From the NCBI GenBank assembly GCA_022795805.1, contig JAAWHK010000022.1:1-33112 (forward strand): 33,112 bases of DNA. Reading direction: 5' to 3'. A model generated the notes under the pieces. The model saw nothing but the letters and a program-made list of their open reading frames with translations, was not told where the DNA came from and did no database searches. The stretch is from Hungatella sp. (GTDB taxonomy: Bacteria; Bacillota; Clostridia; Lachnospirales; Lachnospiraceae). This document shows, in pieces, positions 1-33,112 of the stretch (position 1 is the stretch's first letter; each line of letters starts with the position of its first letter). The translations under genes and the position numbers were made by a program.

Positions 1-147
1 CGCCCGTGTTCTTTCATAGTCCTGCATGTCAATGATTGCATAGCGCCCGCGTCCGTTTTTGGTGAGAAAGACCGGTGCGCCCACAGATACGTCACGGAGT
101 ACATCACTGTAATTCCTCAAATCAGAGATTGGCTTGATATTCGGCAT
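1..147 (-). CDS. Phd/YefM-family antitoxin, 5' part (runs off window)
   Basis: The reverse strand encodes 49 residues from an ATG at 147 to the window edge, without a stop. The protein begins MPNIKPISDLRNYSDVL and continues with GAPVFLTKNGRGRYAIIDM, which is the typical N-terminal fold of Phd/YefM antitoxins: an 'I.PISDLR.Y' start, then the 'P(V/I)FLTKNG(R/Y)' and 'AIIDM.DYE' strands. Such antitoxins bind operator DNA through this N-terminal part and neutralise a RelE/ParE- or Doc-type toxin through the C-terminal part, which lies outside the window. A GGAG ribosome binding site lies just upstream of the ATG and a good promoter further upstream (173-201). A partner toxin would be expected left of position 1. 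The gene is next to a solute-binding protein gene that is broken, which fits arrival of this module by insertion, but that is inference. Confidence 0.85.
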   Translation of the reverse strand, partial: MPNIKPISDLRNYSDVLRDVSVGAPVFLTKNGRGRYAIIDMQDYERTRA

Positions 148-172
148 AATCACATTCTCCTTTCTTACCTTT

Positions 173-201
173 AGTATACCCTTATTTGATGTAGAATTCA
201 A
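173..201 (-). promoter_or_regulatory. Predicted sigma-A-type promoter of the antitoxin gene
   Basis: Read on the reverse strand, TTGAAT (196-201) is followed after exactly 17 bases by TATACT (173-178), about 26 bases before the antitoxin ATG. Spacing and hexamers match the vegetative consensus well. Type II antitoxin promoters are usually repressed by the antitoxin itself; no clear operator palindrome was identified here. Confidence 0.6.
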
Positions 202-223
202 CAGCATATTTTACAACAGTATT

Positions 224-796
224 TTAGTGAGCGCCCCATATAGATTTTGAGAGGCTCCCGGTCCTGGACTGTCCTTCTTCTGGCAAAAAATCCGGGGCTT
301 TCCGGCTTGTCCACTCATAAATCCCTTTGATGTGTTCCCATGTTACATTGTGGCTAGGCATGCCGCCTGCCCGGCCTCCCAGGACTTTGGTTCCCTTCAC
401 CATATCCCACGTAAAATTTTCAATGGGCTGCCTGGCCACCAGGAAATTGCCCGCCCGCTGGGTCAGCTGGGCGAAGTTGACGGCATAGTCCTGGGCTCCC
501 CCGGCGTAGGTGTAGATGCTGGCCTCAGAACCCATAAATCCGATGTCCGCGTCCCCCGACACCAGAGCGGTCATGACCTTGTCGGCTCCGGCGCCGTTTA
601 CCAGGGTCAGGTCGATGCCCTCTTCCTCAAAATACCCCAGCTCTATGGCGGCGTACTGAGGCGCGTAGAAGATGGAGTGAGCCACCTCGTTTAAGGTGAC
701 AGGGGTAAGTTTCTGCAAAGGAGGATGAGACTGGCAGCCGGAGAGAAGGGACAGGGAGAGCGCGGCTGCCAGAACAAATGCACACGTTTTTTTCAT
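224..796 (-). pseudogene. Truncated NMT1/SsuA-type ABC solute-binding lipoprotein
   Basis: This 190-residue product starts MKKTCAFVLAAALSLSLLSGC, a lipoprotein signal with lipobox LLSGC (Cys21). The ATG at 796 is chosen over the one at 811 because it alone has a spaced GGAG site. Residues 34-147 match the first lobe of NMT1/THI5-like and sulfonate/thiamine-precursor binding proteins: the 'SIFYAPQYAAIELGYFEEEGI' type segment, 'G.GADKV..AL.SGDADIGF.G' and 'VKGTKVLGGRAGGMP'. Family members have about 310-340 residues and continue with the second lobe after GGMP. Here, from about base 355 leftwards, the reading frame runs into unrelated sequence (43 residues ending SIWGAH) and stops. No continuation was found in the other frames, so this is a replacement or deletion, not a simple frameshift. 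The missing half of the ligand-binding cleft means it is probably inactive. An SsuB/SsuC-type transporter lacking a binding protein lies at 16277-17825. Confidence 0.75.
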
Positions 797-1209
797 GAAA
801 AACTCCTGCATAGATTTTCTATTAGGTTATGATATTGACAGTTGATGAAAATGGTGCTTGTTCTGGGAGGGAAAATCAGTTGTTAGATGAGAAAAATGGA
901 TGTATATTGGACAGGAAGACCGGGACGGACGCAGGGGGAGCCAGGGAAAACGGCCCTCCGGACAGCGCTGTCTTCGACACGGCAGTGCAGCGGTTCTATC
1001 ATGCAATTTGCGGCATGTTTTTCCTAAAAAGACAAATGTGAGCGTCAGAATGACGAAAATGGTCAAAAACACTTGACTTATGGTAAAAATGTGACTAAAC
1101 TATATTTCAGCGTGTTTATAGGGCAAAGCGACGTGAAAAAGCCCCGTGGGGCCTGGAAGGGAATCGTTTGCACTCACTGCGCAGCATAACAAAAGTAAGG
1201 GTGATTATA
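797..1209. other. Intergenic region between divergent solute-binding protein fragment and peptide transporter operon
   Basis: About 410 bases without a convincing gene. Short open frames on both strands here (for example 829-1041 and 827-1072) show no recognisable family and no good ribosome binding site. The only supportable signal is the predicted peptide-operon promoter near 1073-1101, leaving a leader of roughly 100 bases. Confidence 0.5.
1073..1101 (+). promoter_or_regulatory. Predicted promoter of the peptide ABC transporter operon
   Basis: TTGACT (1073-1078) is followed after 17 bases by TAAACT (1096-1101). The -35 element is near consensus and the -10 element is moderate; an alternative -10, TATATT, lies slightly downstream at a longer spacing. 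It is the best promoter candidate ahead of the five-gene operon. Confidence 0.45.
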
Positions 1210-2157
1210 ATGGGTAAGTATGTAGCAAAAAGGCTTGGAATGGCGCTGGTTACGATTTTTCTCGTTACCTGTCTCACATTTCTGCTGATGAACGCGGTGC
1301 CGGGAAGTCCGTGGCTCAGCGAGAAAGCGCCGTCGGAGGCCACGCTGGCAGCGCTCAATGCCAAGTACGGCATGGATAAGCCGGTACACATTCAGCTTCT
1401 TAAGTACCTTCAGAATCTGCTGAAGGGTGATTTTGGCGTATCTTTAAAGATGCAGAAGAACCGGGCGGTTCTGAGCATCATCGGAGAAATGTTTCCCGTT
1501 TCAGCGAAAGTCGGAGCCATAGCCCTGTGCTGGGCCGTGCTGGTGGGCGTGCCTCTTGGATGTCTGGCGGCATTTAAAAGGGGAAAGCTTACGGACAGCA
1601 TCCTCAGGGTGGTGTGTACCCTGGGAATCTCCATGCCCAGTTTTGTGGTGGCATCCATCCTGCTGGTGACATTTGCGGGAGGCATCGCATCTCTGAAAAT
1701 ATTCCCTACGATTTTCGACGCCACGGCGGGGTGGAGGACGTATGTGCTTCCATGTTTTGCTCTGGGATTTTATCCCATGTGCTACACGGCCAGGCAGACC
1801 AGGTCGGCCATGCTGGATTCCCTGAATCAGGAATTTATCAAGACAGCCAGGGCCAAGGGCCTGAAGAACAGCAAAATTATCTTCAAGCACGCTCTGAGAA
1901 ACGCCCTGATCCCGGTTATCACCTACTTGGGGCCTCAGGTGGCGTTCACCCTGTGCGGCGGCTTTGTGGTGGAGAGCGTATTTTCCATCCCCGGGCTTGG
2001 GCGGTATTTTGTCCAGTCCATCCAGAACAGGGATTACCCGGTGATTATGGGAACCACCGTATTTCTGGCCAGCTTTATTATTCTGATGAATATGGTTGTT
2101 GACATTCTATACAAGATTGCTGACCCGAGGATTAATCTGACGAAGGGAGGGGAGTGA
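1210..2157 (+). CDS. Peptide ABC transporter permease, DppB/OppB family
   Basis: The 315-residue integral membrane protein forms one half of the membrane channel of a dipeptide/oligopeptide importer. The start MGKYVAKRLGMALVTIFLVT at 1210 is preferred over an upstream ATG (1168) because of the AAGGG site just before it and because it gives the standard N-terminus, with the first membrane segment at about residues 9-30. The usual features of the family are present: the 'P.G....SEK.PS.A....L..KYGMD.P...QLLKYL.N...GDFG.S' segment after the first helix, then several hydrophobic helices and the EAA coupling loop (EFIKTARAKGLKNSKIIFKHALRNA). The length is typical. It is followed immediately by the second permease gene with overlapping or near-overlapping translation signals, so the two are surely co-transcribed and translationally coupled. 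Confidence 0.95.
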   Translation: MGKYVAKRLGMALVTIFLVTCLTFLLMNAVPGSPWLSEKAPSEATLAALNAKYGMDKPVHIQLLKYLQNLLKGDFGVSLKMQKNRAVLSIIGEMFPVSAKVGAIALCWAVLVGVPLGCLAAFKRGKLTDSILRVVCTLGISMPSFVVASILLVTFAGGIASLKIFPTIFDATAGWRTYVLPCFALGFYPMCYTARQTRSAMLDSLNQEFIKTARAKGLKNSKIIFKHALRNALIPVITYLGPQVAFTLCGGFVVESVFSIPGLGRYFVQSIQNRDYPVIMGTTVFLASFIILMNMVVDILYKIADPRINLTKGGE

Positions 2158-2159
2158 TC

Positions 2160-3515
2160 ATGGCGGAGGATAAGAAGATGAAGCGGTTTCCTGTGACCCT
2201 GCAGCCGGATGTGGAGGGGATGCTTGACTGGAACGGCTTTGACGCGGATGATTTCGAAAGCGCCTCCCAGGAGGAGAAGGCGGATTTTATCCAGGAGAGG
2301 CAGAGCGTTTCCTACTGGAAAGATGCCTGGAGACGACTCAAGAAGAACACCGTGGCCATGGTGGCTCTGGGAGTGATTATTTTTCTGGTCCTGTTTGCGT
2401 TTGTGGGGCCGTACATCGTGCCCTACGGGTATGAGGAGTTTAACAAGGGGGCGGAGAATCTTCATCCGTTCCACTACGCCCTGGAGGATCAGCAGCGGCT
2501 GGAGGCGGAGATCGCGGCCAGAACCAAGACAGAGACTCTCAGCGTGGACGACATGATCGAGCAGGCCAAGGCGGAAGCGGAGGCCAGGGGTGAGAAGCTC
2601 AGCAGCGTGGATATCGCAAAGATTAGGGCTCAGGCCAAGGTGAACGCCCAGAATTCCGCCGAGGAGGAGGAGAGTGTGAACCCGGATGAGCTTCTGGTGG
2701 AGCTGGGGATCAAGAAAAAGCTTTTCGGTTACTCCAAGGCGGAGCTGGAGAGGAAGGCGGCCGGGGAGAAGGTATTTCCCCACATGTTCGGAACCGATAT
2801 GTACGGCAGGGATATTCTGGTCCGCGTCATGTACGGCGCCAGGGTGTCCATGAGCGTGGGCATCTGCGCGGCTATTCTGGTTCTGTGCATCGGCGCCACT
2901 TACGGGGCCATATCCGGTTACTGCGGCGGCAGGGTGGACGCGGTGATGCAGCGTATTGTTGAGGTTATCTACTCCGTACCGGAGATGCTGGTGGTGCTTC
3001 TTATAGCCACGGCTCTCAAGCCGATTCTGACGGAGTATGTTAATACAGGCACAGGGCCTTTGAAGTCCTTTGTGGCGGTTCTGGGTCCCAACCTGATTTC
3101 CATGTTTATCGCATTCGGCATGCTGTACTGGGTGACCATGAGCCGTATTATCCGCGGCCAGGTGCTGCAGCTGAAGCAGCAGGAGTATGTGACGGCGGCC
3201 AGAGCCCTGGGGGCTTCCGGAGGGCGGATTATCCGCAGGCATCTGATTCCCAACTGTATCGGACAGATCGTGGTGACCACCTGTCTCCAGATCCCGTCGG
3301 CTATTTTCCTGGAGTCTTTCCTGTCCTACCTGGGCGTGGGCGTGTCGGCGCCGCTTCCCAGCCTGGGCTCCATGGCCACGGACGCCCTGAGCGGAATGTA
3401 TACCTACACATACCGGCTGATTATACCGTCCATGGTGCTGAGTGTTATGATTCTGGCGTTTAACCTGTTTGGCGACGGACTTCGGGACGCTTTGGACCCG
3501 AAGCTTAAGAAATAG
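2160..3515 (+). CDS. Peptide ABC transporter permease, DppC/OppC family, with long charged insertion
   Basis: The 451-residue protein is the second membrane subunit of the importer. The ATG at 2160 follows AGGGAGGGG; a GTG at 2154 overlapping the previous stop is an alternative. A cytoplasmic N-terminal region of about 60 residues is followed by the first membrane segment (about 65-87). The hallmark FGTDMYGRD (about 210-218) and YGARVSM follow, then five further helices and the EAA loop (QEYVTAARALGASGGRIIRRHLIPN). In most relatives the stretch between the first helix and the GTD..GRD motif is short, about 25-45 residues. Here it includes about 95 additional, strongly charged, helix-prone residues (roughly 107-203, rich in Ala, Glu, Lys and Gln), placed by topology on the outer face. 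Family members are usually about 280-320 residues, so most of the extra length is this insertion plus the long N-terminus. Confidence 0.93.
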   Translation: MAEDKKMKRFPVTLQPDVEGMLDWNGFDADDFESASQEEKADFIQERQSVSYWKDAWRRLKKNTVAMVALGVIIFLVLFAFVGPYIVPYGYEEFNKGAENLHPFHYALEDQQRLEAEIAARTKTETLSVDDMIEQAKAEAEARGEKLSSVDIAKIRAQAKVNAQNSAEEEESVNPDELLVELGIKKKLFGYSKAELERKAAGEKVFPHMFGTDMYGRDILVRVMYGARVSMSVGICAAILVLCIGATYGAISGYCGGRVDAVMQRIVEVIYSVPEMLVVLLIATALKPILTEYVNTGTGPLKSFVAVLGPNLISMFIAFGMLYWVTMSRIIRGQVLQLKQQEYVTAARALGASGGRIIRRHLIPNCIGQIVVTTCLQIPSAIFLESFLSYLGVGVSAPLPSLGSMATDALSGMYTYTYRLIIPSMVLSVMILAFNLFGDGLRDALDPKLKK

Positions 3516-3531
3516 AGAGGAGGAGACTGTT

Positions 3532-4575
3532 ATGGCAGAAGGAAACGGAAATCAGAAACTGCTGGAAGTGAAGGACCTGCACGTCTCTTTCTTTACACCC
3601 GCAGGCGAGGTGAAAGCCGTAGGCGGTATCTCCTATGATCTCAACTACGGAGAGGTCATGGGCGTGGTGGGAGAGTCCGGTTCGGGAAAGAGCCAGGAGG
3701 CCTACTCCATCATGGGGCTTTTACAGTCCCCGGGCAAGGTGGTAGGCGGTTCCATCACCTTTGAGGGTCAGGACGTGCTGAAATTCTCAAAGGACGAGAT
3801 GACGTCGTTTCGCGGCAGCAAGGTGGCCATGATCTTTCAGAATCCCATGACCTGTTTAAACCCGGTGTACACCATCGGCAACCAGCTGGTGGAGGCGCTC
3901 AGGGCTCACGACAGGGAGATCTCCAGGGAGGACGCCGAAAAGCGCGCCATGGAGATGATGGAGATGGTGGGCATCAACAATGTGGAGAAGCGTATGAAGC
4001 AGTATCCCCACGAGTTTTCGGGAGGTATGAGGCAGCGTGTCATGATCGCCATGGGCCTGATCTGCCATCCTCAGCTGCTTATCGCCGACGAGCCCACCAC
4101 GGCTCTGGACGTAACCATCCAGGCTCAGATCCTGGAACTGATGAAGGCCCTCCAGAAGAAGACCAAGATGGGCATTATTTTCATCACCCACAACCTGGGC
4201 GTGGTGGCGGACATCTGCGACAAGGTGTCGGTCATGTATGCGGGGAAGATCGTGGAGCAGGGGCCGGTGGACGACATCTTCTACAAGGCAGCCCACCCTT
4301 ACACCCTGGGGCTTTTGCGGTCCATGCCCCGTGTGGACGCGGACAGCTACGAGCGGCTGATTCCCATTGAGGGTACGCCGGTGGATATGCTGAACCCGCC
4401 GGAGGGATGTCCCTTTGCCCCCAGATGCGAGCACTGCATGAAGATCTGCCTGAAAAAGATGCCGCCCTACGTGGAGGTGGGGGAGAATCACCGCTCCGCC
4501 TGCTGGCTTCGGGTTCAGGAGTATTTGAATAAAAAATCTGACGGCGGGGAGGATGGCAGAAATGAGCAGCAATGA
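3532..4575 (+). CDS. Peptide ABC transporter ATPase, DppD/OppD family
   Basis: A 347-residue cytoplasmic ATPase that powers the peptide importer together with the next gene. The start MAEGNGNQKLLEVKDLHVSF at 3532 has an AGGAGG site and lies 16 bases after the second permease; the upstream alternative (3469) would overlap that gene and adds no family sequence. It shows Walker A GESGSGKS, the Q-loop FQNPMTCLNP, signature FSGGMRQRVMIAM, Walker B LLIADEPTTALD and the switch histidine in FITHNLGVV. The C-terminal oligopeptide-transporter region has the four-cysteine pattern CPFAPRC..C...C....C, which binds an iron-sulfur cluster in some homologues. The end overlaps the next ATPase gene by 14 bases. 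Confidence 0.95.
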   Translation: MAEGNGNQKLLEVKDLHVSFFTPAGEVKAVGGISYDLNYGEVMGVVGESGSGKSQEAYSIMGLLQSPGKVVGGSITFEGQDVLKFSKDEMTSFRGSKVAMIFQNPMTCLNPVYTIGNQLVEALRAHDREISREDAEKRAMEMMEMVGINNVEKRMKQYPHEFSGGMRQRVMIAMGLICHPQLLIADEPTTALDVTIQAQILELMKALQKKTKMGIIFITHNLGVVADICDKVSVMYAGKIVEQGPVDDIFYKAAHPYTLGLLRSMPRVDADSYERLIPIEGTPVDMLNPPEGCPFAPRCEHCMKICLKKMPPYVEVGENHRSACWLRVQEYLNKKSDGGEDGRNEQQ

Positions 4576-5581
4576 AAATCTCCTTGAGGTAACGAAACTG
4601 AGAAAATATTTTCCGATAAAAGGTGTCAGGGGGCCGGGGGTTCAGGCCGTGCAGGATGTTTCCTTCTCCATTAAGAAGGGGGAGACTTTGGGCTTGGTGG
4701 GTGAGTCCGGCTGCGGCAAGACCACCCTGGGGCGCACGGTGCTGCGGCTTTACGAGCCTACGGGCGGGAAGATCGTCTATGACGGCGACGTGCTCTACGA
4801 CAACCCGCTGGGGGACGACGGAAAGCCCCTGGGCAAAGGGGTTTCGGCCAACATGCTGCCGTACCGCAGAAAGATGCAGATTATCTTTCAGGATCCGTCG
4901 GCTTCCCTGGACCCCAGAATGACGGTTGGGGAGATCATCGGAGAGGCCATTGACATCCACAAGCTGGCGGCCAGCAAAGGCGACAGGGCGGACATGATCA
5001 AGGAACTTCTGGGGAAGGTGGGGCTTAACACGGAGCATGCCAACCGGTATCCCCATGAGTTTTCCGGCGGACAGCAGCAGAGGGTGGGCATTGCCAGGGC
5101 TTTGGCGGTTAAGCCGGAGTTTATCGTGTGTGACGAGCCTATCTCCGCGCTGGACGTGTCCATCCAGTCCCAGGTAGTGAACATGCTGGAGGATATGCAG
5201 CAGGAGATGGGGCTGACCTACCTGTTTATCGCCCACGATCTTTCGGTTGTGCGCCATATTTCCAGCAGGATCGGGGTTATGTACCTGGGCTCCATGGTGG
5301 AGCTGGGGGAGAGCTATGAGCTGAACCGCAATCCCATCCACCCCTACACCAAGACGCTTCTGTCGGCGGTTCCGGTGCCGGATCCTCAGCTTAGCAGGAC
5401 CAGGCAGAGGATTGTGCTGGAGGGAGACATTCCCAGCCCCATGAATCCGCCCGGCGGATGCCGGTTCCACACCAGATGCCCCTATGCCACGGAGAGGTGC
5501 AGCCGGGAGGCGCCTGTGTTTAAGGAGCATGGGCCGGGCCACTGGGCGGCCTGCCATCTGCTGGAAGGCCAGGGAGGCTGA
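4562..5581 (+). CDS. Peptide ABC transporter ATPase, DppF/OppF family
   Basis: The 339-residue second ATPase of the importer. Two in-frame ATGs exist; the one at 4562 ([17 protein letters not shown]) is preferred because GGGGAGG ends directly against the earlier ATG (4553) and is correctly spaced only for the later one. It carries Walker [10 protein letters not shown]-loop [18 protein letters not shown], signature [15 protein letters not shown], Walker [14 protein letters not shown] and H-loop [13 protein letters not shown]. The C-terminal region [14 protein letters not shown] again has the family's cysteine pattern. The start lies inside the end of the preceding ATPase gene, so translation of the two should be coupled and give near-equal amounts, as needed for a heterodimer. 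Confidence 0.95.
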
Positions 5582-5589
5582 TAAAGAGG

Positions 5590-5622
5590 GTATCTCCGCC
5601 TGTATCACAGGCGTTTCGATAC
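5590..5622 (+). promoter_or_regulatory. Intercistronic hairpin between ATPase and binding-protein genes
   Basis: The inner stem CGCCTGT (5597-5603) pairs perfectly with ACAGGCG (5607-5613) around the loop ATC, and an outer stem GTATC (5590-5594) pairs with GATAC (5618-5622). There is no following T-tract, so it is not a standard terminator. Such hairpins upstream of binding-protein genes often protect or process the mRNA so that the binding protein is made in excess; this role is inferred. Confidence 0.5.
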
Positions 5623-5644
5623 AAATATAAAGGAGGTATGTATT

Positions 5645-7396
5645 ATGAGAAAGACAAACAAAGTATTGTCTATGGTTCTGGTTTCTGCCATGACGGCGTC
5701 TCTTGCGGCGTGCGGCGGCGGAAATACAACGGAACCCACCACGACAGCAGCAGCAGACACTACCGCGGCGGAGACCACCGCAGCGGAAGCGAAAGAGGAT
5801 GAGGAGACCACCGCGGCGGCCGGTGCTGAGGAGTCCGGTGATTTCAACATTGCCGTGTGTCTGGCTTCCGAGCCCCAGACCATCGACCCGGCGCTTAACA
5901 GCGCGGTTGACGGCGCGATCATGATCAACCATATGTTTGAGGGTTTGATCAAGTGGGTTGACGACGGCGAAGGCAACGCCATGCTGGCTCCCGGCCAGGC
6001 AGAGTCCTGGGAGAAGGTGGTCAACGACGACGGAACCGTTACCTACACCATGAAAATGCGGGACGGCATCAAGTGGTCCGACGGCAAGGAAGTAACGGCA
6101 GGCGATTTCGAGTACAGCTGGAAGCGTCTGGCTACACCGGATACTGCGGCTGACTACTGCTACATGATCGATATGGTTCAGGGGTACGCGGATGTTGCAG
6201 CCGGTACGGCTGACCCGGATACGCTGGCTATCAAGGCCATCGACGACAAGACCCTGGAGATCGTGCTCAGCTATGACTGTCCCTACTTCGAGGAGATCAT
6301 GGCATTCCCGGCTACCTTCCCGGTTCGCCAGGATATGGTAGAGGGCAACGACGAGTGGACCTACGATCCGGCATCCTATGTAGGCAACGGGCCTTACAAG
6401 ATGAAAGAGTGGTCCCACAACGCCTACATTCTGGCTGAGAAGAACACGGAATACTATGACTACGCCAACCTTGGGCCGGAGACCATCCGTTTCACCCTGC
6501 TTGACGATGCCAACGCCATGCTGGCTGCCTACAAGAGCGGCGAGCTGCAGTTCATCGAGGAGGTTCCCACAGACGAGATCGCAAACTATCTGGCTTCCGG
6601 CGAGATGGATATCGCGGACTACATCGGAACTTACTACGTATGCTTCAACACGGAGGACGAGGTTTTCTCTGATCCCAAGATCCGCAAGGCCTTCTCTCTG
6701 GCCATTGACCGTAACTATATTGTAGAGAATGTTACCCAGACCGGTGAGGTTCCGGCTACCGGTTTCGTTCCCTCCGGTGTTTACGACGCAGACGGCTCCA
6801 GCGGAGACGATTTCCGTACCGTCGGCGGCGAGTACTACAGTGTAGCAGAAGCCGATTATGAGAAGAACTGCGAGGAGGCCAAGGCGCTTCTGGCAGAGGC
6901 CGGCTATCCAGGCGGAGAGGGCTTCCCCACCGTTGAGTACATGTACAACACAGACGACAGGCACAAAGCCATCGGAGAGGCTCTGCAGAACATGTGGCAG
7001 ACCGTTCTGGGCGTTAACGTAACCCTGAACAATCAGGACTGGAACGTATTCCTGCAGACACGTAAGGACGGCGACTATCAGATCGCACGTAACGGATGGA
7101 TTGCAGATTACAACGATCCCTGCTCCTTCCTGGATATGTGGTATACCGACGGCGGCAACAATGACGCTCAGTACTCCAACAAGGAATACGACGCATTCAT
7201 CGACGCTGCAAAGGCCACATCCGTTCAGGCAGACCGTATGAAAGCGTTCCATGACGCTGAGGATCTTCTGATGGGCACTGACAGCGTACACGCTCCCATC
7301 TATTTCTACACTCAGAAATATATGATGGAGGAGGGCATCGAGGGTATGTACTATACGCCTCTTGGATACTTCTTCTTCGGTTACACCCACAAGTAA
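5645..7396 (+). CDS. Peptide ABC transporter solute-binding lipoprotein, family 5 (OppA/DppA-like)
   Basis: The 583-residue lipoprotein captures peptides outside the membrane and delivers them to the permeases encoded just upstream. It has a signal peptide with lipobox SLAAC, a low-complexity Thr/Ala/Glu linker (about residues 25-60, TTAAETTAAEAKEDEE-like) that tethers the domain through the wall, and then the family 5 fold. Seen are the opening 'ASEPQTIDPALNSAVDGAIMI', 'HMFEGLIKW', 'W.FSDGK.VTAGDFEYSWKR'-type segment (here IKWSDGKEVTAGDFEYSWKR), 'YVGNGPYKMKEW', 'RKAFSLAIDRNYIVENVTQTG' and the C-terminal 'YQIARNGWIADYNDPCSFLDMW' part. The last places it with OppA-like oligopeptide binders. 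An AAAGGAGG site precedes the ATG. It ends the operon, just before a terminator. Confidence 0.95.
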   Translation: MRKTNKVLSMVLVSAMTASLAACGGGNTTEPTTTAAADTTAAETTAAEAKEDEETTAAAGAEESGDFNIAVCLASEPQTIDPALNSAVDGAIMINHMFEGLIKWVDDGEGNAMLAPGQAESWEKVVNDDGTVTYTMKMRDGIKWSDGKEVTAGDFEYSWKRLATPDTAADYCYMIDMVQGYADVAAGTADPDTLAIKAIDDKTLEIVLSYDCPYFEEIMAFPATFPVRQDMVEGNDEWTYDPASYVGNGPYKMKEWSHNAYILAEKNTEYYDYANLGPETIRFTLLDDANAMLAAYKSGELQFIEEVPTDEIANYLASGEMDIADYIGTYYVCFNTEDEVFSDPKIRKAFSLAIDRNYIVENVTQTGEVPATGFVPSGVYDADGSSGDDFRTVGGEYYSVAEADYEKNCEEAKALLAEAGYPGGEGFPTVEYMYNTDDRHKAIGEALQNMWQTVLGVNVTLNNQDWNVFLQTRKDGDYQIARNGWIADYNDPCSFLDMWYTDGGNNDAQYSNKEYDAFIDAAKATSVQADRMKAFHDAEDLLMGTDSVHAPIYFYTQKYMMEEGIEGMYYTPLGYFFFGYTHK

Positions 7397-7428
7397 GCAC
7401 GGTCCCATGGGCGTACCACAATGTGGCG

Positions 7429-7466
7429 AAAAAACGGTATAGTCATAGTGACTATGCCGTTTTTTT
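7429..7466 (+). terminator. Rho-independent terminator of the peptide transporter operon
   Basis: A 12-pair stem (ACGGTATAGTCA with TGACTATGCCGT, one T-G pair) around the loop TAG, preceded by an A-run and followed by seven Ts. It lies about 30 bases after the binding-protein stop codon. Confidence 0.9.
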
Positions 7467-7556
7467 GTGGTTGGGTATGAGGCCGGATGAAAAAAGGTAC
7501 TTTATAAACCGGGGCTCCTGTGATAAACTTAAGAAAGACTATTGGGGGAGGAATAC

Positions 7557-8384
7557 ATGAAGATGGATTACAAGATTATCGTTCTGGACCTGGACGGCAC
7601 GCTGACTAATCGGGACAAGGTTATAACGCCGCGGACAAGGGAGGCTCTCATGAGAGCCCAGGACATGGGAAAGATCGTGGTGCTGGCGTCGGGGCGGCCC
7701 ACGCCGGGGGTTATGCCTCTGGCAGAGGAGCTGAGGCTTTCGGAGCACGGAGGCTATATTCTGTCCTTTAACGGGGGGATGATCGTCAGCTGCAGTACAG
7801 GCAAAGTGGTGTTCGACTGTCAGCTTCCGCCGGAGGTTAACAGCCAGGTGATTGATCTGGCGCGGGAACACAGGGTGGATATTATGACCTATGAGGGAGA
7901 TCGGATTATTGCCAGCGACGCTTCCTATAAATATATTGCTCTGGAGTCCAGAGTCTGCCATATGGATGTGAAGGAGATCCGGGAGCCGGAGGATATGAAG
8001 GCTTACGTGACGTTTCCGGTGCCTAAGTTTATCCTGACGGACGACGGGGACTATCTGGTCACGGTGGAGCCCAGGGTGAAGGCGGCTCTGGGGAAGAACT
8101 ACAGTGTGTACCGCTCGGATTCCTACTATCTGGAGGTCCTCCCCAGGGGGATTGACAAGGCAAAGTCCCTGGAGCGTTTCCTGGAGGTGACCGGGTACCG
8201 GCGGGAGGAGATGATCGCCTGCGGGGACGGATACAATGACCTGTCCATGATAAAGTATGCGGGCCTGGGCGTGGCTATGGAAAACGGGGTCCTTCCGGTG
8301 CGTCAGGCGGCGGATTACATCACTTTGTCCAACAATGACGACGGTGTGGCCCATGTTGTGGAAAAATTTATGCTTTCTTTATAG
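7557..8384 (+). CDS. Cof-type HAD-superfamily phosphatase (HAD-IIB)
   Basis: The 275-residue cytoplasmic protein has all four HAD motifs: motif I DLDGTL (catalytic Asp pair, residues about 10-12), motif II as ASGRP, motif III Lys in DKAKSL and motif IV GDGYNDLSM. The large alpha/beta cap between motifs II and III defines class IIB (Cof/YbjI/YkrA-like). These enzymes dephosphorylate sugar phosphates, flavin mononucleotide or pyridoxal phosphate with broad specificity; the exact substrate cannot be told from sequence. The ATG at 7557 is chosen because GGGGGAGG lies six bases before it; a TTG within that site (7542) is a less likely start. It stands between the peptide-transporter terminator and the YerC-like gene. 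Confidence 0.92.
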   Translation: MKMDYKIIVLDLDGTLTNRDKVITPRTREALMRAQDMGKIVVLASGRPTPGVMPLAEELRLSEHGGYILSFNGGMIVSCSTGKVVFDCQLPPEVNSQVIDLAREHRVDIMTYEGDRIIASDASYKYIALESRVCHMDVKEIREPEDMKAYVTFPVPKFILTDDGDYLVTVEPRVKAALGKNYSVYRSDSYYLEVLPRGIDKAKSLERFLEVTGYRREEMIACGDGYNDLSMIKYAGLGVAMENGVLPVRQAADYITLSNNDDGVAHVVEKFMLSL

Positions 8385-8393
8385 CAGAAGGTA

Positions 8394-8422
8394 TGGACTT
8401 TATAAATTTACTGTGTTAAAAT
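8394..8422 (+). promoter_or_regulatory. Predicted promoter of the YerC-like regulator gene
   Basis: TGGACT (8394-8399) and TAAAAT (8417-8422) are separated by 17 bases, beginning about ten bases after the HAD gene. It leaves a leader of about 90 bases before the regulator ATG. Confidence 0.5.
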
Positions 8423-8517
8423 ATCCCCTAGGAGACCAGGGGACTGTCCGGCGAAAATCGTCTGATATGAACGGAGAGGGGCAGCCATAGAGAGGGTCTG
8501 AAAAAGGGGAACAAGGA

Positions 8518-8823
8518 ATGAACAAAAAGATTAAGACAGAGGCGGTGGATCATCTGTTTGAGGCCGTTTTGAAGCTGGAGAATCCGGAGGAGTGCTATTC
8601 TTTTTTTGAGGATGTGTGCACGGTCAATGAGCTGTTGTCGCTTTCCCAGCGGTATGAGGTGGCCAGGATGCTGAGGAAGAAGAAGACTTATCTGGAGATT
8701 GCGGAGAAGACAGGGGCTTCCACGGCTACCATCAGCCGTGTGAACCGCTCTCTTAATTACGGCAATGACGGGTACGACATGGTATTCGCCCGTCTGGAGG
8801 AGACGGAAGAAAAAGAGGGATAG
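8518..8823 (+). CDS. YerC/YecD-family TrpR-like DNA-binding protein
   Basis: The 101-residue protein belongs to the TrpR superfamily of small helix-turn-helix proteins. The segment 'LFEAVLKLENPEECYSFFEDVCTVNEL' is typical of the YerC/YecD family, followed by 'LSQRYEVARML..KKTYLEIAEKTGASTATISRVNRSLNYG', where EIAEKTGASTATISRVNR is the helix-turn-helix. The length matches the family. TrpR itself binds tryptophan; the ligand and targets of YerC proteins are not firmly established, so no specific pathway is assigned. The gene has its own promoter candidate and is followed by a strong terminator, so it appears monocistronic. Confidence 0.92.
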   Translation: MNKKIKTEAVDHLFEAVLKLENPEECYSFFEDVCTVNELLSLSQRYEVARMLRKKKTYLEIAEKTGASTATISRVNRSLNYGNDGYDMVFARLEETEEKEG

Positions 8824-8843
8824 ACGGGAAGAAGAAAGAGCAG

Positions 8844-8905
8844 ACCGGGGCAGCTTTGAAGGAAGCGCCCCGGTATTGGTGTGCGTTTTTGACGCACACT
8901 TTTTT
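8844..8905 (+). terminator. Tandem hairpins with rho-independent terminator
   Basis: First hairpin: ACCGGGGC (8844-8851) with GCCCCGGT (8867-8874). Second hairpin: GTGTGCGT (8879-8886) with ACGCACAC (8892-8899), directly followed by six Ts (8900-8905). The second is a clear intrinsic terminator; the first has no T-tract and may protect the 3' end. Confidence 0.85.
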
Positions 8906-8952
8906 CGTTTTCTTTGTTCTGAAATCCGTTCCGGAAAATAGGCTGAGAGTGA

Positions 8953-8981
8953 TTGTCAGCAAAGTTAAAAAATGTTATAAT
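8953..8981 (+). promoter_or_regulatory. Strong sigma-A-type promoter of the binding protein-chemoreceptor pair
   Basis: TTGTCA (8953-8958) and a consensus TATAAT (8976-8981) are separated by exactly 17 bases. It lies about 30 bases ahead of the lipoprotein ATG at 9015 and supports that start over longer upstream frames. Confidence 0.75.
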
Positions 8982-9014
8982 ATTCGCGGATTTTACAGGA
9001 AAGGTGTTGTACGT

Positions 9015-10250
9015 ATGAAAAGGAAGTATATTCTGTTGTCTTTGATGGTGTGCGCAGGGGTTTTGGCGGCTTCCTGCAAGGGGAAGGAGGAGCCCCAGAC
9101 CGGCAGTCCGGCCGCGAAGGAGACGGTGGAGCTGACCGTCTGGGGGGCTGAGGAGGACGAGGCGCTTTTAAGAGAGATCTTCGCCTCCTTTCAGGCCCGC
9201 TATGGGGATGAAGCCAGTTTTCAGATTACTTACATGTCCCAGAGTGAGTCCAGCTGCAAGGATGCGCTGCTGGCCGATCTGGAGGGAGGCGCCGATGTGT
9301 TCGCCTTTGCGGATGACCAGGTGGCTGCGCTGGCTGCAGCGGGAGCCCTGGAGCCTGTAGAAGATGAGGCGGGCGTCCGCAGCGCCAATCTCTCCGCGGC
9401 CGTGGAGGCGGCTTCTGTGGGGAATGTGGTTTATGCTTATCCGCTGACAGCGGACAACGGCTATTTCCTCTATTACAATAAAGATTACTTCACGGAGAGT
9501 GACGTAAAAAGCCTGGAGAAGATGGTGGATATCGCCGGGCAGGCAGGAAAAGCGGTGACCATGGACTGGTCTTCAGCCTGGTATGTGTACGCGTTTTTCG
9601 GGAATACGGGCCTGGAAGTGGGGCTCAATGAGGACGGTATCACCAACTACTGTACCTGGAACGATTCCGACGGTCCGATACGGGGCACAGATGTGGCGGA
9701 GGCCATGCTTAAGATCGCGTCCGGCTCCGGATTTTCCAACCGGACGGACACGGATTTTCTGGCCGGCGTGCAGGACGGATCCGTGATCGCAGGCGTCAGC
9801 GGCGTGTGGAACGCGGTGGCGGTGCAGGAGGCGTGGGGGGACAGTATGGGAGCCACCAGACTGCCCTCCTATACCTGCCGGGGACAGCAGGTGCAGATGG
9901 CATCCTTTTCCGGGTGCAAGCTCATAGGCGTCAACGCCTACTCCCAGCATAGGGAGTGGGCCGAGCGGCTTGCACAGTGGATCACCAGCCAGGACAATCA
10001 GACTCTCCGGTTTGAGATGCGGGGGCAGGGACCATCCAACTTAAACGCGGCCAATTCTCCCGCCGTTCAGGAGGCGCCTGCCATCGCGGCGCTGCTGGCC
10101 CAGTCGGAGTACTCCCAGCTTCAGCGGGTGGGAGGCAAATTCTGGGAGCCGGTGGCTGAGTTTGCCGGGAACATGGCCGAGGGCAATCCTTCGGGCGCGT
10201 CTCTCCAGAGTCAGCTGGACAGATTGGTGGAGGGTGTGACGGCCCGTTAA
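9015..10250 (+). CDS. Family 1 extracellular solute-binding lipoprotein, orphan (no permease nearby)
   Basis: The 411-residue protein starts MKRKYILLSLMVCAGVLAASC, a lipoprotein signal with lipobox LAASC. The mature part opens with ETVELTVWGAEEDEALLREI and contains 'GADVFAFADDQVAALAAAGALEPV' and 'YAYPLTADNGYFLYYNKDYF', typical of MalE-like sugar/oligosaccharide-binding proteins. Later 'GVSGVWNA' and 'KLIGVNAYSQHREWAERLAQWITSQ' also fit this family. The start at 9015 is set by the lipoprotein signal and the promoter just upstream. No transporter permease or ATPase is adjacent. Instead, a chemoreceptor gene follows 40 bases later on the same strand, suggesting that this binding protein reports a ligand to the receptor rather than, or in addition to, feeding a transporter. 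The ligand is unknown; a sugar is the family default. Confidence 0.9.
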   Translation: MKRKYILLSLMVCAGVLAASCKGKEEPQTGSPAAKETVELTVWGAEEDEALLREIFASFQARYGDEASFQITYMSQSESSCKDALLADLEGGADVFAFADDQVAALAAAGALEPVEDEAGVRSANLSAAVEAASVGNVVYAYPLTADNGYFLYYNKDYFTESDVKSLEKMVDIAGQAGKAVTMDWSSAWYVYAFFGNTGLEVGLNEDGITNYCTWNDSDGPIRGTDVAEAMLKIASGSGFSNRTDTDFLAGVQDGSVIAGVSGVWNAVAVQEAWGDSMGATRLPSYTCRGQQVQMASFSGCKLIGVNAYSQHREWAERLAQWITSQDNQTLRFEMRGQGPSNLNAANSPAVQEAPAIAALLAQSEYSQLQRVGGKFWEPVAEFAGNMAEGNPSGASLQSQLDRLVEGVTAR

Positions 10251-10290
10251 TTCACAGACAGGATTTTAAAAATATTCGGGAGGGATTTGT

Positions 10291-11877
10291 ATGAAAGACA
10301 GGCTGACTTTGCAGCAGCGCTTAATTCTGCCGGTGATTCTGTTGGGAGCGGTAATCCTGCTGTCCAATGTGCTGGCAGTATTCAGCATCAACAATGTGAA
10401 CAACAATGCGGGAACGATTGTGGATGAATATATGGTCAGCGAGGCACGGCTGGAGGAGATTCGGCATTCGATTCTGAACCTTCACCGCCTGGCGCTGTCT
10501 CACATCGTGGCTGTGGACCACGGGACCATGATCCAGCTTGTTCAGGAGATCAAGGAGCAGGAGGCAGAGCTGGACGGGAAGCTTGCCGCCTATGAGGAGT
10601 TTGTGGAGGAGAGGGACAGGGAGACCTACAAGGCTCTGCTGGAAGATTACGGGACGTTCAAGCATTCCCTGGTGCAGCTGGCCTGCGCCAGCGCCGACAG
10701 CAGAACCCAGGAAGCCTACGCCCTGGCCAACGGGGATGTGGCATCGTCAGGCGGTCAGGCGGAGGGAAACATAGACGCCCTGTATGAGTCTGTGAGCCGT
10801 CAGGCAGCCAGTGCCCGGGGGCGGCTCACGGCGGTGTACATAACCTCCCTTTTGATCAGCGGGGCCAGCCTGGTGACGGGGATGGTGCTGGTAGTGATCG
10901 CTTTCAGGATCATCGGCAGGTATGTGATCGCTCCTATCCGGGCCAGCATGGATACGCTCCAGGACAGCGCCAGACGAATCAGTGGAGTGGTGGATGAGGT
11001 TCGAAAGAGAACCAGGACCTCAAGTACCAGCGTGGGGAAACTTTCGGGTCTCACCGACAGCCTGTCCGCCGCCCTGGAGGAGATCGCCGGCAGCGCCGCT
11101 GTCATAAACACAAGCGCGGCCGGAACCCAGGAGGATGCCAGGGAAATGACCGAAGAGTGCACATCCATCACCGCCTACTCCGTGGAGATGAGAGAACGGG
11201 CAAAGGGGATGGAGCAGTCGGCCAAAAGCAATATGGAGAGTATTCGGGCAAAGACCGAGAGCATTATGGCCGTGCTCAATGAGGCTATCGAGAAGAGCCG
11301 CAGCGTGGATCAGATAGGAAGCCTGACAAAGGATATCCTGGCCATCTCCTCCTCCACGGACCTGATTGCGGTCAACGCCTCCATCGAGGCTGCCCGGGCC
11401 GGGGAGGCGGGGAAGGGCTTCGCCGTAGTGGCCCAGGAGATCCGCCGTCTGGCGGACTCCTGTACGGAAACGGCAGGCCACATCCAGGAGGTCAGCGGGA
11501 TGGTCACCGGGGCCGTGGAATACCTCTCAGGCAGCGCCCAGGAGCTGGTGGACTATCTGGGAAAGGCGGTTCTGACCCAGTTTGAACAGTCCGTCCAGGC
11601 GGGGCGGCAGTATCGGGACGACGCGGAATATGTGGAGCGCTCCATGGACTCTTTTAACGGCCGGGTGGTGCGCCTCAATGATTCAATGTCGGAGATTGCG
11701 GCCTCCATCTCCAATATTACGGGAGCCATTGACGGCGCGGTGTCCGGAATTACGGGTGCGGCCGATAATACCCGGATTCTGGCGGATGATATGGGCGGCA
11801 TTGCGGTGCGTATGGATACGAATCAGGAGATTGTGGGAGAACTGCAGGGGCAGGTGGAGGTGCTGGCCAACCTGTAA
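10291..11877 (+). CDS. Methyl-accepting chemotaxis protein with four-helix-bundle-type sensor
   Basis: The 528-residue receptor has a membrane segment at about residues 11-30 and an extracellular mostly helical region of about 150 residues ('[23 protein letters not shown]...' style, as in 4HB_MCP sensors). A second membrane segment follows at about 183-212, then a HAMP-like linker ([14 protein letters not shown]) and a long cytoplasmic coiled coil. The conserved signalling tip is present as '[42 protein letters not shown]'; it departs slightly from the usual '[18 protein letters not shown]'. It would control a CheA/CheW array. An AGGGAGGG-like site precedes the ATG. The preceding gene, an orphan solute-binding lipoprotein, is probably its ligand-binding partner. 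No cheA, cheW or flagellar gene is in the window. Confidence 0.93.
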
Positions 11878-11983
11878 CACTTCTTTTGTGACCGTGTTTG
11901 ATTCGAAAATTTTGCGGGAGATTTTGCCCGAATGAGGAAAGCCGGCGGATCATGCCGGATAAAAAACGAACAGGAGGAAAATC

Positions 11984-14044
11984 ATGTTCTGTGAAAAATG
12001 CGGGAACGAGATTGAAAAGGGGGGCAAGTTCTGTTCGGTATGCGGGCAGAAGGTAGAAACAGCAGAAGGTAGATTCAAAGGGCCGAAAATGACGGGGAAG
12101 CCTGCCGGTGTGCTCTCCAGAAAGCTAATCCTTGGTTTTGTCCTGATATGCGCGGTTGTGGCGGCCGGGATTGGCTGCGTTAAACTGTTTGGACAGGGGA
12201 AAAGAATGGGGAACACCCTGCCGGAGAAGCTGTTTCTGGCACCCGCCGATCAGCTTGCCAATATGTCACTGGATGATTTGGCGGACATGTTAGATGAGGA
12301 GGGTGCGCTTTATGAGGAGGACACGTACTATATTATGACTTCCTCCACAGATTACTTTATGGGTTATGATTGTATCTTTGGCTATGGGGAATATGACAAC
12401 CATATAGGCGCTCCGCCTTCCGGACTGGCAGGGAAGAGCTTTTCCTTTAACTGTATTGTTGCGTTTGACAGTAATGATGATTTTAAAGAAGGACAGAAGG
12501 AACTGAGTAACTATCTGGAAAAGAGTCTGGTAAAGAAAGGCAGCCCTTTAAAAACAAAAGGAAAGTTTTTTTCCGGAAATACTTATCTGGTTGAATGCTC
12601 AGATAAAGGCATAGATCTTTTCTTTGATAAATTCGACAGTATAGACGATTTGGGATTTTTTGGTGTGGATAACAGTCTGGTAAGGAATTATGCCGCAGAG
12701 GCAGGCGAAGACGGCCAGCTTGATAAAACCGTATTAAAAGAGCTGATAGACAGCATGGACTATGAGATGTACAAATTTGTCCAGATAAGTTATCCTACCT
12801 TTGATGAAGAATTAGAAGGGATGTTTCCCAGGGATAAATCTTATACGAACCATGTCTGCTATATACAGGTAACAAGCCTTCCCATGACCCAGGATCAGTA
12901 CATAGCCTTTGCAGGAACGTGGGGATATGACGCTATAAATGGGAAAAAGATTGATCTGAGTGAATTTGAGCCGGATTTGGATCCGGATCAATTTCAGGAG
13001 AACAGCATGCGTCTGCCCTGGCATCTCCTGTGGGTTAGCGAGGATGACGAGTTTATAGATTACGAAGATTTTGTATTATCCTGCATGTATTTTATGCAGG
13101 AGCATGATTATAACCTGTTGTCGGGAGAGTATGTAAAGAATCACCTTGAGAAAAAGCTGTGGTATTTAAAGTGGTTCGGGTGGAATATTGATTCGGATGA
13201 GCCTGCACCTGATCTGTCGGAATACAGGGGATCTGTTGAAATCTATATGGCAATCGAAGATGATTTTAACTGCAGCACATTGGTTCCATTTGAAAGTGAA
13301 ACGGAAAAGGCTGTTTTCCTGGGAGAGAGAAATTATAATGTGGAGACAGGAGAATGGTTTACAGACCCGACAGTAAGGGACAACTGGCTTTTGAAGAATT
13401 ACGGTTATGATTCTTTTTCCGGAAAGTTTCTTGACAAAGAGGTGGTAGACGGGCTGGCTGAGTATGAACGGTTTTTGAATGAACTGAAGGACAATATGTC
13501 CGGGGTATTAATCGAGGGGAGCATGCTGTATCTAAATGATGATGATATGCCGGAGTGTATTTTTGTGGACAGTCTCAACGCGGGCTCCCGTGCTCCGGGA
13601 GACAGCAGCGTATATATTCTAAGTTATCAGAACGGCCGCCTAATTGAAAAAGACATGCAGATTCCCATCATGAGTTATCAAGGTATTTCGAAGAGCGGTT
13701 TGATCTGTGTAGGAGGAAACCAGGGAAGCTATTTTGATCACGAAGCCAGAAAGCAGTATTCCTATGGCAGTTACGAGATCATAGAACTTGGGGATTCTTT
13801 TGAAACTGTGGGAGTGGTATCGTGGGACGAAGAATACGATCTGGACGGCAACTTTTTAAACGGAACCTTTGAGGTCAACGGCAGCCCTGTTTCGGAGGAG
13901 GAGATGTACCGCCATGTTGAGTCCTTTGGTTTTGACACTTCATCGTTTGACTATACTGAGAGTATATATACTTCATACGATAATAACACCCTTGCTTCCA
14001 TAACAAAGCTGTATCAGGATTTGGAACGGGGGGAGAAGAAATGA
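11984..14044 (+). CDS. Zinc-ribbon membrane-anchored protein of unknown function
   Basis: The 686-residue protein starts MFCEKCGNEIEKGGKFCSVCG, a short zinc ribbon with Cys3, Cys6, Cys17 and Cys20. A basic linker and one membrane segment (about 47-68) follow. The remaining roughly 600 residues are acidic, rich in Asp, Glu, Tyr and Phe, and should be outside the membrane. I recognise no enzymatic family in them. The layout (N-terminal ribbon in the cytoplasm, one helix, large extracellular part) recurs in many clostridial proteins and in the next gene. Base composition is visibly more AT-rich than the neighbouring genes, which hints at a different history. The start follows CAGGAGG. The next ribbon protein lies 110 bases downstream on the same strand. 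Confidence 0.8.
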   Translation: MFCEKCGNEIEKGGKFCSVCGQKVETAEGRFKGPKMTGKPAGVLSRKLILGFVLICAVVAAGIGCVKLFGQGKRMGNTLPEKLFLAPADQLANMSLDDLADMLDEEGALYEEDTYYIMTSSTDYFMGYDCIFGYGEYDNHIGAPPSGLAGKSFSFNCIVAFDSNDDFKEGQKELSNYLEKSLVKKGSPLKTKGKFFSGNTYLVECSDKGIDLFFDKFDSIDDLGFFGVDNSLVRNYAAEAGEDGQLDKTVLKELIDSMDYEMYKFVQISYPTFDEELEGMFPRDKSYTNHVCYIQVTSLPMTQDQYIAFAGTWGYDAINGKKIDLSEFEPDLDPDQFQENSMRLPWHLLWVSEDDEFIDYEDFVLSCMYFMQEHDYNLLSGEYVKNHLEKKLWYLKWFGWNIDSDEPAPDLSEYRGSVEIYMAIEDDFNCSTLVPFESETEKAVFLGERNYNVETGEWFTDPTVRDNWLLKNYGYDSFSGKFLDKEVVDGLAEYERFLNELKDNMSGVLIEGSMLYLNDDDMPECIFVDSLNAGSRAPGDSSVYILSYQNGRLIEKDMQIPIMSYQGISKSGLICVGGNQGSYFDHEARKQYSYGSYEIIELGDSFETVGVVSWDEEYDLDGNFLNGTFEVNGSPVSEEEMYRHVESFGFDTSSFDYTESIYTSYDNNTLASITKLYQDLERGEKK

Positions 14045-14154
14045 GTCGTATGGACTGCCGGCGCACATAAAGACCGGCCGGTATGTACCGAGTACGCTGC
14101 GGGCACAATACCCGGCTAATGGTCCGCAAAAATAAAGGGAGAGGAAGCAAGCTT

Positions 14155-15219
14155 ATGTTTTGTTCAAGATGCGGAAAAAAGGTGAAGGATGGCAGCTCTT
14201 TTTGCTCAAACTGCGGACAAAAGATCAATTATCGTCCAAATCCAAAATCGGAGAGCAGCCCTGACATTGGAGACAAAAGCGATTCATCCGGGGCGGAGAA
14301 AAAGGGCGGAGGGATGGCCTGGAAGGCGGGCGTATGCCTGGCGGCCGCGGGGGCAGTGATATGCCTTGGCGTGGTATGGCTGACAGGAAGCCTGAATGAT
14401 CGGGACAGGTCTGAAAAAAGATCAGATTATGAGGATTCCGTGATGGTTTCGGATCAAAGGGGGACGAAGGGCGACGGCCTGGAATATGGAGAGACGTACA
14501 AAACATCGGCCCCGGCGGATTCGGAACAGGCCGTAAAAGACGAAGGTCCAAAATCCTCACAGGAGGCGGCTGATCCAGGAGCCTTGGAATCAGAAGGAGG
14601 GGAGGCCGCTGAACCGGCAGAGAGTCAGGATACGGAATTTATCCTGCCGGAAAGCAATGTCCGCTATTTGACATACGAGGATATCCATGGTTTGGATGAA
14701 GCCAGCCTGCGGATAGCCAAAAATGAAATCTATGCCAGGCACGGGCGTTTGTTTCAGTCAGAAGATTTAAACCAGTATTTTCATTCAAAGTCCTGGTATC
14801 AGGGCACCGTAGCGCCCAATGACTTCAGCGAAAGCGTGTTTAATGAGTTTGAGAAAACCAATGTGGATTTGCTGGTGGCGTTCCAGAACGGAATACAGGA
14901 TGGAGAATATCATGCCCATGATTTTATGTTTCTGCATTTTCAGATGCGTGACGGGATATTGACCGCGGTCGCGGAGGACGATCACTGGGGAAACAGTTTG
15001 AAAGGATTTGCGTTCAGCCTTCCGGTCTCCGATCACTGCAACTGGTGGTATGTGAATGAAAACAGGGCCATTGAAGGCAGAGACGCCGAGCTGAGACGGA
15101 TCTATGAGGAACGGAGGGCAGAGTACCTGGAGGATCCCGATGACTATCAGTCTCCTACGGGCGCGGTGATTGTTGTCCAGGGAGGCGTGGTTGTGGAAGT
15201 GCGGCAGTATAATCCATAA
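14155..15219 (+). CDS. Zinc-ribbon membrane protein with extracellular YARHG domain
   Basis: The 354-residue protein has the same N-terminal ribbon as its neighbour (MFCSRCGKKV...FCSNCGQK; Cys3, 6, 17, 20) and a membrane segment at about 57-77. A long disordered, Glu/Ser/Ala-rich stretch follows (about 80-160), and then a YARHG domain: LRIAKNEIYARHGRLF (about 185-200), followed by LNQYFHSKSWYQG. YARHG domains are extracellular modules of unknown function, thought to act at the cell wall. The C-terminal part (about 240-354) has no family I recognise. The start at 14155 is chosen because the ribbon is at the very N-terminus and GGGAGAGG precedes it; an earlier ATG (14083) adds only unrelated residues. 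It is followed by a long terminator hairpin. Confidence 0.85.
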   Translation: MFCSRCGKKVKDGSSFCSNCGQKINYRPNPKSESSPDIGDKSDSSGAEKKGGGMAWKAGVCLAAAGAVICLGVVWLTGSLNDRDRSEKRSDYEDSVMVSDQRGTKGDGLEYGETYKTSAPADSEQAVKDEGPKSSQEAADPGALESEGGEAAEPAESQDTEFILPESNVRYLTYEDIHGLDEASLRIAKNEIYARHGRLFQSEDLNQYFHSKSWYQGTVAPNDFSESVFNEFEKTNVDLLVAFQNGIQDGEYHAHDFMFLHFQMRDGILTAVAEDDHWGNSLKGFAFSLPVSDHCNWWYVNENRAIEGRDAELRRIYEERRAEYLEDPDDYQSPTGAVIVVQGGVVVEVRQYNP

Positions 15220-15247
15220 AAAGTATCCCGATGGGGTTTTAACGGAT

Positions 15248-15299
15248 AAATAACAGAGGCAGGTGGGATCCTCATGGATCACACCTGCCTCTGTTATTT
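15248..15299. terminator. Long bidirectional terminator between convergent genes
   Basis: AAATAACAGAGGCAGGTG (15248-15265) pairs perfectly with the complementary run at 15282-15299. Inside, GATCC (15267-15271) pairs with GGATC (15276-15280) around a TCAT loop, so nearly the whole 52 bases form one hairpin. A run of Ts follows on the + strand (CTTTTTT). The stop codon of the minus-strand DUF1836 gene lies within the stem. Confidence 0.9.
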
Positions 15300-15977
15300 C
15301 TTTTTTCTGCCGGAGGGCGGATATTCTTCACGAATATAGTCAATGAGAAATTCCATCATCTGTTTTTTCAGATACACGTCAAAACCTAGGGCGCAGATAA
15401 AAGAAAAGAGCCTGAGATATTCCTGGCTTTCTTTTTCGTCCGGGGTCCGAAACGTTTGGGTATCCTCCCCGTCGGAGGGGAAGGTCTTCATGGCAGCGCG
15501 GTACTTTTTTATAAGGTCCTCCTTGAGACGCTTCATCTGCTCTTTCTCCAGGGAAAAAATCTCCCGGTAAATATCCTCCAGGGACCAGCCGGAATCACCG
15601 CTGTCAGAGGCAGCGGCGCCTGGTGCGCCGTCGGAGGCAAAATGCTCCTCCGTGATGGGGGCAAAGAGCGTCTCAATGTCGTGAAACGACAGCATGTTCT
15701 TAAAGTAGTAGATAAAGATAAGCAGGAGGGTGTGCTCCTTGGTGTACTTTTTCTTGATGGGAGGAGGGAGGAGATTGTTCTTGGCATAGTTGTTGATCAT
15801 AGTCTTGGTGAGAACCTTATCCTCCGGGTAACGCTTGGACTTGGCCAGCCGCTCGTCCATAAAGGTGGTCAGCTGGTCCATATAAAGTGGTATATCGGGA
15901 ATCTGTTCCGGCTTTACGTAATCAAGTGCGTCCAGACGGGAAAAGATCTCCCGAAGCAGTTCTTCATTCGATTTCAT
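15294..15977 (-). CDS. DUF1836-family putative regulator
   Basis: The 227-residue protein matches DUF1836, a family common in Firmicutes: the motif KVLTKTMINNYAKNNLLPPPIKKKYTKEH (about residues 54-82) followed by a hydrophobic 'LLLIFIYYFKNMLSF.DIETLF' helix pair is diagnostic. This central part resembles the MerR-like winged helix seen in DNA-binding proteins, so a regulatory role is likely but unproven. The acidic Gly/Ala/Ser-rich linker at about 115-132 and a C-terminal helical region ending in PPSGRKKK complete the protein. GAGGTG precedes the ATG and a good promoter lies directly upstream. It is transcribed away from the ABC transporter genes at 16277 and converges on the YARHG gene. Confidence 0.88.
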   Translation of the reverse strand: MKSNEELLREIFSRLDALDYVKPEQIPDIPLYMDQLTTFMDERLAKSKRYPEDKVLTKTMINNYAKNNLLPPPIKKKYTKEHTLLLIFIYYFKNMLSFHDIETLFAPITEEHFASDGAPGAAASDSGDSGWSLEDIYREIFSLEKEQMKRLKEDLIKKYRAAMKTFPSDGEDTQTFRTPDEKESQEYLRLFSFICALGFDVYLKKQMMEFLIDYIREEYPPSGRKKK

Positions 15978-15994
15978 GATTTCACCTCATGGCT

Positions 15995-16023
15995 ATTATA
16001 TAGTTTTCATTACCAGATAGCAA
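15995..16023 (-). promoter_or_regulatory. Predicted promoter of the DUF1836 gene
   Basis: On the reverse strand TTGCTA (16018-16023) is followed after 17 bases by a consensus TATAAT (15995-16000), about 18 bases before the ATG at 15977. The leader is therefore very short. Confidence 0.7.
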
Positions 16024-16086
16024 GGGGAATTTTAACTTTGGGGGTGAACATTTATTTTCTGCGGTTCGTCCGCTCCGTGTCCTCCT

Positions 16087-16111
16087 CCCGGCCCGACGGC
16101 ACCGGGCCGGG
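16087..16111. repeat. GC-rich hairpin in divergent intergenic region
   Basis: CCCGGCCCG (16087-16095) pairs perfectly with CGGGCCGGG (16103-16111) over a seven-base loop. No T-tract follows on either strand. A second, weaker stem GTGAA/TTCAC follows directly (16114-16130). Confidence 0.6.
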
Positions 16112-16148
16112 GTGTGAACAGCCGATTCACAGGCTACATATTATAAGT

Positions 16149-16229
16149 GTATACCCAAGGGCATACCGCAATGCAGGCTCCTTCGAAGCAGGGGCACTTC
16201 GTGCCGCAAGGTATACCCAAGGGCATACC
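16149..16229. repeat. Paired 19-bp palindromic direct repeats flanking a hairpin
   Basis: The 19-base unit GTATACCCAAGGGCATACC occurs identically at 16149-16167 and 16211-16229. The unit is itself nearly palindromic (GTATaCCC AA GGGcATAC). Between the copies are a CTTCGAAG palindrome and the tight hairpin GGCAC-TTC-GTGCC. The block lies 50-130 bases ahead of the ABC ATPase gene. It could be a REP-like intergenic repeat, a pair of operators or a structured leader; the window holds no further copy to decide. Confidence 0.7.
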
Positions 16230-16276
16230 TTCCCTTAGGTTCTTCGGGAGTACATGAAACAGAGAGGAGGAATCAG

Positions 16277-17044
16277 ATGGAGACAAAACTGGAGGTTAAA
16301 GACCTCTGCTATTCTTATCATACACTGGAGGGGGAGACACAGGCCCTTTCGGAGCTGTCGTTTGACGTAAAGGACGGCGAATTTTTTGCCGTGGTGGGGC
16401 CGTCGGGATGCGGGAAGTCCACGCTTTTATCTCTTCTTAGCGGCCTTATGGAGCCGGAGAAAGGAGAGATCCGCATAGACGGGACAGACAGGAAGGACAG
16501 CGATGCCGTCATCGGGTATATGTTTCAGAGGGATCATCTTTTTGAGTGGAGGACCATTTTCTCCAATGTCTCTCTGGGGCTGGAGATTCAGCACAGGTTT
16601 GACGACAAGGCCCGGGAGGAACTTATGGGCATGCTGGACACCTACGGGCTGTCAGGGTTTCTGAATGCCAGGCCGGGACAGCTGTCCGGGGGAATGCGGC
16701 AGAGGGCGGCGCTTATCAGGACGCTGGCCTTAAAGCCGGACATTCTGCTTTTGGATGAACCGTTTTCTGCTCTGGATTATCAGACGCGGCTGGAGGTGTG
16801 CGATGATATCAGCACCATCATTCGGACCCGGAGGAAGACGGCGGTTCTCATCACCCACGACCTGTCGGAGGCAATCTCCGTGGCGGACCGGATCCTGGTT
16901 CTCAGCAGCAGGCCGGCAAAGGTCAAAGGGATTGTGGAGATCTCCTTTGCCCCGGAATTTGACAGGCCGCTGGCCAGGAGGAATGCCCCTGAGTTTTCCT
17001 CCTATTTCAATGAACTGTGGAAGGAGCTGAAAAACGATGAGTGA
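16277..17044 (+). CDS. ABC transporter ATPase, SsuB/TauB/ThiZ-like (NitT/TauT family)
   Basis: The 255-residue ATPase energises uptake of a small organic solute. It has Walker A GPSGCGKST (residues 41-49), Q-loop YMFQRDHLFEWRTIFSNV, signature LSGGMRQRAALIRTL, Walker B ILLLDEPFSALD and H-loop VLITHDLSEAISVADRI. The 'Q.D.LFEWR.....V.LGLE' Q-loop region and the 'VLSSRPAKVKGIVEI' end place it with nitrate/sulfonate/taurine and thiamine-precursor importers. The ATG follows AGAGGAGG. Its end overlaps the permease start by eight bases, so the pair is translationally coupled. No binding protein gene is in this operon; the only related one in the window is the truncated gene at 224-796. Confidence 0.93.
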   Translation: METKLEVKDLCYSYHTLEGETQALSELSFDVKDGEFFAVVGPSGCGKSTLLSLLSGLMEPEKGEIRIDGTDRKDSDAVIGYMFQRDHLFEWRTIFSNVSLGLEIQHRFDDKAREELMGMLDTYGLSGFLNARPGQLSGGMRQRAALIRTLALKPDILLLDEPFSALDYQTRLEVCDDISTIIRTRRKTAVLITHDLSEAISVADRILVLSSRPAKVKGIVEISFAPEFDRPLARRNAPEFSSYFNELWKELKNDE

Positions 17045-17825
17045 ACTTTCCAGGTCTCAGCAGGATTATCTTGCCAGGGAGAGACAGCACCGGGCCCAGG
17101 TGCGCATCTTAAGAGCCATGGTTCTGGTGCTTTTGCTGGCGCTGTGGGAGCTGTGCGCCAGGCTCGGTATCATTGATTCCTTTATATTCAGTTCCCCTGT
17201 AAAAGTATGGCGCTGTTTTGCGGAGATGGCAGGGGACGGGAGCATCTTTTGCCACATAGGGGTGACGCTCTTTGAGACTCTTATAAGCTTCGTCCTTGTG
17301 GTGGCTGTGGGAGTGGCCGCGGCCGTGGCTCTGTGGGGAAGCCGCGGCCTTTCGGAAGTTCTGGAACCCTATCTGGTGATGCTCAACAGCCTGCCCAAGT
17401 CCGCGCTGGCGCCTCTTCTCATCGTGTGGATGGGCAACAACATGCGCACCATTATTATGGCGGCCGTGTCCGTGGCTGTGTTCGGCTCCATTCTGACACT
17501 CCACACGGGGTTTATGCAGACAGACCCAGATAAGATCCGGCTGATCCGGTCACTGGGCGGGACGAAAAAAGATATACTGGTAAAGGTGCTGATCCCGTCG
17601 TCCGTTCCCCTGATTATCAGCAACATGAAAGTTAATGTGGGGCTGTGTCTGGTGGGCGTGATCATCGGTGAGTTTCTGTCGGCCAAGGCCGGGCTGGGCT
17701 ACCTGATCATCTATGCGTCCCAGGTGTTCAAGATGGATATGCTGGTGATGTCCATCGTGATCCTGTGCATCCTGTCAACGGTGCTGTACCAGGCCATCGC
17801 GGCGGTGGAGAAGCGGTGTCTGTAG
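17037..17825 (+). CDS. ABC transporter permease, SsuC/TauC-like
   Basis: The 262-residue membrane protein is the channel partner of the preceding ATPase. A first helix at about residues 23-45 (RAMVLVLLLALWELCARLGI) is followed by 'SPVKVWRCFAEM' and 'HIGVTLFETLISFVLV', all typical of the SsuC family. The coupling loop is at about 160-185 (KIRLIRSLGGTKKDILVKVLIPSSVPLI), and GEFLSAKAGLGYLI near the end is a strong family marker. The length is normal. After it there is a short gap with the promoter for sbcD, so the transporter operon seems to have only two genes, without the usual binding protein. Confidence 0.93.
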   Translation: MSELSRSQQDYLARERQHRAQVRILRAMVLVLLLALWELCARLGIIDSFIFSSPVKVWRCFAEMAGDGSIFCHIGVTLFETLISFVLVVAVGVAAAVALWGSRGLSEVLEPYLVMLNSLPKSALAPLLIVWMGNNMRTIIMAAVSVAVFGSILTLHTGFMQTDPDKIRLIRSLGGTKKDILVKVLIPSSVPLIISNMKVNVGLCLVGVIIGEFLSAKAGLGYLIIYASQVFKMDMLVMSIVILCILSTVLYQAIAAVEKRCL

Positions 17826-17838
17826 GGAGAAAGAACGG

Positions 17839-17867
17839 TTGTGTTTCAGACGGAAATTCGCTATACT
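17839..17867 (+). promoter_or_regulatory. Predicted promoter of sbcDC
   Basis: TTGTGT (17839-17844) and TATACT (17862-17867) are separated by 17 bases, about 45 bases before the sbcD ATG. This argues for separate expression from the upstream ABC genes. Confidence 0.55.
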
Positions 17868-17913
17868 TGAGGCAGAGAAAGGGTGGAAAATAAACGAAAG
17901 AGGGAGTGGGAAC

Positions 17914-19161
17914 ATGAGATTTTTACATTTGTCAGATCTGCATTTTGGAAAATCCCTGTACGGTGTTTCACTGATTGACAACGGGGATCAGGCGTTCTGG
18001 AAAGAGCGATTTCTTGAGAGGGTGCAGGAGGTACAACCGGATGCGGTGGTTATATCCGGGGATATCTATGACAGGAGTTCTCCCTCCGGAGATGCGGTTA
18101 TGCTGTTTGACAGTATGCTGACCCGGCTGGAGGATATGGGGATTCCGGTGCTGATTGCGGCGGGAAACCATGATTCGGGACAGAAATTGTCCTTCGCCGG
18201 GGACATTCTGGCCAAACAGAACGTCTATGTGGCCGGTATGGTGAAGGAGGAGATCTGCCATGTGACCATCCCGGACAGGGACGGGGCGGGGGATGTGACA
18301 TTCTGGCTCATCCCCTATCTGTTTCCGGCCGCGGCGGCCAAAAAGCTGGGGGACGACTCTATAAAGGATTACGAGACGGCCATGAGGAGGCTTCTGGAGA
18401 GGCAGAACATTGATTTTTCCAGGAGAAACGTGGCCGTGGCCCATCAGAATGTGACGGCGGGCGGAAAGGAAGCGGAGCGCGGCGGATCGGAATCCATGGT
18501 GGGAGGCGTGGGAGGGATGGACTACCGCGTGTTTGACGGGTTTGACTATGTGGCGCTGGGGCATATCCATTCCTCCTGCTGGGTGGGGCGCAGGCAGGTG
18601 CGGTACGCAGGTTCCCCTCTCTGCTATCACTTCGACGAGACGCGGCAGCGGGCCAAGGGGCCTCTGCTTGTGGAGATGGGGGAGAAGGGAAGGGAGATTA
18701 AGATTGAGCCTCAGATAATCCCGCCTCTTCATCCCATGCGGGAGATTCGGGGCGCCTGGGAGGAGATAAAAACCGGGGAGGAGCAGGGAGGAGCCAGGGA
18801 CGAATACGTGAGGATCGTCGTGACGGACAGGCGGGTGACGCCGGAAATATCTGCTTTTTGCCGGGAACTGCTGGGAAACCGGGGCAGCGTGGTGATGGAG
18901 CTGGTCTCCGAGCGCAGGGAAGCGGGGGCGGCGGCCGCAGAGGACGGAGGAAGCGGGGCCGGACAGAAGTCCATAGAAGCGTATTTCGAAGAATTTTACT
19001 GTGAGCGGGTGAAGGACAGAGAGCCGGACGGGAAAGACCGGGAGCTGTTTCGGTTCGCGGCAGAGCGGGCCAGGGCAGGGGAGACGGCCGAAAGGCGAAA
19101 CGAATCCCTGGAGAAAGATGCGGCTGATCTGCTGGAATTTATTTTGGGACAGGAGGTGTAG
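17914..19161 (+). CDS. sbcD: Exonuclease SbcCD subunit D (Mre11-like nuclease)
   Basis: The 415-residue metallophosphoesterase is the nuclease subunit of the SbcCD complex, which opens DNA hairpins and blocked double-strand ends. The metal-binding motifs stand in order: MRFLHLSDLHFGK (D8, H10), GDIYDRSSPS, AAGNHDSG, VAVAHQNV and ALGHIHS. A capping domain follows, with 'RYAGSPLCYHFDE' and a C-terminal region 'FEEFYCERVKDREPDGKDRELF' typical of Firmicutes SbcD. The start at 17914 is chosen because the family begins M(R/K)FLHLSDLH and GAGGGAG precedes it. sbcC follows after three bases. Confidence 0.95.
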   Translation: MRFLHLSDLHFGKSLYGVSLIDNGDQAFWKERFLERVQEVQPDAVVISGDIYDRSSPSGDAVMLFDSMLTRLEDMGIPVLIAAGNHDSGQKLSFAGDILAKQNVYVAGMVKEEICHVTIPDRDGAGDVTFWLIPYLFPAAAAKKLGDDSIKDYETAMRRLLERQNIDFSRRNVAVAHQNVTAGGKEAERGGSESMVGGVGGMDYRVFDGFDYVALGHIHSSCWVGRRQVRYAGSPLCYHFDETRQRAKGPLLVEMGEKGREIKIEPQIIPPLHPMREIRGAWEEIKTGEEQGGARDEYVRIVVTDRRVTPEISAFCRELLGNRGSVVMELVSERREAGAAAAEDGGSGAGQKSIEAYFEEFYCERVKDREPDGKDRELFRFAAERARAGETAERRNESLEKDAADLLEFILGQEV

Positions 19162-19164
19162 AGC

Positions 19165-22100
19165 ATGAGGCCTGTTACACTGGAGATGAAGGCATTTGGG
19201 CCCTATGCGGGGCTGACAACGGTTGACTTTGGGAGATTTGACCACAATCTGTATCTCATTACAGGGGATACGGGGGCGGGAAAGACCACGATCTTTGACG
19301 GCATCATGATGGCGCTCTACGGGGAGGCCAGCGGGGAGGGGGATAAGAAGTACCGCACGTTTGAGATGATGCACTGTGACTATGTGGAACGGTCCGAAGA
19401 CACGGTGGTGAAACTGACCTTCGAACACATGGGAAAGACCCATGTAGTGGAGAGGACCCTTCATTTTCAGAAGGTCAGGGAAACGGGGGAGTACGGCAGG
19501 GCGCAGCACAAGGCGCTGCTCTGGGAGGAAGGCAGGGATCCGGTGAAAAATCCAAAGTCGGTGACCGGAAGGATCGAGGAGCTTCTGGGGATGGATGCCC
19601 CTCAGTTTCGCAAGATTGTCATGCTGGCCCAGGGGGAGTTCAGGAAATTTCTGGACGCGGACAGCGACGAGAAGAACCGGATTCTCGGGGAACTGTTTGA
19701 CAATTCGGTGTACGTCTACTATCAGGAGCTGTTTGACAGGGCCAGGGACAGGCTGAGACAGCGCCGTATGGAGGAGGGCGCGGAAAAGATCCGCAAAGCC
19801 ATGGAAGAGTTCATGATGCCTGGGGAGCTGAGTGCTGAGGAGAGGGAGCGGTTTACTGCCGGACATTCCCTGCTGGAGGAGGCTCTTTATAAGCTGACAG
19901 AGGGGGATGAGGCAGAGCGGCAGAGGCTGGAAGGGGAGATCCGGGACTGCCGGAAACGGGAAAACGGGCTGCGCACGCGATTGGGCAGCGGGGCGGAGCT
20001 AAACAGGAAGCTGGACGAGCTTGCCGAAAAGGAGGAGGAGCTGAGAGCACTGTGTGAGAAAAGGCAGGATATGGACAGACTTTCGGCACGGGCCAGGAGA
20101 GCCGAGCAGGCGTATTACAGGGTGAAGCCCAGGGAGGCGCTGTTTTTGCAGGCCCGGCAGCGCTATGAGGATACGAGGAGAGAGTCAGAAGAGCTGAAAA
20201 CGAAATTAAAGACCCTGGAGCAGGACAGAGGACGGAAAAAAGAGACGCTGACTCAGTGCAAAGAAGCCAATCAGCCGGCTGCTGACAGGCTGCGGCTTCA
20301 AATCTCAAAAATAGAGGAGGCCATACCCGGGTACGGAAAATTACAGCAGAAATCGAAAGAATGGGAGGAAGAGAACCGGAAGGCGGAGAAAGCGGGGGAG
20401 CTGAGAGAGGCGGCGGAGAAGGACAGGGGCCGAACCGGGGAAGAAATCAGAATACTGAAAGAGAATATGGGGAAACTGGAGGGCATCGAGGCAAAGGCCG
20501 TGAGGCTGAAAGGGGTGTCTGACCGGGCCCGGCAGAATCTGGACAGGCTGACAGGAGAAAACGGGGTGCGCTCCCAGGTTGAGGCGATACACGCCCGGGA
20601 GAAGGAGCTTGAGGCAGAGCGGGGGAAGCATCAGATTCTCATCCGGGAGGCGGGGGAGCTGGAGCGGGAGTACCACAGGCTTTATCAGGCGTTTATAAGC
20701 GGACAGGCGGGGCTGCTGGCAAAGGCGCTGAGACAGGAACTGGAGGAGAAGGAGGAGGCCGCCTGTCCGGTGTGCGGGACGGTATTTCACGGCGGCCAAA
20801 AGGTTTCCTTCGCCCAGGCGGCAGATGGGATGCCGGAACAGAGGGACGTGGATAAGGCAAAAGGGCGGTTTGAGGATAAGGACAGGGAAAGACAGGACCA
20901 GGCGGCCCGGGTGGTCAGTCTGGAGGCGGCGCTGGGGGAGCGGAGAGAAAAAGCCACGGAACTCATGGGCCAGCTGCGGCCGGACTGCGGAGGCTGGGAG
21001 ACCTTAAGCGGAGGCGATTACCTAAAACAGGTGATCGCCGACTGTGAGAGGGAAACTCTGGACAGAGAGGCTGCCTGGCAAAAAGCCGAAGAAGAGTGTG
21101 GGAAGCTTAAGAGGTTAGAGACAGAACTTGCGGAGAAAAACGAAGATCTGGGAAAATACACCCAAGACATGGAAAAACACAGAGAATCCGAGCAAAACCA
21201 CAGGGAGAACATGAGGGTCCTTGGCGCCGAGATTAAAGCGCTGGGAGAGACGCTTGATTACCCGGACGAGGAGAGCGCGAAGGCGAAGAGAGAGGCGTGG
21301 GAGGAGGAGCGAAACAGGCTGGGGGCGGAGATACAGGAAGCCGTGGCGGCGTATGAGGAGGCCGATCGAAGTTGTATAAAAACAGAGGCAGCTTTAAAGG
21401 AAAGACAGGAGAACCTGCCTCACTGTGAGAAGGAGAAGGAGGAGCAGGAAAAAATCTGGAAGGAGGAGATGAAGAAACAGGGATTCGGGGGACTGGAGGA
21501 AGTAGACGGGGCGCTGGATGGGACCGGGACGACGGACGGGGAGAAGGAGCAGTGGATCCGGGATAAAAAGGATGCGATCACGGAATATGAGATCAGACTA
21601 AGGAACCTGGAGGCACGTGTGAGAGAGCTGAGGGAGGAGACGAAGCATACAGAGAGAACGAATGTGGAGCAGATAAAGGAGGAGATCCGCAGCCTGGAAG
21701 ACCGACAGAAGACGATTCAGAGGGAGCTGGACAGATATGTGAGCAGGAGCGAGAACCACAGGAAAACGGCGGAGCGCGTCAGCGAAGCCGTCGGGATGCT
21801 GAGACAGACGGAAGGTGCGTGGAGAAGGCTGGAGGGGCTGGCTGACCTGGCAGCCGGCACGAGGAATGCCGCAGGCGGAAAGCTGAGCTTTGACCGATAC
21901 GTTATGGGCTATATATTCCGGGAGGTTCTGGAGACGGCCAACCAGAGGCTGGATATTATGAGCGGAGGGCGGTATGAGCTGATCCACAGGATCAGCGCAA
22001 GGCGGGACAATGCAAAGGCAGGGCTGGAGATATGGGTCCTGGACATGACTACGGGAAAGAGCCGTCCCTCCTCCTCGCTGTCAGGCGGTGAGTCTTTTTT

Positions 22101-22368
22101 CGTGTCCCTGGCGCTGGCTCTGGGACTGTCCGATGTGGTTCAGAACCATGGAGGAGGAGCGCAGCTGGATGCGCTGTTTATTGACGAGGGGTTCGGTTCC
22201 CTGGACCGGGACGTTCTGGACCGGGCGCTGTCCGTGCTGAACCGGCTCACAGAGGGGAGACGCCTGGTGGGGATTATCTCCCATGTGGGAAGGCTGGGGG
22301 AGGTTATACCCCAGAAGCTGTGCGTCCGAAAGGGGGACAGGGGGAGCCGGATTGAGTATGAGGGGTAA
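19165..22368 (+). CDS. sbcC: Exonuclease SbcCD subunit C (Rad50-like ATPase)
   Basis: The 1067-residue SMC-like ATPase partners SbcD. It shows the start MRPVTLEMKAFGPYAG, Walker A GDTGAGKTT (34-42), 'RKIVMLAQGEFRKFLDADSDEKNRILG', and then a very long charged coiled coil split by the zinc hook CPVC (Cys534, Cys537), where two molecules join. The C-terminal head has 'GGKLSFDRYVMGYIFREVLETAN', signature SLSGGESFFVSLALALGLSD (SGGE at about 973) and Walker B LFIDEGFGSLD (Asp1007, Glu1008). The length and order are standard. The ribosome binding site GGAGGTG overlaps the sbcD stop, so the pair is one operon. Confidence 0.96.
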   Translation: MRPVTLEMKAFGPYAGLTTVDFGRFDHNLYLITGDTGAGKTTIFDGIMMALYGEASGEGDKKYRTFEMMHCDYVERSEDTVVKLTFEHMGKTHVVERTLHFQKVRETGEYGRAQHKALLWEEGRDPVKNPKSVTGRIEELLGMDAPQFRKIVMLAQGEFRKFLDADSDEKNRILGELFDNSVYVYYQELFDRARDRLRQRRMEEGAEKIRKAMEEFMMPGELSAEERERFTAGHSLLEEALYKLTEGDEAERQRLEGEIRDCRKRENGLRTRLGSGAELNRKLDELAEKEEELRALCEKRQDMDRLSARARRAEQAYYRVKPREALFLQARQRYEDTRRESEELKTKLKTLEQDRGRKKETLTQCKEANQPAADRLRLQISKIEEAIPGYGKLQQKSKEWEEENRKAEKAGELREAAEKDRGRTGEEIRILKENMGKLEGIEAKAVRLKGVSDRARQNLDRLTGENGVRSQVEAIHAREKELEAERGKHQILIREAGELEREYHRLYQAFISGQAGLLAKALRQELEEKEEAACPVCGTVFHGGQKVSFAQAADGMPEQRDVDKAKGRFEDKDRERQDQAARVVSLEAALGERREKATELMGQLRPDCGGWETLSGGDYLKQVIADCERETLDREAAWQKAEEECGKLKRLETELAEKNEDLGKYTQDMEKHRESEQNHRENMRVLGAEIKALGETLDYPDEESAKAKREAWEEERNRLGAEIQEAVAAYEEADRSCIKTEAALKERQENLPHCEKEKEEQEKIWKEEMKKQGFGGLEEVDGALDGTGTTDGEKEQWIRDKKDAITEYEIRLRNLEARVRELREETKHTERTNVEQIKEEIRSLEDRQKTIQRELDRYVSRSENHRKTAERVSEAVGMLRQTEGAWRRLEGLADLAAGTRNAAGGKLSFDRYVMGYIFREVLETANQRLDIMSGGRYELIHRISARRDNAKAGLEIWVLDMTTGKSRPSSSLSGGESFFVSLALALGLSDVVQNHGGGAQLDALFIDEGFGSLDRDVLDRALSVLNRLTEGRRLVGIISHVGRLGEVIPQKLCVRKGDRGSRIEYEG

Positions 22369-22423
22369 GCCCCGGAAACGTTTTGACATATGATGACATG
22401 AGAGCAGGATTACAGGAGGCAGG

Positions 22424-23260
22424 ATGGAGCAATATACGATCGGGCAGATTGCAAAGGCCCTGGGGATATCCACGCAGATTCTGAGACATTACGAATCCCT
22501 CGGACTGCTGGACGCGGAGAGAGACGAAAAGAACCAGTACCGGACTTACAAGATCAAGGATACAAAACTGCTGTTCCAGACGACTATTTACCGGGCCATG
22601 GGATTCTCCCTGAAGAAGATCAACCGGATGCTGAAGGAGGAGGAGATTTCTCAGGTGGAGGAATCCTTAAAGGAGCGGATGGATCAGATCGAACAGGAGA
22701 TAGAAGCGCTTCAGGGAGTCCGGGAGGAGATAGGGGAATACTACAAAAGCCTGGTCTTTGCAGACAGCAGACAGGGCCGGTGCTGGATTGATCCGGAGGA
22801 TTTTGAATTCTACGGCGTCATGAAAAGGGGAAGCGGCTATTCCATCGTCAGGGGGGAGGATGAGGCGCTGCTTGAGACTCAGAAGAAGGTTCCCTATGTG
22901 CGCCAGGGATTTATCGTGCCTTTGGAGGTGCTCCGGAATTTTGGGAAAGAGTTTGACTACAAATACGGTGTGGTCATGAAAAAGGAAGGGATATGCAGGC
23001 ACTGCGACGAGGCAGGCATGGAGGAGTATCTTGTAAAACATTCGGGCCCCATTGCCAAGATGATTCTGGGACTGAAGCCCATGGACTTTTTCTCCAGGGA
23101 ATGGTTCCTTCCGTTTTTGGAGGCTATAGAGAATATGGGGTATGAGCCGGCGGGAGACTGCTATGGGGTGGCCAGGTACGTGACCTTTCGGGAGGATGAG
23201 GACAATCTCTTTGAGTTTCTCATACCCGTAAAGCCTATGAGCGGGAAAGTTTCTTCTTGA
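22424..23260 (+). CDS. MerR-family transcriptional regulator with effector-binding domain
   Basis: The 278-residue regulator has the MerR helix-turn-helix and wing at residues 4-45 (YTIGQIAKALGISTQILRHY, then ESLGLLDAERDEKNQYRTY). The second wing region (GFSLKKINRML) and a dimerisation coiled coil to about 110 follow. The remaining about 165 residues resemble the multidrug/effector-binding (BmrR/GyrI-like) part, with a pair of cysteines (Cys191, Cys194) of unknown meaning. Such regulators bind a palindrome inside an overlong promoter spacer and untwist it when the ligand is present. Exactly such a promoter lies directly after this gene (23257-23287), ahead of the flavoreductase gene. An ACAGGAGG site precedes the ATG; its own promoter was not convincingly found. 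Confidence 0.92.
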   Translation: MEQYTIGQIAKALGISTQILRHYESLGLLDAERDEKNQYRTYKIKDTKLLFQTTIYRAMGFSLKKINRMLKEEEISQVEESLKERMDQIEQEIEALQGVREEIGEYYKSLVFADSRQGRCWIDPEDFEFYGVMKRGSGYSIVRGEDEALLETQKKVPYVRQGFIVPLEVLRNFGKEFDYKYGVVMKKEGICRHCDEAGMEEYLVKHSGPIAKMILGLKPMDFFSREWFLPFLEAIENMGYEPAGDCYGVARYVTFREDEDNLFEFLIPVKPMSGKVSS

Positions 23261-23287
23261 CCTTACATCTGTTGTAAGGTTTATGAT
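23257..23287 (+). promoter_or_regulatory. MerR-type promoter with 19-bp spacer and operator palindrome
   Basis: TTGACC (23257-23262) and TATGAT (23282-23287) are separated by 19 bases instead of the normal 17. Centred in the spacer is a perfect inverted repeat, ACCTTACA (23260-23267), five bases, TGTAAGGT (23273-23280). This is the textbook layout for promoters activated by MerR-family proteins, and the CCTTAC/GTAAGG arms are like those bound by several of them. The -35 element overlaps the merR stop codon. It should drive the flavoreductase gene starting at 23327. Confidence 0.85.
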
Positions 23288-23326
23288 GGTTCTATAAAAA
23301 TTAAAAGACACAGGAGGAATGGAACC

Positions 23327-25540
23327 ATGAAAAAGCGGCTTGGATGTTTGATCTGCGCCACGGCGCTGGGCTGTGTGACGGCCTGCGGCGGCAGCGGGAC
23401 TCAGGTGCAGACACAGGAGAGCAAAACCGAAACATCCGCAGAGGAGACCACATCCCAGGAGGAGACAAAGGCAGGCGTGTACACGCCGGGAACCTACACA
23501 GGGGAGGCCGGAGGGTACGGCGGAACGGTGTCCGTAACCATAACCGTGGATGCCACGACTATCACAGAGGCGGCAGCGGAGGGCGGGGACGAGACGCCCG
23601 CTATCGGAGGAGCCGCCCTGGAGGAGCTGGCACAGCAGATTAAAGAGGCCCAGAGCGGGGACATAGACGGGGTGTCCGGGGCGACCATAACCAGCGACGG
23701 CGTGAGGGCCGCTGCCAAAAGTGCCATTGCCCAGGCAAAGGGGGAGGAGATTCAGACGGCAAAGGGGGCTCTCACAGACGGAGTGTACTCCGTAAAGAGC
23801 ACGGGATACAGCTGGACCGGCATGATCAGTGCCGATGTGACCGTTAAGGACGGCCGGATTTCCGATATTGTCATTACCGAGGAACATGAAAGCGAGACGG
23901 GGGAGATGGGAAAAACCGCCTTTGACCTTCTGATTCCCCGCCTTATTGACAGCCAGAGCCTGGCGGTGGATGCCATCGGCGGCGCCACATCCACGTCCAA
24001 CGGCATAAAGGCATGCGTCTCCCAGGCCATCGAGATGGCAGGAGGCGATCCGGCCCAGTGGCAGGTGCCCGTGGAGAAAAAGAGCGACACCGTCCGCCTG
24101 GAGGGCTACGACGTGATCGTTGCGGGGCTGGGAGGCTCCGGTATATCCGCCTACTGCGCGGCGGCTATGGAGGGGGCAAAGGTCTTTGGCATCGAGAGGG
24201 CGGCAAAGCTGGGAGGTCAGTCTGCCACCGTGACCGGGCCTATGGTGATTGATTCGAAAGCGCCTGCTTTTGAGGGCGTGGAATTTGCCGACCCGGACGA
24301 GGTGTATCAGGTGTGGCTGGACTACGTGGGCAGCGATGAGAAGGCGGATATTATCCGTGAGGCGGTCTACAACAGCGGAGCGTACCTGGACTACTACATC
24401 GACAACTTCGACTTCGAGTTTGAAGGCATGATCATGAGTTTTGCAAAACCGGAGTGGAGCCAGTTCTGGACAAGCTATGTGGGGGAAGAGGGAAGCCGCA
24501 ACCAGTTCGGCGACAACAAGACATATCAGTACGACCGGGCCATGGAAAAGGCGAAGGGACTGAATGAGGCGAATGACTACATGCTGGAGCTGACTGCCCG
24601 GGAGCTTATCTTTGAGGGTGAGCGCGTAGCAGGGGTGAAGGCGGTCTCCTATGACGGCACTGTCTACGAGATATACGGCGACAGCGTGATACTGGCAACC
24701 GGCGGGTATATCGGCGATGAGGAGCTGGTGCAGAAGTATTTCGGCACATCCCTGAACACGGTGGCGGCAACGGTCAATGACGGCGCCGGGATTAAGATGG
24801 GCCTTTCGGCCGGCGGGGCCGTGTACCAGATGGGTGTGGATCCCATGATTCACATTCTGCAGGTTCCCAACATGATCAAAAATGACGACCTGACACCGGA
24901 CCAGAAGGCGATTCTCACAGGCCTGGCTCTGGTAAGCGGCGAGAAGACCGTTTCCATCGAGGGGAAGGCCCTGGATCTGGAGTCCATCGGAACTACCAAT
25001 ATATGTTCCATTCCGGGCTACCGGTACTATGTGGTCTATACCCAGGAGCAGATTGACGCCTACAAGGAGAAGGGGCTGACCGAAAATTTCGGCGCTGCAG
25101 TCTCCATGTTCATGGGACAGGGCGGAGAGATTGTGACAGGGGTGCCTGTTGAGGATATGGACACGATTCTGGATGTGGGAATCCGGTATAAGAATGTGCT
25201 GAAGGGTGATTCCATAAAGGAGCTGGCAGCAGCGATGGGATGCGACGAGACGGCTCTGTCAGAAGCCCTGGGCGGTGAGGAAACCACCTACTATGCGGTC
25301 ATAGCCGCAGGCTACACCTACGGCACCGTAGGCGGTCTGGATGTGGATGTAAATATGAACGTTCTCAGGGAGGACGGCTCCCCCGTAGAGAATCTGTTCG
25401 CGGTGGGAACGGATTCCATGGGCGTGGAGAACGTGGAAGGAAAACCGTATACGCCGTGGGGCGGACAGGCTCACTCCTGGACGTTTGTGTCAGGTTATCT
25501 GGGAGGAAAAGCGGCGGCAGCTTACGGGACAGAAAAATAG
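23327..25540 (+). CDS. Extracellular lipoprotein flavoreductase: two FMN-binding domains plus fumarate/urocanate-reductase-like FAD domain
   Basis: The 737-residue protein begins with a lipoprotein signal (lipobox VTAC, Cys20) and a Glu/Thr/Ser-rich tether. Two FMN-binding domains follow, each with the covalent flavinylation motif used by ApbE: DGVSGAT (114-120) and DAIGGAT (215-221). From about 260 a FAD-dependent oxidoreductase of the fumarate reductase/succinate dehydrogenase flavoprotein type begins (GYDVIVAGLGGSG, about 260-272; LGGQSATVTGP; later VILATGGYIGDEEL and the end SGYLGGKAAAAYG). The FAD domain differs from true fumarate reductases at the C-terminal region, where VGTDSMGVENVEGKPYTPWGGQAHS is found. 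It thus probably reduces a different alkene-type acceptor (urocanate- or enoate-like). The protein would sit on the outer surface and take electrons from membrane-bound flavin carriers. It is controlled by the MerR-type promoter just upstream. No ApbE gene is in the window. Confidence 0.88.
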   Translation: MKKRLGCLICATALGCVTACGGSGTQVQTQESKTETSAEETTSQEETKAGVYTPGTYTGEAGGYGGTVSVTITVDATTITEAAAEGGDETPAIGGAALEELAQQIKEAQSGDIDGVSGATITSDGVRAAAKSAIAQAKGEEIQTAKGALTDGVYSVKSTGYSWTGMISADVTVKDGRISDIVITEEHESETGEMGKTAFDLLIPRLIDSQSLAVDAIGGATSTSNGIKACVSQAIEMAGGDPAQWQVPVEKKSDTVRLEGYDVIVAGLGGSGISAYCAAAMEGAKVFGIERAAKLGGQSATVTGPMVIDSKAPAFEGVEFADPDEVYQVWLDYVGSDEKADIIREAVYNSGAYLDYYIDNFDFEFEGMIMSFAKPEWSQFWTSYVGEEGSRNQFGDNKTYQYDRAMEKAKGLNEANDYMLELTARELIFEGERVAGVKAVSYDGTVYEIYGDSVILATGGYIGDEELVQKYFGTSLNTVAATVNDGAGIKMGLSAGGAVYQMGVDPMIHILQVPNMIKNDDLTPDQKAILTGLALVSGEKTVSIEGKALDLESIGTTNICSIPGYRYYVVYTQEQIDAYKEKGLTENFGAAVSMFMGQGGEIVTGVPVEDMDTILDVGIRYKNVLKGDSIKELAAAMGCDETALSEALGGEETTYYAVIAAGYTYGTVGGLDVDVNMNVLREDGSPVENLFAVGTDSMGVENVEGKPYTPWGGQAHSWTFVSGYLGGKAAAAYGTEK

Positions 25541-25548
25541 GGGGAAGG

Positions 25549-25578
25549 GCAAAGGCTCTTTGGAAAGGACCTTTTTGC
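25549..25578. terminator. Possible bidirectional terminator between convergent genes
   Basis: An imperfect hairpin, AAAGG with CCTTT and inside it TCTTT with AAGGA (one bulge, one T-G pair), followed by Ts on the + strand. It lies between the convergent flavoreductase and TetR genes. It is weaker than the other terminators in the window. Confidence 0.4.
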
Positions 25579-25592
25579 AGGCCGGATACCGG

Positions 25593-26240
25593 TCAGCCGA
25601 AGATACAGTGGGCCGGCGGCTGGTGGGAATCGGCGAAGGCGAAGGCATCCCGGATATTCTCCCGGATGGTCAGTTCGTCTAACTTGCACAAAACCCCAAT
25701 GTGGTAAATATGGTAGTAGCAGTACTCATCTAAGGTCATGGCGCCGGGATTTTCCTGGTAATAGGTGTACAGGTTTATTCTGGCGCCCATGTCCATGCGG
25801 ACCTTGACGCGGAGGTCCTTCATGTCGTAGGATTTGTGAAAATCCTGTTCCACCTGCTCAAGAACGTGAGACACCACGTCGATCTTGTGGTTCATCCACT
25901 GTTCCTGCTGGTCCTTGTGGTAGAAAAGCTCCATGGTTCTGGGGCAGCTCATAATACGGCGGTAAGCGTAGATGTAGACGACGCAGTGACGCCAGTACTT
26001 GTTTCTGTACTCATCCGGATAAGAATCTACGAAACTCTTCAGCATCTCAAAGAAATCATCGATGAGTTCCTCCATAAGCATAAATTTATTTTTAAAGTGG
26101 TAAGTGATGGTGCTTTTTACGATCCCCAGTTCGTCGGCTATTTTCTGAAAGGTGGTTCCCCCGTAGCCGTAGCGAAGGAACATGGATCCGGCCACATCCA
26201 GGATCTGTTTTCTCATGGGAAGTTCTGTGTCATGGCTCAT
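25593..26240 (-). CDS. TetR-family transcriptional regulator
   Basis: The 215-residue regulator has a TetR-type DNA-binding domain at about residues 8-55: RKQILDVAGSMFLRYGYGGT followed by TFQKIADELGIVKSTITYHFKNK, with IADELGIVKSTITYHF as the recognition helix region. The C-terminal ligand-binding part is rich in Tyr, His and Met and is not assignable to a subfamily. The ATG at 26240 is chosen because AAAGGAG precedes it; the longer frame from 26309 has no such site. It is divergent from the MFS-molybdenum hydroxylase operon, and a perfect palindrome at 26481-26504 in the shared region is the probable operator. It therefore likely represses that operon until the substrate is present. Confidence 0.92.
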   Translation of the reverse strand: MSHDTELPMRKQILDVAGSMFLRYGYGGTTFQKIADELGIVKSTITYHFKNKFMLMEELIDDFFEMLKSFVDSYPDEYRNKYWRHCVVYIYAYRRIMSCPRTMELFYHKDQQEQWMNHKIDVVSHVLEQVEQDFHKSYDMKDLRVKVRMDMGARINLYTYYQENPGAMTLDEYCYYHIYHIGVLCKLDELTIRENIRDAFAFADSHQPPAHCIFG

Positions 26241-26262
26241 AATCAAATCTCCTTTGCCATTT

Positions 26263-26291
26263 ATTATACGTGGAAAAGGGGAAACAGGCAA
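26263..26291 (-). promoter_or_regulatory. Predicted promoter of the TetR-family gene
   Basis: On the reverse strand TTGCCT (26286-26291) is followed after 17 bases by consensus TATAAT (26263-26268), about 22 bases before the ATG at 26240. Confidence 0.65.
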
Positions 26292-26446
26292 GCAAACCAT
26301 CACATACAATACAAATACAGATATATACAGTAAGAAAATTCCATAAATATAGGAAAAGAAACGCGTTTGTGTTTTGAAAAGCGAACGATAATTGAAGAAT
26401 AATTGTAGAAAATGTGAAAAATTTGGAGGGATATAAAAAATTTATA

Positions 26447-26475
26447 TTGACTTTTGTCAAAGCATATAGTAGAAT
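26447..26475 (+). promoter_or_regulatory. Predicted promoter of the MFS-molybdenum hydroxylase operon
   Basis: TTGACT (26447-26452) and TAGAAT (26470-26475) are separated by 17 bases. The -35 element is part of a small perfect palindrome TTGAC-TTTT-GTCAA (26447-26460). Transcription should begin near 26482, inside the larger palindrome, giving a leader of about 110 bases. Confidence 0.65.
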
Positions 26476-26480
26476 CCAAA

Positions 26481-26504
26481 CTGTACAAAATAGTAATTGT
26501 ACAG
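26481..26504. promoter_or_regulatory. Probable TetR-family operator
   Basis: A perfect inverted repeat: CTGTACAA (26481-26488), eight bases, TTGTACAG (26497-26504). It covers the predicted transcription start, the ideal place for a repressor. A further GTACAA half-site lies at 26536-26541. The divergent TetR-family protein is the natural candidate to bind it. Confidence 0.7.
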
Positions 26505-26590
26505 TAAGAATAAGACTGCAACTTATTTTTTTACCGTACAATGTTAAAAAAAAGACGATATTTATGGCAAAAACGAAAGGAGCAGTTGTT

Positions 26591-27822
26591 ATGGAAACAT
26601 CACAGAAAAAGAGAAACCCATGGCTGTCCCTGGCGGCGGTTACGCTGGCCTTTTCCTTCACATTTTTAAGCAGATACATCTGGAGTCCCCTGATGGCGGA
26701 TGTGTCCGGGGAGTTTGGGATCAATGCCACTCAGGCGGGACTTTACATGTCCGCGTTTTTCGCCGGATACCTGGTGACTCAGATACCGGGAGGAATCATG
26801 GCGGACAAGTATAAGCCCAAATATATCCTCATGATCTGCACGGCCCTGGGAGGCGTTATGACGGCCATGATGTCCATGATCCAGAGCTACGAGATGGGGC
26901 TGGTGATCCGGGTGATCACCGGTGTCAGCAGTGGATGCGTCATGGCGCAGTGTTCCAAGGTGGTGGCCACCACGTTTGAACCCAGGAAGAGGGCATCGGC
27001 CATGGGAGTGGTTCTGGCATCCCCGCCTTTCGGCATCACCCTGGCCCAGTCCCTGGGCGCTCCCTTAAATCAGTCCGTGGGCTGGAGAAACACCTTTTTG
27101 ACAGTGGCGGCGGTTGCGGTTGTGATCGTGGCTATGATCGCCGTGTGGGTTCCCACGGCGGAGAAAAAGGCGGCTCCCACAGGCAGCGCGGCGAAAGCGG
27201 CGGCTCAGACGGCAGCAGCGGCTCCATCAAAGCAGGCAGGGCTTCTGGAGGGACTTGCAGGCTTCTTCACCAACAAGCAGCAGCTTCTCTTAGGGGCCAG
27301 CGGTTTTATGTTCATGTTCATCTCCGTGGGATTTGCCACATGGACCAACCGCTACGCCCAGAGCCTGGGATTTACCCCGGTACAGGGGGTATGATCATCA
27401 CCTGCTACAGCATCGCAGGCATTGCGGCCTCCTGCATCTCCGGTTCCCTGGCGGACAAGCTTCACTTCAGCCACCGGAACTTCCTTATATTAAGCCTGTC
27501 CCTCATGGGCGTCATGACTCTGGTATTTTCCTTCCAGACCAGCTACGCAGGGCTTATAGGGGTGGGAATCATCTACGGCGCGGTGTCCTACCTGCCCTCC
27601 ACCCACTACACCACCTCCGCCATGATCCTGGCCGGGGAGCGGTATACGGCCACGGCGGCGTCCTCCCAGAACCTTCTGTTTCAGCTGGCCAGCTTTATCA
27701 TGCCGGTGGTTGTGGGGCGTGCCATCGACGCCACAGGCAATTACAGCCTGATCTGGTACATTTTCTGCGGCTGCGCCGTTATTTCCGTATTATTCTGCTT
27801 CTTTGTTAAAAATGATAAATAA
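26591..27822 (+). pseudogene. MFS transporter (organic-anion type), interrupted by a single-base frameshift
   Basis: The first frame (METSQKKRNPWLSLAAVTLA) encodes helices 1-6, a cytoplasmic Ala/Lys-rich loop (about residues 190-215) and helix 7, then stops at 27394 just after GFTPVQGV. The -1 frame carries on without a break (GMIITCYSIAGIAASCISGSLADKL) to the end at 27822. The switch lies at a run of five Gs (27385-27389). One more G there would give an intact protein of about 410 residues, reading VQGGMIIT, the normal MFS length. Features include the loop 2-3 motif GGIMADKYKPKY and 'RVITGVSSGCVMAQCSKVVATTFEPRKRASAMG', as in ACS-type carboxylate symporters. A start at 26591 has AAAGGAG before it. 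Either the gene is broken, the run was misread, or ribosomes slip; the downstream half is well conserved, so damage would be recent. Confidence 0.85.
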
Positions 27823-27843
27823 CATATAAGGAAAGGAGTACAT

Positions 27844-28362
27844 ATGAAAGAAATAGTTCGAAACGTAATTACCATCCATGTAAATGGAAAGACCTATGAT
27901 ATTCCCGTGGGCCCGGGGCGGTATGAGATGCCTGAGAGCGAGACCCTGTCCCACACCCTGCGGGATCGTCTGGGGCTTACAGGCCTTAAGATCGGGTGCG
28001 ATCAGGGAGCCTGCGGCTGCTGCACGGTGATCATGGACGGAAAGGCAGTCACCTCCTGCATGACCCTTACCCTGGACTGCGACGGCGGCCGCATCACCAC
28101 CATCGAGGGGCTGGCGGACCGTGCCACCGGGGAATTGGACGGGCTGCAGCAGGCATTTCTGGACAACTGCGGATACCAGTGCGGATTCTGTACGCCGGGG
28201 ATTATCATGACGGCCAAGGCGTTTCTTGAAGAGCATGAGGATCCGACGGAGGAGGAAGTGAGGGAGGCTCTGGCCGGCAATTACTGCCGCTGCGGCACCC
28301 ACTATACGGCGGTTGAGTCGGTTATGGCTTATGTGCAGAAGAGGAAGGAGGAGCGTCAATGA
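27844..28362 (+). CDS. Molybdenum hydroxylase small subunit, two [2Fe-2S] clusters (xanthine dehydrogenase family)
   Basis: The 172-residue subunit carries electrons from the molybdenum site to the flavin subunit. It has the plant-ferredoxin-like cluster cysteines Cys52, Cys57, Cys60 and Cys72 (GCDQGACGCC...SC) and the second-cluster cysteines Cys113, Cys116, Cys148 and Cys150 (GYQCGFCTPG...NYCRCG). This is the standard pattern for XdhC/CoxS-type subunits, where the QCGFCTPG motif is diagnostic. A short N-terminal extension precedes the usual ITIHVNGK start. AAAGGAG precedes the ATG. The end overlaps the large-subunit start by four bases. Confidence 0.96.
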   Translation: MKEIVRNVITIHVNGKTYDIPVGPGRYEMPESETLSHTLRDRLGLTGLKIGCDQGACGCCTVIMDGKAVTSCMTLTLDCDGGRITTIEGLADRATGELDGLQQAFLDNCGYQCGFCTPGIIMTAKAFLEEHEDPTEEEVREALAGNYCRCGTHYTAVESVMAYVQKRKEERQ

Positions 28363-30656
28363 GTGAACTGAAGTATGTAGGAAAAGAGACTGTTCGCCTG
28401 CTGGGACCGGACATTGTCACAGGAAAGGCCAGGTACACAGGGGATTTTAGGCTGCCGGGGATGCAGTACGGAAAGATCTTAAGAAGCCCCCACCCCTACG
28501 CTAAGATTCTGTCCATCGACGTGTCCCGGGCAAAGGCTCTGGAGGGAGTCAGCGCTGTGGTGACATGGCAGGATGTGGATCGGAACATCTACATCACCAA
28601 CGGATTTACCCCGCCGAAGCATCACCACATTATGGATATGTATGTGCGGTTTATCGGCGACGCTGTGGCTCTTATCGTGGCGGAGACGGAGGATATCGCC
28701 ATGGAGGCCATGAACCTTATCCACGTGGAGTATGAGGTGTTAAAGCCTGTGTTCACCATCGACGAGGCCATGGCTCCGGGCGCTCCTCAGCTGTATCCGG
28801 AGTTCCCCGGCAATATCGCTCCCCACAAGAACAATCTGGATTTTGAGGTGGGGGATATCGCCAAAGGCTTTGAGGAGTCGGACGTGATCGTGGAGATTGA
28901 CGCTTCCATGGAGAACGGACAGAACCCCCTTCCCGTGGAGCCGCCTACCATTATCTGTTCCTATGAAAATGACACCTACCGCTTTATCGCCTCCGCGGCG
29001 GCCCCGGCTTACTGCCACCAGAACGTGGCTTCGTCCCTGAACGTGCCCTATGAGCAGGTGCGCCTGGAGGCTCCGGCCGTGGGAGGAAGCTTTGGCTCCA
29101 AGCTTTACAGCGGCAATGTGCAGTGTCTGGTGTTTGCGGCTGTTATGGCAAAGGCCGCCCGGTGTCCGGTTTTGTTTACCTACACCAAGGAGGAGCATTT
29201 CGGCGTTCATCAGAACCGTATGTCCACCAAGGCTCACATCAAGTTCGGCATGAAAAAGGACGGAACGGCAAGCGCCGTGGAGATGACCCAGTACGCGGAC
29301 GCGGGGGTCTGCGCCTCCACCCAGGAGTTCATGCTGGCAGTGGGAACCAACACGCTGCCTATCCTGTGCAAGACCGACAACAAGAGCTACCACGCCAAGG
29401 TGGTGGTGACCAACCATATTCCCTCCGGTTCCTTCCGGGGATACGGATATATGGAGTCCACGGCCCTCATCAGCCAGGCGATCTTTGAGGCCTGCGAGAA
29501 AATGGATATTGACCCGGTGGTCTACCTTGAGAAGAACGCCATGAGAAAGGGAGACCGGTATCACAATTCCATGGCCGGCGCTCACCCGTGGCAGGAAAAC
29601 AAGACGGCGGACTGGTCCAACCTGGTGACGGAGACAGCCAGGGCCTTTCGGTGGAGCGAGCGGTTTAAAGGCTGGGGCGTTCCCACCTGGGTATCCCCCG
29701 ACGGCAAGAAGGCCAGGGGCGTGGGAGTGGGAGCTGCAGGCCATTCAGACACAGGCGGCAAGCCGTCCAATGCCAACGTGACCGTCACCGGCCTGGGAGC
29801 CGTGTATCTGTCTACCTGTATGTCGGAGTTCGGCGCGGGAACCAGGGATGTGATGCTGAAGGTGGTGGCCGAGGAGCTGGGTATGCCGCTGGAATCCATC
29901 CGGGTCTCCGACGCGGACACGGGCATGACGCCGCCTGACTTCGGTTCCACCGGTTCCAGATCCACCTACTGCGGCGGTATCGTCGCCAAGAGGGCCTGTG
30001 AGGACGTGAAGAAGAAATTGTTTGCGCTGACCCACGAGAAGTTCGGGGTGCCGGAGGACGACCTGGGATTTGAGAAAGGGTTTGTGTACCGCATCTCCAA
30101 CCCTGAGGAGAAGTACGGCCTGTTCCCCCATCTCATGGGAAAGGTGGACAGCGTCACAGGCTGCGGCCACTTTGACGGCGTCCACAACAGCACCATTTTC
30201 CATCTGCAGTTTGTGGAGGTTGAGGTTGACATGGAGATGGGAACCTTCCGCATTATCGACCACTTCGGCGGTTCGGACGCAGGGGTTATCGTGAATCCGC
30301 TGCCCCTTAAAAACCAGTGCCAGTCCTTCTTTGCCGGCATTGACATCGCCTGCATGGAGGAGACGGTCTGGGATCCCAATGATTTCCGCGTGCTCAACCC
30401 CAGCAATATTGACTATAAGACCAGAACCTTTAACGACGTGGTGCCCCATGACCACATAATCCTGGAGTCCATGAAGGACGTGGAGAATGATTATCCCTTT
30501 GGCGCAGTAGGCGTGGGGGAGCCCCTTCTGGCTCCCGGCGGCCCGGCGATCCGCATGGCCATCTACAATGCCTGCCGGATTAAGCTGAATTCGTATCCCT
30601 TTACGCCTGCGAAAGTCTTAGAAGCACTGAAAGAGAAGGAGGAACAGGAAGCATGA
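28359..30656 (+). CDS. Molybdenum hydroxylase large subunit, molybdopterin-binding (xanthine dehydrogenase family)
   Basis: The 765-residue catalytic subunit hydroxylates a substrate carbon using water at a molybdenum-cytosine-dinucleotide or similar cofactor. It has the N-terminal a/b hammerhead (VGKETVRLLGPDIVTGKARY...DFRLPGM), the cofactor loop GGSFGSK (242-248), SFRGYGYME (358-366) and the invariant catalytic base Glu721 in GVGEPLLAP. Motifs differ from purine-type enzymes: GGSFGSK instead of GGGFGGK, and RGYGYME instead of RGFGGPQ, and the usual 'H..MEP' sequence reads QNPLPVEP. So the substrate is probably not a standard purine, though this cannot be decided by eye. It overlaps its neighbours on both sides by four bases, so the three subunits are translationally coupled. 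Confidence 0.94.
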   Translation: MSELKYVGKETVRLLGPDIVTGKARYTGDFRLPGMQYGKILRSPHPYAKILSIDVSRAKALEGVSAVVTWQDVDRNIYITNGFTPPKHHHIMDMYVRFIGDAVALIVAETEDIAMEAMNLIHVEYEVLKPVFTIDEAMAPGAPQLYPEFPGNIAPHKNNLDFEVGDIAKGFEESDVIVEIDASMENGQNPLPVEPPTIICSYENDTYRFIASAAAPAYCHQNVASSLNVPYEQVRLEAPAVGGSFGSKLYSGNVQCLVFAAVMAKAARCPVLFTYTKEEHFGVHQNRMSTKAHIKFGMKKDGTASAVEMTQYADAGVCASTQEFMLAVGTNTLPILCKTDNKSYHAKVVVTNHIPSGSFRGYGYMESTALISQAIFEACEKMDIDPVVYLEKNAMRKGDRYHNSMAGAHPWQENKTADWSNLVTETARAFRWSERFKGWGVPTWVSPDGKKARGVGVGAAGHSDTGGKPSNANVTVTGLGAVYLSTCMSEFGAGTRDVMLKVVAEELGMPLESIRVSDADTGMTPPDFGSTGSRSTYCGGIVAKRACEDVKKKLFALTHEKFGVPEDDLGFEKGFVYRISNPEEKYGLFPHLMGKVDSVTGCGHFDGVHNSTIFHLQFVEVEVDMEMGTFRIIDHFGGSDAGVIVNPLPLKNQCQSFFAGIDIACMEETVWDPNDFRVLNPSNIDYKTRTFNDVVPHDHIILESMKDVENDYPFGAVGVGEPLLAPGGPAIRMAIYNACRIKLNSYPFTPAKVLEALKEKEEQEA

Positions 30657-33019
30657 AAAATTTCGGATATATAACACCAAAGACCCTGGAAGAAGCTTCC
30701 GCACTGCTTAAAAACCCCCGCACCGCAGCCATGGGCGGCGGCACGGATCTGCTGGGCGTTATCAAGGACGGGCTGCTGCCAAGCCCTCCCGAAACCGTGG
30801 TGAATCTGAAAAAGCTTCCGGAGCTTTCAGGTCTTGAGGAGCGGGAAGACGGCCTTCACGCGGGGGCCTGCGTGACGCTTTCGGAGCTTTCGGAGAATGA
30901 GACTGTAAAGGCCAAATGGCCTGCCCTGGCGGATGCCGCCAGAAGCGTGGCCACACCGAATCTGCGCAACACCGCCACGTTGGGGGGCAACCTGTGCCAG
31001 GACATCCGCTGCTGGTATTACCGGTACCCGGAGATCTTAGGCGGCAGGATCAACTGTGCCAGGAAGGAGGGCCATCTGTGTTCGGCCATGATGGGAGAGA
31101 ACCGCTACCATTCCATCTTCGGCGCCGCCAAGGTGTGTGAGACTCCCTGTACAGGCAGGTGCCCGGCTCACACGGATATCTCCGCCTACATGGAGCTTCT
31201 GCGGGCGGGAAAGGTGGAGGAGGCAGCCAGGGTTATCCTGGAGGTAAACCCCATGCCGGCCATCACCAGCCGCGTGTGCGCCCACTTCTGCATGGAGGGC
31301 TGCAACCGCAGCACCTACGACGAGAGCCTGAACGTGGGCGCCGTGGAGCGGTATCTGGGGGACTACATCCTGGAGCATAAGGATGTGTTTATGCAGGCGC
31401 CGGACAGGGAGAACGGGATGAAGGTTTCCATCATCGGCTCCGGCCCGGCAGGCCTGACTGCGGCCTACTACCTGCGCCAGAGCGGCTACAGCGTGACCAT
31501 TTACGAGAAGCAGCCGGAGGCAGGCGGATGTCTGACCTACGCCATCCCGCCTTACCGCCTGCCAAAGGAAGTGGTGAAGGACTTTATCGGTGCGCTGGAG
31601 GCCATGGGCGTGAGATTTCAGTGCGGCTGCAGCATCGGCCAGGACAAGACACTTGATGAGATCGTGAAGACCAGCGACAGCGTGATGCTGGATACGGGCA
31701 CATGGAAGCGGCCCCTTATCGGTCTGGCCGGGGAGGAGCTGACAAGGTTCGGCCTGGAATTTCTGATGGACGTAAACAACTACGTCAGGGAGAGGCCGGG
31801 CTCCCGGGTTGTGGTGGTCGGCGGCGGCAATGTGGCCATGGACGTGGCCATCACGGCCAAACGCCTTGGCTGCCCGGAGGTTACCATGGTGTGCCTGGAA
31901 CAGCGGGATTCCATGCCTGCCAATGAGGAGGAGATTACGAGAGCCCTGGAGGAGGGCGTGCTTATCCGCAACGGATGGGGCCCTAAGGAGGTTGTGCGCA
32001 CCGACGGCAAGGTGAGGGGAATGGTGTTTAAGCACTGTCCGAAGGTGCTGGACGATACGGGACGGTTTAACCCTGTCTATGAGGAGGACAAGGTTATGGA
32101 GCTTCAGGCCGACATCATCATGATGGCTATCGGCCAGAAGGCGGACCTGGATTTTCTGGAGGGCGCTTACAAAATCGAGACGGAGCGGGGAAGGATTAAG
32201 GCTCTGGAAGGGTGCCGCACCACAGAGGCGGGCATCTTTGCAGGGGGCGACGTGACCACAGGCCCGGCCACGGTTATCGGGGCCATTGCCTCCGGAAAGC
32301 AGGTCGCCGTCTCCGTGAACCAGTACTGCGGCTTGAAGGAACTTCCGGTTGAGAAGGCGGCCAGAGAGCGGCTTCATGAGAAGCTGGCGGCGTTTGACAC
32401 CGGATGCCGCGGCGGCAGGGAGGCCGTGAAGTCTCCCATGCTGGAGGTCCATGAGAGGGATATGGACAAGGAAGATCTGGGCTGCATCGCTCCGGAGCTT
32501 GCAAAGGGCGAGGCAAACCGCTGCTTTAACTGCGGCTGTCTGGCGGTGAATCCCAGCGACACGGCCAACATCCTTTACGCTTTTAATGCTAAGATCGTGA
32601 CCAACTACCGGACCATGGGGGCGGAGGAGTTTTTCGGCGCCAACACCAAGGTGCAGGAGGTTCTGAGGAAGGGTGAGATCGTGAAAGAGCTCATCGTTCC
32701 CTACCTGCCCAAGGGTGCTGTGGCCAGGTATGACAAGTTCCGCATCCGCAAGTCCATTGATTTTGCCGTGCTGGCCGTGGCCGGGTATTACCGGCTGGAG
32801 GAAGGCGTGGTGAAGGACGTAAGCCTGGTTCTGGGTGCCGTGGCACCGGTTCCCATGAAGATGAGGGAGGCCGAAAGCTACCTTCTGGGGAAGGAGCTGA
32901 CTGCCCAGACGGCGAAAGAGGCCGCCGAGATCGCGTTAAAAGACGCCATTCCGCTGGAAATGAACGGGTATAAGATCGACATGGCCAAGGTTATGGTGCG
33001 GAGGTTTTTGGGATTTTAA
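30653..33019 (+). CDS. Molybdenum hydroxylase FAD subunit with inserted GltD/YgfK-like NAD(P)-FAD oxidoreductase module
   Basis: This 788-residue protein is a split fusion. Residues 1-162 are the N-terminal half of a CoxM/XdhB-type FAD subunit: MKNFGYITPKTLEEASALL, MGGGTDLL (27-34), TPNLRNTATLGGNL (101-114) and NRYHSIFG (150-157). Residues about 162-628 are a glutamate-synthase-small-subunit-like module. It has Fe-S cysteines 162, 166, 170, 209, 213 and 217, an FAD site GSGPAGLTAAYYL (262-274), an NAD(P) site GGGNVAMDVA (390-399), GGDVTTGPATVIGAIASGK (531-549) and a closing RCFNCGC (623-629). At the last cysteine the sequence returns smoothly to the XdhB half, AVNPSDTANILYAFNAKIV, including the C-terminal CO-dehydrogenase flavoprotein domain to residue 788. 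In ordinary subunits NRYHSIFG is followed within a few residues by C.AV.PSD. The start overlaps the large subunit by four bases. Confidence 0.93.
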   Translation: MKNFGYITPKTLEEASALLKNPRTAAMGGGTDLLGVIKDGLLPSPPETVVNLKKLPELSGLEEREDGLHAGACVTLSELSENETVKAKWPALADAARSVATPNLRNTATLGGNLCQDIRCWYYRYPEILGGRINCARKEGHLCSAMMGENRYHSIFGAAKVCETPCTGRCPAHTDISAYMELLRAGKVEEAARVILEVNPMPAITSRVCAHFCMEGCNRSTYDESLNVGAVERYLGDYILEHKDVFMQAPDRENGMKVSIIGSGPAGLTAAYYLRQSGYSVTIYEKQPEAGGCLTYAIPPYRLPKEVVKDFIGALEAMGVRFQCGCSIGQDKTLDEIVKTSDSVMLDTGTWKRPLIGLAGEELTRFGLEFLMDVNNYVRERPGSRVVVVGGGNVAMDVAITAKRLGCPEVTMVCLEQRDSMPANEEEITRALEEGVLIRNGWGPKEVVRTDGKVRGMVFKHCPKVLDDTGRFNPVYEEDKVMELQADIIMMAIGQKADLDFLEGAYKIETERGRIKALEGCRTTEAGIFAGGDVTTGPATVIGAIASGKQVAVSVNQYCGLKELPVEKAARERLHEKLAAFDTGCRGGREAVKSPMLEVHERDMDKEDLGCIAPELAKGEANRCFNCGCLAVNPSDTANILYAFNAKIVTNYRTMGAEEFFGANTKVQEVLRKGEIVKELIVPYLPKGAVARYDKFRIRKSIDFAVLAVAGYYRLEEGVVKDVSLVLGAVAPVPMKMREAESYLLGKELTAQTAKEAAEIALKDAIPLEMNGYKIDMAKVMVRRFLGF

Positions 33020-33053
33020 GAGATTAAGTGAAGAGATTGGGGATTGACGGTTG

Positions 33054-33107
33054 ACGCTCCCGGGATTTTATGCTGTATGATTGGTGCAGGAGGAGTCCCG
33101 GGAGCGT
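33054..33107. repeat. 12-bp perfect inverted repeat with 30-base spacer after the hydroxylase operon
   Basis: ACGCTCCCGGGA (33054-33065) is the exact reverse complement of TCCCGGGAGCGT (33096-33107). The window ends five bases later, so a following T-tract cannot be judged. It could be the operon terminator with an unusually long loop, an operator pair, or the flank of another element. An AGGAGG inside the spacer (33089-33094) leaves open that a gene begins near the right edge. Confidence 0.6.
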
Positions 33108-33112
33108 GCGTC

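Follow-up and report, generated by a model that had tools for sequence, protein, structure and literature searches.

The gene at positions 30653..33019 of the window (the whole 33,112-nucleotide stretch of Hungatella sp. DNA analysed here) encodes a 788-residue protein, P0001, that is an XdhB/4-HBCR-type FAD subunit with a complete GltD-type module nested inside it. P0001 is probably the electron-input subunit of a three-subunit molybdenum enzyme of the XO family, with the insert serving as an NAD(P)H dehydrogenase cassette in place of an outside donor. The earlier note on this DNA had described, at these coordinates, a FAD subunit split by a GltD-like module, and both the order of Pfam domains and the relatives of the protein bear this out. 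The individual parts are all known; what appears to be new is their nesting at the cluster of the host. The features of the locus and of P0001 are as follows.

25593..26309, minus strand: divergent regulator ORF, which clusters with L007:926-1696, itself a TetR_N match
26564..27819, plus strand: MFS transporter gene of the same locus, frame broken in the window and open in L005
27844..28362, plus strand: small subunit, 172 aa (P0003), with Fer2 and Fer2_2 [2Fe-2S] domains (Pfam)
28359..30656, plus strand: molybdenum subunit, 765 aa (P0002); top solved match 4-HBCR alpha (1rm6_A)
30653..33019, plus strand: fused FAD subunit, 788 aa (P0001), stop codon included; full-length relatives found
30653..31129, plus strand: host N half, residues 1–159, with FAD_binding_5 at 3–116 and most of the [4Fe-4S] loop (Pfam)
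30995..31120, plus strand: host [4Fe-4S] loop, residues 115–156, with C120, C135 and C143 (alignment)
31130..32536, plus strand: inserted GltD/StnC-type cassette, residues 160–628 (Pfam, fold match)
31136..31378, plus strand: Fer4_20 part, residues 162–242, with C166, C170, C209, C213, C217 and E232 (Pfam)
31418..32296, plus strand: Pyr_redox_2, residues 256–548, FAD and NAD(P)H Rossmann folds (Pfam)
31892..31900, plus strand: C414-L415-E416 after the second Rossmann beta strand (alignment)
32510..32539, plus strand: exit motif E620-A-N-R-C624-F-N-C627-G-C629 (alignment)
32537..33016, plus strand: host C half, residues 629–788, with CO_deh_flav_C at 694–786 (Pfam, model)

The genes for the 2Fe-2S, molybdenum and fused FAD subunits follow each other in this order with a four-base overlap at each junction. 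The MFS transporter gene and the divergent TetR-type regulator lie upstream of this run, and the window ends 93 bases past the stop codon of the fused gene. The genes of the 2Fe-2S and molybdenum subunits accompany the fused gene in 20 of 21 fused loci, the window counted; the exception is L097. The broken frame of the MFS gene (26564-27819), which is open in the near-identical L005, is either an error or recent decay. Just upstream of the regulator, positions 23327-25540 encode a flavoprotein of 737 aa that matches FMN_bind in two stretches and also FAD_binding_2, and which we take to be fumarate/urocanate-reductase-like. A NifU-like gene is found downstream in 9 of the 21 fused loci (L007:8475-8885 and counterparts), and a MobA-like/MocA-type gene is near 9 of the 21.

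The domains of P0001 run FAD_binding_5, Fer4_20, Pyr_redox_2 and CO_deh_flav_C, all above their Pfam cut-offs; the two host domains reach 108.6 bits (FAD_binding_5, cut-off 27) and 61.4 bits (CO_deh_flav_C, cut-off 25.5). The host resembles the beta subunit of 4-HBCR (1rm6_B), which has the same XdhB-type fold with a [4Fe-4S] loop but carries no cassette. C120, C135 and C143 of P0001, invariant in all 25 aligned fused proteins, correspond to C122, C138 and C146 of 1rm6_B (positions counted on the printed alignment), which are [4Fe-4S] ligands in 4-HBCR. The four cysteines of a 4-HBCR-type loop are present in 25/25 fused proteins, three of the four being aligned with 1rm6_B. They are equally complete in the 41 loop-bearing unfused FAD subunits (a set that excludes the fragment L017 and L045, which has the GltD part only), where the insertion site is empty, and none of them occurs in four loopless FAD subunits. 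The loop is also present in the aldehyde oxidases 5y6q_B and PaoB (5g5g_B).

The insert is located between the third and fourth cysteines of this loop. Its last motif, ExxRCxxC, stops about one to two residues ahead of C629, the exact host cysteine beside which the earlier note had placed the insertion and which is conserved in 25/25 fused proteins. C162, the alternative fourth host ligand, is a cysteine in only 11 of the 25, and C629 is therefore assigned, provisionally, to the host cluster and C624 and C627 to the distal cluster of the cassette.

An AlphaFold2 model of P0001, built from the 25-row alignment, has a mean pLDDT of 80.6 and a pTM of 0.74, with pLDDT below 50 at residues 29–43, 118–138 (the host loop) and 353–365. 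In a fold search the model matches 5y6q_B (299 residues) and 1rm6_B (291 residues), both across the range 1..788, so the two halves make one continuous XdhB fold. The insert of the same model matches StnC and NfnA. Both folds are therefore intact in the prediction and the XdhB halves come together, as had been anticipated.

The cassette has the composition of a GltD/NfnL/StnC module: a Fer4_20 part, two Rossmann folds, and a Cys/Glu set suited to two [4Fe-4S] clusters, to which we would assign C166, C170, C209, C213, C217, E232, C624 and C627, each invariant in 25/25 fused proteins. By its domains and motifs, P0001 has two flavin-type sites and Fe-S motifs beyond those of the host, in agreement with the earlier reading. 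The nearest solved relatives of the insert are StnC of the Sporomusa StnABC complex and NfnA of Nfn-ABC (8oh5, 9bov, 9n5u), which contain the same GltD cassette with the ending E(A/S)xRCxxCGC. Their host is a NuoG-like protein; in StnC, the cassette sits between an N-terminal [2Fe-2S] part (residues 1–101) and the remainder of that protein. P0001 is not a StnC: its host is of XdhB type instead of a NuoG-like remainder, and it has E232 at the place of the strictly conserved StnC K170 (counted on the alignment). The nearest non-fused cassette relatives compared are proteins of ~900 aa from the window's family (L099, L100 and others) with the composition Fer4, Fer4_20 and Pyr_redox_2, as read on L099 only. 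Like P0001, they have RCxxC at the C-terminal end and CLE (15/15 rows, 13 distinct); unlike P0001, they have a lysine at the E232 position and no XdhB halves.

Where P0001 has C414-L415-E416, StnC, NfnA and NfnL have Y-R-R in the alignment. This site would govern nucleotide choice, and CLE is predicted to imply a preference for NADH. The fused protein of L013 carries neither YRR nor CLE.

Fer4_20 is entered at profile position 27 in P0001, and its EAxRCxxC half is found at the far end of the cassette. A circular permutation newly made by the insertion was considered and rejected, because the far-end EAxRCxxC is shared by the ~900-aa proteins described above and by StnC and NfnA (for 9n5u in a second, weak alignment). 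NfnL (5jca_L) has EAERCLQC at its N-terminal end, in a weak first alignment with the letters as printed. In the ~905-aa fused protein of L118 (G1018:C117), the Rossmann part is followed by a long Gly/Ala-rich stretch before the exit motif is reached.

The nested fusion is natural, as the earlier note had supposed: 24 other full-length proteins align with P0001 and share its layout, one of them from a complete chromosome. A scan of GTDB genomes found this layout in Hungatella, E. asparagiforme (the complete chromosome), Clostridium sp. AT4, Gemmiger, Angelakisella and others at 48–99% identity, and unfused relatives of ~320 residues in Deltaproteobacteria, Chloroflexi and Acidobacteria. Counted at E <= 1e-120 in whole-genome searches, the fused protein occurs in 7/26 genomes of the window's genus, 7/397 of its family (counted from the match table, one being contig-cut), 4/391 of its class and 4/398 of its phylum, all four counts including the window's genome, and in 10/17 genomes of the E. 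asparagiforme genus group, a count that excludes it. The fused architecture is rare but conserved in gut Clostridia. Of 778 matching records in the plasmid collection, none covers 80% of the query.

The 25-row fused alignment omits L005 (a 99% copy), L110 (754 aa), three genes cut short by their contigs (L015, L077 and L098), the decayed tandem gene of L106 and same-gene copies under other locus identifiers; fused genes from the searches of the E. asparagiforme genus group and the phylum are outside the alignment and the trees. The trees come from quick searches with SH-aLRT support only and are midpoint-rooted, with long-branch warnings for L076, L069 and L092 (host) and for L066, L065 and L076 (insert). 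In the tree of host domains with the insert removed, a single branch separates the 25 fused rows from all others (SH-aLRT 97). Of the 45 unfused rows, four are loopless FAD subunits taken from elsewhere. The remaining 41, which carry the loop, split into a 4-HBCR-like group of six FAD subunits (SH-aLRT 99) and a clade of 35 (99), and the tree gives no firm branching order for the three loop-bearing groups. The insert tree likewise unites the fused inserts (SH-aLRT 100) against 19 other GltD-type sequences. Since each tree gives one fused group, the simplest reading is that the architecture arose by a single old insertion.

Several members depart from the common pattern. In L013:5338-7695, the host halves are 61% and 54% identical to those of the window and the insert is 46% identical; the host halves and the molybdenum subunit group with the window's clade and the insert with another group, so the cassette was probably swapped between paralogues. 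A decayed second copy of 520–533 aa directly follows the fused gene in three genomes of the window's genus (L119:8368-9930, L120:8677-10278, L121:4541-6142). The copies of L119 and L120, which were read, miss the first ~60 residues of the host and much of the Rossmann part and largely retain the Fe-S cysteine motifs of the loop and the cassette. L017:6052-6510 of Candidatus Enterocloster excrementipullorum has a C-terminal piece only (69% identity) beside an unrelated gene, which is a remnant or a contig join.

The position of the cassette suggests how electrons could pass through P0001. NAD(P)H, probably NADH, would reduce the cassette FAD, from which electrons would move singly to the proximal [4Fe-4S] cluster (C170, C209, C213, E232), then to the distal one (C166, C217, C624, C627) and on to the host cluster (C120, C135, C143, C629). 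The host cluster would pass them to the host FAD, the two [2Fe-2S] clusters of the small subunit and finally the molybdenum cofactor. A substrate would be reduced there, and the most likely reaction is the removal of a hydroxyl group from an aromatic or heteroaromatic compound. Because the cassette lies in the loop of the host cluster, with its last ligand pair near the fourth host ligand, two redox chains would be joined by one short peptide. Such a linear input chain is simpler than the splitting or pooling of electrons that the earlier note had raised.

Comparison lends this path some support, since the same host scaffold occurs in three arrangements that may be supplied differently. 4-HBCR takes reduced ferredoxin (PMC12771579), and no NuoF gene is found in the six loci of the 4-HBCR-like group, four of which have 6 kb upstream covered. 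The clade of 35 contains 25 loci with a NuoF-like gene, which are all 25 of its loci with more than 2.8 kb upstream covered; the remaining 10 have less than 2.8 kb. The NuoF genes start 3.8–4.8 kb upstream in 24 of the 25 loci and 1.9 kb upstream in one, and that of L048, the sole one scanned, has 51K and 4Fe-4S domains. No NuoF-like gene occurs in the 21 fused loci, some of which are cut short. By analogy, the NuoF-like genes of the neighbouring clade may serve as electron input in place of the cassette; the molybdenum subunits of the NuoF-linked loci are only 25–33% identical to P0002 in best segments, so these genes offer a parallel and nothing closer.

The exceptional locus L097:5338-10370 (G200) has a fused FAD subunit and a small subunit without its second cluster motif; their neighbours are a flavoprotein of the fumarate-reductase type and a ferredoxin with two clusters, the ferredoxin being read by eye. 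Searches with P0002 and MoCoBD_1 find no molybdenum subunit in the G200 genome, which is rated 100% complete; the MoCoBD_1 search hits 5 places in one comparison genome and 2 in another. The input module of L097 has apparently been rewired, as would be expected of a separable electron-input unit. It is a long step from here to a portable plug, entered by C-x3-C-P and left by ExxRCxxCxC, that inserts into Fe-S regions of unrelated oxidoreductases (the NuoG-like StnC, XdhB, and the fumarate-reductase-like flavoprotein system of L097 without a molybdenum subunit), and we regard this generalisation as improbable.

The solved structure closest to P0002 is 4-HBCR alpha (1.4e-69). The proteins fall short of the NCBIfam equivalog cut-offs for 4-HBCR, with 142.9 against 404.55 bits for beta and 359 against 994.55 bits for alpha. 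The molybdenum subunits of 22 fused operons form groups about 27–52% identical to each other, so the operons are likely to act on several substrates; our best guess is that the window enzyme reduces an aromatic or heteroaromatic compound. Two fused operons of E. asparagiforme have suggestive neighbours: that of L091 adjoins UbiD and UbiX-type flavoprotein genes, and that of L092 is 2.5 kb from an unfused FAD/2Fe-2S/Mo set (L092:4419-8154), with a TylF-type methyltransferase gene between the two sets; a regulator-like ORF was also noted there, judged by eye.

This unfused set is probably Ucdh, the urolithin C 9-dehydroxylase of Enterocloster and, like the proposed enzyme, a three-subunit XO-family reductase of gut Clostridia. 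PMC12771579 describes Ucdh as using NADH, with subunits A (FAD), B (2Fe-2S) and C (Mo), in a cluster with regulators and a methyltransferase; it reports 32.7% identity and 49.2% similarity to 4-HBCR alpha and Enterocloster homologues with molybdenum subunits more than 90% identical to Ucdh, and it mentions a C10 dehydroxylase. Measured against residues 11-766 of 1rm6_A, the unfused L092|5791 has 32.9% identity and 49.7% positives and the unfused L091|15163 has 36.8% and 52.4%, whereas the 22 molybdenum subunits of fused operons have 25–30% identity. The identification of the L092 set rests on this match, on its gene order (FAD, 2Fe-2S, Mo, as in Ucdh A, B, C) and on the cluster content. That Ucdh itself might be of the fused type was rejected, because the reported identity fits L092|5791 and not the fused-operon subunits. 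The molybdenum subunit of the window is 28% identical to L092|5791, which places the window enzyme outside Ucdh. Unlike P0001, the probable Ucdh FAD subunit (L092:4419-5285, 288 aa) has neither the [4Fe-4S] loop nor the cassette, yet Ucdh is reported to use NADH; the cassette would therefore not be required for the use of NADH as such. The fused operon beside the probable Ucdh set is a candidate for the C10 dehydroxylase, one subunit of which may have an extra domain.

The same wiring would also serve an oxidative hydroxylase that hands its electrons on to NAD(P)+ by way of the cassette. Electron chains of the XO family are reversible in principle, and P0002 fits the XdhA model (2.3e-107) as well as that of 4-HBCR alpha (5.7e-107), below every NCBIfam cut-off, which makes an oxidising enzyme possible. 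However, the best solved match of P0002 is 4-HBCR alpha, and two paralogous operons lie by UbiD/UbiX-type genes and near the probable dehydroxylase, respectively. The host is moreover of the 4-HBCR [4Fe-4S]-loop type, for which the title of one paper announces inverted electron flow, an argument weakened by the loops of 5y6q_B and PaoB. Overall, we consider the oxidative direction unlikely.

We give little credence to flavin-based bifurcation or confurcation, by which the cassette FAD would divide electrons from NAD(P)H, sending some to the molybdenum chain and others to a second acceptor. Neither E232 nor R302 varies among the 25 fused proteins; E232 aligns with the glutamate of NfnB/NfnL and R302 with StnC R239, which corresponds to NfnB R201, and this glutamate and R201 are residues discussed in the literature for the bifurcating flavin. 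But the homologous FAD of StnC is reported to be non-bifurcating despite the arginine, a glutamate is found at the place of E232 in stand-alone GltD-type proteins as well (e.g. L065), and the operon shows no candidate that could serve a second branch.

The earlier note saw in P0001 a fusion of the YgfK-like and YgfM-like roles of purine and selenium loci, which now appears highly improbable. The GltD part of YgfK is homologous to the insert (TIGR03315, 4.3e-80), but PRK12771 (2.4e-119, below its own cut-off) and NfnA/StnC match better. The TIGR03315 match reaches 269.4 bits against a cut-off of 835.3 and covers only profile positions 445-889 of 1012; the first 444 have no counterpart in the insert. 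In E. coli, a homologue of the FAD subunit and a flavoenzyme with a GltD part are indeed encoded in the same gene cluster as XdhD; unlike P0001, these are separate proteins acting in sequence. According to PMC12507026, YgfK is a reductase that acts on yanthine after XdhD, and YgfM is the FAD partner of XdhD. The fusion therefore does not predict the YgfK–YgfM complex that had been proposed. Finally, the union of two genes by misassembly, raised because the window is from a 131-contig, 78% complete assembly and the frame of the neighbouring MFS gene is interrupted, can be set aside in view of the identical layout in 24 other distinct proteins and a complete chromosome.

Electron input from NAD(P)H through the nested cassette thus remains the reading we prefer. 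A literature search of titles and abstract beginnings, with most subscription papers outside its reach, returned no description of the nested architecture or of the shared CxxCxC motif, and no characterised enzyme of the fused form appeared in the portions of the sources available. If the proposal is true, the loop that bears the host cluster also houses the donor module and a separate donor protein becomes unnecessary, which suggests how molybdenum enzymes of this kind could run reductively on their own. The 4-HBCR-type [4Fe-4S] loop would then be an electron entry port, a general statement open to test, served by an outside donor in 4-HBCR, perhaps by NuoF-like subunits in the neighbouring clade, and by the nested cassette in gut Clostridia. 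The cassette would also mark a set of uncharacterised enzymes, and two of their operons have genes of aromatic or polyphenol metabolism as neighbours.
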